Source: Rubripirellula lacrimiformis
GTDB lineage: Bacteria > Planctomycetota > Planctomycetia > Pirellulales > Pirellulaceae
Direction: 5' to 3'
Assembly (NCBI RefSeq): GCF_007741535.1
Contig: NZ_CP036525.1
Location: forward strand, 3,968,001 to 4,032,000
DNA length: 64,000 nucleotides
In this document: positions 1 to 64,000 of the stretch, piece after piece
How positions within the stretch are numbered: the first letter of the stretch is position 1
Layout of the letters: the number at the start of each line of letters is the position of its first letter
The notes under the pieces: model-generated
Seen by the model: the letters and a program-made list of their open reading frames with translations, nothing else
Told to the model about the DNA's origin: nothing
The model's database searches: none
Translations under genes and position numbers: made by a program

Positions 1-1572
1 GATTGGCCCAAGCAAATGCCGCCCGATCAACCACTCGCGGACCCGCGTCTAAAGCAACTGGATCTGCAACTGTCCGCTCTACCGGCGGTCGCGAAGGTGA
101 ATTTCCAGGATCCCAGTACCGTGGATTCTCTTGTCGACATCAACAAGGGCAACGCCGCTGGATCGACGTTGGACGTCGAAGGTGGCAAACGGGTGACGGC
201 GACTTCGTCAGGTGCCTGGATCCAAACTGCCATGAAGCCAAGGTTTTCCCTCAGCGGTAACTTTGACGTTCAGGTCGGGTTCATCGACGCGCGGTGCGAT
301 TCGCCGGTCGAGCAGGGGATGGCCGAACTGGTGATCACAGTTGCCGATCAGGATGCGAGTGAATTGCATGTCGCCGTGGGAACGAGTCAACAATCCGTCC
401 CGTTTTTACGTGGCCAAAAAATTGCTTTGAATCCGGATGGTTCGCGGCGGTTCTTGGGCGAACGGTGGGGGTATGAATCCGAGTCGGGACGGATGCGGAT
501 CGTCCGAAAAGGCGACACCGCGTACTTTTTGTTTGCCAGCGGAGTTGACGGACATGCCCGAGTCATTGGTCAACAACCCATTGGCCCAGAAGACATAAAT
601 TTTGACTCGATCAAGTTAACGGTGACTGCAAAGGGACAAGGGGTGGCCGGGACTGTGTGGACGGACATGACCATTGCCGCCGATCGAATTCAGCACTTAC
701 CCGGATCCAATTTGCCGTTGCCTCCGATGATCGGTGTGGTGGATGCGGCGACTGGAAGGGTGACGAAGTTGGCTGGTCCGACCGAAGGTTTCAACCACGT
801 GGGATCGCCTACTTGGTCACAGGATGGAAAGTGGATCACGTATGACCAGTCGCTGGGCAGTGTCGCTAAGTCACGCCTGATGATGGTTCCTTTCGAAGGC
901 GGTGATCCGATTGATCTTGGATTTGGATCGATGCCCAGTTTTTCGAAAGATGGTCGACGGGTTGCCTTTTCAGCCTACCAACAGGGCGTTGGAATCATGA
1001 ACGTCGATGGCAGCGAGCGCAAAATCCTGGATGTGGAAGGTTGGGGAGCCGAGTGGTCACCAGACGGTAAAACGATTGCCTACGGAAAGCGTGGTAATAT
1101 CGTGCTCTGGGATGTTGCCACAGGCACAAGTCGAAGCCTGATGGTGGGGGCTGCGGATCGATTTAGTTTGATCTATTGGAACATGTGCTGGTCGCCCGAT
1201 TCCAGCAAGATTCAGTTTCACGCTCGCAAAACAGGTTCAAATGCGGAGGAGTTCGCAGTTGTCGATCTCGCACACCCGAGCCAGGTGAAGTCCATTGCGA
1301 TGCCGCCGAATTATCGCCGATCGGAAGTCGGTTGGTCACCGTCCGACGATCGTCTGCTTGTCGCTTTGACGTCCAACACGCTGCGGTATCCGCAATTGTT
1401 TACGATGCCGGCCGATGGAAGTGACGTTCCCGCCGCATTGGTACCCAGAGTCGACAATCACGAGATCGCTATGGGTGCTTGGTCGCCGGATGGGAAGTGG
1501 ATTGCCGTCCGCGCCGTTTCGCGTCCAGAGGCGTTGGATTGGCCATTGCGATTGCCGGCTGCCGGTGAGTGA
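1..1572 (+). CDS. TolB/PD40-type beta-propeller protein, 5' partial
   Basis: The reading frame is open from the first base, so the true start is probably upstream; the first in-frame ATG is at 16. The first ~230 residues form a beta-rich domain of the kind found in planctomycete secreted proteins (possibly DUF1583-like; tentative). Residues ~260-510 carry at least six PD40/TolB propeller repeats, seen as WSQDGKW, FSKDGRR, WSPDGKT, WSPDSSK, WSPSDDR and WSPDGKW. Such propellers usually bind protein or polysaccharide partners. In planctomycetes they often sit behind a sigma factor or kinase, but no such neighbour is visible because the window starts here. It ends 124 bases before ndh. Its function cannot be assigned. 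Confidence 0.75.
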   Translation, partial: DWPKQMPPDQPLADPRLKQLDLQLSALPAVAKVNFQDPSTVDSLVDINKGNAAGSTLDVEGGKRVTATSSGAWIQTAMKPRFSLSGNFDVQVGFIDARCDSPVEQGMAELVITVADQDASELHVAVGTSQQSVPFLRGQKIALNPDGSRRFLGERWGYESESGRMRIVRKGDTAYFLFASGVDGHARVIGQQPIGPEDINFDSIKLTVTAKGQGVAGTVWTDMTIAADRIQHLPGSNLPLPPMIGVVDAATGRVTKLAGPTEGFNHVGSPTWSQDGKWITYDQSLGSVAKSRLMMVPFEGGDPIDLGFGSMPSFSKDGRRVAFSAYQQGVGIMNVDGSERKILDVEGWGAEWSPDGKTIAYGKRGNIVLWDVATGTSRSLMVGAADRFSLIYWNMCWSPDSSKIQFHARKTGSNAEEFAVVDLAHPSQVKSIAMPPNYRRSEVGWSPSDDRLLVALTSNTLRYPQLFTMPADGSDVPAALVPRVDNHEIAMGAWSPDGKWIAVRAVSRPEALDWPLRLPAAGE

Positions 1573-1696
1573 TGGGTCCCGGATTGGCGCCACGCGGCGG
1601 CTTTGGGAACCTGGGTGTCTCCAGGGCGATGCGGTGTCGGAACCACGATTTGGTTTCGCGTATTGAGCGTGTCCAATTTTGGATTGGAGCGTCCCT

Positions 1697-3061
1697 ATGG
1701 ATCCAGATCGCGAATCGGGGATGGGATTGATGGCACAACGGCCTCACGTTGTCATTGTGGGTGGTGGGTTTGGCGGGCTGGAAACGGCCAAACGACTGCG
1801 TCAATGTGACGTCGATATCACGATGATCGACCGCCACAACTTCCACCTGTTTCAGCCGTTGCTGTATCAGGTGGCAACTGGTGGGCTGTCGCCTGCAAAT
1901 ATCGCGACACCGCTGCGTTCGATCCTGCGTCGCCAAGCGAATTGCCAAGTCATCCTGGCGGAGGTCACCGACATCGATGTGGCCAATTCTGAGCTGAAAC
2001 TGGTAGATGGCGTCCAGCCGTTTGACGTGTTGGTCGTCGCGGCGGGGGCGACACACAGCTATTTTGGAAACGACCAGTGGGCTCAGTTCGCTCCCGGTTT
2101 GAAAACCATCGCGGATGCCACCAACATCCGACGACGCATCTACTTGGCGTTTGAAGCCGCCGAGCGTCAGCCGGACGCTGCGATCCGCCAAAAGTTGTTG
2201 ACGTTTGTGGTGGTGGGGGCGGGGCCGACGGGAGTCGAGTTGGCCGGCGCACTCGCCGAAATCGCCGAACATACGCTGAAGAACGACTTCCGCAAAATCA
2301 ATCCTTCGGAAACACGGATCGTGATCGTCGAGGCCGCCCCGCATGTGCTGGCACACTACCCGCCGGAACTTTGCCTGCGGGCGGCCGAGAAAATTCGATC
2401 ACTGGGGATCGAGGTTCGCACCCACACGAAGGTGGTCGATGTCACGGCCGACCATGTGCGTCTGGAATGCGACGGCAAGCAGGAAGTGATCGAAACCGAA
2501 ACAGTGCTCTGGGGTGCAGGCGTTGCTGCGAACCCATTGGGACGCAAACTGGCGACGGCATGCAAGGTGGAACCCGATCGTGGCGGACGCGTTCCGGTCG
2601 ATTGTAAGTTGAATGTCGAAGGGTTCGCGAACATCTTCGCAATCGGCGATGTGGCGAGTTGCAAGGATCAAGACGGCAAACCGCTACCGGGGCTGGCCCC
2701 CGTGGCTATCCAACAGGGCGCGTTTGTGGCGCAGCAAATTGCAGACCGAGTTCGAGGCAACGTGAACGATAAGCCATTCGTGTACCACGATCGCGGAACG
2801 ATGGCCACGATCGGTCGCGCGATCGCGGTCGCACAGATCGGGAGTCGCCAATTCTGTGGCTTCGTCGCTTGGCTGTTGTGGTTGTTCGTGCACCTGATGC
2901 TGATCGTCCAGTTTCAGAATCGGGTGTTGATCTTGATGCAGTGGGCCTGGAACTACGTGACCTTCAATCGCAGTGCGCGATTGATCGTGACGGACGAAAC
3001 GGACCCGGTTTCCATCATCGAAACCAACGACGTGGTCCACGATGTTGATCGGGCCTCGTAA
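1697..3061 (+). CDS. ndh: Type II NADH dehydrogenase (NDH-2), FAD-dependent
   Basis: A 454-residue flavoprotein, normal length for NDH-2. It would oxidise NADH and pass electrons to quinone at the membrane without pumping protons. An N-terminal FAD-binding Rossmann motif (VVIVGGGFGGLE, residues ~18-29) is followed by the HNFHLFQPLLYQVATG block typical of NDH-2, a second dinucleotide motif VVVGAGPTGVELAG for NADH, and the NIFAIGDVA FAD motif. The C-terminal hydrophobic stretch around FVAWLLWLFVHLML is the membrane anchor usual in this family. The ATG at 1697 is chosen because GGAG lies 7 bases upstream (1686-1689); a TTG at 1679 and ATGs at 1721 and 1730 are alternatives. It stands alone. Related sulfide:quinone reductases are less likely, since no redox Cys pair is evident. 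Confidence 0.88.
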   Translation: MDPDRESGMGLMAQRPHVVIVGGGFGGLETAKRLRQCDVDITMIDRHNFHLFQPLLYQVATGGLSPANIATPLRSILRRQANCQVILAEVTDIDVANSELKLVDGVQPFDVLVVAAGATHSYFGNDQWAQFAPGLKTIADATNIRRRIYLAFEAAERQPDAAIRQKLLTFVVVGAGPTGVELAGALAEIAEHTLKNDFRKINPSETRIVIVEAAPHVLAHYPPELCLRAAEKIRSLGIEVRTHTKVVDVTADHVRLECDGKQEVIETETVLWGAGVAANPLGRKLATACKVEPDRGGRVPVDCKLNVEGFANIFAIGDVASCKDQDGKPLPGLAPVAIQQGAFVAQQIADRVRGNVNDKPFVYHDRGTMATIGRAIAVAQIGSRQFCGFVAWLLWLFVHLMLIVQFQNRVLILMQWAWNYVTFNRSARLIVTDETDPVSIIETNDVVHDVDRAS

Positions 3062-3543
3062 TCGACGCTTGCCAAAGGTTTGACGCGCATCGCGAAGCCG
3101 ATTGTGAATCCAATCCGCAAATTTGGTTGTCGGTACTCGTCAACGGTTTGTCGATCGAACCCCGTTTCGAATCTGAATGTGATCCGTTTGCGCGATCCGG
3201 CGCGGTTCCTGGGTGACACAAGCGAGGCTATCGCCTAACGGATCATTCAATCGACAAGCCGTATATATGTTCGATCATTCGGCACTGCACGAAAGTTTTG
3301 ACGACTTCCGCTACGTTGTCTGTTCGATTGACTCTCTGGTGATGGCCGCTGCGTTGCCCTAACCGTCAAAAGTGTTACATCTGGTTTTTGTTCGCCTATC
3401 GCTCAAGATGGCGCATAATTCTTCACCGCAATGTCTGCGCTTACCAATCGACCCAATGGCGGATTGGTAGCAGCGAGTTTCTGCGGCAAGCCACCTGCCC
3501 CTTGTTCCCCACCTGCCCCTTGTTCCCCACCTGCAGTTTGACG
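3062..3543. other. Intergenic stretch between ndh and the spermidine-synthase-like gene
   Basis: About 480 bases with no convincing gene. The open frame continues upstream from 3544 to 3388, but its translation is repetitive and low in complexity, and it includes the 18-base tandem repeat listed separately. Short related segments GCTATCGCCTA (near 3228) and TTCGCCTATCGCT (near 3390) may be remnants of a dispersed repeat. No promoter was recognised with confidence. Confidence 0.4.
3491..3533. repeat. 18-bp tandem repeat, 2.4 copies
   Basis: Two perfect copies of CCACCTGCCCCTTGTTCC (3491-3508 and 3509-3526) are followed by a partial third copy. The repeat ends 10 bases before the ATG chosen for the next gene. 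It lies in the leader, where copy-number change would alter the spacing of any upstream signal. Confidence 0.85.
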
Positions 3544-5799
3544 ATGAAGAAGCCTGCCGCGCTGATCGCTTTGACCTTGCCCGCACTGGGCGGACTTGCG
3601 GCCCTTTCATGGGAAGTCATCTGGCAACTGCGTACGTCGTTGGCCTTCGGCGTCAGCGCTTCGGGCGCGGCGATCACGCTGGCGACCATGATGGCGGGGA
3701 TGACGATCGGGGCCGCGATCTGCGGTCGCTGGATCGATTCACGACAAAACACGCATCCACTGCGTCTGTACGGTTACCTGGAACTGGTGATTGGGATCTG
3801 TGGATTAGCACTCGGGGCTACCTTCCAGTGGCTCGAGCAATTGGATCGTGCGATTTACCAATGGTCACCGACGATGGCGCCGCTGGCTCAACTGATCGGT
3901 GTGGTGTTGGTGATTCTCGTGCCCGCGGCTTGCATGGGCGCCAGCATCCCCATTTTTGGGCGGATGGGGAAAAGGTTTGGTGTTTCGATGTCCCTGCTAT
4001 ACGGCATCAATACGCTTGGCGCCGCTGCGGGAACTTTGTTGGTCGCATTCTGGTTGATTCCTCAGTTTGGACTGCAAGGGACGGCTGTCGTGACCGCGCT
4101 GATCAACTGCTTGGTGGGCCTAACCGCCTATTTTGCGGCGAACATGGGCGAACAAAATGTGGACGTTGAAGCAAACGCCAGTGTCGGTGACATCGCGATG
4201 CCCGCCTGGGACGTATTGGCGATCGTGACTGCGACCGGTTTTGTGACGTTCCTGTTAGAAGTGGCTTGGTTCCGCGCCCTGCGTGCCGCGTTCGAAACCA
4301 CGACAACCGGGTTTTCGATCATGTTGGCCGTCGTTCTTTTGACGCTTGGGTTGGCCGCGCGAGCGGTGCCTGCGGTCAAGGCGAGGGTGAAACGCCTGGA
4401 AATGGTGCTGTACGGCGCCGGCATCGCAATCCTGTTAAGCACTCCGCTGATTGAACGAATCGACTTGGTGCTGCTTAGTCTTGGTAGCCACCACACACCG
4501 ATCAACTGGTTCGCGATTACGTTGTTGTTGGTCGGTCCCGCAGTATTCCTGCTAGGGATCGCATTGCCGTGGCACCTCGAAGACGGCTATTCGGGCCGAG
4601 CACTGGGGCGCATCTACGCCTTCAATACGATTGGATCGGTCTTTGGGGCGATCAGTGCCGCTTGGATCTTTCTGCCGATGTTTGGGTTTGTGCACACCGC
4701 CTGGATCGCTGGGTTTGTGATATTGGCGGTGACGTTGTTGGTGTATCGCACCCGTATGCCGGTTTGGTCGCATGCGTTTGCTGTTGCATCGATGGTGATC
4801 GCCGTCGCATTGGATTCGGGCGTGGGCAGTGAACGAATTTTGTTCTCGTTCCCTTATGGCGAGCACACCGTGATTGCTCATCACGAAGGTCCCGACGCTG
4901 CAACGTCGGCGATTGAATTTGAAAACGGCAGCCGAGGCGTCTTCATTGACGGTTTTGCGGCAGCCGCGTTCTGGCCGACGGCTCACTACATGGATTGGAT
5001 GGGATCGCTGCCCGTGCTGTTGCATGAAGACCCCAAGGACGTTTTGGTGATCTGCTTCGGTACCGGCCAAACAGCCAATGCGATTCGCAACGAGGGTGTC
5101 GCCAGCACAACCATCGTGGACATCAATCCGGCTGTATTCCAGATCGCTCATCATTTCCCCGGAAACGAAGGGGTTCTGAATGACGACTCGGTTGAACCCG
5201 TGTTGATGGATGGCCGCGCCTATCTGCGACGGACCAAAAAGATGTTCGATGTGATCACACTGGAACCGATGCCGCCGAACCATGCGGGCGTGAACTCGTT
5301 GTATTCGAAAGAGTTCTACGAAACGGCGCGAGCCAAGCTTCGTCCGGGCGGGATGATTGCGCAGTGGTTGCCGGCTCACCTGACGTCCGAACAGCACGCA
5401 CGATCGATCGCCAAGACGTTTCAAGAAGTCTTTCCGAATGCAGGTCTGTGGGCCGATCCGGCGGACTACAACGGCATTTTGTTGGGCTGCAATGGCGAGG
5501 CAACACCACTGGGAAGCCGTTGGCCTGGATTGGACAACGCGGGTCAGGGGCGAGTGGTGCTGCAACGCTCGCTTCCGCCTCAAGAGATTCGCAACAACTT
5601 ACTGTTGGATCGTGACCGGCTGCGTCTTTACACCAAGGATTCGCTAGTTGTCACCGACGACAACCAGTTGTTGGCATATGGCGAACGCCTATCGATGAAA
5701 GAAGCCGGGCCACGTAGCACGCGAGTGGTGTACCGTGAATTCATGAACGAAGAACTGCCGCAGGAACAAACACCTGCGGAGGTCAGCGTGTCCCACTAG
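3544..5799 (+). CDS. Membrane-bound spermidine-synthase-like protein
   Basis: A 751-residue fusion. The first ~430 residues contain about ten or more hydrophobic helices. The C-terminal third is a Rossmann methyltransferase-fold domain like spermidine synthase: DVLVICFGTGQTANAI (SAM/decarboxy-SAM glycine motif), TIVDINPAVFQIA (acidic ribose-binding residue) and FDVITLEPMPPN. Family enzymes transfer an aminopropyl group to putrescine, using an Asp in the DVI..D motif. Here that position reads Glu (TLEP), so activity on polyamines is uncertain. The start at ATG 3544 gives MKKPAALIALTLPAL, a clean first membrane helix; an upstream in-frame extension to 3388 is rejected as repeat-derived. The stop shares a CTAG with the convergent gene's stop. 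It could act on another amine or methylate a substrate. Confidence 0.72.
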   Translation: MKKPAALIALTLPALGGLAALSWEVIWQLRTSLAFGVSASGAAITLATMMAGMTIGAAICGRWIDSRQNTHPLRLYGYLELVIGICGLALGATFQWLEQLDRAIYQWSPTMAPLAQLIGVVLVILVPAACMGASIPIFGRMGKRFGVSMSLLYGINTLGAAAGTLLVAFWLIPQFGLQGTAVVTALINCLVGLTAYFAANMGEQNVDVEANASVGDIAMPAWDVLAIVTATGFVTFLLEVAWFRALRAAFETTTTGFSIMLAVVLLTLGLAARAVPAVKARVKRLEMVLYGAGIAILLSTPLIERIDLVLLSLGSHHTPINWFAITLLLVGPAVFLLGIALPWHLEDGYSGRALGRIYAFNTIGSVFGAISAAWIFLPMFGFVHTAWIAGFVILAVTLLVYRTRMPVWSHAFAVASMVIAVALDSGVGSERILFSFPYGEHTVIAHHEGPDAATSAIEFENGSRGVFIDGFAAAAFWPTAHYMDWMGSLPVLLHEDPKDVLVICFGTGQTANAIRNEGVASTTIVDINPAVFQIAHHFPGNEGVLNDDSVEPVLMDGRAYLRRTKKMFDVITLEPMPPNHAGVNSLYSKEFYETARAKLRPGGMIAQWLPAHLTSEQHARSIAKTFQEVFPNAGLWADPADYNGILLGCNGEATPLGSRWPGLDNAGQGRVVLQRSLPPQEIRNNLLLDRDRLRLYTKDSLVVTDDNQLLAYGERLSMKEAGPRSTRVVYREFMNEELPQEQTPAEVSVSH

Positions 5800-6908
5800 T
5801 TTTGGGACAACAGTTGGTCGACGACTTTTTCGATCGTCTGATCCGCTGTGGCACCCTTCCAATTCAATTCGCCGCTCCACCAATGACGGACGTAACCGTC
5901 TTGGTCGACCACGTAGACCGTCGGCCACATGGTGTTTCCCCAGGCTTTCCAGGTCTGGGATTGCAGATCAATCTGAATGGGAAAGTCCAGCTGCTTTTCC
6001 TCGGCGGCAGCGATCACTGCGTCGGCGTCGCGTTCGCGGCTTGTCTCGGGCGTCTGGATGCCGATCAAAACGACATCGTCGGATGAATACTTTTCATGCC
6101 AACGGCGATAGATGTCAAAATTTGCGTGGCAGTTGTGGCATTGAAATGCATAGAAGTGGACCAGCACGACCTTGCCGCGAAGCTCCTTCAGCGACAGTGC
6201 GGGTGAATTGATCCACGCTTCATCGGCGGCGAAGTCGGGGGCCATCGCGTAGATCCGCGCCAATCGAGTTGGATCGAACCGTTCGCCCAGAATCTTGGCC
6301 AGCTTTGTCCTTTGATCCTGTTGAACGATTTTGGCCAGTGCGGCTTGTTCGTCCTTCGCTGTCCGGGCGACTTCCGTTTGCAGGGCTTCGATCCCGTCAT
6401 CACCGAACTTGGTGCGAGCAAGTTTTTGCTGCGCGACATGAGATGCCCGAGCCAGATCGGCCAACTTTTGCTGCGCCGTGACGCTTAAGCCAACTTCCTT
6501 GGCAACGTCTTGTCGCAGCAGGATCCGATTTCCCTGGGCATAGAATTCCAATTGCCGTAGCCGCGACTGTTGGTCGGCGGTCGTATTCTCGGCGAACCAC
6601 TGTCGGACTCGCGTTTCTAGTTTGTCGATCACTTCGCGTTGGCGGTCCGGGGCAAGGTTGCGCGCCGGGAACCATGCTGCATCGGTTTCCGCGAACAAGA
6701 CCTCCAGACCGGCGACTTGCTCGGAGGTCAGGTTCAGTTCTTGGTGGACTTCGGGGGCATGGACCAGTCCCAACAGAAACTGGGGAACCAAGTCCGCATG
6801 CGGCCCTGTTTCGCCGGCCGCTGCGCCCGGTTGGTGGATCGCGAAGCCGAGAACGGCCGCAGCCACCGAGGCCAGCAAGGCCATCGGGGGACGTGTTTGG
6901 TTGGGCAT
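5796..6908 (-). CDS. Secreted thioredoxin-fold (TlpA-like) protein
   Basis: 370 residues starting at the ATG read leftward from 6908. This start gives a signal peptide (MPNQTRPPMALLASVAAAVL, then AAAGE), whereas the longer open frame to 7037 adds an implausible N-terminus. Residues ~35-230 are helical, with many Gln and charged residues, and include LNLTSEQVAGLEVLF, which resembles the Spy/LTXXQ-type helical repeats of planctomycete periplasmic proteins. Residues ~235-370 are a redoxin domain, with GKVVLVHFYAFQCHNCHANF (redox-like CHNC near residue 256) and WPTVYVVDQDGYV containing the cis-Pro region. It is probably a periplasmic thiol-disulfide protein, substrate unknown. The stop codons of this gene and the convergent neighbour overlap in a shared CTAG at 5796-5799. 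Confidence 0.75.
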   Translation of the reverse strand: MPNQTRPPMALLASVAAAVLGFAIHQPGAAAGETGPHADLVPQFLLGLVHAPEVHQELNLTSEQVAGLEVLFAETDAAWFPARNLAPDRQREVIDKLETRVRQWFAENTTADQQSRLRQLEFYAQGNRILLRQDVAKEVGLSVTAQQKLADLARASHVAQQKLARTKFGDDGIEALQTEVARTAKDEQAALAKIVQQDQRTKLAKILGERFDPTRLARIYAMAPDFAADEAWINSPALSLKELRGKVVLVHFYAFQCHNCHANFDIYRRWHEKYSSDDVVLIGIQTPETSRERDADAVIAAAEEKQLDFPIQIDLQSQTWKAWGNTMWPTVYVVDQDGYVRHWWSGELNWKGATADQTIEKVVDQLLSQN

Positions 6909-7157
6909 GGGCGTGAAATCAGGGGGAAAGAGGAAGATAAGGATGGCGGGGAACGACCACGGACAATCGAGGCAACAACAAGACCGGCTGATGGCGAATG
7001 CTCCGGTTTCCTCGTACCGGCCCCAAGACCTCAGCACCCGCAGCGCACGCCATCAGCTCGATCAATTTCGCTGTTTTGCCTGGATTCGGCAGCCAAACGT
7101 TTCCCTGTGTCCCTAATGACGGAAATTGCCCAGCCCCCGCCAAAACGCGGCTGCGGG

Positions 7158-7174
7158 CGGGCCCAGAAGGCCCG
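7158..7174. terminator. GC-rich hairpin upstream of a putative promoter
   Basis: The arms CGGGCC and GGCCCG pair perfectly around the 5-base loop CAGAA. No T-run follows on either strand, so it is either a weak terminator or a structural element. It lies 18 bases before the TTGACA box. Confidence 0.3.
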
Positions 7175-7191
7175 ACGATGTCAATTAAATG

Positions 7192-7219
7192 TTGACATAA
7201 CCGGTCACTCCGTTATGCT
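7192..7219 (+). promoter_or_regulatory. Sigma70-like promoter overlapping an inverted repeat
   Basis: TTGACA at 7192-7197 and TATGCT at 7214-7219 are separated by 16 bases, close to the consensus housekeeping promoter. The -35 box forms the right arm of a perfect inverted repeat, ATGTCAA (7178-7184) and TTGACAT (7192-7198), so a repressor could bind over it. The next gene start on this strand is ~450 bases downstream, which implies a long leader or an untranslated small RNA. Confidence 0.45.
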
Positions 7220-7675
7220 CGCGATGTTACCTTGATCGCCATGTTACGGTGATTCTAGGCACAATTGATGGCTCCGACGACCCGCGGATTTTATTAGCCG
7301 TTTAGACGATCGCCCCGGTTTCGTCACCCAAGAACCAGGGGTAGCGGCCTACTGATTTCGTCACCCGACGTATCAGCGAGGGATCCGATTTCGCCAACCG
7401 CTTCGCGTCGAGGTGCAATTCCAACGCTATTTTCTCGACAACGACTAAGTTATCAGGCCGCTGGCGTCCAAGCGGCTAACATCGAAATTTGATACTGAAC
7501 CCAATCAGCAGGCCGCTCCTTTCCGATCGATTGTTGGCGTGTTGTCCTGCGGTGCAGTGCGTTTCCAAGCATCCATTTCCAAACGTTCGGTTCCCACCAT
7601 TGCCGCCGTTTGTCCCACCTTCCTATCCCGCCTCTCCCGCATGATGTCTGGTTCGTAAGTGCCAGCCTAATTCGC

Positions 7676-10453
7676 ATGAACTCTGCCCGACCTCAGCTTG
7701 CTTCAAGCCTGGATTGTGACATGCGGTCTCGGACAACTTTGTCCCGTCGCAGCGTTTCACCGAACAAGTGGCTTCCGGTGCTGGCCGCGATCCTTGCACT
7801 CGGTCCTGCGTCCGCATTGATGGCGGATGAACCGTCCGCGGTAGAAGCATTCGAAAAGACGTCTCCGCCGACGGCACAAGACACCGCCCAATCAGCACCG
7901 GATTCCATCCCCACCGCCGTTGTTGGTTCAGTGGATGTTGATACAGCAGCGGGCGAACTTGAAACCGAACCCGGCGCAGGATCCAGCGATCACGGAGACG
8001 ACAACGTCACATCGGGACTGCGATTCTCGTTCAACGGCGTGCCATGGCGGGATGTGATTCGGTGGATCGCCGACGAATCCGAGATGGCGCTTCACGTGGG
8101 TGACCTTCCGCCGGGAAGCTTTACCTATTCGGATAATACGGAGTACAGCCCTGCCGACGCGATCGATCGGATCAATCTGTTTCTGATCGCCGAAGGCTTC
8201 ACCCTGGTTCGCAGCGGCGATCTGTTGTCGGTGATCAATTTGGCGGACCCACGAAGTTTGCAACAGCTAGATGTGTTGGCGAAACAGATTCCGTTGGAAT
8301 CGCTCGATTCGATCGAGGGGAATCACGAGGTGGTCAAGTGCATGTTCCCGCTGGGGCAGATCGACTCGGATGACGCGGTCGATGAATTGTCGGCTCTGAA
8401 ACTGATGTCTTCGCCTACGGTGTTGTCGAAAACGAACCAGTTGATCATCACCGATACCGTTGCAAAGCTGCGGAACGTGCGTTCTGTGCTGGCTGCTTTC
8501 GAACCGGATCTGATGGACAACGTCGCAGTCGTCAAAAATTTTGCGTTGAAACACGTCAGCGCCGAAGACGTGTTGTTGGTCGCACGACCCCACCTCGGTC
8601 TGGCAACCGGTGAAATGATCGGAATCGATGTCAGCTTGTCATCCGACCTGCAAGGCAAACATATCTTTGTCACGGGCATCGAGGACAAGGTCGATTTGAT
8701 CCAGCGATTGGTCGAAGCGATCGATCAGCCCGAGGCGCGGTCCGACGGGGCCGGCGACACAAGGCTGCTTCGTTCGCACTTTGTGACGGGCGGGAACGTC
8801 GATACGGTTTACAACATTCTGCAGACGATCCTGCACGGAGAATCCGTACGGATTTCGATCGATGAAACGAGCAGCAGCATTGTCGCCTTGGCGTCGCCGA
8901 GCGTTCATAAAGAGATCGAAGAAACCGTTGCTCAGGTGCAGGCATCGGATGCGGCGTTCGAAGTCATCCCGTTGGTCAACACGGACCCGTATTTTGTGAT
9001 CACGTTGTTGGAACAGATGTTGAATCTGCCAGGTCCGTATGATGACGCCGACCCGGACGCTCCGAAAATCGACGGTGATCCAGGCAATCGGCGACTGTTT
9101 GTTCGTGGCAAACAGCACCAGATTGATCAAATCAAAAAGATTGTGGCTGGGTTGGAATCCAGTGCGACCGGCGGTGTGTCGGGACCGGGTGCGCCCGACG
9201 GCGACGACCTGACCCGCCTGTTGCCGCTGAAAGGTCGGCGGGCCGAGAGTTTGCTAGAAACGGCAGCACAGTTTTGGCGTTCGCCCAATTCCGTCATCGT
9301 GTACCCCACGCCCGATTCGGTGTTGGAAAATGTGATCGAGCGAGTTCCAGGTCAGGAATCCGACACCAGCGGACGGGATTGGTCGGAATCGGGATCGCCA
9401 CGCCAGCCCGTCGAACTTCCCACGGGCGGTCAATCGCCGGAGTCTAAGTCGCCTCGTCGTTCAAACGCACCCCGTGAATTGACGGTGGTTTCCAACAGTC
9501 GGGTCCCGCCGATTCGGTGCCAGCTAACCGACCGCGGGATCCTTTTGCAATCCGATGACATCGAAGCCTTGGATCGTTTTGAATCGCACCTGCGTTTGAT
9601 TGCTGGTCCCACTGACGCTTTGCCGTCGCGTCCGATCGTGTTCTACCTGCAACACGCTAAACCCGCCGACGCGCTGCGGATGTTGGGTGAACTGCTAGAC
9701 GGTGGCGAAGCGGCCGGTGACGGCGAGGCAGGAACGCTGGTCAATGGCTATGTCGCCGGTGGCAAGTCGGGTTCTCTGTTGGGCAGCATGGTATCGGCCC
9801 AGGATGGCACCACCACGATGATGTCCGGATCCATCACAGTTGTCGCGGATTCGCGATTGAATCGGTTGATCGCGCAAGGGACCCAAGATGATCTTCAACG
9901 CATCGCGTCCTACCTGAAAATCATTGACAAAGATTCCAGCATCACGTCCATCGAAACATACGGACGTGCTCAAGTGATCGAGTTGCAAAACAGCAAAGCG
10001 GACGATGTTGCCGATGCCATTCGGCAGGCATTTGTAGGTCGGGTCGCCGAAGAAAAAGGAAAGGCAGCCCAGGCAGGGGCGACGACGCTAAAGGCGGACA
10101 GTGCTGCTGCCCGAGCGGTGGCCGCACGCGATGGGAAAACGTCGCGCAAGGAAGAACCGAAAGTCGCCGCCGCCGACCTCGAACCGAAGATGACGGTGGC
10201 TGTTCATGAGGCCAGCAATTCGTTGATCGTGACGGCGCCGGACGCGCTCTTCAAAGAAGTCGAGGCCTTGGTCGAACACATCGACGCAAGGGGCGAACAA
10301 GCCGTCGAAGTGGTCACACCACTGAACAGTGAATTGTTTGGGATGCTGTTGCAGCATTTGGCGTCCGAAGACCCGCAATCGGGGCCCATTCGATCGTCGG
10401 TCACCACGTCGTCGCGAAGTACTCGGTCGACTTCCAACGGCCGCGGAAGGTGA
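7676..10453 (+). CDS. Secretin N-domain (NolW-like) repeat protein without a pore domain
   Basis: About 925 residues from ATG 7676; ATG 7721 would also keep the signal peptide (KWLPVLAAILALGPASALMADE). Residues ~114-190 resemble the N0/STN domain of secretins (GVPWRDVIRWIADESEMAL, then a SVINL end). From ~280 onwards there are repeated N1/NolW-like alpha-beta units, each with a pattern like FALKHVSAEDVLLVARPHL or VIELQNSKADDVADAIRQAF, paired with SNSLIVTAP- or NRLIAQGT-type strands. The C-terminal GspD beta-barrel domain is absent: the protein stops soon after the last repeat. It is probably a periplasmic ring or scaffold protein rather than an export channel. The next gene starts 4 bases after its stop, so the two are probably cotranscribed. 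The low-complexity Ala/Lys-rich stretch near residues 790-830 looks like a linker. Confidence 0.75.
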   Translation: MNSARPQLASSLDCDMRSRTTLSRRSVSPNKWLPVLAAILALGPASALMADEPSAVEAFEKTSPPTAQDTAQSAPDSIPTAVVGSVDVDTAAGELETEPGAGSSDHGDDNVTSGLRFSFNGVPWRDVIRWIADESEMALHVGDLPPGSFTYSDNTEYSPADAIDRINLFLIAEGFTLVRSGDLLSVINLADPRSLQQLDVLAKQIPLESLDSIEGNHEVVKCMFPLGQIDSDDAVDELSALKLMSSPTVLSKTNQLIITDTVAKLRNVRSVLAAFEPDLMDNVAVVKNFALKHVSAEDVLLVARPHLGLATGEMIGIDVSLSSDLQGKHIFVTGIEDKVDLIQRLVEAIDQPEARSDGAGDTRLLRSHFVTGGNVDTVYNILQTILHGESVRISIDETSSSIVALASPSVHKEIEETVAQVQASDAAFEVIPLVNTDPYFVITLLEQMLNLPGPYDDADPDAPKIDGDPGNRRLFVRGKQHQIDQIKKIVAGLESSATGGVSGPGAPDGDDLTRLLPLKGRRAESLLETAAQFWRSPNSVIVYPTPDSVLENVIERVPGQESDTSGRDWSESGSPRQPVELPTGGQSPESKSPRRSNAPRELTVVSNSRVPPIRCQLTDRGILLQSDDIEALDRFESHLRLIAGPTDALPSRPIVFYLQHAKPADALRMLGELLDGGEAAGDGEAGTLVNGYVAGGKSGSLLGSMVSAQDGTTTMMSGSITVVADSRLNRLIAQGTQDDLQRIASYLKIIDKDSSITSIETYGRAQVIELQNSKADDVADAIRQAFVGRVAEEKGKAAQAGATTLKADSAAARAVAARDGKTSRKEEPKVAAADLEPKMTVAVHEASNSLIVTAPDALFKEVEALVEHIDARGEQAVEVVTPLNSELFGMLLQHLASEDPQSGPIRSSVTTSSRSTRSTSNGRGR

Positions 10454-10457
10454 TCGC

Positions 10458-12290
10458 ATGGTGTTGAACCCTGAATCGATTGGATCGTCGACTTGGATGC
10501 GATGGATGACGGCTTTGCTGCGGTCTGCGATACGTTCCTGGCACCTTCGCTGGGCATCCGCGGTGGGGCTATGCTTGGCCGCAGCGGTGCCGTCGGCGCT
10601 GGCTCAGTCCGGAATGCGCGAGTCGCTAGAGCGGTTAGATCGGGATGGCGACGGCGAGATCGAGCCGCATGAAATCACTCCGCTCGCACGACCGTACCTG
10701 AAACGGGTCGCCGAGGCGCGGCGGATGTCGCTGGACCGGGACAACGACATCGAAAAGTGGCAAGAAGCTGCTCGGGTCTACCACGCCACGGTCAATGATG
10801 CGGCCAGTAGGTACGTCGACCCCGACTTGGAATCCAGCATCCAGTCCTTCACTCTGGGCGATGATGAACCCCTGGTCCCAGAGTTCGGGTTGTCGGAAGT
10901 GCGATATCCCTACATCCAAGATGACTTAGAGCGTGCCGAGCAATTGCTGCGTCGCTATGACCGCAATCGAGATGGATCGATCGATCGTGAAGAAGCCAGA
11001 CGAACACGTTGGGCCAACCGCAACCCGTTCGACGATGATCTAAACCTGGATGGTCGGCTAGGTCGTTTAGAACTGAGTCAACGATACGCAAGACGACGAT
11101 TGATGGACGATTCGTCGGACGACGAAATCAGAGAAGTGCAGCGAGAACAGTATGAAATGCGAACGTCCTCTGGTCGGCGTGGTCGTGACGATCGATCGGA
11201 TTGGTGGCGCCGCGGTGGCACGGGATACTATCTGACTGCGTCGATGATGTCTCGATTTGATGGAAACCGAAACGGACGCTTGGATGCTGCCGAAATGGTC
11301 GCTTTGGGAGTCCCGGTCGGACGCCTGGATATCGATCGAGATAGCGAAGTATCCCGAGAGGAGTTGCACGCCTATTTGAGCGAGCTGCAACAACAGGCTG
11401 GGGATCCGGCGTTGGGGATTCCGACGTGGTTCTTCGAACGCGATGTCGATCGCGACGACCAAGTCACGATGGCTGAGTTTGCCGAGGACTGGTCGCAGAC
11501 GGCGATCGGCGAGTTCAGTGCGCTGGACGGCAACGATGACGGCATTCTGACGATGGCGGAAGTTGCAAACTCAGCGGCGCTGACCGGCGGTGACTTTGTC
11601 AACGAAACCGCGATGATCCTGCCGCCGCGCAAGACCGTGATTTCTGAAATCGTAATCGAAGAGAGTTTCGAGATCGCTGACCTGAACGTCCAGCTTTCGA
11701 TTACTCATTCGCATGTTTCCAAACTAGACGGTTACTTGGTTGCGCCCAATGGCGAACGGGTTGAATTGTTCACCGAGGTTGGCGGGGCAGGAAATCACTT
11801 TGATAAGACGATTTTCGACGACCAAGCTTCGGTCCCGATCACCAAGGCGTCGGCGCCCTACGAAGGCCGCTATCTTCCCGAAGCGGTTACGAAGCGAAAG
11901 CCAGGGTTCAGCCAGTTCAATGGCACGAACAGCCAAGGCGTTTGGAAACTCGTGGTGGCGGGATCCAGAAACGATCTGTTTGGCATGCTGCACCGCTGGG
12001 CGTTGATTATCAAGCCTCGCGATACGGTCGCCCCCAGCTACGAACTCTCTGCAGCCACAGAAACCGACGCCGATGCCCTGGACATGACTGAGGTCGACAA
12101 TGCCGAGCCACGGCTTAGCGACGCAGGTGAAGTAGGGACGGCCATCGATGGCCAGGCGGATGCCGCTTTGACAGATGCCGAGGCGATCCGAGCTCGCCGT
12201 GCAGCCTTGATTCAAGAGTATCGTGCGAAACTGAGCGAACTATTGGAAGCAGAAAACCGTGCCCTCGACGAAGCTGAGGCGACTCAGTAA
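10458..12290 (+). CDS. EF-hand calcium-binding protein with P/Homo B domain
   Basis: 610 residues. The N-terminus is a long signal peptide or anchor (WASAVGLCLAAAVPSALAQ). Seven EF-hand-like loops follow: DRDGDGEIEPHE, DRNRDGSIDREE, DLNLDGRLGRLE, DGNRNGRLDAAE, DIDRDSEVSREE, DVDRDDQVTMAE and DGNDDGILTMAE, between residues ~60 and ~370. Residues ~395-525 match the P (proprotein convertase) domain, with FEIADLNVQLSITHSHVSKL, GYLVAPNGERVELF and NGTNSQGVWKLVVAG. The tail is a charged coiled-coil-like helix (LIQEYRAKLSELLEAENRAL). It is most likely secreted, calcium-dependent and involved in adhesion or assembly. The ATG at 10458 follows the secretin-like stop by 4 bases, so the pair is likely cotranscribed and may work together. 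There is no protease domain, unlike classical P-domain convertases. Confidence 0.8.
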   Translation: MVLNPESIGSSTWMRWMTALLRSAIRSWHLRWASAVGLCLAAAVPSALAQSGMRESLERLDRDGDGEIEPHEITPLARPYLKRVAEARRMSLDRDNDIEKWQEAARVYHATVNDAASRYVDPDLESSIQSFTLGDDEPLVPEFGLSEVRYPYIQDDLERAEQLLRRYDRNRDGSIDREEARRTRWANRNPFDDDLNLDGRLGRLELSQRYARRRLMDDSSDDEIREVQREQYEMRTSSGRRGRDDRSDWWRRGGTGYYLTASMMSRFDGNRNGRLDAAEMVALGVPVGRLDIDRDSEVSREELHAYLSELQQQAGDPALGIPTWFFERDVDRDDQVTMAEFAEDWSQTAIGEFSALDGNDDGILTMAEVANSAALTGGDFVNETAMILPPRKTVISEIVIEESFEIADLNVQLSITHSHVSKLDGYLVAPNGERVELFTEVGGAGNHFDKTIFDDQASVPITKASAPYEGRYLPEAVTKRKPGFSQFNGTNSQGVWKLVVAGSRNDLFGMLHRWALIIKPRDTVAPSYELSAATETDADALDMTEVDNAEPRLSDAGEVGTAIDGQADAALTDAEAIRARRAALIQEYRAKLSELLEAENRALDEAEATQ

Positions 12291-12400
12291 GCCGCGATCG
12301 CGGTCGCACTGAAATCGGTCACTCCCGGGCGGCATCATCGGGACCGCGGTTCATCGTCCCGATTCGATTCCAGGTGTGGTGCACGTAAGAACATGATAGT

Positions 12401-12412
12401 GTGTGCGCACAC
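12401..12412. promoter_or_regulatory. 12-bp perfect palindrome upstream of the Pmp3-like gene
   Basis: GTGTGCGCACAC reads the same on both strands and is flanked to give AGTGTG-TGCG-CACACT. It lies ~96 bases before ATG 12508, in the only non-coding stretch upstream of that gene. It could be a dimeric operator. Confidence 0.35.
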
Positions 12413-12507
12413 TTGGTTTGGATTCCGCGATGATCGGCCCCAACACGTCACGGTTGGAATCCAATGTAACCACGTGGTCAATCTTGTCCTAACCAATCGG
12501 AAAACAG

Positions 12508-12678
12508 ATGGCTGCCGTCGAAAATCGCGTGTTGATGATCATCCTGGCGATCTTGTTGCCACCACTGGCAGTGTTTCTGAAGTCCGGCTTTGGTAGCCAA
12601 TTCCTTCTGAATGTTGTGCTGACAATCTTCGGGTTCTATATCGTCGGCATCATCCATGCGTTGCTGGTGACCCGCTAG
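12508..12678 (+). CDS. Pmp3/YqaE-family small membrane protein (56 aa)
   Basis: This short gene encodes 56 residues with two membrane helices. The first helix holds the family signature ILAILLPPLAVFLKSG and the second ends TIFGFYIVGIIHALLV, matching the usual LLPP...G...GIIHA pattern of the Pmp3/UPF0057 family. Relatives are stress-induced plasma membrane peptides that affect membrane potential and ion tolerance. There is no good Shine-Dalgarno sequence; ACAG precedes the ATG. It ends 5 bases from the stop of the convergent AraC gene. The family assignment is confident from the motif; the physiological role is inferred from distant relatives. Confidence 0.85.
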   Translation: MAAVENRVLMIILAILLPPLAVFLKSGFGSQFLLNVVLTIFGFYIVGIIHALLVTR

Positions 12679-12683
12679 AACAT

Positions 12684-13559
12684 TCAGCTAAGCGACGATT
12701 CGATCAGTTGCTTTGGCGGAATGCCGTAGACCCGCTTGAATGCACGTGAAAACTGAAAGGCGTCCGCGAAGTTCAATCGCTCGGCGACGTCTTTGATCAA
12801 CAGGTTTTCTTCTAGCAGCAAGGCGGCCGCATGGTTCATCTTGGTTCGCAACAGGAAACGGTACGCGCCGACTCCACCAAAACGTCGGAACAGACGCGAT
12901 AGGTGGATCGGTGTGACGTCGCATTCCAACGCGACTTCTTCGATCGTATGAAAACGAAGCGAATGGGCTTCGATGTGTCGGCGAATTCGCTCGTAGGTCG
13001 CAAACGCGCGTGTCGTTGCTGGACCTTCGGCCAAGCTGCATTGTCGGATTTTGACCAACAGCAACCGTAGCAGGTGCTCGCAAATTTCCGCCACCGTGTC
13101 GCTGTCGGCTCGAGCTTCGCGATCGATCAAGTCAAAGATCTCGACAAGCTCGTGCATGCGAGTCAGGCGAAGCGGTTTGCCGTCCAAGAGGCCCGATCCG
13201 CGGACCAATTGCTCGGCCTGGGTGCCGGCGAAGTCGATGTAATGTTTCCGCATCCGATCGGCTGGAAGATTGCGGATCTGATGGGGTGTTCTGGGGCCGT
13301 AGGCGAACACCATTCCGGGCGAAAGCGGGAAAAGGTTCCCGTCAAGGACCAGTTCGCCGCGCCCCTCGGTTACCATCTCGATGCCAAAGTAAGGAAATTG
13401 GTCGCGGTTGATTTCGTAGTCAGAACGGACCTTTTCCACTCCGCCACAAACCACGGTTAGCCCAGCTTCGTTGGATGGTTTTAAATCCAAGTAGTAGCGG
13501 CGAGCTTCGGATACCTGGACGGAAACGAATTCGGGGTCAGGCTTCGGGTTCAGCGGCAT
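12684..13559 (-). CDS. AraC-family transcriptional regulator
   Basis: 291 residues. The N-terminal ~150 residues form a cupin-type sugar-binding domain (YFGIEMVTEGRGELVLDG, GMVFAYGPRTPHQIRN). Residues ~200-288 hold the two AraC helix-turn-helix motifs, with IEEVALECDVTPIHLSRLFRR and IKDVAERLNFADAFQFSRAFKR followed by YGIPPKQ. It is transcribed divergently from the tagaturonate epimerase gene with 233 bases between the starts, so it most likely controls the uronate/fucose genes to the right. The effector is unknown; L-fucose, fuconate or a uronate are reasonable candidates. Paired AGTGGCA repeats in the divergent region are possible binding sites. The 3' end nearly abuts the small Pmp3-like gene, which is on the opposite strand. 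Confidence 0.88.
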   Translation of the reverse strand: MPLNPKPDPEFVSVQVSEARRYYLDLKPSNEAGLTVVCGGVEKVRSDYEINRDQFPYFGIEMVTEGRGELVLDGNLFPLSPGMVFAYGPRTPHQIRNLPADRMRKHYIDFAGTQAEQLVRGSGLLDGKPLRLTRMHELVEIFDLIDREARADSDTVAEICEHLLRLLLVKIRQCSLAEGPATTRAFATYERIRRHIEAHSLRFHTIEEVALECDVTPIHLSRLFRRFGGVGAYRFLLRTKMNHAAALLLEENLLIKDVAERLNFADAFQFSRAFKRVYGIPPKQLIESSLS

Positions 13560-13597
13560 CTGGCAATCGGTCTTCGAGAAAGTAACGAATGGATTGT

Positions 13598-13629
13598 AGT
13601 GGCATTTCTACTGAGCGTGCACAGTGGCA
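13598..13629. promoter_or_regulatory. Direct repeats AGTGGCA, candidate AraC-type operator
   Basis: AGTGGCA occurs at 13598-13604 and 13623-13629, 25 bases apart in the same orientation, inside the AraC/uxaE divergent region. AraC-family dimers typically bind direct half-sites about two helical turns apart. The assignment rests only on position and repetition. Confidence 0.3.
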
Positions 13630-13792
13630 CACCTTCGTTATGTCTTGCTTGATCGGCGCAGACCACCAATCTGGGCCTAGTGTCGATCCGGAAAGGTTAA
13701 GAATGCGCATGCAAATGTCAATCTCGGCTATGGGGACATCCCTGTAGCTGAGCCACACTATCGAGCTCAAATCAGTACTTAAGGAAAGAATC

Positions 13793-15043
13793 ATGCTCCA
13801 TCTGGAAAAATACACCTTCGGCGTCGGCGACCGATTTGCTCACCAAGCGGGCGCGCAATTGCGAGCTTTCATTCAATTGGCCGATGAGGGAATCGATGTG
13901 ACGCCGGTTTGGAATAAATCCAATCGCGAGCACAACTTTGTGGGGTCCGAGCCACAAAGTGTCTACGATGCCGCCAAAGCAGCGACGGAGAAACTGGGGT
14001 GGGACAAGGCATGGCACGTTGATGCTGACCACATCCAGCTGAAGACAGTGGGCCCGTTTCTTCCCTGCAGCGACTTCTTTACGATCGACGTTGCGGATTC
14101 CATCGGTAAAGCGGCACCCGCAGAAGAAGTGACTGGCTTTGTCGATCGCCACCCCGAGTTGGTCGGCACATTGAAGTTGGATGGTCTGTCGGCGCCACTG
14201 GAAGTGACTCGCGATGACGTTCAGCGCGTTGCCGAGCAGTATCTGTTGGCGGTCAAAGAAGCGGGCCAGATCTATCGTCACATCGCCGACGCCAAGGGAG
14301 CCGACAACGTAGCGGCTGAGGTATCGATGGACGAAACCGATACCCCACAAACACCGCCCGAACTGCTGATCATTTTGGCGGCTTTGTCGGACGAAAAAAT
14401 CCCAGTCCAAACGATTGCACCGAAGTTCACTGGTCGTTTCAACAAGGGTGTCGACTACGTCGGTGACCTGGACCAGTTCAAGCGGGAGTTCAACGATGAC
14501 GTCGCTGTTATCGCGCACGCGGTGAAGACCTACGGGTTGCCCGATTCGCTAAAACTAAGCGTGCACAGCGGCAGCGATAAGTTCAGCCTGTACCCCATCA
14601 TCCGTGAATGTCTGCAACGAACCGGGGCCGGATTGCATCTAAAGACCGCCGGAACGACTTGGTTGGAAGAGATCATTGGATTGGCAGAAGCCGGTGGCGA
14701 TGGTTTGAAGCTGGCAAAAGAAATTTACGCTTATGCCTTGGAACACGTCGAAGAGTTCTGTGCCCCGTACGCCAGCGTGATCGACATTGATCAAAGCAAG
14801 CTGCCCGACGCAGAAACGGTCAATGCTTGGGACGGTCCACGGTTGGCCAGCGCGATTCGGCACATTCAAGACAACGAACACTTCAACGCGCACATGCGTC
14901 AGTTGCTTCACGTCTCGTTCAAAGTCGCGGCCAAACATGGTTCACGTTACACCGACATGTTGAAAGCCAACGAAGAGATTGTCGGGAACGAAGTCACCAA
15001 GAATATTTACGATCGTCACCTGAAGCCATTGTTCGTTGGCTAA
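13793..15043 (+). CDS. uxaE: Tagaturonate epimerase (UxaE family)
   Basis: 416 residues, close to the family length. The family interconverts D-tagaturonate and D-fructuronate, linking galacturonate to the glucuronate branch, and needs a divalent metal. N-terminal FGVGDRFAHQAGAQLRAF, VTPVWNKSNREHNFVG and WHVDADHIQL with acidic and His ligands, and C-terminal LHLKTAGTTWLEE and VSFKVAAKHGSRYTDML, agree with UxaE proteins. ATG 13793 has a good Shine-Dalgarno sequence (AAGGAAAG, 13781-13788). It is the first gene of a run with GH29 fucosidase, an aldo/keto reductase and a FucP-type permease. No other hexuronate gene (uxuA, kdgK) is nearby, so this member could act on a fucose-derived ketoacid or sugar instead; that is inference. 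Confidence 0.8.
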   Translation: MLHLEKYTFGVGDRFAHQAGAQLRAFIQLADEGIDVTPVWNKSNREHNFVGSEPQSVYDAAKAATEKLGWDKAWHVDADHIQLKTVGPFLPCSDFFTIDVADSIGKAAPAEEVTGFVDRHPELVGTLKLDGLSAPLEVTRDDVQRVAEQYLLAVKEAGQIYRHIADAKGADNVAAEVSMDETDTPQTPPELLIILAALSDEKIPVQTIAPKFTGRFNKGVDYVGDLDQFKREFNDDVAVIAHAVKTYGLPDSLKLSVHSGSDKFSLYPIIRECLQRTGAGLHLKTAGTTWLEEIIGLAEAGGDGLKLAKEIYAYALEHVEEFCAPYASVIDIDQSKLPDAETVNAWDGPRLASAIRHIQDNEHFNAHMRQLLHVSFKVAAKHGSRYTDMLKANEEIVGNEVTKNIYDRHLKPLFVG

Positions 15044-15067
15044 CGATTCGTGTCGTTCACGGTTTCT

Positions 15068-15107
15068 TCGAGGCCGCCCAGGCGCTTGACCGCGCCCACG
15101 GCCTCGA
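15068..15107. terminator. 9-bp inverted repeat between uxaE and the fucosidase gene
   Basis: TCGAGGCCG (15068-15076) and CGGCCTCGA (15099-15107) are perfect complements around a 22-base loop. It starts 25 bases after the uxaE stop and no T-run follows. It may attenuate read-through, protect the uxaE 3' end or mark mRNA processing between the two genes. Confidence 0.4.
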
Positions 15108-15229
15108 CAGACGGTGGCCCATCGTTGAACTTTCGGCCCTCGGTTGGCCGACGTTGTCGTTCTGCATGCCAGGCACCCGTGTTGCTGTTGGCATTTTTGG
15201 TTTCTGATTCCCAATCACGCAGGTGTCTG

Positions 15230-16825
15230 ATGTCCTTGATGCGCTCTATCGCGGTTGCGTCCGCACTGATGTTGGCTGGTTCTGCGATCGCCCAAGCGGC
15301 CGATCCAGCGACGCTTCCGAATCCCAAGGTCGCTCCGTCGGTCGCCAAGATCGAAACTGCGATCGCCCAGGGGCCTTTCCAGCCCGATTGGAAGTCGCTT
15401 GGAAAATACGAAATTCCACAGTGGTACAAGGACGCCAAGTTCGGCATCTTCATTCACTGGGGGGCCTACAGTGTTCCGGCACATGGCAGTGAATGGTATC
15501 CACGTCAGATGTACATCAAGGACCAACGTCGCGGAGTCAACTTCTTTGACTATCACGTCAAGACGTACGGCCCACAAAAGACTTTTGGCTACAAGGATTT
15601 CATTCCCGAGTTCAAAGCAGAGAAGTTTGACGCGGCCCAATGGGCCAAGCTGTTCAAGGACACCGGCGCGCGTTATGTGATCCCCGTGGCAGAGCACCAC
15701 GACGGATTCCCGATGTACGACTGTGCGTTCACGCGTTGGGACGCCAGCGAGATGGGGCCCAAGCGTGATGTGATCGCCGAACTTTCGACTGCCGTTCGTG
15801 CCGAAGGAATGAAGTTCGGTGTTAGCAGCCACCGAGCGTTCAATTGGATGTTCTACGTTCGTGATGAATCGTTCGACAATGCTGACCCGAGTCTGGCGGA
15901 TCTTTACGGCCGACCGCTGCCGTTCCTGTTTGATGAAGATGCGGCGGACTACCAAAAGAAGTTCCCGCCCCAGGATCAACAGTTTAAAGACGATTGGTTG
16001 GCTAGGTCTTGCGAATTGGTGGACAAGTACAAACCCGACGTATTCTGGTTCGACTTCGGAATCACCCCCAAGCAGGACGCGACGTATGAAACCAATTCGT
16101 ATGCCGATCACCTGAAAAAGTTCGCGGCCTATTACTACAACCAGTCGTCCGAATGGAACGACGGGTTAGGAATCATCAACTACAAGTTCAATGCGTTCCC
16201 CGAAGACGCTGCGGTCTTGGACAAGGAACGATCCAAGATGGCCGAGATCCGCAAGCCTTTTTGGCAGACGGATACCGCGGTCAGTTCAAGTTCGTGGGGC
16301 TACACCAAGAACCAAAAGTACAAGACGCCGGATCGTTTGGTCGATGACTTGGTCGACATCGTCAGCAAGAACGGTTGCCTGTTGTTGAACGTCGGACCAC
16401 GTCCCGACGGGACCATCCCAGAAGAAGATCAAGCGATTTTGAAGGCGATCGGCGGATGGTTGGATATCAACGGCGAAGCGATCTACGACACATCCTATTG
16501 GACAACGTTCGGCGAAGGCCCAACGTCGGTATCAACCGGTCACGTTTCGGAGGCCAAGGACAAGCCGTTCACGGCACAGGATCTTCGCTTCACGACTCGT
16601 GACGATGTGCTTTACGTCACCGGTTTGGCGTGGCCCGATAATCACCGTGTGAAGGTTGCGTCGCTTGCCAAGGGATCCAAGCTGTATACCGACGATGTCA
16701 AATCGGTCACGCTGCTGGGATCCGACGAAACCGTGACCTGGACGCAAGATACCGATGGCTTGAACGTCAAGCTGCCCAAGACCAGGCCGTCTGAGTTCGC
16801 GTACGTTCTGAAGATCACCAAGTAG
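15230..16825 (+). CDS. Secreted alpha-L-fucosidase, GH29
   Basis: 531 residues with signal peptide (MRSIAVASALMLAGSAIAQAAD). GH29 enzymes release terminal L-fucose by retaining hydrolysis. Family motifs are clear: KFGIFIHWGAYSVPAHGSEW, VPVAEHHDGFPMYDCAFTRW and KPDVFWFDFGI, where D275 of FWFD sits at the usual nucleophile position, then NGCLLLNVGPRPDGTIP and a small C-terminal beta domain. The start at 15230 follows AGGTG and gives the signal peptide; the frame extends upstream to 15050 without a signal sequence. The aldo/keto reductase follows after 13 bases and the permease after that, so secretion, uptake and oxidation of fucose look coupled. Marine fucoidan or algal and host glycans are likely sources; this is inference. 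A sulfatase is not present in the window. Confidence 0.92.
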   Translation: MSLMRSIAVASALMLAGSAIAQAADPATLPNPKVAPSVAKIETAIAQGPFQPDWKSLGKYEIPQWYKDAKFGIFIHWGAYSVPAHGSEWYPRQMYIKDQRRGVNFFDYHVKTYGPQKTFGYKDFIPEFKAEKFDAAQWAKLFKDTGARYVIPVAEHHDGFPMYDCAFTRWDASEMGPKRDVIAELSTAVRAEGMKFGVSSHRAFNWMFYVRDESFDNADPSLADLYGRPLPFLFDEDAADYQKKFPPQDQQFKDDWLARSCELVDKYKPDVFWFDFGITPKQDATYETNSYADHLKKFAAYYYNQSSEWNDGLGIINYKFNAFPEDAAVLDKERSKMAEIRKPFWQTDTAVSSSSWGYTKNQKYKTPDRLVDDLVDIVSKNGCLLLNVGPRPDGTIPEEDQAILKAIGGWLDINGEAIYDTSYWTTFGEGPTSVSTGHVSEAKDKPFTAQDLRFTTRDDVLYVTGLAWPDNHRVKVASLAKGSKLYTDDVKSVTLLGSDETVTWTQDTDGLNVKLPKTRPSEFAYVLKITK

Positions 16826-16838
16826 AAAGAATCGTACG

Positions 16839-17912
16839 ATGAATTTGAATCCGTCCGCGTCGCACCCGGCTGCCACGCCCATTGGGCAGACCGGTGTCAG
16901 CCTGCCTCCCATCGTGTTTGGAAACAGCTCGCTTGGGAATATTTACCGCGTCATCGATGACGACGTGAAGCGCCAAATCGTGGCCGAGTGGTTTGCTCAA
17001 TCGCCGGGCATCCCTGCGGTTGATTCGGCAGGTAAGTACGGGGCAGGGTTGTCGCTAGAGGTGACAGCCAAGGCGTTGGCGGGTTTGGGAGTGGCGTCGG
17101 AATCGATCGTGATTTGCAATAAGCTGGGGTGGCGGCGCGTTCCCTTGCAGACTCCCGAGCCGACTTTCGAAAATGGGATTTGGTTCGATCTGGAATACGA
17201 TGCTGTTCAAGACATCAGCTACGACGGAATTGGCCGTTGTTTTGACCAGGGCTGCGAACTGCTATCGCCATATCGTCCTCAGATGGTGTCCGTCCATGAT
17301 CCCGACGAATACCTCGATGCGGCGATCGACGACGCAGACCGCACCGCTCGTTGGGACGATATTCTAGGCGGCTATCGGCGTCTAAGAGAGCTGCGTGATT
17401 CCGGTCAAGTCGCGGCGATCGGAGTCGGCGCCAAAGATTGGCGCGCGTCAAAACGATTGGCCGACCAGTGTGAATTGGACTGGGTCATGTTGGCTACCTC
17501 TTTGACCGTGTATAGGCACGACCGCGAATTGTTGGAGTTTGTCGAATCGTTGCACCAGCGTGGGATCGCGGTGATCAACTCGGCTGTTTTCCATGCTGGT
17601 TTTCTGACGGGCGGAAACTTCTTTGACTACCGCGCGGTCACCGGCGACACCGAAGAGGACCGCCAGTTGATTGATTGGCGGAAACGGTTTCAAGCGGTCT
17701 GCAAACGATTTGATGTCCAGCCGGCCGCCGCGTGTGTCGCGTTTGGAATGTCAATTCCGGGGGTCATTGCCACGGCGCTGAACAGCAGTCGGCCTGAGCG
17801 CGTCGCGCAGAACGTCGCACTTGTTAGCGATTCGCCGTCCAATGATTTTTGGTTGGCGATGAAGGACGATCAGCTGATCGATTCTGAATTTCCGTATTTG
17901 GGCACAGCTTGA
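16839..17912 (+). CDS. Aldo/keto reductase, probable L-fucose or aldose dehydrogenase
   Basis: 357 residues with the TIM-barrel aldo/keto reductase pattern: VFGNSSLGNIYR at the N-terminus, VDSAGKYGAG with the Asp/Tyr active-site pair, LSPYRPQMVSVHDPDE, and CELDWVMLATSLTVYRH. The subgroup resembling D-threo-aldose 1-dehydrogenase oxidises L-fucose to L-fuconolactone with NAD(P)+. Its place between GH29 fucosidase (13 bases upstream) and a FucP-type permease (44 bases downstream) supports L-fucose as substrate. The expected later enzymes (fuconolactonase, fuconate dehydratase) are not in the window, so the pathway would have to be completed elsewhere. The precise substrate is not proven by sequence. 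Confidence 0.78.
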   Translation: MNLNPSASHPAATPIGQTGVSLPPIVFGNSSLGNIYRVIDDDVKRQIVAEWFAQSPGIPAVDSAGKYGAGLSLEVTAKALAGLGVASESIVICNKLGWRRVPLQTPEPTFENGIWFDLEYDAVQDISYDGIGRCFDQGCELLSPYRPQMVSVHDPDEYLDAAIDDADRTARWDDILGGYRRLRELRDSGQVAAIGVGAKDWRASKRLADQCELDWVMLATSLTVYRHDRELLEFVESLHQRGIAVINSAVFHAGFLTGGNFFDYRAVTGDTEEDRQLIDWRKRFQAVCKRFDVQPAAACVAFGMSIPGVIATALNSSRPERVAQNVALVSDSPSNDFWLAMKDDQLIDSEFPYLGTA

Positions 17913-17956
17913 TTGATCTCGCTAGAAGCTCCTGATCGCATCCACTGCAAACGAGA

Positions 17957-19441
17957 ATGACCATGGCGGAAGACCAAGATTCGAATTCGACCACTGCATC
18001 GGATTCCGGTGTCCCGATTCCCGACGCGGCCCTAGCGGACCGAAAGATCGAGGTCGTGCCACGCCAATACCTGAAAGCATTTGTGTTGACGACCTGCTGC
18101 TTTGCGCTGTGGGGATTTGCCAACGACATCACCAACCCGTTGGTCAAACTTTTCAAAGAGGTCTTCCTGATCAGCAACACGCAAAGCACGTTGGTGCAGT
18201 TTGCGTTCTATGGTGGTTACTTCACCATGGCTCTGCCGGCCGCCGTGTTCATTCGACGGTTTTCGTACAAGGGCGCGATCATGGTGGGGTTTGCCCTCTA
18301 TGCAATCGGTGCGTTGCTGAGCATCCCGGCTAGCCTGAACGCGAACTTCTGGATCTTCATCGCTGGCTTTTACGTTCTGACGTTCGGGTTGGCGTTCTTG
18401 GAAACCAGTTGCAACCCCTACATCTTGGCGATGGGGCCGCCGGAGACGGCGACACAGCGATTGAACTTGGCGCAGGCATTCAATCCGATGGGGTCTTTGA
18501 TCGGAATGATGATTGCGTCAACGATCATCGCCCCCAATCTTCAGGTGGGTGAGTTCCGATCGAAGATGGAATCCCAAGCACCCGAAGCGATCCAGTACGT
18601 TCAGTCCGAGTTCCCCGATGGGTTACCGGATTTCGAGCAAGAGTTCGGTGCACTCGATTCAGCGGTCGGAACCGGGCTGGCGAACATGAAGTCGGCGGAT
18701 CCCGAAGTTTTCGACGCGATGCAGCAGCATGACCTGGGTGTCGTGCGGACACCGTATGTGGTCATTGCCGCGGTGGTGTTGGGCTTTCTGGCGTTATTCG
18801 CGGTGACGAAGATGCCTACCTTTGCACAGCCCCAACCGGATGCTCCCTTGGGCCAACTGGCCCGGCGGTTGTTGGCTAAAGCCCACTACCGCGAAGGGGT
18901 GATCGCCCAAGCGTTCTATGTCGGCGCTCAAATTACCTGTTGGACCTTCATCATCCACTATGGAATGGAACAGGTCGGTTTGACGTTGGGGGAGGCTCAG
19001 AACTGGAACATCGCGGCGATGTGCATTTTTCTATTCAGTCGTTTCATCTGTACGTTCATGCTGAAGTTCGTCAGCCCCGGAAAGCTGTTGGCCGTACTGG
19101 CGATCGTGGCTGCTTGTTTGACATTTGGTGCCATCATGCTGGCCGCCAAGACCGGATTGGTCTGTTTGGTGCTGGTGTCGGCTTGCATGTCGCTGATGTT
19201 CCCCACGATCTATGGGATCGCACTGAAGGGGTTGCCGGCCGAGGAAGCTAAGTTGGGTTCGGCGGGGTTGATTATGGCAATTGTTGGCGGTGCATTGTTG
19301 CCGTTGATGCAAGGTTGGTTCATCGATGAAATGGGAGTTCGCAATTCGTTCTACTTGCCATTGATTTGCTTCGTCGTCATCGCCATTTTCGGTTTCCGGA
19401 CCTTCACCCGCTACGAATCCGAAGAAGTGCAAACAGCTTAG
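17957..19441 (+). CDS. fucP: FucP-type MFS sugar symporter
   Basis: 494 residues, ~12 membrane helices. Motifs of the fucose/proton symporter family are present: FALWGFANDITNPLVKLFKE in helix 1, FAFYGGYFTMALPAAVFIRR, FGLAFLETSCNPYILAMGP, RLNLAQAFNPMGSLIG, and LMFPTIYGIALKGL near the end. It is longer than E. coli FucP because of a hydrophilic insert of about 80 residues between helices 6 and 7 (roughly residues 195-255), rich in Glu, Ser and Asp. The start could be ATG 17957 or ATG 17963. As the last gene of the fucose run it would import the sugar released by the secreted fucosidase. Other FucP-family members carry glucose, galactose or N-acetylglucosamine, so the substrate rests on context. 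Confidence 0.85.
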   Translation: MTMAEDQDSNSTTASDSGVPIPDAALADRKIEVVPRQYLKAFVLTTCCFALWGFANDITNPLVKLFKEVFLISNTQSTLVQFAFYGGYFTMALPAAVFIRRFSYKGAIMVGFALYAIGALLSIPASLNANFWIFIAGFYVLTFGLAFLETSCNPYILAMGPPETATQRLNLAQAFNPMGSLIGMMIASTIIAPNLQVGEFRSKMESQAPEAIQYVQSEFPDGLPDFEQEFGALDSAVGTGLANMKSADPEVFDAMQQHDLGVVRTPYVVIAAVVLGFLALFAVTKMPTFAQPQPDAPLGQLARRLLAKAHYREGVIAQAFYVGAQITCWTFIIHYGMEQVGLTLGEAQNWNIAAMCIFLFSRFICTFMLKFVSPGKLLAVLAIVAACLTFGAIMLAAKTGLVCLVLVSACMSLMFPTIYGIALKGLPAEEAKLGSAGLIMAIVGGALLPLMQGWFIDEMGVRNSFYLPLICFVVIAIFGFRTFTRYESEEVQTA

Positions 19442-19458
19442 CCCCTTTCCAGTTTGGC

Positions 19459-19479
19459 TCGGCCAACCGGCTTGGCCGA
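19459..19479. terminator. Hairpin between convergent genes, likely shared terminator
   Basis: TCGGCCAA (19459-19466) and TTGGCCGA (19472-19479) pair perfectly around CCGGC. It starts 18 bases after the permease stop and reaches to 2 bases before the stop of the opposite-strand gene. No T-run follows on either side, so it may be a bidirectional stabilising hairpin. Confidence 0.5.
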
Positions 19480-19480
19480 A

Positions 19481-20503
19481 TCAGTTCTGCGGGATCAGAT
19501 CGACAGAGAAGGTCGAATCGGATGCAGTTGGAAGGAACGCCGAATATTGCTGGCGGCGGGCGCGTTTGGCGTTCCCGCCGGGGTACCATTGGATGCCAAG
19601 CATTGCGTCGACTGTCCCCGTGTCGGCTGGGAAAATCAGGTTCGTTTCGCCATAGATGGCGAACGATTCATTCAGCGGGCAAAGAATGTCGGCGCCGATC
19701 ACCATCGATTCGTCAAACGGCGCCTTCGTGCCAACCACGGCGTTGGATTCGCTGTGCCCGTCCGCGATGCCCATCCATAGGGTTCCCTGGACACCGGTAT
19801 CGAAGGTTCTTCGAATGTAGGCGCTGACTTGATCAACGGTTTGCAAACGGACATTCGATCCATTGAAAGTTGCGTCGTCACCCGTACTTCGCGCTCGCCC
19901 GGTCACGCCCATTTCGGTCAGGGGCGTCAGTCGATAGCCGATGCGGGCACGCCATTGTCCCAGGGTGACGGTATCGAAACCATCTTGGTAAAGGAAGTCG
20001 TGGACGATGCCCCAGCCGAGTCGTTCGCCGCGGTGGAAGACGCCCGCGGTTGTATGGTTTTGGATTCGAGTGGTGTCTTCACCGAGCAATTCAAATACTT
20101 GGACCGCATTGTCGCTTGGTTCGAATGCGGTACCGATCTGGTAGCCCAATCCCCACTCGGTGGACAGCGGCGCGGCCCATTCGGCAGCGAAGCGGACGCC
20201 TAGATTTGCGTTGACGCCATAATCTTGAGGCTGTTTCGAACCGTCGATCCCAGAAAACATAGTCAGGTATTCCGACCAGTGGTTCGTGGGCAGATAGTTC
20301 AGCGAACATGGATCGTGTTCTGCGTCGCCGTAGGCCATCACGGATGGTTCAGGCAGTGAAGCGTATCCGTGAACGCCGATGTCCGAGGTACTTTCGATCT
20401 CTGCGTTGAAGTTTTCGGCGCGTGTAGGACGGTCGCCAATGATGATGCACAGTGTGATTAGCGCGATCGCTGCGTTCGCGTTACGAAAGGCGTCAATCAA
20501 CAT
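19481..20503 (-). CDS. Probable outer-membrane beta-barrel protein of unknown function
   Basis: About 340 residues from ATG 20503, which gives a signal peptide (FRNANAAIALITLCIIIGDRPTRA); the frame extends to 20743, overlapping the divergent kinase start. The mature part alternates aromatic and polar residues in beta-strand style (NANLGVRFAAEWAAPLSTEW, GLGYQIGTAFEPSD, GQWRARIGYRLTPLTEMGVTGRA) and ends with a strand-like segment, consistent with an outer-membrane barrel. It resembles the DUF6666-type planctomycete proteins, tentatively. ATGs at 20563 and 20545 are alternative starts with no better ribosome site. It is divergent from the kinase and convergent with the fucose permease. Its role is not known. 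Confidence 0.55.
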   Translation of the reverse strand: MLIDAFRNANAAIALITLCIIIGDRPTRAENFNAEIESTSDIGVHGYASLPEPSVMAYGDAEHDPCSLNYLPTNHWSEYLTMFSGIDGSKQPQDYGVNANLGVRFAAEWAAPLSTEWGLGYQIGTAFEPSDNAVQVFELLGEDTTRIQNHTTAGVFHRGERLGWGIVHDFLYQDGFDTVTLGQWRARIGYRLTPLTEMGVTGRARSTGDDATFNGSNVRLQTVDQVSAYIRRTFDTGVQGTLWMGIADGHSESNAVVGTKAPFDESMVIGADILCPLNESFAIYGETNLIFPADTGTVDAMLGIQWYPGGNAKRARRQQYSAFLPTASDSTFSVDLIPQN

Positions 20504-20730
20504 CGGGTACTTGCTCGTAGTGTTGCTTCGGACGGATAGACGCATCGGGCTAGTTATCGGCATTTTGACGCTGGTATCGGATTTCTGGGCCATTCCAGGC
20601 GCAACGGTCCCGCGATCGTTGCAATCGGCATGCTCGGTAAAGTTTCGCGACAGACCGTCGACACGCTGCTCGACACGCTTGATGCGTGGGCAATCATTCG
20701 GATGGAAGACTTGACTAATGCGTAGAACCA

Positions 20731-23700
20731 ATGGAATTGTCACTGATGATTGGTGCTCCTAAGAACGAAGACACTTTTGCCCAACCCATCGAGCTGCTTG
20801 GTTTGGTCGGGCGAGATCACGTGGATTCGTTCGATCAACCGTCCAGGGCGTCGGTCGATGGACAGGCTGGTTCGATGACCCGAGGGATCGATCAGCTGGA
20901 TTCGCTATCCAACGCTATTGATTCCGAGATCCATTTGTCGTCGAACCCGTCGGGCGACGCCCACATACTCCCGCAGCCCATATCACCATCCACGCGGTGG
21001 CGACTATCGTCGGTTGGCCCAAACGCAACCGCCTATGAGTCGATGGATGCGCCATCCGATCATTCACGAATCCGTATGATTCTTCGGGAAGACGGATGGG
21101 ATGCTCAGCAGATGTCCGATCTGCGCCAGCGTCTGGCTTTGATCCAATTGACACGTTCGCCGTCGATCTTGGCTGTCTCGGCCATTGCAATGACGAGTTC
21201 TCCGCCTAGTTTTGTCATGGACAATCCGGATAGGCGTCCGTGGAAGTCCATCGTTGATCAACTACGATTGGCGGACCAGATATCAATCGCAGGGCAACTG
21301 GTAGCGATGTTTCGCGACGCGCATCGCGTTGGGCTGACGCTGCCTGCGGGACGACTGTTTGATTCAGCGATGATTTCGATCGTGCAGTGCAGTGGAAACG
21401 ATCCCAGGTTGTGCGTTGACTACAGCGGAGTCGACTGTGGCGAGGTTGAGAATCTGGCTAGCAGGGCAGTGGATCAAAGCGATTTATCGAATCAAGATTC
21501 GGTTCAGCGGGATCTATTGGAACTTCGCAATCTGTTGCGGGTGCTTCTGCCACAGGACGACAGAGGTGCTGACGTAACTGATGGCCAGGCTCGTTTGCTA
21601 GGCGGACGGTCGCGCGCAGCGGCTCGCCGGCTGTTGTCGGATTCCGGCGAAGTGCCGGGGTTGGATCAGTGGCTGTCCGTGTTGGACGCGATTGTTCCAG
21701 ATCGCGCCGAGGCGAAGCTTGGCAGCGAAATGTTGCTGTCGCAGGCCGACGACGAAGACTCGGACTCGACCGGCGTATTTCCGATTGCAGAGGTGTCGGA
21801 GCAGCATCCACTGGCTCTGGACAAAACCGTTGATCGGTCGGCACCCGCCGGATTCAACTTGGACGACGAGAATCTTCGGACTGGGGAACTACCGATTCCC
21901 GGTCAACGCCCCGCGGATCCCTTGATCGGTCAATCACTTGGTCGATTCCGAATCGATGCGATCGTCGGCCAGGGTGGCATGGGGACCGTTTACAGCGGCA
22001 TCGACCTGACCAGTGGCGCAATTGTCGCGGTCAAGGTGCTGCGCAACGATCTCCATGATATCGCTCAGGCTATTCGGCGGTTCCGAAAGGAAACTCGCTT
22101 GTTGGCCGACGTACAGAACGATCATGTTGTGAAGTTGCATCATGTCGGAATGGATCAAGGCATGCATTTCATGGCGATGGAGTTCGTTGACGGGATCGAT
22201 CTGAAAACGTGGTCGCAAGGCAGGTTACCGCTGAACGCAGTGGACGCATTGTCGGTCATCGCTGACGTTTCGCGTGCTCTCGTCGAAGCTCATAAAAAAG
22301 AAATCGTTCACCGAGACATCAAGCCCGAGAACGTTTTGATGGGTCGACGCATGCAGGGTGACGATTCACTGGGGAACCTCCGGATCAAACTGACGGATTT
22401 TGGAATCGCACGGCATGTGCAGCAATCTGAGTCGTTGGAAGTCACCAAAGCGGGCACGATGTTGGGCACGCCTCGCTACATGTCGCCAGAACAGTGCCGC
22501 GGTGATGGCGAAATCGGAGTCGAAGCCGACGTTTACGCGCTGGGAGTTTCGCTCTACGAGCTGTTGACGGGGAAAACGCCGTTTCAAGCAGATGATCCGA
22601 TCAAGATGGCCGCCAAGCACTGCTTTGAATCGCCGCCCCCGATCGCACGACGCGACGACGATCTGTCGGATGCTGCGGCTCAGATCGTGATGCGGATGTT
22701 GGCGAAAGAACCGTCCGATCGGTTCGCCAATGCAAGCGAATTGTTGCAAGAGATCGAACGTGTGCTGCGTGGCGAAACCGCAGACTTTCAGGCACATCCG
22801 CAACTGCCCCCTCATGATCCAGCTCGCATTTGGAAAAAGGCAGTCCAGTGGGATTTGGACAGCAGTGTCGATGAAATGTGGCCGCTCGTGTCCAACACCG
22901 AACGATTGAATCGAGCCATTGGTCTGCCTCCGGTTCAGTACGAAACGATCCACGATTCAAAACGGGGACTTCGGAAATTTGGTTCGTTTCGGCTCGGGGG
23001 CGTCCAGATCCGTTGGGAAGAACATCCGTTTGAATGGGTCGAAGGACAGCGGATGGGGGTCTTGAGGGAGTTTTCCAGCGGTCCCTTCAAGTGGTTCATG
23101 AGTATCGTGACGCTAAGTCCCCGTGGTGCCGGTTCGCAGCTCACTCATGAAATTCGCATCGAGTACCGGAATCTCTTTGGACGCGTGCTGACCAAAGTGG
23201 AAGCCGATTGGAAAGGATTTCGACAGCTCGATCGCACGTATCGGCGAATCGACCGATCCGTTCAGCAACACCACCAGTCCAACGTGTTTCAAGACGTCTT
23301 CGAATCGCCCACCCAACTGGATCGAAATGCGATCCGGCGACTCGACCAACGGATCGAAGCGGTGGCGCATGCGGGCGGCGATATCACGGCGCTTGAAAAG
23401 CTCGGTGACTTCATCCGACACGCCCCGCCACAGCCACTGGCCCAGATTCGACCGCGTGCGTTAGCCGATCAGTTGGCCGTTCCCGAAGATCTGATGATCG
23501 ACACCTGCCTTGTGGCGGCATCGCAGGGCTTGTTGTCGCTTCGCTGGGATGTGCTTTGTCCCACCTGCCGTGTATCCGCCTCGACGACAGACATGCTGTC
23601 CCAGATTGGTGCTCACACTCGCTGTGAAGCATGCGATGTGTCGTTTCGATCCAACGTCGCTGAAGTAATCGAACTGGTGTTCCGCCCTCATCCAGACATT

Positions 23701-24651
23701 CGAAGCGTTGACGATCAAGACTACTGCATTGGCGGTCCAGAGCATTCACCCCATGTTGTGGTGCAAGTTCGGATCGAGGCCGGTGAACGAATGGAGCTTC
23801 CGGTGCGTCTATCGCCGGGGGACTATATTCTGCGTTCAGCCCGCTTGCCACGGACACAGTCGATCCGAGTTCAGCATTCCGCGGCACCATCGCATTGCGA
23901 TGTGATTCTATCTCGCGTCGGTGAATCCACAAATATCCCGACCTTGCGTCAGGGGATGCCTACCATTCGGATTGTGAACGATGACACATCACTGCATGTG
24001 GTTCGGATCGAACGCACAGCCTCTCGCACCGATTGTTTGACCGCAGCGGTGGTTTCAACCATGCCTCGCTTTCGTAAACTGTTCCCTGAACAGACGTTTG
24101 ATACAGAAAACCCTGTTACTAGCGAGCATCTGACGTTGTTGGCGACGACGGTTGTCAATATCGAAAGCATCTATGAACAGTTCGGCGAACGTGAGTCATA
24201 TGAGCTGATCAAACGGCAACAGAAGGTCTTAGGCGAAATCGTCGCCCGGAATCGTGGCAGTGTTTGCAAAACGATTGGCGAAAGCTGTTTAGCGGTGTTC
24301 GAATCCTGCGACAACGCGGTGATGGCTGCGATGGAGTTCGATAGGATTGCAAAAAACGACAAACGCTTGGTCGGTCTGGTCATCGGTCAAGGCTTGCATC
24401 GTGGTCGAACTCTAGTCGCCACGGAGAACAGCCGTCTCGACTATGTGGGGTCATCGGTTCGCGCCGTACAGGCGCTGCCGCCCATGTCCGAAGGTGAAAT
24501 TTTGATGACAGAGTCGGTGTTTGCAGACGTTGCGGTCGTCGCTCGGCTAGGAAGCCAGCTCGCTCAATCGACGGTGTCCGAAGTCCGCCTTCCGGGGATT
24601 GCGGATTGTCGCGTCCAATCGATCAATTCGGACCCAGGGAACAAAGAATGA
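20731..24651 (+). CDS. Large Ser/Thr kinase with SRPBCC, DUF5939-like and degenerate cyclase domains
   Basis: 1306 residues. Residues 1-400 are a poorly conserved acidic region. The kinase spans ~404-680, with glycine loop G413QGGMG, K435 in VAVKV, H527-R-D529 and D556-F-G, all intact, so it is probably active. Residues ~700-845 resemble an SRPBCC/START-type ligand-binding fold (WDLDSSVDEMWPLVSNTERL). Residues ~850-1085 look like DUF5939, with a zinc-ribbon-like pair C943PTC946 and C965EAC968. Residues ~1130-1290 resemble a class III nucleotide cyclase (VCKTIGESCLAVF), but the two metal-binding Asp positions read T1140 and E1184, so catalysis is unlikely. The next gene starts inside this gene's stop (ATGA, 24648-24651). 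No membrane helix was seen, unlike many planctomycete kinases. Confidence 0.85.
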   Translation: MELSLMIGAPKNEDTFAQPIELLGLVGRDHVDSFDQPSRASVDGQAGSMTRGIDQLDSLSNAIDSEIHLSSNPSGDAHILPQPISPSTRWRLSSVGPNATAYESMDAPSDHSRIRMILREDGWDAQQMSDLRQRLALIQLTRSPSILAVSAIAMTSSPPSFVMDNPDRRPWKSIVDQLRLADQISIAGQLVAMFRDAHRVGLTLPAGRLFDSAMISIVQCSGNDPRLCVDYSGVDCGEVENLASRAVDQSDLSNQDSVQRDLLELRNLLRVLLPQDDRGADVTDGQARLLGGRSRAAARRLLSDSGEVPGLDQWLSVLDAIVPDRAEAKLGSEMLLSQADDEDSDSTGVFPIAEVSEQHPLALDKTVDRSAPAGFNLDDENLRTGELPIPGQRPADPLIGQSLGRFRIDAIVGQGGMGTVYSGIDLTSGAIVAVKVLRNDLHDIAQAIRRFRKETRLLADVQNDHVVKLHHVGMDQGMHFMAMEFVDGIDLKTWSQGRLPLNAVDALSVIADVSRALVEAHKKEIVHRDIKPENVLMGRRMQGDDSLGNLRIKLTDFGIARHVQQSESLEVTKAGTMLGTPRYMSPEQCRGDGEIGVEADVYALGVSLYELLTGKTPFQADDPIKMAAKHCFESPPPIARRDDDLSDAAAQIVMRMLAKEPSDRFANASELLQEIERVLRGETADFQAHPQLPPHDPARIWKKAVQWDLDSSVDEMWPLVSNTERLNRAIGLPPVQYETIHDSKRGLRKFGSFRLGGVQIRWEEHPFEWVEGQRMGVLREFSSGPFKWFMSIVTLSPRGAGSQLTHEIRIEYRNLFGRVLTKVEADWKGFRQLDRTYRRIDRSVQQHHQSNVFQDVFESPTQLDRNAIRRLDQRIEAVAHAGGDITALEKLGDFIRHAPPQPLAQIRPRALADQLAVPEDLMIDTCLVAASQGLLSLRWDVLCPTCRVSASTTDMLSQIGAHTRCEACDVSFRSNVAEVIELVFRPHPDIRSVDDQDYCIGGPEHSPHVVVQVRIEAGERMELPVRLSPGDYILRSARLPRTQSIRVQHSAAPSHCDVILSRVGESTNIPTLRQGMPTIRIVNDDTSLHVVRIERTASRTDCLTAAVVSTMPRFRKLFPEQTFDTENPVTSEHLTLLATTVVNIESIYEQFGERESYELIKRQQKVLGEIVARNRGSVCKTIGESCLAVFESCDNAVMAAMEFDRIAKNDKRLVGLVIGQGLHRGRTLVATENSRLDYVGSSVRAVQALPPMSEGEILMTESVFADVAVVARLGSQLAQSTVSEVRLPGIADCRVQSINSDPGNKE

Positions 24652-25751
24652 ATTATTTTGATGTGAAGCGAACGAAAGCCTCTTCGGTCTCGAAGTCGAA
24701 TTCGAACTGGATGCTGACAGAGTTCGGAAGTGGACTGCATCAGAGCCGATCGTATCTGATCCCGATGCCGGATTGTATCGTTGGTCGGTCCACTTCCGCA
24801 GGGCTACGGATTTCCGATTCGTCCGTTTCAAAACAGCATGCGCGATTGTTCACCGACGCGGGACAATTGTTTGTCGAAGATCTGGGAAGCACCAACGGAA
24901 CCTACGTCAACAACGAAAAGGTGCAGCATTCCGCCCTGGTCACCGGTGATCTGTTGCAGTTTGCAAACTCGCTCTACAAAGTGTGCGTCGAACAGACCGG
25001 TGGAGACGAAGGAACGATGGAACAGGGGCCCGAGACTTGGGCCGGGACGCTTTTGATGTTCTATCGATTGATGTCCGACCGCGCCGTCAAGCCGTACTTT
25101 CAACCGATCGTTAAACTAGAGAATCTTCAAGTCGACGGGAACGAATTGCTTGCTCGCAGCGATCTGGATGAATTGCGTGACCCCGCATCGATGTTCGGAG
25201 CCGCCGAACGGCTAGGGCAGCAAGCCGCCCTCAGTGAGCTCATGCGTGACGAGGGTTCGCGGGTCGCGTTGGGACACCCGGTCGCCGAAACCCAACTGTA
25301 CTACAACACCCATTCAGCGGAATTTGGCACGGATCGACTGGACAGTTCCCTGCGTGATCTTCGTCAGCGGTACCCGACGCTGCCTCTGACAATCGAGATT
25401 CACGAGGCGGCAATTACCCAGCCGGATGCCATGCGAAAATTGCGTGCCCTGCTAACTAGCTTGGACATGCGGTTGGCCTATGACGATTTTGGGGCCGGTC
25501 AGGGACGATTGGTGGAACTGACTGAAGTTCCAGCCGACGTGTTAAAATTCGACATGCAGTTAATTCGGAACATCGATTCGGCCTCCGCGACGCGTCAAGA
25601 ATTGCTTCGGTCGCTTGTGCGTGTATCGATTGACTCGGGTTCTGTACCACTTGCCGAAGGCGTCGAAACCGAGGCCGAGCACAAGACTTGTATCCAGTTG
25701 GGATTCCAGTTGGGACAAGGCTACTATTACGGTCGGCCGGCACCTATCTAG
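24648..25751 (+). CDS. FHA domain fused to EAL c-di-GMP phosphodiesterase
   Basis: 367 residues. The start ATG overlaps the kinase stop by four bases, indicating translational coupling. Residues ~40-115 are a forkhead-associated domain with G46-R47-S48, S61, H64 and DLGSTNGTYVNNEKV, the residues that bind phosphothreonine. Residues ~145-367 are an EAL domain. The catalytic set seems present: E166 (NELLAR), N220, E250 and E253 (EIHE), D279-D280 (YDDFGAG), K300, E337 (AEGVET) and Q357 (LGQGYYYGRP). It is therefore likely to hydrolyse c-di-GMP. No GGDEF or transmembrane segment is seen. The likely upstream signal is phosphorylation by the neighbouring kinase, read by the FHA domain; that link is inference. 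FHA-EAL fusions are uncommon. Confidence 0.88.
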   Translation: MNYFDVKRTKASSVSKSNSNWMLTEFGSGLHQSRSYLIPMPDCIVGRSTSAGLRISDSSVSKQHARLFTDAGQLFVEDLGSTNGTYVNNEKVQHSALVTGDLLQFANSLYKVCVEQTGGDEGTMEQGPETWAGTLLMFYRLMSDRAVKPYFQPIVKLENLQVDGNELLARSDLDELRDPASMFGAAERLGQQAALSELMRDEGSRVALGHPVAETQLYYNTHSAEFGTDRLDSSLRDLRQRYPTLPLTIEIHEAAITQPDAMRKLRALLTSLDMRLAYDDFGAGQGRLVELTEVPADVLKFDMQLIRNIDSASATRQELLRSLVRVSIDSGSVPLAEGVETEAEHKTCIQLGFQLGQGYYYGRPAPI

Positions 25752-25854
25752 CGAAACCTCTGTGGCTCAAGCACGATTGTGTCTGACGGGTAACGCCGGA
25801 CAAAGGACGTCGGCCCATTGAAATGAATGGATTGCCAATTCGTAGGCCCGTCGG

Positions 25855-26868
25855 CTAAGGAACGCTGCGAAGTGATTCGATTGCTTTGGCGACTCGATGG
25901 GCGATCACTTTGCTGCCTTTGGGATTGCTGTGGATGCCGTCGTCGCTGAGACGTGAATCGGCGGACATCCACATGCCGGGCGGGGCGATGGGGCTGTTCA
26001 GCACGATTTGGCGGAGCCAAGTATCGGCAACCAGTTCGACATCTTTCTCATACGCAATCTGTCGTTCTAGACTGGCGAATGGATCCAACATGAATCCGCG
26101 CGGAATCTCCATCAACACAACCTCCGCCCCGTTCGCATGACACTGGTCGATCATGTCGATCAGGTTCGATTTGGTGGATGCACGACTGTGCCCTTTCAGA
26201 AAATCGTGGCCGCCAAGTTCGATCACGACCACGGTGGGTTGGTGAGCCAGCACTCGGGGCATCAGGTCCAGTCCCTGGTGGGTTGCGATTCCAGAGAATC
26301 CTTCATTGATGACAGGATTGGTCAGCATTTTGTCTAGCGCATCGGGATAGCCAAGGTCGGGCCGCATGCCATCGGTCAGGCTGTCTCCGATGCATACGAT
26401 CGTTGCATCGTCAGCGAAGGATTGAAAGTGGGGGCGACCACAGTGGATGATCCTGTGGTGTTCCCATAGCATTGCTGCCCAAGCCAACCAAAGTACAAGC
26501 AACCACAACCACGTTTGGCGTGGTGCAACCTGCGGATGATGGCGCTTGCGAAATCGAATCCAAGCGGTCGCTGTCAGCACGACGCCGAACACCAGCATCG
26601 CCGGTGTGGCTGGTACCAGTCGAACCAGCAACAGGATGATGCAGAACGCGAGTGGGAACCAACCTGGACGCCCCCAGAACCGCAATGTTGTGTGGACTGC
26701 AAGCCACAGGGCGATCACCCAAGGGCGAACGCTGGGGAACGCCAGCAGAGACAGCGCAAGCACGGATCCGATCGCCAGAGTGCGAATCACGCGCCGAAAC
26801 AATGATGCGATCCGCGCCGCGGCGGATCGCTGGTCGTCTGGTGCCGGGACGTTCAATGCGTCGGACAT
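25855..26868 (-). CDS. Membrane-anchored SGNH/GDSL-type esterase
   Basis: 337 residues from ATG 26868, preceded by AGGAAG (minus strand, complement of 26872-26877); a TTG start at 26889 is possible. Three or four hydrophobic helices lie in residues ~30-140 (IGSVLALSLLAF, PLAFCIILLLVRL, WLWLLVLWLAWAAML), then an SGNH hydrolase domain. Block I is IVCIGDSLTDGMRPD with S163 as nucleophile, block III is VIELGGHDFLKG, and block V is DDGIHSNPKGSKVIA with the Asp-x-x-His dyad. The enzyme would deacylate lipids or carbohydrate esters at the membrane face. The neighbours give no pathway. Confidence 0.82.
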   Translation of the reverse strand: MSDALNVPAPDDQRSAAARIASLFRRVIRTLAIGSVLALSLLAFPSVRPWVIALWLAVHTTLRFWGRPGWFPLAFCIILLLVRLVPATPAMLVFGVVLTATAWIRFRKRHHPQVAPRQTWLWLLVLWLAWAAMLWEHHRIIHCGRPHFQSFADDATIVCIGDSLTDGMRPDLGYPDALDKMLTNPVINEGFSGIATHQGLDLMPRVLAHQPTVVVIELGGHDFLKGHSRASTKSNLIDMIDQCHANGAEVVLMEIPRGFMLDPFASLERQIAYEKDVELVADTWLRQIVLNSPIAPPGMWMSADSRLSDDGIHSNPKGSKVIAHRVAKAIESLRSVP

Positions 26869-27254
26869 CGACTTCCTGAAAAGGTTCAAAGGAGAGTGCC
26901 TGCGGTTCAGGCGATCGAATCGCGTAAGACGATAGGGATCTGTCCGGTCGCATCGGAATGCATCGACTGGCTAGGAACCGGCATTGGCAAATGCGTATTC
27001 AAGCCGCGGCCAGTTAAAAGCCAATGGGGGCGTTGCCAGTAGCGCATCCATCACGTGCCACGCTTCAATCCTAACTGATCCGAATCGGTGAAAAGGTCGC
27101 CGCGATTGCTTTAGAAGGAAGATTTCGGTAGTGATTGCAGGTTCCAAATGGCATCAAAACGCATCCGACCGCGCCCCATCGAAGAATGGATTCGGCCCTT
27201 GATAGAAGGTCCTCGCAGTTCCCTGCACACAGTCTCGATTTCACAGGTGTTGAA
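26869..27254. other. Divergent intergenic region between the SGNH and SPFH genes
   Basis: About 390 bases with no convincing gene; an upstream in-frame extension of the SPFH gene from 27135 has no conserved features. No promoter motif was recognised. Confidence 0.4.
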
Positions 27255-28238
27255 ATGTCCACAAGTCTTCCCCCGAATGGCGTTCGAGCGAACGTCAAGC
27301 CAGAATACGAAGAACAGCTGATCGCGAACCCAATGTCCGGTTGGGGGCCTTTGGCCGTGTGCTTTCTGATCGTGTTGATGGGGATCGGCAGCTTCGTCAC
27401 GGGCGTCAGCAGTGGTTCGCCCGAGTTTTTGGTGCCGCTGGCTGCGTTGATGATGTTCTGCGCCGTGGTTGGCTTGTTTGGGCTGGTTGCGATCGCGCCC
27501 AATGATTCCCGAGTGCTGCTGCTATTTGGCGACTACAAGGGCACGATCAAGAAGTCAGGCTTCTTTTGGGTGATCCCGTTCTTTTCGAAACGAAAAGTGA
27601 GTTTACGAATTCGCAACTTCGAAACAGGATCGTCAACAACGCCCGAACAAAAGTCCAAAGAAGGCGTCATCACGCAAGCCAAGACTCGCACCGCGGGTCG
27701 TCCATCGAAGGTCAACGACCGCGATGGCAATCCGATCGAAATTTCGGCCGTGGTGGTTTGGAAGGTGGTCGACACGGCCGAAGCTCTGTTTGAAGTCGAC
27801 GACTATCAAAACTACGTCGAAGTACAAAGCGAAGCGGCCCTCCGCGGGTTAGCGACGCGGTATCCGTATGACAGTCGCGATGACGAGGTGTCGCTGCGTG
27901 GCAGTACCGAAGAGATCTGTGATCGGCTTCGCGAGGACATTCAAGACCGACTGGGGAAGGCGGGCGTCGAAGTCCTAGAGGCTCGTATCAGCCATCTGGC
28001 CTACGCGTCCGAGATTGCTGCGGCGATGCTGCAGCGTCAGCAAGCCAGTGCGGTCGTTGCGGCTCGGACTCAGATTGTCGAAGGTGCCGTCGGTATGGTG
28101 GACATGGCTCTGGAGCACTTGAAACGCGATGGTATCGTTGACCTAACGGCTGACCAACGCGCCAGTCTGGTTTCAAATCTATTGGTCGTCCTGTGCAGCG
28201 ACCGACACACCCAGCCGGTTGTCCAAACGGGCAGCTAA
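27255..28238 (+). CDS. SPFH/Band 7 membrane protein (flotillin/prohibitin-like)
   Basis: 327 residues from ATG 27255. Two membrane segments (LAVCFLIVLMGIGSFVTGV, then FLVPLAALMMFCAVVGLFGLVAIAP) precede the SPFH domain. That domain includes DSRVLLLFGDYKGTIKKSG, RIRNFETG, KVNDRDGNPIEISAVVVWKV and VQSEAALRGLATRYPYD, then the coiled helix ISHLAYASEIAAAMLQRQQASAVVAARTQIVEG. Such proteins form ring scaffolds on the membrane and affect protease or lipid organisation. No NfeD-like partner gene is adjacent, so its complex is unknown. The tail RTQIVEGAVGMVDMAL continues to helix with little else. It is convergent with the RdgC-like gene. Confidence 0.85.
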   Translation: MSTSLPPNGVRANVKPEYEEQLIANPMSGWGPLAVCFLIVLMGIGSFVTGVSSGSPEFLVPLAALMMFCAVVGLFGLVAIAPNDSRVLLLFGDYKGTIKKSGFFWVIPFFSKRKVSLRIRNFETGSSTTPEQKSKEGVITQAKTRTAGRPSKVNDRDGNPIEISAVVVWKVVDTAEALFEVDDYQNYVEVQSEAALRGLATRYPYDSRDDEVSLRGSTEEICDRLREDIQDRLGKAGVEVLEARISHLAYASEIAAAMLQRQQASAVVAARTQIVEGAVGMVDMALEHLKRDGIVDLTADQRASLVSNLLVVLCSDRHTQPVVQTGS

Positions 28239-28304
28239 GCCGAGTGGAACCGTTGAATTCGTCGACCGGTTATGAACGTATCGACGCGTCGAGGCGGACG
28301 AAAA

Positions 28305-28355
28305 AAGCCAGGTGGAGAGATCTGCCCTTGGAAGGCGTATCCTCGCACCTGGCTT
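28305..28355. terminator. 10-bp inverted repeat between convergent genes
   Basis: AAGCCAGGTG (28305-28314) pairs with CACCTGGCTT (28346-28355) around a 31-base loop, between the SPFH stop (28238) and the RdgC-like stop (28385). The A-rich run AAAAAA (28301-28306) before the left arm would be a T-run for minus-strand transcription, so it suits termination of the RdgC-like gene. Confidence 0.5.
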
Positions 28356-28384
28356 GAAGAAGCTGACCCGTTCCGCACGGCGTG

Positions 28385-29563
28385 TTAGGCCGCGGCCTTC
28401 TGTGCCACGGGTTCGGAATCGTTCAGCCATTGCTTCATTTGGGACAAGTCTTTGTTCCATGCTTCGGCATCGCTGCGGCGATCGCAAAAGGCGTGGAACA
28501 ACAGATCAACCGTTTCGCTGAGGGTTCGGATCGCATCGATGCGGTCGTCATCTTCGAATTCTTCGTCTTCGTCCAGATGAATCTTAGCTCCGCTGATCGC
28601 GAACGTTTCGGCCTGCAGTACCAAGTCAAAGGTCCGTCCTTCGCGAACGATCGTCAGCCCGGCTTTGCGTGGCAGTTTGCCACTTCGGACAGCCTGCATC
28701 GCTTCGGGCAACTTCACCGGGCATTCCGATGTGATCGTTTCTTTGCCCGATTCGCCAAGTGGGCATTCCAATGTCAATGTTTTGGCAAACATCGCACAGA
28801 CTTCGGTTTCGTCGGCCAGATCGATGGTGTCCGATTCGTTTTCAAGCGTCCACCAAAGCCACAGCAGAAATTCGTTGCCTAGGAAGTCGGGAGCCTGCGA
28901 ATGCTCGTTCGCCCAAGGCAAGCTTGCGTGCGTGTGGGTGTCGACAAACGCGGCTGGATGCAGATCGTCCAGATCGGCGAACCGGTCCGCGTCGATGGCC
29001 CACTGCTGAGCGATGATGCCGGCGCTGATCCGACGCATTTCAACTTCGAAGGTGCGTTCCAGCAGGTCGATGCAAAAGGCGCTGGACGTTCCGACGGATC
29101 CGCCAAAGTACAGCGTGCTATTGCCATGGTCCCACAGCAGCGGGAACTGTTGCATGCGACGGTATTTGCCGGACGCTGCTTCGACTTCGCAGCGTTGTTC
29201 AACAGCTTCTTTCGCTTCTTTGCGCTGTGCCTTGGTTGGTTTTCCCGACGGGCTATCTTTGGCATAGCCGGTCAGTTCCATCTGTAACCAGGCCTCGCGG
29301 ATGGCGGCGGGGATCTGGTTGGTGTCAATGCGAACCGAGCAATGGACGGCTTCGTTGATCACGTTCTTGGAAGTGTCAAAGTCTTGATCGAACAGGTGGG
29401 CACCGCCCAAGTATCCGACGTGCACGTTTTCGGTCGATGCACTCTCGTTTCGCCCAGCCGCGTTGTTGGTAAGAATTTCAATGTGTTCGTCATCGAAACT
29501 GGACGACTCGAAACCTGCGACGCTGAATCTTTCGAATCCTAGGCTTCCGCGGAGGAATGGCAT
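28385..29563 (-). CDS. RdgC-like conserved protein
   Basis: 392 residues. The N-terminal PFLRGSLGFERFSV opens a beta-rich domain, with PSGKPTKAQRKEAKEAVEQR near residue 115 (charged, like the KKTEKDSL helix of RdgC), FLGNEFLLWLWW in the middle and a C-terminal part ending with SETVDLLFHAFCDRRSD. It resembles planctomycete and myxobacterial proteins described as recombination-associated protein RdgC, a DNA-binding ring protein affecting RecA. The match to E. coli RdgC is weak by eye and the protein is longer (392 versus about 300), so I am not sure. It is rich in Glu and Asp, which is unusual for a DNA-binder. It is convergent with the SPFH gene. Confidence 0.5.
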   Translation of the reverse strand: MPFLRGSLGFERFSVAGFESSSFDDEHIEILTNNAAGRNESASTENVHVGYLGGAHLFDQDFDTSKNVINEAVHCSVRIDTNQIPAAIREAWLQMELTGYAKDSPSGKPTKAQRKEAKEAVEQRCEVEAASGKYRRMQQFPLLWDHGNSTLYFGGSVGTSSAFCIDLLERTFEVEMRRISAGIIAQQWAIDADRFADLDDLHPAAFVDTHTHASLPWANEHSQAPDFLGNEFLLWLWWTLENESDTIDLADETEVCAMFAKTLTLECPLGESGKETITSECPVKLPEAMQAVRSGKLPRKAGLTIVREGRTFDLVLQAETFAISGAKIHLDEDEEFEDDDRIDAIRTLSETVDLLFHAFCDRRSDAEAWNKDLSQMKQWLNDSEPVAQKAAA

Positions 29564-29685
29564 ATACGGTCCTAATCTAGGTGAAGGTCGAACGGACGGA
29601 AGTGTCGTTGCGTTATCGACCTAGCGGATGCCTAGAATTTGCCATAACCAAAACAGGTCGTACCAATGACCTACCCCACACGACC

Positions 29686-29721
29686 CTGTCGGCGCGACAG
29701 ACCTTGCCAGACCGGCAAGGT
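29686..29721. terminator. Two adjacent perfect hairpins
   Basis: CTGTCG-GCG-CGACAG occupies 29686-29700, followed directly by ACCTTGCC-AGACC-GGCAAGGT at 29701-29721. They lie between the fae-like stop at 29837 and the RdgC-like start at 29563, both on the minus strand. The second hairpin would be met first by transcription leaving fae. There is no strong T-run, so they may be a structured terminator or a dispersed repeat. Confidence 0.45.
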
Positions 29722-29836
29722 TTGCCAGGGCGGCTGAGTGGCGGAGACTTGGCTGCCCGTTGTGGTTGTTTGAATTGCCCCCCCACATGGCGCGAGCCAT
29801 GGAGGGGAATTGCACGGACCAATCGGGGGCGTCGTG

Positions 29837-30385
29837 TTAGATTTTTCCGTCCAATCCCATTTGGTAATACTTGTGGGTGATCTTGTCCTGGTTGTCGAGC
29901 AGCCAGTCGATCGAAGGTTCGTTGTTCATCGCCTTGTGGATCGCTTGGGCCATCGCTTTTCGGTGGATGTCAAACAATGCCTTGTGGTCCAAGTCTTCAC
30001 AGGTCGCCACGCCCGGGTTCAGCCAGACGCTGCAGATGATGCCGAGATCATTGGCTTTGTCTTTGGGGAGATCGCCGGCGCGAACGGCATCCAATACACC
30101 GTTGGCGATCGCCGCTTGGACGGTGCCCATCAGAATATTGGTATAGCGACTGTTTTTGACCGTCACCTTGCTGACGCATAGCGTGACCGGACGAACTTGA
30201 ATGTCGGTGTTCAAGATGGCAAACACCTTGGAGTGTCCCATCGACTGATCACCGGTCAACGTTGCCAGCGCGGTGCCAACCGGTCCATCCAATTCGCCGA
30301 TGACGACCTCGGGTTCCGCGGCCGTGAATGGGGGACCACCAGCGACCAAGGATTCGCCGGTGCGAAGTACGATACGTTCTGACAT
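29837..30385 (-). CDS. Formaldehyde-activating enzyme (Fae) family protein, atypical paralogue
   Basis: 182 residues, near the Fae length. Fae catalyses condensation of formaldehyde with tetrahydromethanopterin. Recognisable parts are the N-terminal VVIGELDGPVGTAL block (Fae: LIIGPRGSPAETAF), VTLCVSKVTVKNSRY (Fae: TLMFNKVTINDAR) and NDLGIICSVWLNPGVATCEDL (Fae: DDLYVLVGVFIHWEAAD). At the position of the conserved His of the VAHIDL motif, this protein reads AAEPEV (E24), so the key His appears replaced. Planctomycetes are known to carry more than one Fae homologue, and non-canonical copies may have another role. No other methanopterin-pathway gene (mtdB, mch, fhcABCD) is in the window. It is transcribed alone. 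Confidence 0.75.
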   Translation of the reverse strand: MSERIVLRTGESLVAGGPPFTAAEPEVVIGELDGPVGTALATLTGDQSMGHSKVFAILNTDIQVRPVTLCVSKVTVKNSRYTNILMGTVQAAIANGVLDAVRAGDLPKDKANDLGIICSVWLNPGVATCEDLDHKALFDIHRKAMAQAIHKAMNNEPSIDWLLDNQDKITHKYYQMGLDGKI

Positions 30386-30621
30386 GGTGGATTCTCGAGA
30401 GATTGAAGATTAGGAAACAGAAAGACGGAAACGGTGAGCGGCGGTCGTTATCGCTGGATTCGCCAGAATTCCACCTCGTGCAGCGACTTCTGGCGAAATC
30501 CAATACGCCAGTTGTGGTCTGACCGGACCGGTAAGAACCTATGCCAACCGACGTCCGCGTCCCAGCCCCGGGCAATGTAACTTGCGAGGTCCGCCACGGT
30601 GGCCGGTACAGCGTCGGATGG

Positions 30622-33075
30622 TCACTGGTTGCCGATGCAGGTGATCTGCCGGATCGTGTGCGCGTAAAGTTTGCCATCGGCATAGCTGATTGCCGCTCGT
30701 TGGAACGATTGCCCGACCTGCCCCAAATCGTTGACCGCGATCAGTGCGGTTTCGTCTAATCGCGGGGCTTGGGAATCGATCACATAGACGGTGCCATTCA
30801 TGATCGGGACGTAAAGTCGCTGGTTGACCACGGTCGGAATCGGCGAAGCATGGTGTCCCCAACCGGTTCCCATCGAACGGTTGTCGCCCATCACGACCAA
30901 GCCCCGTGAATTTTTCATATCGTTGGGTTCGAAGTGCCATCGTTCGATGGGAATCACGGAACTCCGTTTCTTGGACTCTTTCCGCACCTCGGCGATGACG
31001 TTCGCAGACATTCCGGATTCATCCCACAACCACTGCTCGTCACCGGTCAGCGACCGCTTCACTTGGACCGGCAGTTGCAGATAATCCACGCGGCCGGTTT
31101 GGACATGAATGCGGCCTAGATAGGGGCGGCTATAGCTCCGGAAGTAGTGAAATTGACCGGCAAGAATATTCGACTGTTGGATGATCGCACGTTTGTTCTT
31201 TGCCGCCGGAAGCGACTCGTTGACAATTTGCCATCCCTCGGCTGAATGCCGACATACCGCAACGTCATTCAAGAACGACACTGATCGGTTGACTTTGCCG
31301 TTGTTTTCGTCAATCCACAGGTGTTGGTCATCGTGGAATACCAGGACGTTGCCTTGGGAAAGGTGGAACGCCATGGTGCTCATGAATCCAGGCAACGGAA
31401 GCGTCCATAATGTCGAACCGTCTTGCGCATCCAGCATCGAAATCCCTTCGGGGTGTTCCGGTGGCGAGTGTCCGCCGCCACGGCCGACAACGATGACCCG
31501 TCGTCCATCGGTTCGTTCCGCAAGCACCGGAACGCATCCCATGTTGACGCCACAGTCCGTCGTCCACTTCGTTTTGCCAGTCCGCATGTCCAGGCATTCA
31601 ATTTGAGTCCACTGTTCGACGGGGGCATCTTTGTGTTCGTGCGTAAAATGCCCTTGGTCGTCGGGCATGTAGCGTTGACGGATGAACGCGACCCCATCGT
31701 CGATGATCATCGGTTGCGTCCGCCCAACCGGCATGACTTCGCGAGTCCAGAGTTCGTTGCCGTCGAAATCAAAGCAACTGATCCGGCCAGACGCGTTGAA
31801 GAAGCAGACGCGTTGACCGTCGGTGACCGCAGGCGGCGCCGAACTGTCACTGAAACAACCGGAAAGTCGCAGCGGGAACTGACCGGTCACTTTGCGATTC
31901 CAAATCGTGGCACCCGTACCCGCATCGCAGCACCAGGCAATGATGTTCTGGCCCAGTTCTGCGTCCGCGGTGACTTCTTCCATCGTTGTGAAAAAGATCC
32001 GGTCGCCCCAGACGGTCACCGTGCTTTGGCCGGTTTCCGGCAGCGTCTTGTTCCAGACGATGTTCCGGCTGCGGACAACACTCCAATCGTCGGGCGGTCG
32101 CGGTCCGGCTGCGCTGAAGTCAGCGGCCGGCCCGCTTCCCTGTGGCCACCCTGACGAATTAGTTGAAGACGCCACAGCGGAGGGCGTCTCAGTCGAACGC
32201 ATCAAAGTGGATTGAAAGAAGGAGAGCACTTCTGTGCGAACTTCGGGGGTTTGAAACTGCTTTCCGCCATGGCCGGCACCTTGGACGACGTGCAGTTGTG
32301 ATTTGACTCCGGACGCGCGTGCAGCCTGGTGAAGACGTTGGCTTTGCTGGATCGGTACGCCGGTATCCTGGTCGCCGTGCATGATCAAGATCGCCGGATC
32401 ATCCGAAGTGACGTGATGCAAACCGCTGGCGTCTTGCGCCAATTCCGGAACACTGGAAACCGTGGCACGCAGCAACTTGGCGCCATTGCTGTTGGCAACC
32501 TGAGCCGCCGATCGTGTTTCGTCCACGATGTTGGGCGGCATCGTGGAAAGGTCACTGGGGCCGAACCAGTCGCATACTGCTTGCACGCGGCTGGATGTTG
32601 GATGGTCTTGCGGGTCCGGTCGATTTCCCATCAGGATGGCAAGGTGAGCCCCGGCTGATGTGCCCCAGACTCCGATTCGATCGCGGTCCAGGTTGTATTG
32701 ATCTGCGTGGTCTCGAATCCAACGCACGGCTGCATATCCATCGTTGATCTGTGCGGGCCAACCGGCCACATCGGTCAGCCGATAGTCCATGCTGGCCACG
32801 ACGAAGCCGTGTTCGGCCAACCAAGCTGCGTGTTTCTTGCCGCTGGCTTTGCTGCCCCCCTTCCAACCTCCACCATGCACAAAGATGACAACGGGACGAC
32901 GTCCCCCGGCATCGACAGGCAGGTACAAATCAAGTTTTTGATAACCTGAGTCATCCGCGCCATAGACGAGGTCGGTTTCGATTCGCACTTCCGGGGCCAT
33001 CGCGTGCAAGCGACCGCCCGAATCGACGCCGCACACCGCAACGCAAACCATCATCATCAACAAGTTTCGATACAC
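30622..33075 (-). CDS. Secreted esterase fused to PQQ-like beta-propeller
   Basis: 817 residues. A signal peptide (MYRNLLMMMVCVAVCGVDSG) precedes an alpha/beta hydrolase of the BD-FAE/acetyl-esterase type, with VIFVHGGGWKGGSKASGKKH (oxyanion HGGG), DRIGVWGTSAGAHLAILMG (nucleophile Ser of GTSAG), ILIMHGDQDTGVP and GAGHGG (catalytic acid and His). Residues ~335-810 form a PQQ-dehydrogenase-like propeller with repeated W-x-R or W-x-L strands such as AWCCDAGTGATIWNRKVTG and CFDFDGNELWTREV. The propeller probably binds a partner or carbohydrate rather than PQQ. Such propellers usually occur alone in planctomycetes; the fusion to an esterase is unusual. The gene stands alone, divergent from the PrsW-type gene with 463 bases between. 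Confidence 0.85.
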   Translation of the reverse strand: MYRNLLMMMVCVAVCGVDSGGRLHAMAPEVRIETDLVYGADDSGYQKLDLYLPVDAGGRRPVVIFVHGGGWKGGSKASGKKHAAWLAEHGFVVASMDYRLTDVAGWPAQINDGYAAVRWIRDHADQYNLDRDRIGVWGTSAGAHLAILMGNRPDPQDHPTSSRVQAVCDWFGPSDLSTMPPNIVDETRSAAQVANSNGAKLLRATVSSVPELAQDASGLHHVTSDDPAILIMHGDQDTGVPIQQSQRLHQAARASGVKSQLHVVQGAGHGGKQFQTPEVRTEVLSFFQSTLMRSTETPSAVASSTNSSGWPQGSGPAADFSAAGPRPPDDWSVVRSRNIVWNKTLPETGQSTVTVWGDRIFFTTMEEVTADAELGQNIIAWCCDAGTGATIWNRKVTGQFPLRLSGCFSDSSAPPAVTDGQRVCFFNASGRISCFDFDGNELWTREVMPVGRTQPMIIDDGVAFIRQRYMPDDQGHFTHEHKDAPVEQWTQIECLDMRTGKTKWTTDCGVNMGCVPVLAERTDGRRVIVVGRGGGHSPPEHPEGISMLDAQDGSTLWTLPLPGFMSTMAFHLSQGNVLVFHDDQHLWIDENNGKVNRSVSFLNDVAVCRHSAEGWQIVNESLPAAKNKRAIIQQSNILAGQFHYFRSYSRPYLGRIHVQTGRVDYLQLPVQVKRSLTGDEQWLWDESGMSANVIAEVRKESKKRSSVIPIERWHFEPNDMKNSRGLVVMGDNRSMGTGWGHHASPIPTVVNQRLYVPIMNGTVYVIDSQAPRLDETALIAVNDLGQVGQSFQRAAISYADGKLYAHTIRQITCIGNQ

Positions 33076-33538
33076 TCGGGGGGGCCTCGATCAAAAGCAG
33101 GTCATCCAGGGAATAGCAGCCAGGCCGATGGGCACACCAGCGGCGGCCCGGGCCATCAGGATCCGAGTCGTCTGGATTCGGACCTGCGGACGATTTTAGC
33201 AGCATGGGGGCGGCGGGGTGGAATATCGGCGGCCCGAACCGGTCGGATGCGATCAGGAACCGTTCTCCTGATCGGTCTTCCCATGCAAAAATCTTGCCGG
33301 TCGCCTGCCGGATCGGTGACTGGAGTTCACGTCGACATCTTCGGACGCTACGTTTCCTAAGTCGCCAAGCAAGTGTGTGAGTGAAATTTGGTGGAAGCCT
33401 TCGCGGGCAGCGCCCTGCGGATGGTCGCTCCAACGCAGCCCACGGGCGAAGTGGCTGAACGAGTTCGCCCTGGCCGTTCCCACTATGCTGCTTGCGTTGC
33501 ATCTTTGTTTTGACTCTGCCACCGGATCCTTGTCCATC
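33076..33538. other. Divergent intergenic region, 463 bases
   Basis: There is no convincing gene between the esterase-propeller and PrsW-type starts; the upstream extension of the PrsW frame to 33377 has no features. It holds the perfect inverted repeat at 33251-33273. Confidence 0.4.
33251..33273. promoter_or_regulatory. Perfect 8-bp inverted repeat, operator-like
   Basis: GATCAGGA (33251-33258) and TCCTGATC (33266-33273) flank a 7-base spacer. The site lies between two divergent promoters rather than after a gene, which favours an operator over a terminator. The cognate regulator is unknown. Confidence 0.4.
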
Positions 33539-35092
33539 ATGAACTGGAAGACCTTCCTTCGTCAGCAGACGACTCAGCCCGTTTTCCTTTGGCAGATGGT
33601 GGCCGTCGTGCTTTCCATCGGGGTCATCGGTGGGGTGATCACCAGTCGTCTGCCGCACCGATATTCACCGGATTCGAATTCGATTGGGGATGTGGTTGCC
33701 GCTGTTCGGCAGGCGACGTTGACATCCGGCGGAATCGACGACCTTCGCAATCAGAACGTACCGTACGAGCACTTGTTGATTGCGTTCGCATTTTCCGCAG
33801 ACGTTGATTGGATTGATCCTGAACAAGCAGCGTCCATGATCGGTGACGATGGCGATCGATCGACTATCGCTGTCGAGCTGATTCGAAGCGTCCAGGATGA
33901 AGTCCCTACAAAAACGTTGGTCCAAATGGCGGATCAGCGGGTCGCGTATTCTCGCCTGGCGATTGGGGCGTTCTACCTGAGTCAGCAGCGGTACGAGGCC
34001 GCGGCAAAAAATTTCGAAGCCGAGGTGGACGTGTCCGATTCACCCATCGCTCGCCAGTTCGCTGTGGATTGCTACAACGCCGCCAATGACGTCACGGCCA
34101 TTCGTCGGCTGGCGAGCGACCCGCAGTATCAGTCGCTGATCTCGCCGAGCGATCGACTTTTGATTGCCGAATCGGATCAGGACTGGGGCAAAATCTTCTG
34201 GATCATTCCGCTTTTGATGGCCGAGAGGATGGACAACGCCATGGCGGCCGGTTTGGCGGTCTTTGCGGCGGCGGGGTGGTTTGTGGTGCTGATGCAGATG
34301 GGCCAGGCCGATGCTCGCACCGGCGTTCGATGGTGGCTTTGTCTGGTCGGCGTTGCCCTTGGTTGTCTAAGCATCTGGCCCACGCATCTGTTGAACATCT
34401 GGCAAGAGATCAACTGGGATTTGCTGGAAGGCGACGATTGGTTCCAGAACGTCAAGTATTACGTGTTGGGCGTGGGACTGCGTGAAGAACTCGCCAAATT
34501 GTTGCTGCTGTTGCCATTGATGCCGTTCTTGGCGTCACGTCGAAACACCATCGAAGCACTTTTGGTTTCGGCGTCGGTTGGGCTGGGGTTTGCAATGGTC
34601 GAAAACATGGGCTATTTCAGCCGCAGCGGTGGCACCGATTCCATGGGACGATTTTTGACCGCCAACTTTGCTCACATTGCCATGACGGGCTTGATCGGGT
34701 TGGCCGTCGCGAGGGTGATCTGGAAACAACAGGACGTCAGTCATGCGTTGTTGGTTTTTCTATTGGTGATGCTAGCGCACGGTTTCTACGACGCAGCGAT
34801 CGCAGTTCCGGAACTAAGCGAATACAGCATCGGGGGTATGATCTTGTTTATCCTGTTGGCTTATGCGTTCTTTCACGAGGTTCGAATGGCCTATGTGCCA
34901 CGCAGCGAAACGATCAGCTTGACAGCGACCTTCCTGTTCGCAGTATCCGCCATGACCGCGACGACGTTCATGTATGTCAGTTGGCAGGTTGGTTTGATCG
35001 CTGCGGCCACTCTGTTGGCGACCGACATCGTTTCGCTGGCCCTGCTGGTGTACATGTACCTACGCGAAATGCCCAACTCTTTGATCCGATAG
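33539..35092 (+). CDS. PrsW-type intramembrane metalloprotease family protein
   Basis: 517 residues from ATG 33539. One N-terminal membrane anchor (FLWQMVAVVLSIGVIGGVI) is followed by a ~190-residue soluble helical region (TPR-like: FYLSQQRYEAAAKNFEAEVD), then about 8-9 membrane helices. The PrsW family pattern of two glutamates and histidines is visible: R315EELAK320, GFAMVE355N, NFAH379 and AH414GFYD418. PrsW in Bacillus cuts an anti-sigma factor at site 1. Here no anti-sigma gene is adjacent, so the substrate is unknown. The upstream extension of the frame to 33377 is rejected. The next gene starts 10 bases downstream and is probably cotranscribed. Other members of the same fold could be CAAX-type proteases. 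Confidence 0.8.
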   Translation: MNWKTFLRQQTTQPVFLWQMVAVVLSIGVIGGVITSRLPHRYSPDSNSIGDVVAAVRQATLTSGGIDDLRNQNVPYEHLLIAFAFSADVDWIDPEQAASMIGDDGDRSTIAVELIRSVQDEVPTKTLVQMADQRVAYSRLAIGAFYLSQQRYEAAAKNFEAEVDVSDSPIARQFAVDCYNAANDVTAIRRLASDPQYQSLISPSDRLLIAESDQDWGKIFWIIPLLMAERMDNAMAAGLAVFAAAGWFVVLMQMGQADARTGVRWWLCLVGVALGCLSIWPTHLLNIWQEINWDLLEGDDWFQNVKYYVLGVGLREELAKLLLLLPLMPFLASRRNTIEALLVSASVGLGFAMVENMGYFSRSGGTDSMGRFLTANFAHIAMTGLIGLAVARVIWKQQDVSHALLVFLLVMLAHGFYDAAIAVPELSEYSIGGMILFILLAYAFFHEVRMAYVPRSETISLTATFLFAVSAMTATTFMYVSWQVGLIAAATLLATDIVSLALLVYMYLREMPNSLIR

Positions 35093-35102
35093 GTTGCCCG
35101 AA

Positions 35103-35453
35103 ATGCAGATCCCCCAAGATGGAAACCTGTTTGCGGGTACGGACCAAGTCTTGCCCCAGGAACTGATCGAAGTCGTGGCTGGATCGGCGAACCAGTCCCT
35201 TCGCATCAAGCGGATTGTTTCGCATGGCCAAGCAACGCCACCGGGCCAGTGGTACGACCAGTCGCAGCATGAATGGGTTGCGGTGATCGCTGGCGAAGCG
35301 GACCTGCGTTTCGAGGATGAAGCGGTCGCGCGGACGATGCGAGCGGGGGACTATGTTTTCATCCACGCCCATCGTCGGCATCGAGTCGATCGTACCAGCG
35401 ATTCGTGTCCGACCATTTGGATCGCGGTCTTCTACGATGCGGATGCGTATTGA
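35103..35453 (+). CDS. Cupin-fold protein (116 aa)
   Basis: 116 residues with a single cupin barrel: PPGQWYDQSQHEWVAVIAGEADLRFE (first cupin motif with H-x-W and a Glu) and GDYVFIHAHRRHRVDRTS (second motif with several His). Metal binding is plausible. The start is ATG 35103, 10 bases after the PrsW-type stop; the TTG at 35094 is less likely. Proteins of this type often appear as small stand-alone cupins of unknown substrate. Its pairing with the PrsW-type gene is by proximity only. Confidence 0.75.
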   Translation: MQIPQDGNLFAGTDQVLPQELIEVVAGSANQSLRIKRIVSHGQATPPGQWYDQSQHEWVAVIAGEADLRFEDEAVARTMRAGDYVFIHAHRRHRVDRTSDSCPTIWIAVFYDADAY

Positions 35454-35535
35454 AACCGCGATGGACGTTGGTGTGCGTGCCTTGGAAGTCTGCGGACGCG
35501 AAGCCACAACACGACGAAGTGATCGGCGATGCAGT

Positions 35536-35575
35536 AAAAAAAAAGATCGGGCCACCGCGATGGGCGACCCGATCT
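35536..35575 (-). terminator. Rho-independent terminator for the large cytochrome gene
   Basis: On the minus strand, AGATCGGG pairs with CCCGATCT around a 16-base loop and is followed directly by a run of nine T (A-run 35536-35544 on the plus strand). It lies ~55 bases after the stop of the large dehydrogenase/cytochrome gene, as expected for its terminator. It may also end the cupin transcript from the other side. Confidence 0.85.
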
Positions 35576-35629
35576 GATTTGATTTCAGCCGAACGATTTC
35601 AGTACGGCTCGGATTTCTTGACTATCAAA

Positions 35630-38600
35630 CTACTTCGCTTCTGGACCAAACACGGCGGCTTGGTACAGGTGGAAGGTGCCTTCGCCATCCAGCCCGATCC
35701 GGATGTACTTGGCTGTCGTTCCGGCAGGGAAGTCGATGACCCATTCACCCATCATTTCGTCCGCGGACCAAACCTTGGTGAAGTCCTTGTTGTCGTCACT
35801 GACCCAGACGGTCAATCCTTCGGTGCGATAGTGGAACGCACTGTTGACGCGATTGCGGAGCCAAAGCTTCGAAATCGGCTGGCTCTTCTCTAGACGAATC
35901 GTAACAAATGGATTCTTGACATCGTGATCCGAGTGGAACACAAAATCCTGGGCGTCTCGCATGATTGGCGACAACAGCAAGTGCGTGTCGGTGTTGTAGG
36001 CATTGTTTTGGAAGCCATCACCTAGCTTCACCGCAGCACCACGCGAAATTTCGATCGCGTCGCCCTGTTTTCGAAGCGGCAATTCCTTTTGGTATTCAGC
36101 ACGAACCCAACCCTTGTCGTTGACGCGGTTGATGTCCTTCTGAGCCTTCAGGTATTCGATCAAGTCCAAGAACTCAACCGGCGCGATCGTCTTGACCAAG
36201 CCCTCGGGCATCGAACTTGCCTTCATGTCCTTGCGGATTTCGATTTCTTCTTTTTCCAACGTTTCTTCTTTGCCGTTGGCGATCCCCAGCGTGATGAATT
36301 CGTCATCTTCACGCAGGATGAAACCGGTGTGTGTGGTTCCGTCGTAGGTCAACAGCAGCACGGTTTCGTAACCTTTGGCGATTTCTTCGTTGGGCATCAC
36401 GATGGTTCGGATCAACTTTTCAGCGTCCATTCGTGAACCAACCGCACTGAGGTCGGGGCCGAATTTTTTGCCCAGTTCACCGACTTTGTGACATGCCGAG
36501 CAAACTTGTTTGAAGACGGCTTCACCGCGTTGACGATTGCCGCCCCGGATGCCCGCCAATTCGTGGATCGCTCGCGAACGAGCTTGGGGGGCGGCGTCCA
36601 CGTCGTCTGCGATCTCCAAAGGTGCAAACGCTGCTCCGCCGGGACCGCTCATCGCACGGAACCGTTTGAAGTAGCGTTGGGCCGATTCGCTGCTGGAGGC
36701 CAGGAAGTTTTCACCAGACTGCTGGGTTTTCCAAAGCGGTTCCAGTGCGTGCAGGGTGTGTTCCAGCGTGTAGCTGATCCAATAGTCCATGGGCATGTCG
36801 ACCACCGAAAGCGCGACTTCGAGGGCGTCGTCGGTTTCCAAGAAACTAGCAGCCCGGACAGCTTCCAATCGGACGCGAGGGTTTTCGTCTGCTGCGGCGC
36901 TTGCGATCAGCGATGCGGCCGATGGCATGCGAGTGATCTCGTTGGCGGCCGTATGCACTGCGGCACCACGAGCACGCCAATCGTCGCTGGCCATGATTCG
37001 CTGGACCAGTGCGGGATCGACTGCTTTGAAACTCTCCTGCATCCACATCGCTTCGCACAAACGATGGGGGGCGACATCGCCTTCGATCCAAGCATTGATC
37101 GCGGTCAGCACTTCGGCCTTGTCGCGAAGACGTAGTTCGCGTCGAACGCGGTAGCGGGTGCGTAGTTCAGGAACCAATAGTTGGTCCAACAGTTCTGGCA
37201 CCGCCAATGCTTCCATGTTGACGATTGGCAACAACGGTTTGTTCTGGTTGATCATTCGATAGACGCGACCGTGAGTGTGGTCACGATTCGGGTCACGCTG
37301 TGAGTACTGCATGTGACCGATCAACGCATTGCACCAATCGCCGAACCAGATTGCTCCGTCGGGACCAATCTTGGGGTCCACAGGTCGGAACGTCATGTCG
37401 GTGGACGACAACAGATCTTCGACTCGTTCGCCCGCCATGCCGGCGGTGCCCTCTTCGTCGCGAAGATTGAACCGGGGCATCCCGTGCATGTTGATCACAC
37501 AGGCGTAAATGAATTGGCCCTGCATCGAATCGGGTAGATGACGCGACAGCAGGAATTCATTGCCAACCGCGGGACGCATGCCTTCGTTATCGAAGACGGG
37601 TTGAAGCGTCTTTCGCGTGTCAACTTCTTTGCCCGATAGTGGGGCGGTCCAGTGCTGCTTGGCGTTGGTTCCGTCGCCGACAATCCCGTTGTTCCATTGA
37701 TCGAAAACCAAGCACCACGGATTGCCGTAGCCCGGAGTCACGAAGTGGCGGAAATCCATCGTTTGCGTGTCGTAGATGTAGGTGCCGCCACGGTTTCGGT
37801 TGCGGAAGGCGCCCCAGGGTGTTTCCAACGTTGTCGAAAGAGAGATCCCTTCCAACATGTGAAGCAAACCACTGTGCGAAAATTCCCAGGCACCGACCGT
37901 GTGGTGGGTATCGTCGGTGGCGATCCCATCGACCAATTGGATCACTTCGTCGGCTTGATCGTCACCATCGGTGTCCTTCAAGAACAGAATGCGTGGTTCG
38001 TCGACCACCAGAACACCACCGTCATAGAATTCGAAACCGGTGGGGCAGATCAATTTGTCATAGAACGTCGTGGACTTGTCGGCCCGTCCGTCACCATCGG
38101 TGTCTTCCAAAATCAGCAGTCGGTCATCGGGGCGTTTCGCGCCGGGTTGCCACTGTGGGTAGTTCGGCATGCAGGAAACCCACAAGCGACCTTTGGAATC
38201 GAACGCGATCTGATTGGGGTTGGCCAATTCGGGAAATTCGCGTTCCGACGCAAACAGTTCGACTTTGAAACCCTCGGGAACCTTCATCATTTCGATCGAC
38301 TCTTCGGGAGTCGGGTAGATCAGTTCTTCGGGCTCGCGCATTTGACGGAAGTTTTCGTCACGGGTGCCGAACATTGTTTCGGGGGTGAACACTTCGCCGG
38401 TGTTCGAATCGTCAGGAATTTCCGGAACCGGCTTCGCGGAGGCTAAGTCCCAGATGTACTGGTCTCGCACTTCATTCATCGCCCGGATTTTCCGGTATTC
38501 GGTGGGGAACGTTTCGGTGTCCCAGGTTCGGCGGCCGCCGTAGACGTACCAACCGTTCAGCATCCGGTAATCTTGTTGGTGCAACCAGGACTTGTCGTTG

Positions 38601-39385
38601 ACCCACTTTTGAACGTTTTCGTATTGTTCGGTGGTCCAGTTGGCTGGTTTGCCGCCCAGCAATTGGGCGTCGATCAGGTCGGCAATCATTTGATCGCCAG
38701 CTTCGTTCAGGTGCGCACCGTTGATGGTGAACTGGGCGCCCGGTTCTCTTTGGAACTCGGTCACCGTTTCGTCAAACAGGTTGACGAATCCGTGTCCGTC
38801 TTCGGCGGCTAGCTTGGCGATCGCATCGCTGTAGCGACGCAGGCTGGCGTTCCGTTGATCGGCGTCGGGATGGAATTCGTTGCCGGTCGATTCAAACGCG
38901 GTGGGGCTGACCAACACGAACTGAGTCGGTTTGTCGGCGGCGGCGTAAGTCGACGCCAATTCGGCGATCCATTTGCGATACTGTTCGACAAACGATGCGA
39001 CACTCGCGTCGTCATCGCCAGCAAACGATTCATTGAATCCGTAGAAGCAAAGAAACGTGTCGGCGCCGTAGACCTTCAACGGGTCATCGATCGTGGTGTA
39101 GCTGCTAGGTCGCTGACGAACACCGACTTCATCGGCAGGCCAACCGAAATTGCGAAACACCAGGTTGTCGCCTGCGGTTTGCAGGTGCAAACGCGTTTCG
39201 AAGTGGCCGAATAGATTCATTCGCTCGGCTGTGGCATTGCCGACTGCGGCGATGCGTCGGCCGGGTTCCAGCTTGACGGCGTTGGAGGCAGCTTTGCCAG
39301 CGTCGTCGGCGAAGGTTGGCGGCCCCGCAAAAAGAACGGCAAGAGCCAGGAACTGTAAGACCGGGAACGGGGGGCCAATCTTCAT
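35630..39385 (-). CDS. Secreted SGNH / PVC-type dehydrogenase / HEAT / cytochrome c fusion
   Basis: 1251 residues from ATG 39385, giving a signal peptide (LQFLALAVLFAGPPTFADD). Order: an SGNH-like domain (~30-250; degenerate, RIAAVGNATAERM, GAHLNEAGDQM), a soluble dehydrogenase propeller (~370-760; VPEGFKVELFASEREF, ILEDTDGDGRADKSTTFYD), HEAT-like repeats (~770-930), and a planctomycete-type cytochrome c with heme motif CSACH at ~960 in FKQVCSACHKVGELGKKFGPDLS. A C-terminal discoidin-like domain (~1100-1250) ends VWSADEMMGEWVIDFPAGTTAKYIRIGL. It fits a periplasmic or surface sugar oxidation enzyme that passes electrons to its own heme. It is divergent from the Gfo/Idh/MocA gene and ends at the terminator at 35575. 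The substrate is unknown. Confidence 0.85.
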   Translation of the reverse strand: MKIGPPFPVLQFLALAVLFAGPPTFADDAGKAASNAVKLEPGRRIAAVGNATAERMNLFGHFETRLHLQTAGDNLVFRNFGWPADEVGVRQRPSSYTTIDDPLKVYGADTFLCFYGFNESFAGDDDASVASFVEQYRKWIAELASTYAAADKPTQFVLVSPTAFESTGNEFHPDADQRNASLRRYSDAIAKLAAEDGHGFVNLFDETVTEFQREPGAQFTINGAHLNEAGDQMIADLIDAQLLGGKPANWTTEQYENVQKWVNDKSWLHQQDYRMLNGWYVYGGRRTWDTETFPTEYRKIRAMNEVRDQYIWDLASAKPVPEIPDDSNTGEVFTPETMFGTRDENFRQMREPEELIYPTPEESIEMMKVPEGFKVELFASEREFPELANPNQIAFDSKGRLWVSCMPNYPQWQPGAKRPDDRLLILEDTDGDGRADKSTTFYDKLICPTGFEFYDGGVLVVDEPRILFLKDTDGDDQADEVIQLVDGIATDDTHHTVGAWEFSHSGLLHMLEGISLSTTLETPWGAFRNRNRGGTYIYDTQTMDFRHFVTPGYGNPWCLVFDQWNNGIVGDGTNAKQHWTAPLSGKEVDTRKTLQPVFDNEGMRPAVGNEFLLSRHLPDSMQGQFIYACVINMHGMPRFNLRDEEGTAGMAGERVEDLLSSTDMTFRPVDPKIGPDGAIWFGDWCNALIGHMQYSQRDPNRDHTHGRVYRMINQNKPLLPIVNMEALAVPELLDQLLVPELRTRYRVRRELRLRDKAEVLTAINAWIEGDVAPHRLCEAMWMQESFKAVDPALVQRIMASDDWRARGAAVHTAANEITRMPSAASLIASAAADENPRVRLEAVRAASFLETDDALEVALSVVDMPMDYWISYTLEHTLHALEPLWKTQQSGENFLASSSESAQRYFKRFRAMSGPGGAAFAPLEIADDVDAAPQARSRAIHELAGIRGGNRQRGEAVFKQVCSACHKVGELGKKFGPDLSAVGSRMDAEKLIRTIVMPNEEIAKGYETVLLLTYDGTTHTGFILREDDEFITLGIANGKEETLEKEEIEIRKDMKASSMPEGLVKTIAPVEFLDLIEYLKAQKDINRVNDKGWVRAEYQKELPLRKQGDAIEISRGAAVKLGDGFQNNAYNTDTHLLLSPIMRDAQDFVFHSDHDVKNPFVTIRLEKSQPISKLWLRNRVNSAFHYRTEGLTVWVSDDNKDFTKVWSADEMMGEWVIDFPAGTTAKYIRIGLDGEGTFHLYQAAVFGPEAK

Positions 39386-39725
39386 GCGTGCGATCACTCG
39401 ATGGAATCGGGGGGGGGGGGTAAGGTTCTGGCGCACAGGCAGCGTTTACTGGGGCGAAAATCGCCAAAGGCCGCGGCGCGAGCAGGTGCATTGTACACCA
39501 GATTTCATTTTGGGCAGCTGCAACCAGCGGCGTTCAAACGGCCTGATCGTCGCAAGCCAGCCGTGTGGGGCTACCCAAAAGATACGCCTGGAAGCCAGGT
39601 TTGCCACCCCAATGGGGCCCTGGGATCCGTTATCCTCTTGGACTGTTGCTGTCAGGTTCCATCGATCGGGGCGCTTCAGACGGTTATCTATTCTTCCATT
39701 CTCGGATCTTCAGGACTCCATTCAC
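39386..39725. other. Divergent intergenic region with a 12-G tract
   Basis: About 340 bases between two divergent secreted-protein genes, with no gene in it; an in-frame upstream extension of the right-hand gene has no conserved features. It contains twelve consecutive G (39409-39420), 24 bases upstream of the left-hand start. No other motif was recognised. Confidence 0.6.
39409..39420. repeat. Homopolymer of 12 G in an upstream region
   Basis: Twelve consecutive G on the plus strand (C on the minus) lie 24 bases upstream of the minus-strand start at 39385. Tracts of this length can slip during replication and alter promoter spacing. Sequencing errors are common in such tracts. Confidence 0.8.
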
Positions 39726-41087
<1,362 letters not shown>

Positions 41088-41151
41088 GTCCCCGGCGGGA
41101 TCGTTCGATCGGGAACCAACGTCGTCTTCGCCGACGCCGTGGACGCCTCAG

Positions 41152-41168
41152 GACACCGTTTCGGTGTC
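41152..41168. terminator. Hairpin between convergent genes
   Basis: GACACCG and CGGTGTC pair around TTT, in the 180-base gap between the Gfo/Idh/MocA stop (41087) and the glycosyltransferase stop (41269). TTC follows the right arm. It is a plausible weak terminator for the Gfo/Idh/MocA gene. Confidence 0.45.
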
Positions 41169-41268
41169 TTCGCGGCGAGGTATGCGGGCGAACGCCGCTG
41201 GCCCCCGTGTTGATCTGGCCGTGACCGAATCGTTGATCCCGAAGGCCATCGGTCCGAACGTTGGCGGT

Positions 41269-42540
41269 TTAAGTTTCCGTTCTGCCGCGCCACGCGATTT
41301 GGCGGCCCATCAAGTGGTTGGCCAGTGCGATCCATTGCAGAGCGACAAACAGGGCGACGGCGGGACCGTGACAGACCACGCCCAACAACGGTTGTCGAAA
41401 CCGCTTTGCCGCAATCGCGCGTGGTGCGTGCCCCGCCGTGACGGCCATGACGGAAAGAGCGATTGCCCAACTATTCCTCTGTGCGATCGCGAACGCCAGC
41501 GTGATCCATGGCAGGACGCTGCCGCCCAACAGCAAGATCGAAAACACACCGATCAACCTTGGGTTTGCGATCCCTTCGATCGCGTTTTTCAGGACACCGC
41601 GGACGACTTCCGCCGCGTTGGTGTACATCCGACAGGTGGCGATGGATGTGCCGTCGACAACATCGGTGCTGAGTCCGGCAATCCGAAAGGCGCGTGGCAG
41701 TTTCAGGCCATCGTGACGTGACCCGCGGATGGATTGATGGGTGCCTGCCGCCATATAGTCGCTTTGCATCGTCAGGAAACACTGACCGCAACCCGATGCA
41801 TACGACGGATGTGTACTCTGACGCATTCGGGGCAAGGGCAGGAACCCCAACAGGATGTAGTGCATCAGCGGGATGATCCACTTTTCAAGCCATGTTCCGG
41901 TTTCCTGATGTGGAAAGGCGCTGAGCAATGCGACTTTGTTCCGGTCCTGATATTCGATCAATCGGGCCAGTCCATCGGTGGCCAGCCGAACGTCGGCGTC
42001 TAGGAACATCAATCTCTGGTAACTCGCAAACTGCGCTAGCTGGAAACACGCATGTTGTTTGCCGTTCCAACCATCGGGCAGCGGTTTCCCCGCAACCAAC
42101 CGGACGCGATGATCACGCCGGGCCATCGCGTCCACCACCGCAGCGGTGTCGTCCGTCGAATGATCGTCCAACACGATCACTTCGACGTTCACATTTTGGC
42201 TTTGAAGGATCGATTCAATACTTCGGGCAATCGATGCCTGTTCGTCTCGGGCTGGAACCAGCACCGAAACCGATGGTGGCTCTGTGTGGAAGGGGGCTGA
42301 TCGGGCGAGTGCATGGTCGCTCGCCGAGTGGGGAAGCGGTTTTTCGCCGGGGGAACTCGTCGAAAGATTCGCGACGCCGGATTCTAGTTCCGATGCAGCG
42401 TTATCGGCGGCATCCCGATGATCGCTAGCAGATCGATCGCCACCGCGATCCATGACGCAAAACAGCGGAAGGTTCGCGATGAACATCAAAGCCGGGATCA
42501 GTGAAAGGATGAATCCAACGATTGATAGAGTCAGAATCAT
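41269..42540 (-). CDS. Glycosyltransferase family 2, CrtQ-like
   Basis: 423 residues from ATG 42540, which overlaps the stop of the upstream acyltransferase in ATGA. An N-terminal membrane helix (ILTLSIVGFILSLIPALMFI) precedes the GT2 domain: VSVLVPARDEQASIARSI, VIVLDDHSTDDTAAVV and MFLDADVRLATDGLARLIEYQ, the DxD-like metal site. It ends with several membrane segments. The arrangement resembles the glycosyltransferases that decorate carotenoid acids (CrtQ) in C30 carotenoid pathways. The acyltransferase neighbour (as with CrtO) supports that reading, though any lipid-linked glycosylation is possible. No desaturase is nearby, so the pathway assignment is inference. Confidence 0.7.
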   Translation of the reverse strand: MILTLSIVGFILSLIPALMFIANLPLFCVMDRGGDRSASDHRDAADNAASELESGVANLSTSSPGEKPLPHSASDHALARSAPFHTEPPSVSVLVPARDEQASIARSIESILQSQNVNVEVIVLDDHSTDDTAAVVDAMARRDHRVRLVAGKPLPDGWNGKQHACFQLAQFASYQRLMFLDADVRLATDGLARLIEYQDRNKVALLSAFPHQETGTWLEKWIIPLMHYILLGFLPLPRMRQSTHPSYASGCGQCFLTMQSDYMAAGTHQSIRGSRHDGLKLPRAFRIAGLSTDVVDGTSIATCRMYTNAAEVVRGVLKNAIEGIANPRLIGVFSILLLGGSVLPWITLAFAIAQRNSWAIALSVMAVTAGHAPRAIAAKRFRQPLLGVVCHGPAVALFVALQWIALANHLMGRQIAWRGRTET

Positions 42541-43373
42541 TGGAATTGATCCCCGTGCTGAGGACGAAATTCTTTGCCCGTCATTTTGGATCGAACCCAG
42601 CGGAACCAATCGTAACTAGCCCCGGCGCCCGCACGTCCGATCAGCAGGTTGTCGAATGGGTCACTGCAGCGTGCGATCGCATCGGCGGCCAGATCGGTTT
42701 GCGCCGTGCGAAGTCGGTCGGACAGCATCGTATTCCACTGGGATTTTTCGAGGTTTGGAAAGTCGGCGATGTTGATGGGGACGCCCAAACGAGCCAAGCA
42801 AACCGGTAATCGGTCGTCCCAGAAAACGTACTCCAGCGCCAGCGGAAACACCCATCCAGAGTTTCGACGCGAACACAAATGGGCCAGCCCGGGCATCAGT
42901 GGTGCGTGGTGGTCACGAACGTCCGCGAAGCGTCCCTCGGGGGTCATCCAAATCGCGGTACCGGGACTTTCCAAGATCGCACGGCTTTGCTTCAGAAAGT
43001 CGGACGTTCCTGATACCGAGTTCATTTCAACGCCGTAGAACCCAAGCTTTGCAAAGACTTGATACTGTTGCAGTGCCGACGCATCGATGGGGGCATAGAA
43101 TTGACGTGTCGGAAACAGATTGCGATTCAAAAAATGCGCGACCAACGGATCCCACCATGACGGATGGTTTCCGTAGACCAGCAACGGTTCATCGTCGCGA
43201 AGCCCGGACTGGTCTAGCGTGTGGCGGTCGATTCCGACGGCATGAAAATGACGCCGAAGGAATGGCTTTAGGAATCGGTGGAATCCATCCTGGAACCACT
43301 TTTGAATTTTCGGGACGGCGCAGGCATTCGCGTTCGACTTTTCGTCAGCGTCGCGAGAACTTGGATCGGGCAT
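42537..43373 (-). CDS. PlsC-type acyltransferase
   Basis: 278 residues. The HX4D catalytic motif appears in LLVYGNHPSWWDPLVAHFL, and a second motif is IWMTPEGRFADV (the EGR/EGT block of the PlsC family). Between them lies FAKLGFYGVEMNS. Family members move an acyl group from acyl-CoA or acyl-ACP to a glycerol or sugar hydroxyl at the membrane. The stop overlaps the start of the glycosyltransferase by four bases, so the two are translationally coupled. A role in acylating a glycosylated carotenoid or glycolipid is inferred from that pairing. No long membrane helix is evident. Confidence 0.8.
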   Translation of the reverse strand: MPDPSSRDADEKSNANACAVPKIQKWFQDGFHRFLKPFLRRHFHAVGIDRHTLDQSGLRDDEPLLVYGNHPSWWDPLVAHFLNRNLFPTRQFYAPIDASALQQYQVFAKLGFYGVEMNSVSGTSDFLKQSRAILESPGTAIWMTPEGRFADVRDHHAPLMPGLAHLCSRRNSGWVFPLALEYVFWDDRLPVCLARLGVPINIADFPNLEKSQWNTMLSDRLRTAQTDLAADAIARCSDPFDNLLIGRAGAGASYDWFRWVRSKMTGKEFRPQHGDQFQ

Positions 43374-43391
43374 TTGATAGGTTTCCGCAGC

Positions 43392-44138
43392 CTAAAACAA
43401 CGTCGGCGCGCCAACGCGACGGTGGATGCGATTGCAGACCTGCGGATCGATTCGCAAGCACTTCGCAAATTCACGCAGGTATTGTGCTTCTAGATTCGTG
43501 TCCAGATGCATTGCCATCAGCGATACTTGATAGACCTCGTATTCCATTCCGTTTGGCAGTGCGTGAATGAACGCGTGCACGTCGTGGCGTCTGCCAAATT
43601 CACGACGAAGGAACTGCAATTCGTCCTGGTCCAATGGTTGCAACTGCTGCAGAATGCGTTCCTGCTCGGCCGCGTCAATTTTCCCGTCCGCCTGCGACGC
43701 CATCACCATCGCCTCGATCAGAATCTCGGCGCGCCGATCGTAACCAAGTCCGCTGTGATGATCTTGGTGGATGTCGTGACGTGGACGTGGGGCGCCGCGA
43801 ACGACGCGTTGACCTGGTTCGGGCCTGTACCCGCCGCGGCCATAGCCAGCGTTATCGGAATGACGTACCCATCGCTGTGCCTGGCTGGGCAACTGTCCGC
43901 CACCATGATGATGACGACCGATCGAATCACGCACCATGTGTTCCAGCGGCTGGTGATGTTGATCGGCAAAACGTTGATCACCATCATGATGATCAGGGCG
44001 ATCGTGATGCGGGTGGCGATCGTGATGATCATTTGCGTCTGCAATCCCGCTTAGGATCTGTCCGAGCACAGCGCCATTGCCGCCCGTTCGGGATGCTCGT
44101 TGGCTAAGGAGACTGCCCAAAACTTTCACTGCATCCAT
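43392..44138 (-). CDS. DUF533/TerB-like protein with His-rich linker
   Basis: 248 residues from ATG 44138 (MDAVKVLGSLLSQRA); the frame runs upstream to 44198. The middle (~40-130) is a striking His- and Asp-rich linker with runs such as NDHHDRHPHHDRPDHH and RHHHGGG, which may bind metal. Residues ~140-248 look like the YebE/DUF533 inner-membrane-associated domain (a TerB relative): YDRRAEILIEAMVMASQADG, KIDAAEQERIL, and AMHLDTNLEAQYLREFAKCL. The acidic EMVMASQADGKID-like segment is typical of tellurite-resistance TerB-type proteins. No ter or other metal gene is adjacent; the next gene upstream on this strand is the BON protein, with ~237 bases between. Its role is unknown; a metal-sensing or stress function is inferred. 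Confidence 0.62.
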   Translation of the reverse strand: MDAVKVLGSLLSQRASRTGGNGAVLGQILSGIADANDHHDRHPHHDRPDHHDGDQRFADQHHQPLEHMVRDSIGRHHHGGGQLPSQAQRWVRHSDNAGYGRGGYRPEPGQRVVRGAPRPRHDIHQDHHSGLGYDRRAEILIEAMVMASQADGKIDAAEQERILQQLQPLDQDELQFLRREFGRRHDVHAFIHALPNGMEYEVYQVSLMAMHLDTNLEAQYLREFAKCLRIDPQVCNRIHRRVGAPTLF

Positions 44139-44375
44139 CGTCCGCTCCGGTGTGTCAGGTGCTGCATTCCTGTCGCGAAGAAACGCATCCGCAGGCAAAG
44201 CATCCCAGACAGTCTAGCCCAGCGGGCAATCCCCTTCATCTACCACAATGCACCGATCGCTAATTGCGGCTTGGAAAAAGGCAACCGATCAACGGGTCGA
44301 TGGACTGGAGCCGGATTTGATGGCGGCAAGGTCCAACCGCCAAGCGGACGCTGTGGAACTGAGCCCATCCCAGCA

Positions 44376-44627
44376 TCAGGATTGGGCAGGCGAAGAGGTC
44401 ACTTCTAGTCGGTTTCGAATTTGGAGTCCGTTGGCGTGAGGTCGGACCGCCTCGGTTGCCAACTGCTTCATATAAAACGAACCGACGATGCCCTCCAAAC
44501 TTAACTTATCGCCATCCACTTTCACACGAACCATACTCAGTTCACGTACCCCGGTCTTGCGAAGAGCTCCGGAACACTGGACGTCTCGCCCGGTGGACGC
44601 ATCAAAATCATCGAGTGGAATCATCAA
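44376..44627 (-). CDS. Small BON-domain protein (83 aa)
   Basis: 83 residues. The central part VRVKVDGDKLSLEGIVGSFYMKQ and ATEAVRPHANGLQIRNRLEV fits a BON domain (phospholipid-binding repeat, beta-alpha-beta with a conserved G in LEGIV). There is no signal peptide. It starts at ATG ATG (44627 or 44624). BON domains often mediate membrane attachment in osmotic or outer-membrane stress proteins such as OsmY. It stands alone; neighbours are the His-rich protein and a long gap. Confidence 0.6.
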   Translation of the reverse strand: MMIPLDDFDASTGRDVQCSGALRKTGVRELSMVRVKVDGDKLSLEGIVGSFYMKQLATEAVRPHANGLQIRNRLEVTSSPAQS

Positions 44628-45265
44628 ACTGTGCCGCTAGTGAAGTTCAAACTCGCACGATCCATCCACAGGTTGCCAAAATCGACTTGCAGTGTGAACG
44701 ACGCGATGACAGGAGACCGTCAATGCCAATCGGGGTAAAACCATTTTCACGACAATCGTGCGTTGCTGGCAATAGTGATTTCTGGTCGCAACGGCCGCTG
44801 GTCGTCTTCCCCCGAAGCTTGGCAAACAACATGAAACCCAACTGCGAATAGCATGCCGTCGCGGAAAAGTTTCCTTTGGCAAGTTGGTTAGACGACCCAT
44901 TGATTTCGCCCGTCAAGTTGGCCCAGCGCAGGATCGGGGCGGCACGCGGTTGAATTGAAACCTTTCCAGCTGAATGATCCGACTTGCCATCCTGGGATCA
45001 CTGACAACACCTCGCTATACCGCTGACGAGGATGCGAAAGAAACATCGAATGCCAACCCAGGATTCCCCAGTGCTTTCCGAAAAGGGGATCGGGATTTGC
45101 GACCCTTCGAAAAGAACCGCAGGATTGCGTGCGTACCGACGAATTGGCGCGGTGTGGAAACCGAAGTTTCCTTCTGGTGGGGGATGCAGAAGCTATCGTG
45201 CGAACCGGACCGAAATGGAAAATTGCACGCAGATTTTAAAAAAGAATCTGACAGGCTTTCCGCAT
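44628..45265. other. Gene-poor stretch, 638 bases
   Basis: I see no convincing gene. A plus-strand frame at 44974-45348 encodes 124 residues of mixed, basic, low-similarity sequence and overlaps the end of the ankyrin gene, so it is not called. No hairpin or promoter was recognised. Confidence 0.5.
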
Positions 45266-46630
45266 TCAGTGGGCAGAAGTCAGCTTGCTCGGATCTTCGC
45301 TATCCATCGCAAGGTTCAAAGCGGCGATCGTTTCAGGCGACGGTTTGAAACTACCTGGCCGTTTGCCGCTTGCGATCATCACTGGTGTCCAACCGTATTG
45401 ATTCTTTTGGTTCCAAACGGACGATTTCGCACCAAGCGATGATAGTTTGGCGACCACCAACGGGTAGTTGCGATAGGCGGCGCCATGCATGGCAGTTTCG
45501 CCATTTTTGTCGACGTGGTTCACGTCCAGACCTAGCTGGACCATTCGGTCGATGACGGCCAGCACCTCCGATTCCGTTCCGGCTTCCTCGCCAACGGCCA
45601 CCACACCGATGCCTGCTGCGGCCATCAACGGGTTGCAATCGTCGACGTTGTTGATCGTTGGTGAAGCGCCCAATCGCAGTAGCGTCTCAATCAGCGGCAG
45701 GTCAGCCGTCTTGGCTGCCAATAGGAATGGCGTGGCACCCTTGCGGTTCAGCTTTGCTCGACCACTCGGGCCACGTTTTAGAGTTGCGTTGACATCGGCA
45801 CCGGCAGCAACGATTCTTTCGACAAATTGCAGGCTGTTCACACTGCCCGAACCGCGTGGGGCGGGATCCCCTTCGACATTGTCGCCGCGGTCGGTTTTGC
45901 GAACCCAAGTGACTGCATGCAGGGGAGTGTAGCCGCTGCTTTGGTCATTGGGATTGGCGCCGTTTTGGACCAACCACAGTGCGAGTTCGAAGTGTCCGCT
46001 CTCCACGGCCAACATCAACGCGGTCATCCCTTTGCGTGGGTTTCGACCGGATGTGTTGGACGGTGCCATCGTTTGATTCACGTCTGCGCCGGCATCGACC
46101 AATCGTTGGCAAGTTTGCAGATGGCCTTCACGTGCGGCGAACAACATTGCGGTGAAATCCTGATTGGTCTTCGTTTTCCAATCGGCATCACGGTGCAGCA
46201 ATGCATCGACCGCGGCGGTGTTTCCTTCGGCCGCCGCCCACATCAGGGCCGTCTGCCCTCGACGCTCGGTCGCGTCCACATCGGCCCCGGCCTGAATCAG
46301 TAATTCGACGCAGCGAGGATCTCCCGTTCGGGCGGCAGTCATCAGGGGTGTTTGCCCGCCAGCGATGGATCGATTGGGATCGGCACCGGCGGCCAACAGT
46401 TGTTCGACCAACGGATGACTGCCCAACTGGCACGCGAGCAACAGTGGCGTGACACCATACAAATTGGCGGCCGATGGATCCGCACCTTGTTGGATCAGCC
46501 GGGCAACGTCGGCCACGGACTGTTGCTGGACCGCGCGATGCAGTTCGGTCCAGGCAACGTTTTCGGCGTGACCTGGATGGCCCAAACACAGCAACAGCAC
46601 CACTGTGGCGATGGCAAAGATTCGATTCAT
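45266..46630 (-). CDS. Secreted ankyrin-repeat protein
   Basis: 454 residues with a signal peptide (FAIATVVLLLCLGHPGHAE). About ten ankyrin repeats follow; clear units include LYGVTPLLLACQLGSHPLVEQLL, GQTPLMTAARTGDPRCVELL, GQTALMWAAAEGNTAAVDALL, GMTALMLAVESGHFELALWL and GETAMHGAAYRNYPLVV. Ankyrin stacks bind proteins and here probably act in the periplasm. It follows the DUF1552 gene by 38 bases on the same strand and is probably cotranscribed with it and the DUF1592-type gene. The same three-gene order is common in planctomycetes, according to my knowledge of these families. Confidence 0.9.
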   Translation of the reverse strand: MNRIFAIATVVLLLCLGHPGHAENVAWTELHRAVQQQSVADVARLIQQGADPSAANLYGVTPLLLACQLGSHPLVEQLLAAGADPNRSIAGGQTPLMTAARTGDPRCVELLIQAGADVDATERRGQTALMWAAAEGNTAAVDALLHRDADWKTKTNQDFTAMLFAAREGHLQTCQRLVDAGADVNQTMAPSNTSGRNPRKGMTALMLAVESGHFELALWLVQNGANPNDQSSGYTPLHAVTWVRKTDRGDNVEGDPAPRGSGSVNSLQFVERIVAAGADVNATLKRGPSGRAKLNRKGATPFLLAAKTADLPLIETLLRLGASPTINNVDDCNPLMAAAGIGVVAVGEEAGTESEVLAVIDRMVQLGLDVNHVDKNGETAMHGAAYRNYPLVVAKLSSLGAKSSVWNQKNQYGWTPVMIASGKRPGSFKPSPETIAALNLAMDSEDPSKLTSAH

Positions 46631-46668
46631 CGGACGTGTCAGGTTGGTTGGACGGAAGACGGCTGCGG

Positions 46669-48018
46669 TTACAGATTGACCGGGTCAAAGAGTTCGTCGA
46701 CCGTGCCATCGCTATCCGCGAATGATTCCAACGGCACACCAACTTTGTTCAACAAGGTTAGATGCAGGTTGGCCAGCGGAGTCGGCGAATCGTAGCGGAT
46801 GTGTCGGCCGCCTCGCATGTTGCCGGCCGCACCGCCAGCGACCAAGATTGGCAAATTGGTGTGGTCGTGTGCATCCGAATCACCCATGCCGCTGCCGTAC
46901 AGGTACAGCGTGTGGTCCAACAGCGATCCTCCCGCTTCGGGCGTGTTGGCAAGGTTTTGCAGGAACTCTGCAAACAATGACACATGGAACTGATTGACCT
47001 TGGCGATCTTGGCCAGTTTTTCGGGGGCGTTGCCATGGTGGGTGATCGGATGGTGCGGATCGGGTACGCCGATTTCGGGATAGGTGCGTGTGCTCGCCTC
47101 GCGTGCCAATTGGAACGAAACGACTCGCGTGATATCACCTTGGAACGCCAACAGTTGAAGATCGAACATCAGTCGTGCGTGATCGGCATACTGGGCAGGC
47201 ACACCGACCGGGCGGTCCAGATCTGGCAACGGGTTGTCCTTGGCGGTCGCTTCGGCGCGTTGGATCCGTCGTTCGACTTCGCGGATGCTTTCCAGGTAGC
47301 CATCGATCTTGTTGCGATCCGAAGGCCCAACGCGTTTCTTGAGCCGCTTGATCTCGTCGGTCACCGAGTCCAGAAGACTGGCGCGTTTGCGAAGGGCCTC
47401 GCGGCGCTGCTCGGGTGTGCCCCCGTCACCAAACAGGGTTTCAAAGACGATCCGTGGATGGGCTTCGCTGGGCAACGGGGTGGTCGGGGATGACCACGAC
47501 AGATTGTTCTGATAGACGCAAGCGTAGCCGTTGTCGCATTGCCCGACGGTGGACAGCAGATCCATCGACAATTCCAACGACGGTAACTGTGTCTTGGTCC
47601 CAATGTGTTTTGCCGCGATCTGGTCGACGGTGGTGCCCAAACGATAGTCGGTGCTTTCCGTCCGCTTGGCTCGTGCAGCACTTAGAAACGCCGAATTGGA
47701 TGTCGCGTGAGAACCGGGATAGGCGTTCTGCAAGTCCATCCCGGTCAGAACGGACAACTGATGCTTGACCGGTTCCAGTGGGGAAAGCGACGGAGATAGC
47801 GATTCCAGCGTATCGCCCTCTGGGATCCACTCGGCCGGGTTGAAGCCCATCGGGATATAGATGTATCCGATCCGTCGAAGCGATGCCGCTGCGGCCGGCG
47901 TCGCCGCGGTCGCCTTCATCGACGGGATCATCGCGTCCAGCAATGGCAACGCAAAGGCCGCCGAGGTACCGCGTAAAACCGTCCGCCGCGAAAGGGCTTT
48001 TTGTGGAATCAGCATCAA
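46669..48018 (-). CDS. DUF1552 family Tat-exported protein
   Basis: 449 residues. The N-terminus ALSRRTVLRGTSAAFALPLLDAM has a twin-arginine signal. The DUF1552 pattern follows: YIYIPMGFNPAEWIPEG, LSVLTGMDLQNAYPGSHATSN, SLELSMDL, LSWSSPTTPLPSEAHPRIVFE and a C-terminal LYGSGMGDSDAHDHTNLPIL with Gly/Asp/His positions. Its enzymatic role is unknown; sulfatase-like or phosphatase-like metal sites have been suggested for related families. It sits between the DUF1592-type gene (98 bases upstream) and the ankyrin gene (38 bases downstream), the usual planctomycete pairing. Confidence 0.9.
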   Translation of the reverse strand: MMLIPQKALSRRTVLRGTSAAFALPLLDAMIPSMKATAATPAAAASLRRIGYIYIPMGFNPAEWIPEGDTLESLSPSLSPLEPVKHQLSVLTGMDLQNAYPGSHATSNSAFLSAARAKRTESTDYRLGTTVDQIAAKHIGTKTQLPSLELSMDLLSTVGQCDNGYACVYQNNLSWSSPTTPLPSEAHPRIVFETLFGDGGTPEQRREALRKRASLLDSVTDEIKRLKKRVGPSDRNKIDGYLESIREVERRIQRAEATAKDNPLPDLDRPVGVPAQYADHARLMFDLQLLAFQGDITRVVSFQLAREASTRTYPEIGVPDPHHPITHHGNAPEKLAKIAKVNQFHVSLFAEFLQNLANTPEAGGSLLDHTLYLYGSGMGDSDAHDHTNLPILVAGGAAGNMRGGRHIRYDSPTPLANLHLTLLNKVGVPLESFADSDGTVDELFDPVNL

Positions 48019-48115
48019 GGAAACCTTTTCGAGATTGGGCTCGGTCGATTGGTCGGGCGAATCGCGATTGCGGACTGAATGTTCAAGCGCATCGGCGCTA
48101 GCGATGCAGCACTTG

Positions 48116-50641
48116 TCACGGCGATACTGCGTTGCCGTCGGTTGATTGGGTCGATCGATGAGTGAACGGCTGGCTGGTCACGATCGATGTCACCAATGCG
48201 GCGAATCGGAAGTCTGACTTGGCAGCAGATTGCACGATGTCGCGAATCGCGGGGCCATCGTCGGGTTCGATCCCACGGCCTAGGCCGAAGGTCATCAACT
48301 TCTCTGCCATCGTGGTGACGAATAGTTCTGGACGCTGCAGTATACCCCGCTGTAGGGATTCAATTCCATCGATATTTTGGCCATCTGGCATCGTGCCCGC
48401 CGAATCGATGGGCAGCTCGCCGTCATAAAGTCGCCATCTGCCCACCGCATCGAAGTTTTCGAGTGCGAAACCGACGGGATCCATCAAGTCGTGGCAACTG
48501 GCACACGCCGGATCGGCGCGATGCATCGCCAGTCGCTGCCGCACGCTGGTCGCCAATAGCGTCGACTTTTCTTTTAGATTGGGAATCCCGGGCGGTGGCG
48601 GTGGCGGCGGTGTACCAAGGATGTTTTTCAGAACCCAATGACCGCGAATGGTCGGTGAAGTACGTGTGGCGTAGGAGGTGACGGTCAGGATGCTGCCGTG
48701 GCGGAGGATACCGCCGCGAACGCTGGACGCGGGCAAATCGACACGACGAAAGTGGCTGCCGAACACGCCACTGATCCCGTAATGCTTTGCCAGCCGCTGA
48801 TTCAGATACGTGTAGTTCGCACCGATCAAATCCAGCACGCTGCGGTTGTTCTGAACCATGTCACGAAACAGCGACTCCGTTTCGCCACGAAATGCTTGCC
48901 GCAAATTGTCGTCAAAGTCGGGGAATAGTCGCAGGTCAGGCGTGATCGAATCCAGATTTCGAAGATACAACCACTGGGCGGCAAAGTTTGTCGTCAACGA
49001 TTCACTGCGATCGTCAGCCAACATCCGCTGGACTTCGGCGGCCAGGATCGCCGGTTCGTGCAGGCGGTCGGTGTGCGCCAGTTCCAGCAATCGGTCGTCC
49101 GGAAGACTGCTCCATAGAAAGAACGAAAGGCGAGACGCCAGTTCGATGTCGCTGATTCGATATGACGCCGCGTCGGCGATCCCTTCGGGTTCGGATTCGA
49201 TGCGGAACAGGAAGTTTGGGTTGACCAAGATCGAAGTCAACGCCGCTTCGATCCCTGCGTCAAAACCGTTCTCCCGATCGCCTTCGGTAAAGAACCATAT
49301 CGCGGATCGAGTGTCGTCGTCGTTCACTGGACGTCGAAATGCGATCCGCGCGATGTCTTGGATGATCGGCTTCGCGATCGCCGCATGTTGGCCTGCATCG
49401 TCACCGGGCGACGGTCGAGTGGTTTGCCAGGCGGGGCGATCGGTATGAGCGGTGGCGGCGTTTGAATCGTTGCCCCGCCGATCGGCAGATGATTCTGGTG
49501 TAGGTTCCAACGGACCAATCAAAGACACCTGGAAGATTGCAGGTTCGTTTCGTGGATGCCGGTGCCGGTTGTAGCTGGCGTCGAAAGGTTGTCGCTTGGT
49601 TTGGGCCAGCGATGCACCTTTGCTGGGGAACGTGACGCCTAGCCGATGGTTCCCGGCGGATACTTTGATTCGCGTTCGCAGGTGAGAGTCGACATGGGTA
49701 AAGTCTTTTCGTCCGGGCGGTGGTTTGACGGTGAACTGATGAACTCGATCGTCGTCCAGCAAAATGTCGATCTGATGCGGTTCGGATAGCCCTTCGACCT
49801 TCTCGTCGCGGTCGCGCGTCAATTTCAGTTCGATCTCGTACTCGCCATCGGCCGAAAAGTGATGTTCGAACACCGTTCCACCCCGCGTCCCCAATGGAAG
49901 TCCATCGACGTGCGACGACTGAGTCCGATCGGCGGGAACACGAACGGTCAACCCAATCGGTCCGGTTTCGCTGCGTCCGACTGCAGCACGCGCGATCGAC
50001 TGTGCCGCCGATACGTATCGGCTGAGCAACATCGGGGAGAGTTCGCCGACGGTGATGTTGTCGAATCCATGGCTGGATTCATCCGGCGGCAACATCGATG
50101 CGGCGTCGATGGGAATTCCCAATAGGTCGCGGATCGCATTGCCGTACTCCGTCCGCGTCAGTCGGCGCAGTGCATCGGTGCGACCGGGCCTGGGGAACGC
50201 CGCGATCCGGCGCTGCAGCATCCGGTCCAACTGTTCGACCATCGATTGGTATTCGGAATCACTAGGCCGGGAAGCGTCGATCGGCGGCATCTGACGACTT
50301 GTAACGCGTCGCAAAATCGATTCCCAAACTCGACTATCGAAATCTGGGCCCGTCAGCGACCGAGACGAGAAGTCAAAGTCTTCCAAATTCAGTCCGGCTG
50401 CCGGCGCGCCCGAGGTGTGACAGTCCAAACAGTACTGTTCAACGAAGCGATGCGTCTGGGTAGCCATCGGTTCGAAATCGTTTGCATCGATCGCCAGTCT
50501 TTCGGCTGGTGAATTCGATGGGGCCACTGCGCGATCAGAATCGGATGTTGGGGCGTCCGCGGTGGCGGGAATCCACGGCGAAATCGCAAAAGCAACAGCC
50601 AGGGCAATGACCGTCGGAAATCCCGGGTTCGCGTGACGCAT
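48116..50641 (-). CDS. DUF1592/DUF1587/DUF1588/DUF1585 cytochrome protein
   Basis: 841 residues with a signal peptide (VIALAVAFAISPWIPATADA). A cytochrome c motif C71LDCH75 lies near the N-terminus; the DUF1587 block is LRRLTRTEYGNAIRDLLGIPID. DUF1595 and DUF1592 follow, with SYRISDIELASRLSFFLWSSLPDD and ANYTYLNQRLAKHYGI. DUF1588 has GGILRHGSILTVTSYATRTSP and a second heme-like site CASCH in DPACASCHDLMDPVGFALEN, then DUF1585 near the end. Two heme sites suggest electron transfer to or from a periplasmic partner, probably the DUF1552 protein. Substrates of these very common planctomycete systems are not established. Confidence 0.92.
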   Translation of the reverse strand: MRHANPGFPTVIALAVAFAISPWIPATADAPTSDSDRAVAPSNSPAERLAIDANDFEPMATQTHRFVEQYCLDCHTSGAPAAGLNLEDFDFSSRSLTGPDFDSRVWESILRRVTSRQMPPIDASRPSDSEYQSMVEQLDRMLQRRIAAFPRPGRTDALRRLTRTEYGNAIRDLLGIPIDAASMLPPDESSHGFDNITVGELSPMLLSRYVSAAQSIARAAVGRSETGPIGLTVRVPADRTQSSHVDGLPLGTRGGTVFEHHFSADGEYEIELKLTRDRDEKVEGLSEPHQIDILLDDDRVHQFTVKPPPGRKDFTHVDSHLRTRIKVSAGNHRLGVTFPSKGASLAQTKRQPFDASYNRHRHPRNEPAIFQVSLIGPLEPTPESSADRRGNDSNAATAHTDRPAWQTTRPSPGDDAGQHAAIAKPIIQDIARIAFRRPVNDDDTRSAIWFFTEGDRENGFDAGIEAALTSILVNPNFLFRIESEPEGIADAASYRISDIELASRLSFFLWSSLPDDRLLELAHTDRLHEPAILAAEVQRMLADDRSESLTTNFAAQWLYLRNLDSITPDLRLFPDFDDNLRQAFRGETESLFRDMVQNNRSVLDLIGANYTYLNQRLAKHYGISGVFGSHFRRVDLPASSVRGGILRHGSILTVTSYATRTSPTIRGHWVLKNILGTPPPPPPPGIPNLKEKSTLLATSVRQRLAMHRADPACASCHDLMDPVGFALENFDAVGRWRLYDGELPIDSAGTMPDGQNIDGIESLQRGILQRPELFVTTMAEKLMTFGLGRGIEPDDGPAIRDIVQSAAKSDFRFAALVTSIVTSQPFTHRSTQSTDGNAVSP

Positions 50642-50839
50642 CAGCAGCTAGCTCGATCGAGTGCCATAGAACAGAAACCGTGGCAAGCATTCTAACGCAC
50701 GCGAAGGCGCCCCGTCATCGATTTGCGATCGAATCGGCGAATCAGAGGCCAGCGTATTGAAGGCGGCGGGTGCCAGAGTCGCGGGCGTCCAGATCACTGA
50801 TCTCGGGCGATTGGCAATCGATCGCGACGCACGTCGCAT

Positions 50840-51487
50840 CTATTCGGCGAAACGCCCTAGAACCTGTTCGTAGGCGACTTCCATCTCGTCGGTCGACAGG
50901 ATATTGACCGACAGGTCTTTCAGCAGACCGTCGGTGATCGCATAGATCCAACCGTGAACGCCAAGCGTCTGTCCGCGTCGCCAGGCGTCGCGAACGATAG
51001 TCGTGCGACAGACATTCATCACTTGTTCGATGACGTTCAGTTCGCACAAATGATCGACTCGTTCACGCGGACATTCGATCGCGTCCAGACGTGGTCGATG
51101 CATGGTGGCAACGTCCTGAATGTTGCGAAGCCAGTTTTCGATCAACCCAAGCTCTTTATGAAACATCGCGGCACCCACACCACCACATCCGTAGTGACCG
51201 CAGACGATGATGTGTTCCACTTGCAGCACTTCGACCGCGTACTGCATGACGGCCAAACAATTCAGGTCCGTATGCACGACCAAGTTGGCGACGTTGCGAT
51301 GGACGAACAGGTCGCCAGGGTCTAGTCCGACGACTTGGTTGGCTGGCACACGGCTATCGGAGCAGCCGATCCACAAGTACTTGGGACGCTGATTCTGCGA
51401 CAGCCGTTCGAAGAAAGTCGGATCGGCCTCCACAATCTTTTCGGCCCATTGCCGATTGCGGATGAAAAGGTCATTCAGCAGGTGCAT
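50840..51487 (-). CDS. can: Beta-carbonic anhydrase (Can type)
   Basis: 215 residues. It matches E. coli Can closely. With the start at ATG 51487 the zinc ligands are C42, D44 (IGCSDSR), H98 and C101 (CGHYGCGG), the same numbers as in E. coli Can. Later blocks also match: LCELNVIEQV, RRGQTLGVHGWIYAITDGLLKDL. The frame begins at 51502, but the shorter start fits the family. The enzyme supplies bicarbonate from CO2 for carboxylation. It is a single gene on this strand. Confidence 0.93.
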   Translation of the reverse strand: MHLLNDLFIRNRQWAEKIVEADPTFFERLSQNQRPKYLWIGCSDSRVPANQVVGLDPGDLFVHRNVANLVVHTDLNCLAVMQYAVEVLQVEHIIVCGHYGCGGVGAAMFHKELGLIENWLRNIQDVATMHRPRLDAIECPRERVDHLCELNVIEQVMNVCRTTIVRDAWRRGQTLGVHGWIYAITDGLLKDLSVNILSTDEMEVAYEQVLGRFAE

Positions 51488-51596
51488 CGGATACGGCCTC
51501 ACGATCTTCGAAGCGTGAACGGACTAGGCGATTGTACCTATCCAGTATGGTGGACGCGGTCTGCTGTCGCTACCAAAGCGGATCGGCCGATGGTGA

Positions 51597-51920
51597 TCAG
51601 CCGTCTTGTTTGCGGACGTCGATGCCGTTGGTCAGCGTCGTCGTTCCCGCGGTGGTACGAGCAATCGCAAACGCAATCGCTCGTTCCGCATCCGTTTTGA
51701 CGTGGCCAACCAACCGTGGGCCTTTTTCTTCGATCTGACACTGCACATCGGGCAGATCATTGCGACGCAATGCGGCCGTGATCTTCTCGCAAAGTTGCTC
51801 AGACGATGAGTTGTCGGCAGCGCTGGTAGGCGTCACCGGAGCGGCCGCCGCTTGACTAGGCGCCGCTTCGGCTGGGGCCTGTTGGTCGGCCGGAAAAGAA
51901 GGTTCGTTGGTTTCGGACAT
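51597..51920 (-). CDS. BON-like domain protein with Pro/Ala-rich N-terminus
   Basis: 107 residues. Residues 1-40 are Pro/Ala/Gln-rich and probably disordered. Residues ~42-107 look like a BON-type fold: SEQLCEKITAALRRNDLPDVQCQIEEKGPRLVGHVKTDAERAIAF, with the helix-strand pattern and a GHV turn, ending TTTLTNGIDVRKQ. No signal peptide is visible. It is similar in type to the BON protein at 44376. Function unknown. Confidence 0.55.
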   Translation of the reverse strand: MSETNEPSFPADQQAPAEAAPSQAAAAPVTPTSAADNSSSEQLCEKITAALRRNDLPDVQCQIEEKGPRLVGHVKTDAERAIAFAIARTTAGTTTLTNGIDVRKQDG

Positions 51921-52919
51921 GAACTCGATATCAATTGGGGGGGATCTTAGAAAAAGGCGTGCCCGCCAGCGAACGACTGAATCAAGGGGGAAGTGATCTC
52001 GGCAAATTAATCGCCGGTTCCCTCACCTCAGTCCGTCACCAATTTGTGAACCGAAAAGCATCATCGTCGCCAATGACATTCTTCGGCCCGAAAGTCTAAC
52101 CCTTGATTCGAGACTTACGACCGCCGGTTTACCGCTATCAAAAAGTTTTATCCATTCTTTGAATGCATTCACTACTCACAAGCCATCTGTTCGGAACGCT
52201 TGTGCGCTAAGCTGCGGTTGATCCGAAAAATAAGATCCCCGCCACAGAGGGCCGCAGTGGTTAGCCTACCGCAATCCAGGGGGGACATCATCTGTTTTCT
52301 TCCACAAGTCCGCGCAGCACGGGACATGCGCCCACCGATGGGACCGAAATACGCCGACCTTCGTCGTGATGTTGGATCGGTAGGTGGAGCTTCCCATCGT
52401 CGGTGTCGATCCATCGAAGATATCGATCTATAGGGGGGGCTGCCGCGTCCGTGTCGTGATGTTGCCAGTCGGCGAATCGCGGAACCATTGACGAGTTTGT
52501 CTTTTGAGTGAGCCGAGACCCGTGAGCGCCCGGGAATTCTTCGTGCACTGATGGCCAGCGGCCCACCAAATCTGTTGAAAGTTCGATTCCATCAACAGGC
52601 CGTTGATGGAAACTGCTTTACCGCGTTCGGAAATGGAATCCTCTGGGAATCAACGGCTTCCCAGCGGGCTGATTTTGGACAGGCCAGCGGATCGATCGAA
52701 TGGGGCTGGACCATCCAATCCGGCCGCGACGAGACCGTGGATCACTCAATTCGATGGGAAAGAATCCCGATTAGCGGGCTGACGCGGGCCCAAGGACCGA
52801 TTTTGGACGCCTTGCTTGGTGTCGTTTCATCGTGCACCTTCCCTGCTTTGCATGATTTCCTAGAATCATGCCCTACCCGTCATCAGCACTTTGACACCTT
52901 TCTTTGGTTCGGACCCCCT
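51921..52919. other. Gene-poor region upstream of leuS, ~1 kb
   Basis: No convincing gene. The leuS frame is open leftward to 52551, but that extension has no LeuRS features. The inverted repeat at 52850-52871 is the only clear element. The region also has several G-runs (e.g. 52433-52439) and no recognised structural RNA. Confidence 0.5.
52850..52871. promoter_or_regulatory. Perfect inverted repeat 49 bases before leuS
   Basis: GCATGATT (52850-52857) pairs with AATCATGC (52864-52871) around TCCTAG. It lies in the leader of leuS. It could be an operator or a leader hairpin; no tRNA-like or T-box element was recognised. Confidence 0.4.
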
Positions 52920-55703
52920 ATGCCCCGCTACAATCCCGCCGAAATCGAACCTCGTTGGCAAGCTTTCTGGGAATCGGACCGTACTTTCCAGACGCCCAAG
53001 TTGCCGGTCGCTGGTGAAGATGGATCGGTCCGCAAACGTTACATCTTGGACATGTTCCCCTATCCCAGCGGCGATGGGCTGCACGTGGGACACCCCGAGG
53101 GGTACACCGCGACCGATATCACCGCTCGATTTTGGCGTGCTCGCGGCGAAAGCGTTTTGCACCCGATGGGGTTTGATGCGTTCGGATTGCCAGCCGAGGA
53201 ACACGCGATCAAGACAGGGGAACACCCTCGCATCCAGACACAGCGGAATATCGACAACTTCACTCGCCAGCTAAAAATGCTGGGATTCAGCTACGACTGG
53301 GATCGAGTGCTGGCGACCACGGACGAGTCCTATTTTCGCTGGACTCAGTTCATCTTCCTGGAACTTTACGACACCTGGTTCGACGTCGAACAGCAAAAAG
53401 GGCGGCCGATCGCAGAGTTGCCGATTCCGCAGGACATCGCCGCCCAAGGTGATGCGGCGGTCGCTGCCTACCAAGACGAACGTCGCTTGGCGTACCAAGA
53501 TGACGCGTTGGTGAACTGGTGTCCCAAACTAGGGACCGTGCTCGCGAACGAGGAAGTTCAAGACGGCAAAAGCGAAGTCGGTGGGCACCCGGTCAAGCGG
53601 ATTCCGCTGCGGCAATGGATGTTGCGGATCACTTCGTATGCGGAACGCTTGCTAGAAGGTCTGGACGAACTCGACTGGCCGCTGGGCATCAAGAAGCTGC
53701 AACAGGATTGGATTGGCCGAAGCACCGGTGCGGAAGTCGACTTTGTTGCTGGTGATCACAAGCTACGTGTTTACACGACACGCCCCGACACGCTGTTCGG
53801 TGCCACCTACATGGTGATCGCCCCGGAACATCCGATGGCCGAAGTGTTGACGACTGCCGACCAAAAAAGTGCGGTCGCCGCGTACTGTGAAAAAGCATCC
53901 TTCAAGAGTGACCGAGAACGTACCGAGGGCGACAAAGTCAAAACCGGCGTGTTCACCGGAAGCCACGCGGTGAATCCCGTCACCGGCAAACCGGTCCCGA
54001 TCTGGATCGCCGATTATGTCTTGGCCGGTTACGGGACCGGCGCGATCATGGCAGTTCCGGCGCATGACGTCCGCGACTTCGAATTCGCCAAGCAATTTGA
54101 TCTGCCGATCATCCAAGTCGTTGACCCGCCAAAGAAGGACCCCGACTACGAAGCCTACACGACAGGCAAAAAGTGTTTCGCTGGTCATGGTGTCGCAATC
54201 AACAGCGGCCCTTACGACGGAATGAAAACGTCCGAAGTCAAACACGCGATCACCGAGTGGTTGGCCCAGCACGATGCGGGACATGAAGCCGTCAATTACA
54301 AGCTTCGCGATTGGTTGTTCAGCCGCCAACGATTTTGGGGAGAACCGTTCCCAATCCTGCACGAAGTCGATGCCGATGGAAATCCGACGGGCATCAAACG
54401 TGGCGTCCCCGTGGACCAGCTTCCCGTCCGGCTGCCGGATCTGGAAGACTTCAAGCCACACGGACGCCCGGAACCGCCGTTGGCGAAGGCCGATGACGAT
54501 TGGTTGTACGTGAACATCGATGGCAAGCGGTATCGCCGCGAAACCAACACGATGCCCCAGTGGGCTGGATCTTGCTGGTACTACCTGCGGTACATTGACA
54601 ATCAAAACGACAAGGCGTTGATCGACCCGGCGAAAGAGAAAGCTTGGATGCCCGTCGACCTATACGTCGGTGGTGCCGAGCACGCGGTGCTGCACCTGTT
54701 GTATTCGCGGTTCTGGCACAAGGTGCTGTTCGATCGCGGCCACGTCACCACGACCGAACCGTTTGGGAAACTGGTCAACCAAGGCATGATCTTGGGCGAA
54801 GTCGAATACACCGGCTATGAAACCGAATCGGGAACCCCCGTTTCGGCCAGCGATGTGAAACGAGACGTGGACGGAAACTTTGTCACCAAGACGGGCGACC
54901 CAGTGACGGCAAAGTCATTGACCGAAGACGAAGTTGACAAAAAGGGCGACGGGTTTGTGCTGCGTGCCGATCCGAAGCTGCGTATCGACAGCCGGGCTCA
55001 CAAGATGTCCAAGAGCCGCGGCAACGTCGTCAATCCGGACGTGATCGTCCGCGAGTTTGGCGCCGATTCGCTTCGTCTGTACGAAATGTTCATGGGACCT
55101 CTGGAAGCTACCAAGCCCTGGGCGATGACCGGGGTCGGTGGCGTCAAGAACTTCTTGGACCGCGTTTGGCGAATGGTCGTGGACCAGGATTCGGACGACG
55201 ACATTCTTAGCCCGACGTTGACCGGCGATGCCTGTGATGAAGACCAGAATCGGATGCTGCACGCGACGATTAAAAAGGTCACCGAAGACACAGAGAACAT
55301 GCAGTTCAATACTGCGATCGCCAGAATGATGGAGTTCACCAACTTCTTCACGCGAAGCGAAAAGCGACCGGTCCAGGCGATCAAGACTTTCTTGATTCTG
55401 TTGGCCCCATACGCGCCGCACCTCTGCGAAGAACTGCACCGACGGCTTGGTGGTGAAGGATCGATTACCAAGGAAGCTTGGCCCACCTGGGATGAAGCCG
55501 CATTGGTCGAAACCAGCATCGAAGTGCCTGTCCAGATCAACGGGAAGATCAAAACCAAGATCAACATTGCTCCGGACGCCTCCAAAGAAGCCCTCGCCGA
55601 ACTGGCGCTTTCCGATCCGAAGGTCAAAGAACTGATCGAAGGCAAGACGATCGTCAAACAGATCATCGTTCCCGGTCGATTGGTCAACTTGGTCATCAAG
55701 TAA
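52920..55703 (+). CDS. leuS: Leucyl-tRNA synthetase
   Basis: 927 residues starting [17 protein letters not shown], the usual LeuRS N-terminus, at ATG 52920. The class I HIGH motif is at [18 protein letters not shown] (residues 46-63) and KMSKS is in [14 protein letters not shown] near residue 695. The editing (CP1) domain, with [16 protein letters not shown], and the C-terminal anticodon domain ([15 protein letters not shown]) are complete. It is slightly longer than E. coli LeuRS (860) because of inserts in the catalytic and editing parts. It is followed after 82 bases by a Gfo/Idh/MocA gene on the same strand. Confidence 0.96.
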
Positions 55704-55785
55704 CCGATCCGGCGCGGTCCGCTGCGGGCGATCCCCTTTTGCTCGCCTAACACTTCCAACGAACTTCACTTACCCCCAAAACTCT

Positions 55786-56829
55786 ATGTCCATCGGTATC
55801 GGAATTGTCGGCGTCGGCATGATCGCCAACTTTCACGCTCGCGCGATCGCAGACGCGACCGGCGCCCACCTGGTCGGCGCCACCAGTCGGCGACCCGAGC
55901 CCACCGCTGAATTTGCGAAACAGCATCAGTGCAAAGCTTTCGATTCGCTCGAAGCGATGTTGGCGGATCCCGAAGTCCAAGCGGTGGCGATCTGTTCGCC
56001 CAGCGGCGCACACCTGGATCCGGCCGTTGCTGCGGCCAAGGCCGGCAAACACGTGATCGTTGAAAAGCCGCTCGAGATCACGACCGAGCGTTGTGACCAG
56101 ATCATCCAAGCCTGTGATGATGCCGGCGTTCGTTTGGCCGTCACCTTCCAAAGCCGTTTTCACGAGTCCAGCCGGCTGATGAAAGAAGCCGTCGAAGCCG
56201 GTCGTTTCGGAAAGATCACGATGGGCGATGCCTACGTGAAATGGTTCCGCAGTCAAGAGTATTACGATAGCGGTGCGTGGCGCGGGACTTGGAATCTGGA
56301 CGGCGGCGGCGCGCTGATGAACCAAGCGATCCATTCGGTGGACCTGTTGCTGTGGTTGATGGGGCCCGTGGTCGAGATCAGTGCGATGACGGCCACCTTG
56401 ACTCACGAACGAATCGAAGTGGAAGACGTTGCCGTGGCGACTCTGAAGTTTGCAAACGGTGCTCTGGGGGTGATCGAAGCCACAACGACGGCCTACCCGG
56501 GATCCTTGAAGCGAATCGAGATCAGCGGTAGCCATGGAACCGCGATTTTGGAAGAAGAAGACATCAAGCAGTGGCAGTTCGCCGAAGAAACCGACGAAGA
56601 CGATTCGGTTCGCCAGCGAATGGCGGGCAAGACGGAAACCGGCGGCGGTGCTGCTGACCCGTCCGCGATCGGGCACCACGGACACACGATGCTATTCGAA
56701 GAAGTGATCGCGTCGATCAACGAGAACCGTCCATCGATTCTCGATGGCCACGAAGGCCGCCGCAGCGTCGAGGTGATCTGCGGCATTTATGAGAGTGCTA
56801 AAACGGGTCAAATCGTTCGTCTGTCCTAA
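55786..56829 (+). CDS. Gfo/Idh/MocA family oxidoreductase (cytoplasmic)
   Basis: 347 residues, normal length. The NAD(P)-binding motif is GIVGVGMIANFHARA, with the EKPL motif in HVIVEKPLEIT and the YKxxQ-like helix in YVKWFRSQEYYDSGAWRG. The third block is GALMNQAIHSVDLLLWLMG with the catalytic-type His. It probably oxidises or reduces a sugar or inositol. It follows leuS by 82 bases in the same direction, and its stop lies 166 bases from the convergent EamA gene. The substrate is unknown. Confidence 0.87.
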   Translation: MSIGIGIVGVGMIANFHARAIADATGAHLVGATSRRPEPTAEFAKQHQCKAFDSLEAMLADPEVQAVAICSPSGAHLDPAVAAAKAGKHVIVEKPLEITTERCDQIIQACDDAGVRLAVTFQSRFHESSRLMKEAVEAGRFGKITMGDAYVKWFRSQEYYDSGAWRGTWNLDGGGALMNQAIHSVDLLLWLMGPVVEISAMTATLTHERIEVEDVAVATLKFANGALGVIEATTTAYPGSLKRIEISGSHGTAILEEEDIKQWQFAEETDEDDSVRQRMAGKTETGGGAADPSAIGHHGHTMLFEEVIASINENRPSILDGHEGRRSVEVICGIYESAKTGQIVRLS

Positions 56830-56995
56830 TTGGGCGAGACGACCTGAGCCACGGCAGTGCGGGGATCGCTCGCCTGCCTTGGTTCACCAAAGAACAAACC
56901 GGTTCGCTTCCGTGACATGTTGTCTTCGGATCACATGGATCGCTCGCGATCCGGTTGGTGGACACCGGTGAGGGCGGCCGGGGTTTGCCCCGATT

Positions 56996-57973
56996 TTACT
57001 TTTTGGCCACCAGACTGACGCCTGCGATCGCGATGCCCATGCCGGCTAGGTGTTGCAACGATGTGGGTTCGCCCAAGACTGCGATCGCCAAACCCATCGT
57101 CAGTACCGGGCCAACGGATCCGATTACCGTCGTCCGAGTGGCGCCGATCCGCACGATCGCTTCGTTGATCATGAAGCTCGGCAACACGGTGCATACGAAC
57201 GCCAACACGGCGCCATAGACGTAGATGATCGGTGCCGCGCCGATTGCATCGCTGACCTGATGCGTGAGAGCGAAATGGACGCCGACAAAAAACGTCGATC
57301 CGATCATCGCAAGACTCGTGAATTCGCGGCTTCCAATCCGCTGCATCGTCGGTTTGGCGAACAGGATGTATAGCGAATAGCTGAGCGCGGCGCCGATCAC
57401 CAACAGCACTCCCTTGGGCACATTCTGGCCGCCATCCAACGATCGCTCTTGGCCGTACATCAGATACACGCCGAGATAACAGAACACGATTGCGGCGATG
57501 ATTCGGCGGTCGATCATCTCGCCCAAAAACAACCATGCCAAAATGGCCACCATGGCTGGATACGTGAACAGCGTCAGACGTTCCATTTGCGCTGAAATGT
57601 ATTCGAGGCCCGACAAGTCCAGGTACGATGCAAGGTAGTACCCTAGAAATCCGAGCATCAGCGAACGCAGAAGGTCTGTGCGGCTGATGGGCGGGCAATC
57701 GGACTTCCGTCTCAGCAGAATCAGCACGACCACATAGAACGGGAACGCCAACACCATCCGCACGGTCAACAACAGCGTCGCATCCGCCCCGGCGGCGAAT
57801 GCCAGTTTGATAAAGATCGATTTCAGCGCGAATAGAAAGGTGCCGGCGATCGCCAACGTGACTCCGGAACGAAAACGATCATCAGCGGCCTGCCGAATTC
57901 CGATATCGATGTCGGGTTCGATTGCAGGTTGGGGCAAACGTTCGTCAATGGGTTTGTCCAAGCGGCACGACAC
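56996..57973 (-). CDS. EamA-family (DMT) transporter
   Basis: 325 residues, ten membrane helices in two EamA repeats. Typical stretches are RSGVTLAIAGTFLFALKSIF, LLTVRMVLAFPFYVVVLILL, MLGFLGYYLASYLDLSGLEYI, FTYPAMVAILAWLFLGE and SVGPVLTMGLAIAVLGEPTS. It probably exports an amino acid or another small metabolite. It is divergent from the esterase gene at 58328 and convergent with the Gfo/Idh/MocA gene. A longer frame is possible, but this start is in keeping with the family length. Confidence 0.85.
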   Translation of the reverse strand: MSCRLDKPIDERLPQPAIEPDIDIGIRQAADDRFRSGVTLAIAGTFLFALKSIFIKLAFAAGADATLLLTVRMVLAFPFYVVVLILLRRKSDCPPISRTDLLRSLMLGFLGYYLASYLDLSGLEYISAQMERLTLFTYPAMVAILAWLFLGEMIDRRIIAAIVFCYLGVYLMYGQERSLDGGQNVPKGVLLVIGAALSYSLYILFAKPTMQRIGSREFTSLAMIGSTFFVGVHFALTHQVSDAIGAAPIIYVYGAVLAFVCTVLPSFMINEAIVRIGATRTTVIGSVGPVLTMGLAIAVLGEPTSLQHLAGMGIAIAGVSLVAKK

Positions 57974-58327
57974 GGGATGGAGGAGCGATGGTGGTGATGC
58001 ATGGGGGACGCACCGGCGGTCGGCTAGGTTCGCATACCATCGTCGGTGTTGCCACCAGCCGGCGAAACCGCCGCCCCGGCCAACTTCGGTTGGACGAAAT
58101 CTTTCTTCGCTACCAACGTCCCTGTGGCGTTGCGATCTGGACTAAAATCGTCCAAGCCGCCGCTAGCGGTTGGTTGATTGAGTTAGCCGCAGCCCTGCCA
58201 GCGACTCACCCCTGGTGAAAGCTCGACAGGATGAACCGTCGGCTGGCAGCGAAGTGGCTAACAACGAACTGGCTAGCAGCCCCGCCGATCCCCTTCCCCG
58301 ATCTCATTGACCAATCGAGACCCACCG
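57974..58327. other. Divergent intergenic region, 354 bases
   Basis: No gene seen. It lies between the start of the EamA transporter and that of the esterase. No clear promoter was identified. Confidence 0.4.
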
Positions 58328-59197
58328 ATGATTCCAACGCGCCGCCTTCTGATCCTGTTTTCTATTTTGGTTTTGGTCGGTGCACGAGGTGGTGTGGAGG
58401 TTCGGGCCCAAGATGGCGCCGGCAAAGGTGCGAAGCAAGCGACGGAGTACACCACGGAAACGGACCTGTTGTATCGAACTGGCGATGACCTTTCCGAGGC
58501 GGCCAAGCAGAGATGTCGGTTGGACGTCTACCGTCCGACGAACGTCGAAGGCTATGCGACGGTCGTGTGGTTTCACGGCGGCGGGCTGACCGGCGGCAGC
58601 AAGTCGATCCCCAGTGAACTGAAACGCCAAGGGATCGCGGTGGTCGCCGCCAACTACCGCTTGAATCCGTCGGTTCAATCGCCGACTTACGTCGAGGATG
58701 CGGCCGCGGCGGTGGCATGGACGATCAAGAACATTCAGTCGCGAGGCGGATCACGGGAGCGGGTTTTTGTCGCCGGCCACTCCGCCGGCGGATACCTGAC
58801 CAGCATGGTTGGTCTGGACCGCAGCTACCTGGCCGCTCACGACCTCAACGCGGACGACATCGCCGGACTGATCCCGTACAGCGGTCACACCATCACCCAC
58901 TTCACCGTTCGCAAAGAACAGGGGATTGGTGGCAAGCAACCGATCATCGACAAGATGGCACCCCTGTACCACGTACGCCCTGACGCTCCACCGATCTTGC
59001 TGATCACCGGCGATCGTGAACTGGAGATGCTAGGTCGCTACGAAGAGAATGCCTACTTTTGGCGAATGTTGAAGGTCGCCGGTGACGAAGACGTCGAACT
59101 GTTCGAACTCGATGGCTATGACCACGGACAAATGGCAAAGCCCGCCCACCCATTGATGATCAAGTTCATTCGCAACATCGTCAACACAGGTTCGTAA
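58328..59197 (+). CDS. Secreted alpha/beta hydrolase (BD-FAE/esterase type)
   Basis: 289 residues with a signal peptide (LLILFSILVLVGARGG). The core has TVVWFHGGGLTGGSKS (HGGG oxyanion site), RVFVAGHSAGGYLTSM (nucleophile in GHSAGG), LLITGDREL (acid) and DGYDHGQMAKPAHP (His). It is likely a carboxylesterase or feruloyl/acetyl-xylan-type deacylase, as in the N-terminal half of the esterase-propeller fusion at 30622. The start at ATG 58328 gives the signal peptide; a TTG at 58307 is alternative. No sugar genes adjoin it. Confidence 0.86.
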   Translation: MIPTRRLLILFSILVLVGARGGVEVRAQDGAGKGAKQATEYTTETDLLYRTGDDLSEAAKQRCRLDVYRPTNVEGYATVVWFHGGGLTGGSKSIPSELKRQGIAVVAANYRLNPSVQSPTYVEDAAAAVAWTIKNIQSRGGSRERVFVAGHSAGGYLTSMVGLDRSYLAAHDLNADDIAGLIPYSGHTITHFTVRKEQGIGGKQPIIDKMAPLYHVRPDAPPILLITGDRELEMLGRYEENAYFWRMLKVAGDEDVELFELDGYDHGQMAKPAHPLMIKFIRNIVNTGS

Positions 59198-59262
59198 CCA
59201 AGCAGACGGCCCCACCGGTTTGCGTTTCAATCTCGGAACAGTCAAAGTCACCAAGCGGCGAT

Positions 59263-60000
59263 TCAGTTCAAACTGAAGGGCGGTGGGAATCGTTCGTCTT
59301 TGGCGGTTTGGGTTTCGAACGATTGTTCTTCGCTGGACACCGAGTGCAGTTGAACGGCGCCGCTTTTCAGCAGTTCGATCAGTTGCGCGGCCCGCTGATC
59401 GACATCCGGCTGAGCCAATAGTTTCAGTTTGGCTTCGACCATGAACGGCAGCGTGTAAGAAATGATGTCCGTGATCGGCCCCAGGCCCATCTGGCCAGCC
59501 ATCAATTCGTGCAGATTCTTCTGCACACTGGCGCTGGCGGGGATGATGTCGGCAAAGGCGGCTAGCAGGTCGCGTTTCAGATTCAATCGATCTTCGGCGC
59601 CGTGGGGCGGATACACGTCTTGGTCGACGTCGACTTCGGCGATGCGAAACGATCTTGGTGCGTCGTGTTCGCGGACAATCCTGGCTCGCTGGGTACCGAT
59701 CAATAGAACGTTGTGTCGATCATCGCCCAGATCGGCATGCGATACGATTTTGCCGATGCACACCGTCGACGCGATCGGGGGGCAGTCGCCGGGCATGGTC
59801 GCGACTCCACCGGTCAACGTCGCCATCGCGATCAGCCGGTCGGTCGCAAGCGACTCACTGAGCATGTCGATATAGCGAGGCTCGAAAATGTGCAGCGGTT
59901 GCATGGCGTGCGGGAACAGCACCAACTCGGGCAACGGAAACAGACGCACCTGACCATCAAAGTCGTCGGGCAACTTCGTTACATCGTTCAGGTCGTCCAT
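59263..60000 (-). CDS. LON N-terminal substrate-binding domain protein
   Basis: 245 residues. The protein is a stand-alone LON (PUA-like) domain: VRLFPLPELVLFPHAMQPLHIFEPRY, LATDRLIAMATL, GCPPIAS-like and IGKIVSHADL, then a helical C-terminal part. It has no AAA or protease domain, as usual for this family. Such proteins may regulate or deliver substrates to Lon, though this is not established. It starts 94 bases after the stop of the BI-1 gene on the same strand, so the two are probably cotranscribed. It reads as a complete gene. Confidence 0.88.
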   Translation of the reverse strand: MDDLNDVTKLPDDFDGQVRLFPLPELVLFPHAMQPLHIFEPRYIDMLSESLATDRLIAMATLTGGVATMPGDCPPIASTVCIGKIVSHADLGDDRHNVLLIGTQRARIVREHDAPRSFRIAEVDVDQDVYPPHGAEDRLNLKRDLLAAFADIIPASASVQKNLHELMAGQMGLGPITDIISYTLPFMVEAKLKLLAQPDVDQRAAQLIELLKSGAVQLHSVSSEEQSFETQTAKDERFPPPFSLN

Positions 60001-60094
60001 CCACTTATCCCACTAGCTCAGATACTTGCGAAGCCAACCGTGGTCGGCCTTGGAAAGTTCAATTGCAAACGCGTGACGCCATTTCGAACTCGGA

Positions 60095-60835
60095 TCAATC
60101 GTTGTTGGAAAACGACATCAAGATTCGCAGCACGTACCAGAACAACAGCACGACCGAGGCGAATAGAGCCAGCGATGCAGCAACGTATTGGCTGGTGTTG
60201 TAGTGATGCATGATGTTCGATGTGTCGTACAGGATGTACCCGCAAGCCATCGCCACCATCAACGCGCTGAACCAAAGTCCCAGCGAAAATCCGAACATGA
60301 TTCCCGCGAAGATGGCTCCGATCGCAACCAAACCGCCCAACGCCAGGAATTTGCCCCAGCTGGCCAAATCGACTCCCGTGATGAACACAAAAGCGGTCAA
60401 ACCGATGAACACGACCGCCGTGATCGCCGCTGCCATGATCGGCAGGTTGGGTTCGCCCATCACGCGGATGCAGATGTAAAGCATCGGCAACAAAATCACC
60501 GCCTCCGCCACGACATACAGGCCAAGCCCGGCGTACTGGATCGCTTTGGACGCGCTGCTGTTGGCCCAACTTCGAGCCAACCAGCTGACACCCATGAACA
60601 GACCAAGAACGATCATCCAGCCCCAGCCGCCCAACATCCGACCGACCAATGATTCCATGGTCTGAGCGGGCACGACGGCAAATAGAACCGCTTCGATCCC
60701 GATCAACGCCAAAATGGCGCCAGTCATGTGAGCGTACGTGCGACGGATGAATCCCAAACGTTCGTTTTCGGCGGCGAAAGCGGCCGGGGTGCCCATCGAT
60801 GACAGAGCGTAGGGATTGGGGCTGTCGGCGTGCAT
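60095..60835 (-). CDS. Bax inhibitor-1/YccA family membrane protein
   Basis: 246 residues, seven hydrophobic helices, such as GAILALIGIEAVLFAVVPAQ, WGWMIVLGLFMGVSWLA, YAGLGLYVVAEAVILLPMLYI, AAAITAVVFIGLTAFVFITG and ALMVAMACGYILYDTSNIMHHY. The D-T-S and the charged pair near YDTSNIM match the pore-helix region of TMBIM proteins. Family members act as calcium-leak channels or modulators of membrane protein turnover; YccA in E. coli inhibits FtsH. It is followed by the LON-domain gene, which is intriguing because both relate to proteolysis. A divergent 530-base gap lies upstream. Confidence 0.9.
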   Translation of the reverse strand: MHADSPNPYALSSMGTPAAFAAENERLGFIRRTYAHMTGAILALIGIEAVLFAVVPAQTMESLVGRMLGGWGWMIVLGLFMGVSWLARSWANSSASKAIQYAGLGLYVVAEAVILLPMLYICIRVMGEPNLPIMAAAITAVVFIGLTAFVFITGVDLASWGKFLALGGLVAIGAIFAGIMFGFSLGLWFSALMVAMACGYILYDTSNIMHHYNTSQYVAASLALFASVVLLFWYVLRILMSFSNND

Positions 60836-61367
60836 CTGTGTCTTGTCCTGGATAATGATGTATTTCAGTTAGCTGCTGACCATCGGCCGGCGCTAAGGGG
60901 GGCTACTTGATCACGAAAGATCCGTCGGCGGCGAACCGATGGAGTCGACGCTGCGGAAGTTCTACCCGCTAAGTGGATTGGCAAAAAAACTTCCCAGTGG
61001 TCACATCCGCACGCGCCGAAACGCGTGCATTGAAAATCTACCTCGGCGAAACCCGTTGGTCGTCTGGATTTGCTGGTTGGTAAGATTTTCCGGTCGCACC
61101 GGCACCGCGGGTCACCTTCTTACTATAAGCGGGGTTGTCATCCGGTGGGGAGAGTAAATGATTGACGCTGCCCCGGTGATGCCAGAGAATGTTAAGATTG
61201 AGGGAGCCTTTTGTGATCGGCCGGTTGCCAGTACTGTGAAGGGCGCCGTTTCGCAGCAGGGGTTCATGGCACGTATCGCACCGTCGTAAGGCTGATGTCG
61301 TTGCTTGGGACGTACCCGCCCCTCGTGCATCCCGTTTCCTGTCCGCTCCACGCTCGGCTTAGCAAAC
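60836..61367. other. Intergenic region upstream of dcd
   Basis: About 530 bases with no strong gene. A weak 43-residue frame at 61158-61289 is listed separately. No structural RNA was recognised. Confidence 0.45.
61158..61289 (+). CDS. Possible small ORF (43 aa) upstream of dcd
   Basis: ATG 61158 has a ribosome-site-like GGGGAG five bases upstream (GGGGAGAGTAAATG). The product starts MIDAAPVMPENVKIEGAF and has no recognised motif. It may be a leader peptide or chance. It ends 78 bases before dcd on the same strand. Confidence 0.25.
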   Translation: MIDAAPVMPENVKIEGAFCDRPVASTVKGAVSQQGFMARIAPS

Positions 61368-61946
61368 ATGCTTCTTTCAGGTGATGAGATTCGGCGGCGT
61401 CAGGGTGACAAACTGCGTATCGATCCTTTCGAGGAATCGCGGCTAAACCCCAATAGTTACAACCTTTCGCTTCATCACGAGGTGTTGGTTTACGAAGAGG
61501 TGGTGCTAGATGCGGCATCGCCCAATCGGTATCGGCGGATCGAGATTCCCGCCGACGGGCTAACGCTGCAGCCGAACCAACTGTACCTGGGCCGGACCGT
61601 CGAATACACCGAAACGCACGACGTGGTCCCCATGATCCAGGGACGAAGTTCGCTCGGTCGATTGGGACTATTCGTGAATCCCGGCGGCAGCCTTGGCGAT
61701 GCGGGCTATTGCGGTACCTGGACCCTGGAAATGCACTGCGTTCAACCGGTCCGGATCTATCCAGGAATGGAAGTCTGCCAGATCTATTACTGGGGGATGG
61801 AAGGCACCTGCCAGGGATACGACAGCGAAAAGTACCAGAACAGCCGCGATATCAAGCCGAGTCAGATGTTTCGCGAACTCGGCGCCGAAGGTAGCGACCA
61901 ACAGCTGGAACTGAAGTTCGATGAACTGCTGCATGGTGCTCGCTAA
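61368..61946 (+). CDS. dcd: dCTP deaminase
   Basis: 192 residues, the normal length, starting MLLSGDEIRRRQ at ATG 61368. It hydrolyses dCTP to dUTP for thymidylate supply. The family signature QGRSSLGRLGLFVNPGG is present with R93, S95 and R98, followed by DAGYCGTWTLEM with the catalytic E121. It acts as a cytoplasmic trimer. A longer frame to 61305 has no family features. It lies between a gene-poor stretch and the HlyD-type gene and is probably a single transcription unit. Confidence 0.93.
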   Translation: MLLSGDEIRRRQGDKLRIDPFEESRLNPNSYNLSLHHEVLVYEEVVLDAASPNRYRRIEIPADGLTLQPNQLYLGRTVEYTETHDVVPMIQGRSSLGRLGLFVNPGGSLGDAGYCGTWTLEMHCVQPVRIYPGMEVCQIYYWGMEGTCQGYDSEKYQNSRDIKPSQMFRELGAEGSDQQLELKFDELLHGAR

Positions 61947-62353
61947 GTCATCTGCTGGCAAAAGTGATTGCTGGCCCGAACACTGCATCACGGATGCGAT
62001 GGTCGGGGGGATGCATTTCCGGTCACGCACCGCTACGCCTTAGGCTTAGGCAAAGTGCTGAGGATTTCCTCGATGGCGGCTGCGTAAATGGGGGGGGAAA
62101 CCTCGCCTGAACCGCGCCACCTTGGCGGATGAACCACAGTCCACGGAGATTGGCCGCAGTGCTCGGGGGGGGGCTGATCCGGACGCCTCCTTGCCGCAGA
62201 ATCCGACCAGACGGCGCAATCGGTCTGGCACAGCAAGTTCCGGGCATCCAAAATTCGGCTGTGGGCGTCGTTGTCTCGATTCAGGAAGTAGCTTGGACGT
62301 CGATCGGATGCATCGTTCCCGATTTTCTTTTGTCCTCAATCGTAGCGTCAGCC
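61947..62353. other. Gap between dcd and the HlyD-type gene
   Basis: About 400 bases with G-runs (e.g. a nine-G run near 62165) and no convincing gene. The downstream frame stays open leftward to at least ~62160, so the HlyD-type start is uncertain. Confidence 0.35.
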
Positions 62354-64000
62354 TTGACTCCATCATCGCAGTCTACCGAAGCAACGCCCGCTGGACCGGC
62401 TTCCACGGTTCCTTCGGTCGATTCCCTGATTCGGGATCGCGTGGCTGCGATTGCTGACCAATCGGTCGATCGTGACGACTTCCATCGGCGGATGGCGGGC
62501 GAGCTGTTGGAACATTTCCGCGGCGGGTTGATTGCCGTACTGGCGAATCATCTGCCAGGGCCGATGCTGATGGTGGCGGACGAACAGCTGGCAAAACGGA
62601 TATCGCACCAAGATTTATCGGATCGCCTGCAAACCGCGGCCGTCGCTCCGGTCGCCTGCAACGTTGGTTTGGTACCATCACCGACCGATGCAACGGCCGG
62701 CGCGACTTCGGTGACGGCACCCGCTGGATCGCCGCTGGATTCGATGGCTCGCGGGCTTCGAATCGAGATCAGTCCCGAACCGGCCCGTGCCGCGTGGTTG
62801 CTGATGTATCCTTACCAAAGTTGCCCGCCCGCGGTGACTCAGGTCGAAGATCTTCGCGAATTGAAATGTTACGGCGACGCCGCACGCCAGATCATCCCAC
62901 GATTTCCCGAACCTAGATCGTCTGATGCGGCGACCGACGGTGCGCCCCAACCGTCCCGCGTTCACCCTGGGATGACGGAACAAACGTTGGCGACGGCCCA
63001 GGATCCAGCGATGGCGATGAACCGTTCGCTTGGGCTGTTTCATCGTGACTTGAACCTCAACGCAACCTGCTATCGGATTGCAAACGAATCCAGACGCCTG
63101 CTGAAGTGCGACCGTACGACAGTCTTAATCGCTCGCGGTCGTCGATTTCGAGTCGCCGCAGTCAGCGGTGTGGCAGTGGTCGATCAGCGCGGCAACGCGG
63201 TCACTCGCGTCGAACAGATGGTCGATACAGCGGTGGTCATGTCACGTCCACTGATCGTGCCAAGCAGCGACCCATTGCCACCGCAAATCCAAACGCCGCT
63301 GGACGATTACTTCGACGAAACGGGGGTGACATCCGCGATCATTCTGCCGCTGCACAGCCCCACCGAACCTGGGGAAGACGTCGACGAATCGACCCACTTT
63401 GATCCATTCATTGGTGATGGACCGTGCATCGGCGTTTTGGTGTTGGAATACTTTACCGGGCAGGTCCCAAGCACGATCGAATCAGGGATGTCGGTGGTCG
63501 GGGTCGAAGCGACGTTGGCCCTTCGGAATTCGTTGGAACACCACAGCGTGTTCGGGTTACGTCTTTGGAAATCCATCGGTGGACTGTTGGGCGGACGCAG
63601 GCTCCCGTGGGTGATGTTGGCGTCTCTGGTTGGCGTTTGCCTGCTGATCGCGGCGATGGTCATCAAAGTCGACCATCACGTGATCGCCAACGGATCGGCC
63701 GAGCCGACCCTGCGACGTGATGTGTTTGCCAGTATCGATGGGATCGTCAAAAAATTACACGTTCGGGATGGGCAGTCGGTCAAGGCCGGCGACGTCCTGT
63801 TTGAACTCGAGAACGCGGAACTGGACAGCCGGGCCGAGTCGTTGACGGGTGAACTGGAAACGGCGCTTTCTCGCTTAGCTTCGATTCAGGCTGTACGACT
63901 TGGTTCGCAAGCGGACCCTGCCCAATCTGGTCGGCTTGCCATCGAACTTCGGCAAGTCGAAGGCGAACTGGCGGGGCTTCGTGGACAGCAAACGATCCTG
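62354..64000 (+). CDS. GAF-like domain and HlyD-type efflux adaptor, 3' partial
   Basis: 549 codons are visible and the gene runs off the window. The start is uncertain: TTG 62354 is used because coding-like sequence extends upstream of the first good ATG (62492). The first ~400 residues include a GAF-like domain (NRSLGLFHRDLNLNATCYRI, CDRTTVLIARGRRFRVAAV, SAIILPLHSP). One membrane helix follows (LPWVMLASLVGVCLLIAAMV), then the biotin-lipoyl-like start of an HlyD/membrane-fusion domain (VFASIDGIVKKLHVRDGQSV, KAGDVLFELENAELDSRAES) and a coiled coil. Adaptors of this kind join inner-membrane transporters to the outer membrane, or act with M50 peptidases in planctomycetes. The partners would lie downstream. 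Confidence 0.78.
   Translation, partial: MTPSSQSTEATPAGPASTVPSVDSLIRDRVAAIADQSVDRDDFHRRMAGELLEHFRGGLIAVLANHLPGPMLMVADEQLAKRISHQDLSDRLQTAAVAPVACNVGLVPSPTDATAGATSVTAPAGSPLDSMARGLRIEISPEPARAAWLLMYPYQSCPPAVTQVEDLRELKCYGDAARQIIPRFPEPRSSDAATDGAPQPSRVHPGMTEQTLATAQDPAMAMNRSLGLFHRDLNLNATCYRIANESRRLLKCDRTTVLIARGRRFRVAAVSGVAVVDQRGNAVTRVEQMVDTAVVMSRPLIVPSSDPLPPQIQTPLDDYFDETGVTSAIILPLHSPTEPGEDVDESTHFDPFIGDGPCIGVLVLEYFTGQVPSTIESGMSVVGVEATLALRNSLEHHSVFGLRLWKSIGGLLGGRRLPWVMLASLVGVCLLIAAMVIKVDHHVIANGSAEPTLRRDVFASIDGIVKKLHVRDGQSVKAGDVLFELENAELDSRAESLTGELETALSRLASIQAVRLGSQADPAQSGRLAIELRQVEGELAGLRGQQTIL

Follow-up and report, generated by a model that had tools for sequence, protein, structure and literature searches.

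The window, meaning the whole 64,000-nucleotide stretch of DNA analyzed here, encodes a multidomain Ser/Thr kinase and, overlapping its stop codon, a protein that joins an FHA domain to an EAL-type c-di-GMP phosphodiesterase domain. The two genes are conserved as neighbors across Planctomycetia. They likely constitute a switch by which threonine phosphorylation controls a c-di-GMP phosphodiesterase: autophosphorylation of the kinase linker would recruit the FHA-EAL protein, and phosphorylation of the FHA-EAL residue T123, followed by rebinding of the FHA domain, would change the geometry of the EAL domain. Three findings strengthen such a phosphothreonine circuit: T123 is conserved, the kinase linker has a motif like those of GarA and DgcB, and a second, unrelated kinase family is found beside FHA-EAL genes.

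Architecture of the locus and its proteins

The features of the locus, in window positions, are as follows:

19481-20503, minus strand: DUF6666 outer-membrane β-barrel gene, divergent from the kinase gene; likely ATG at 20503, signal peptide followed by a barrel
20731-24651, plus strand: Ser/Thr kinase gene (ORF of 1306 residues) with the domain order pseudokinase, linker, PknB-like kinase, SRPBCC-like domain, DUF5939/zinc ribbon, degenerate cyclase homology domain
20992-21696, plus strand: N-terminal pseudokinase, residues about 88-322; the window copy lacks catalytic residues of the HRD/DFG type
21763-21780, plus strand: candidate FHA-docking motif D345-S-T347-G-V-F350 (DSTGVF) in the disordered linker that precedes the kinase domain
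21910-22785, plus strand: active kinase domain, residues about 394-685, with VAVK, HRDIKPEN, and DFG motifs
22819-23274, plus strand: putative SRPBCC-like domain (helix-grip topology), residues about 697-848, from model topology and a weak profile match
23374-23715, plus strand: DUF5939, residues 882-995 (Pfam E 4.5e-12)
24115-24555, plus strand: degenerate class III cyclase homology domain (match to the class III cyclase Ma1120, E 2.5e-6)
24648-25751, plus strand: FHA-EAL gene, 367 residues, starting at ATG 24648 in an ATGA overlap with the kinase stop; translationally coupled
24729-24986, plus strand: FHA domain with R47, S61, H64, N83, and G84 conserved (Pfam residues 44-105, E 1.7e-17)
25014-25016, plus strand: T123 in the inter-domain linker of FHA-EAL, candidate phosphosite
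25071-25739, plus strand: EAL c-di-GMP phosphodiesterase domain (Pfam residues 142-364, E 5e-33, 114.8 bits)

An upstream TTG at 24606, which would give a 381-residue ORF, was rejected as the start of FHA-EAL, being a mechanical ORF only. Promoter and terminator scans at the locus gave no more matches than in shuffled sequences. The window genome consists of one contig of 8.54 Mb. It contains 12 strong GGDEF domains, so that c-di-GMP is probably made in the host. With 78 protein-kinase matches (some being pieces of one protein) and seven EAL matches, heavy Ser/Thr kinase signaling stands beside a c-di-GMP network.

An earlier note, made from the sequence alone, had described a 1306-residue Ser/Thr kinase coupled by an ATGA overlap to an FHA-EAL protein with visible catalytic residues, and had named domain searches as one check; the kinase, FHA, and EAL assignments all hold. 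The catalytic core of the kinase is matched by Pfam Pkinase at residues 408-673 (E 4e-49). In a VIA-align comparison with PknB of Mycobacterium tuberculosis, it superposes with a Z-score of 35 and an rmsd of 1.4 over 258 residues at 38% identity, and a PknB structure solved with the FHA substrate GarA (6i2p) is among its structural matches. Fold, VAxK lysine, HRD aspartate, and DFG aspartate place it among the Hanks-type (PknB-like) Ser/Thr kinases. It falls outside the PASTA kinases (PknB/Stk1 equivalog), as its NCBIfam score of 287.5 lies below the cut-off of 450 and the match is confined to the kinase part. Since the alignment of the 1200-residue kinase model covered the kinase domain only, the pseudokinase and the folds of the C-terminal part were assigned from profiles and topology.

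The N-terminal region, a degenerate kinase that the earlier note had not described, aligns with the family's own active kinase in an hhalign profile-profile comparison at 97.8%, as opposed to 0.1 to 0.3% for three unrelated control profiles. The corresponding parts of three homologues (L137, L138, and L152) exceed the Pfam Pkinase cut-off, and in the AlphaFold model the order of strands and helices is that of kinases. Some members of the kinase family are missing the pseudokinase. It is followed by a linker of residues about 324-392, which is disordered in the model with a pLDDT of about 32-37.

The C-terminal half begins with the region that had been called SRPBCC-like. Its predicted model shows the topology β-α-α-β6-α, and its profile match is full-length but weak (9-23% versus 0.1% for controls); Pfam and PDB sequence searches gave no match for it. 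Its core, WEEHPFEW...REFxxGPFxWF, is conserved. Topology and profile together favor an SRPBCC-like fold, short of proof. The proposed zinc-ribbon/DUF5939-like part is borne out by the Pfam match and by the cysteines C943-x2-C946...C965-x2-C968, all four of which are invariant in 10 homologues and also in a set of 32. As to the cyclase-like part, homology to class III cyclases stands, but the domain is degenerate: the metal-binding aspartate positions are occupied by T and E, and the signature of an active class III cyclase (two metal aspartates, transition-state Asn/Arg) is absent from the window kinase. The idea that the kinase has a second output through cyclase activity was rejected because of the loss of metal aspartate. 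In planctomycetes, Chloroflexi, and Schekmanbacteria, SRPBCC-DUF5939-cyclases that stand alone retain both metal aspartates (6/6), and the first of these is present in all six of them as compared with one of 50 kinase-fused copies. The standalone proteins (L117, L118, L119, L155, L159, and L161, split in L118) keep their catalytic aspartates, and the C-terminal half of the kinase apparently derives from them. The input half of the kinase thus resembles a cyclase system that was captured and now has phosphorylation as its output. Neither this descent nor the loss of aspartate had been part of the earlier note.

The FHA-EAL protein carries an intact set of functional residues in both domains. 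Across 71 non-redundant FHA-EAL proteins, the EAL residues N220, E250, D279, D280, K300, and Q357 and the FHA residues S61, H64, N83, G84, and T85 are present in every one, and the EAL residues E166 and E337 as well as the FHA residue R47 in at least 95%. As judged from its sequence, the window protein holds the residues that mark phosphothreonine-binding FHA domains (GR, SxxH, NG), and the complete set of metal and substrate residues of EAL phosphodiesterases (E, N, E, D, D, K, E, Q) makes it a predicted hydrolase. Its relatives in the PDB are EAL enzymes and, for the FHA domain, GarA, OdhI, TB39.8 (FhaB-type), and the Bdellovibrio FHA-GGDEF protein DgcB. In a sample of 392 genomes of the phylum, full-length matches come nearly all from the window's class and one further family, and the weaker matches are EAL-only.

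The divergently encoded protein, described earlier as outer-membrane-like, is indeed a predicted β-barrel and belongs to DUF6666, a family that had gone unnamed (Pfam E 7e-17, 62.2 bits against a gathering cut-off of 27). Its AF2 model (mean pLDDT 81) consists of a signal-peptide-like helix and a barrel of about 12 strands, with outer-membrane barrels as best Foldseek matches. Besides the window, the gene adjoins the kinase in 31 sampled loci (some of them the same contig counted twice), with or without FHA-EAL. Matches to the protein are bimodal in score, with 28 genomes above 370 bits and the rest below 180. The high-scoring subfamily occurs in every one of the 13 genomes that hold a close kinase versus 15 of 283 others (p 2e-15, with relatedness ignored); it usually lies beside the kinase and is also present in genomes lacking it. 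The barrel is therefore a conserved third component and a nonexclusive partner of the kinase. The window genome encodes a second, canonical DUF6666 protein (G000:C1:5499669-5500559) of a type found about once per genome, scoring 441 bits as compared with 60 bits for the kinase-linked one. Because neither the kinase nor FHA-EAL has a clear membrane segment, their link to the outer-membrane barrel must be indirect.

Conserved neighborhood and candidate phosphothreonine sites

Within 296 genomes of the order, the FHA-EAL protein finds matches in 91 and the SRPBCC-DUF5939 part in 22. The earlier note had suggested looking for the same pair in other planctomycetes, and it is found there: this sample contains 13 close relatives of the kinase (matches over 400 bits), 11 of which directly adjoin an FHA-EAL gene; in one genome (G231), both genes are present but apart. 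In a second collection of 42 named contigs, 18 have the pair, among them those of Rhodopirellula baltica and Neorhodopirellula pilleata. Sequence distances of kinase and FHA-EAL correlate with an r of 0.88. Unpaired kinases and orphan FHA-EALs both occur, so neither gene strictly needs the other in cis.

When 41 FHA-EAL genes were sampled regardless of their neighbors, seven lay beside the window's kinase family and 22 beside a second, unrelated family, in which a kinase is combined with a tubulin-like (Tubulin_2) domain. Together, 29 of 41 stand beside a kinase of either family, for which a rough gene-count model gives a chance of about 1e-30. The window genome has one FHA-EAL locus of each kinase type. 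The Tubulin_2 type is found at 4.24 Mb of this genome (L038:8725-14664) and in L053, L058, L060, and others; herein, kinase and FHA-EAL genes are divergent or co-directional, often with a winged-helix/AAA-like ATPase gene in between, and the co-directional kinases often carry T[EQ]VF motifs.

Two threonines, both newly recognized in this analysis, emerge as candidate phosphosites. In the otherwise variable linker between FHA and EAL, a single column stands out as conserved, T123, which is T in 67 of the 71 non-redundant proteins; among the exceptions, one (L166) is an alignment shift and the others are orphan FHA-EALs. Counted over loci with enough flank, position 123 is T in 50/50 kinase-adjacent and 8/13 orphan copies (p 1.8e-4, from related sequences that are not independent), with one counted orphan having another kinase type 1.7 kb away. 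One locus (L075:7752-11369) has two tandem FHA-EAL genes and no adjoining kinase, and the second gene has Ala at this position. A reading of T123 as a GarA-type motif was rejected, as its flanks (T-hydrophobic-x-often acidic) do not fit; it is retained as a candidate phosphosite only.

The second candidate is T347 in the kinase linker. The motifs of GarA, OdhI, and DgcB have in common hydrophobic residues at -3/+2/+3, an acidic residue at -2, and Ser at +1, and DgcB's phosphopeptide NSDNLEK(p)TSIVASDT is bound by its own FHA domain (PMC6733907). A motif of this kind (acidic -2, small +1, hydrophobic +2/+3) is found in the kinase linker as DSTGVF and elsewhere in the family as LDKTGVI and MDQTGVI, and the context of T123 differs from it. 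With contexts that different, the two threonines are not both equally good FHA ligands. The strict motif [DE]xT[SGC][VI][VIFLM], defined partly post hoc in that G/C at +1 was chosen after the sequences were seen, occurs in 10 of 45 kinase linkers, as compared with a shuffle mean of 0.19 and none of 314 equal windows elsewhere in the proteins. A looser form is present in 14 of 23 paired versus three of 20 unpaired kinases (p 0.004). In the tubulin-type kinases, whose linker follows the kinase domain, T-x-[VI]-[hydrophobic] is found in nine of 20, mostly as T[EQ]VF[DE] (shuffle mean 2.1).

Proposed switch and competing explanations

From these features, we infer the following pathway. A signal would activate the PknB-like kinase, which may be restrained by the pseudokinase and by the input module of SRPBCC-like, DUF5939, and dead cyclase domains. 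The kinase would then phosphorylate T347 of its own linker, T123 of FHA-EAL, or both, upon which the GarA-like FHA domain could dock onto the mark on the kinase and/or fold back onto pT123, within or between subunits. The EAL domain would thereby be repositioned, and c-di-GMP hydrolysis would change in either direction. The DUF6666 barrel may belong to the same pathway as signal source or as regulated output; speculatively, a ligand could enter via the barrel and bind a pocket of the SRPBCC-like domain.

Several points count against such a switch. Besides the unequal contexts of the two threonines, the existence of unpaired kinases and orphan FHA-EALs, and the lack of clear membrane segments, many paired kinases are without the linker motif, T123 could be a helix cap, and other kinases could serve FHA-EAL, given their number in the genome. 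Alternatively, the FHA domain might only tether the phosphodiesterase to the phosphorylated kinase as a local c-di-GMP sink, leaving EAL activity unchanged and T123 as a structural helix N-cap. This fits the position of the GarA/DgcB-like motif, which both kinase families carry on the kinase itself, and the T-x-x-E/D pattern at T123 is similar to a capping box. However, position 123 is T rather than S, D, or N in nearly all copies, the acidic residue at +3 varies (E in 26/71), and T123 is lost in orphan copies only, a pattern not expected of a structural cap; tethering without a switch seems unlikely.

Information could also flow in reverse, with FHA-EAL acting as a c-di-GMP-dependent regulatory subunit whose binding or hydrolysis of c-di-GMP controls a kinase with other substrates. 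Trigger-type EAL proteins control partners in such a manner, and a portable regulatory subunit would be expected beside two different large kinases, as is FHA-EAL. Pure EAL sensors, however, often lose their catalytic residues, whereas these are conserved throughout here, and the retention of T123 in kinase-adjacent copies speaks for FHA-EAL being the substrate, so that this direction of control is rather improbable. The least probable explanation, which we regard as very doubtful, is that the genes are neighbors by shared inheritance or regulation and act separately, the FHA domain reading the marks of other kinases. Orphan FHA-EALs, unpaired kinases, and the many kinases of the genome would agree with this, but FHA-EAL adjoins two different kinase families, the pair is patchy yet co-occurring, and both the linker motif and T123 track pairing.

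The phosphothreonine switch may extend beyond this locus. It is possible, and proposed here tentatively, that FHA-EALs are a portable phosphothreonine-to-c-di-GMP module, recruited to SRPBCC-DUF5939-type and tubulin-like-type kinases, each type having its own, independent docking motifs of the GarA-like T-x-V-hydrophobic form, with phosphorylation of T123 as the switch; for its input, the kinase in the window would then have captured a dead cyclase system and become tied to an outer-membrane barrel. The operon at this locus combines a candidate kinase with a presumably FHA-gated enzyme, and specific residues can be named as candidate phosphosites; for this reason, whether threonine phosphorylation directly controls c-di-GMP is testable with two purified proteins. 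If true, a function would be given to some of the many uncharacterized planctomycete Ser/Thr kinases, and roles to DUF5939 and DUF6666.

Relation to known systems

Searches of the literature, with most subscription journals outside their coverage, found no paper on FHA-EAL, DUF6666, or DUF5939. Those combining c-di-GMP with FHA, EAL, and Planctomycetes, with Hanks-type kinases, or with threonine phosphorylation found none on a kinase/FHA-EAL pair.

The standalone SRPBCC-DUF5939-adenylate/guanylate cyclases (e.g., L117, L155, and L159) have the same domain order as the C-terminal half of the kinase; they keep both metal aspartates, whereas the kinase-fused ones have lost the first. On the side of the switch, the closest parallels are found in phosphothreonine signaling. 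The pairs PknB-GarA of mycobacteria and PknG-OdhI of corynebacteria share with this locus a PknB-like kinase, a GarA-like FHA domain, and T-x-V-hydrophobic motifs. GarA and OdhI, however, have no catalytic domain and bind metabolic enzymes, whereas here the effector enzyme is fused to the FHA domain and the motif lies on the kinase. DgcB of Bdellovibrio bacteriovorus (Bd0742, FHA-GGDEF) combines, as here, a GarA/OdhI-type FHA domain with a c-di-GMP enzyme and a conserved Thr near the FHA domain (PMC6733907). It makes c-di-GMP, in contrast to the predicted degradation by FHA-EAL, and its conserved Thr lies in an N-terminal tail instead of between FHA and EAL. The kinase of DgcB has not been identified, whereas a candidate is encoded in the operon described here. 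A kinase-tail-FHA-GGDEF fusion from Sorangium likewise unites a kinase and an FHA-c-di-GMP enzyme as one unit (PMC6733907), but as a single polypeptide with GGDEF, as opposed to two proteins, an EAL domain, and the additional pseudokinase and SRPBCC/DUF5939/cyclase-like parts. The earlier note had seen in the pair a candidate for a new second-messenger circuit. Our comparison suggests that it is the wiring that is new, with the logic of GarA, OdhI, and DgcB applied to an EAL enzyme so as to connect kinase signaling to c-di-GMP, while the messenger itself is a known one.
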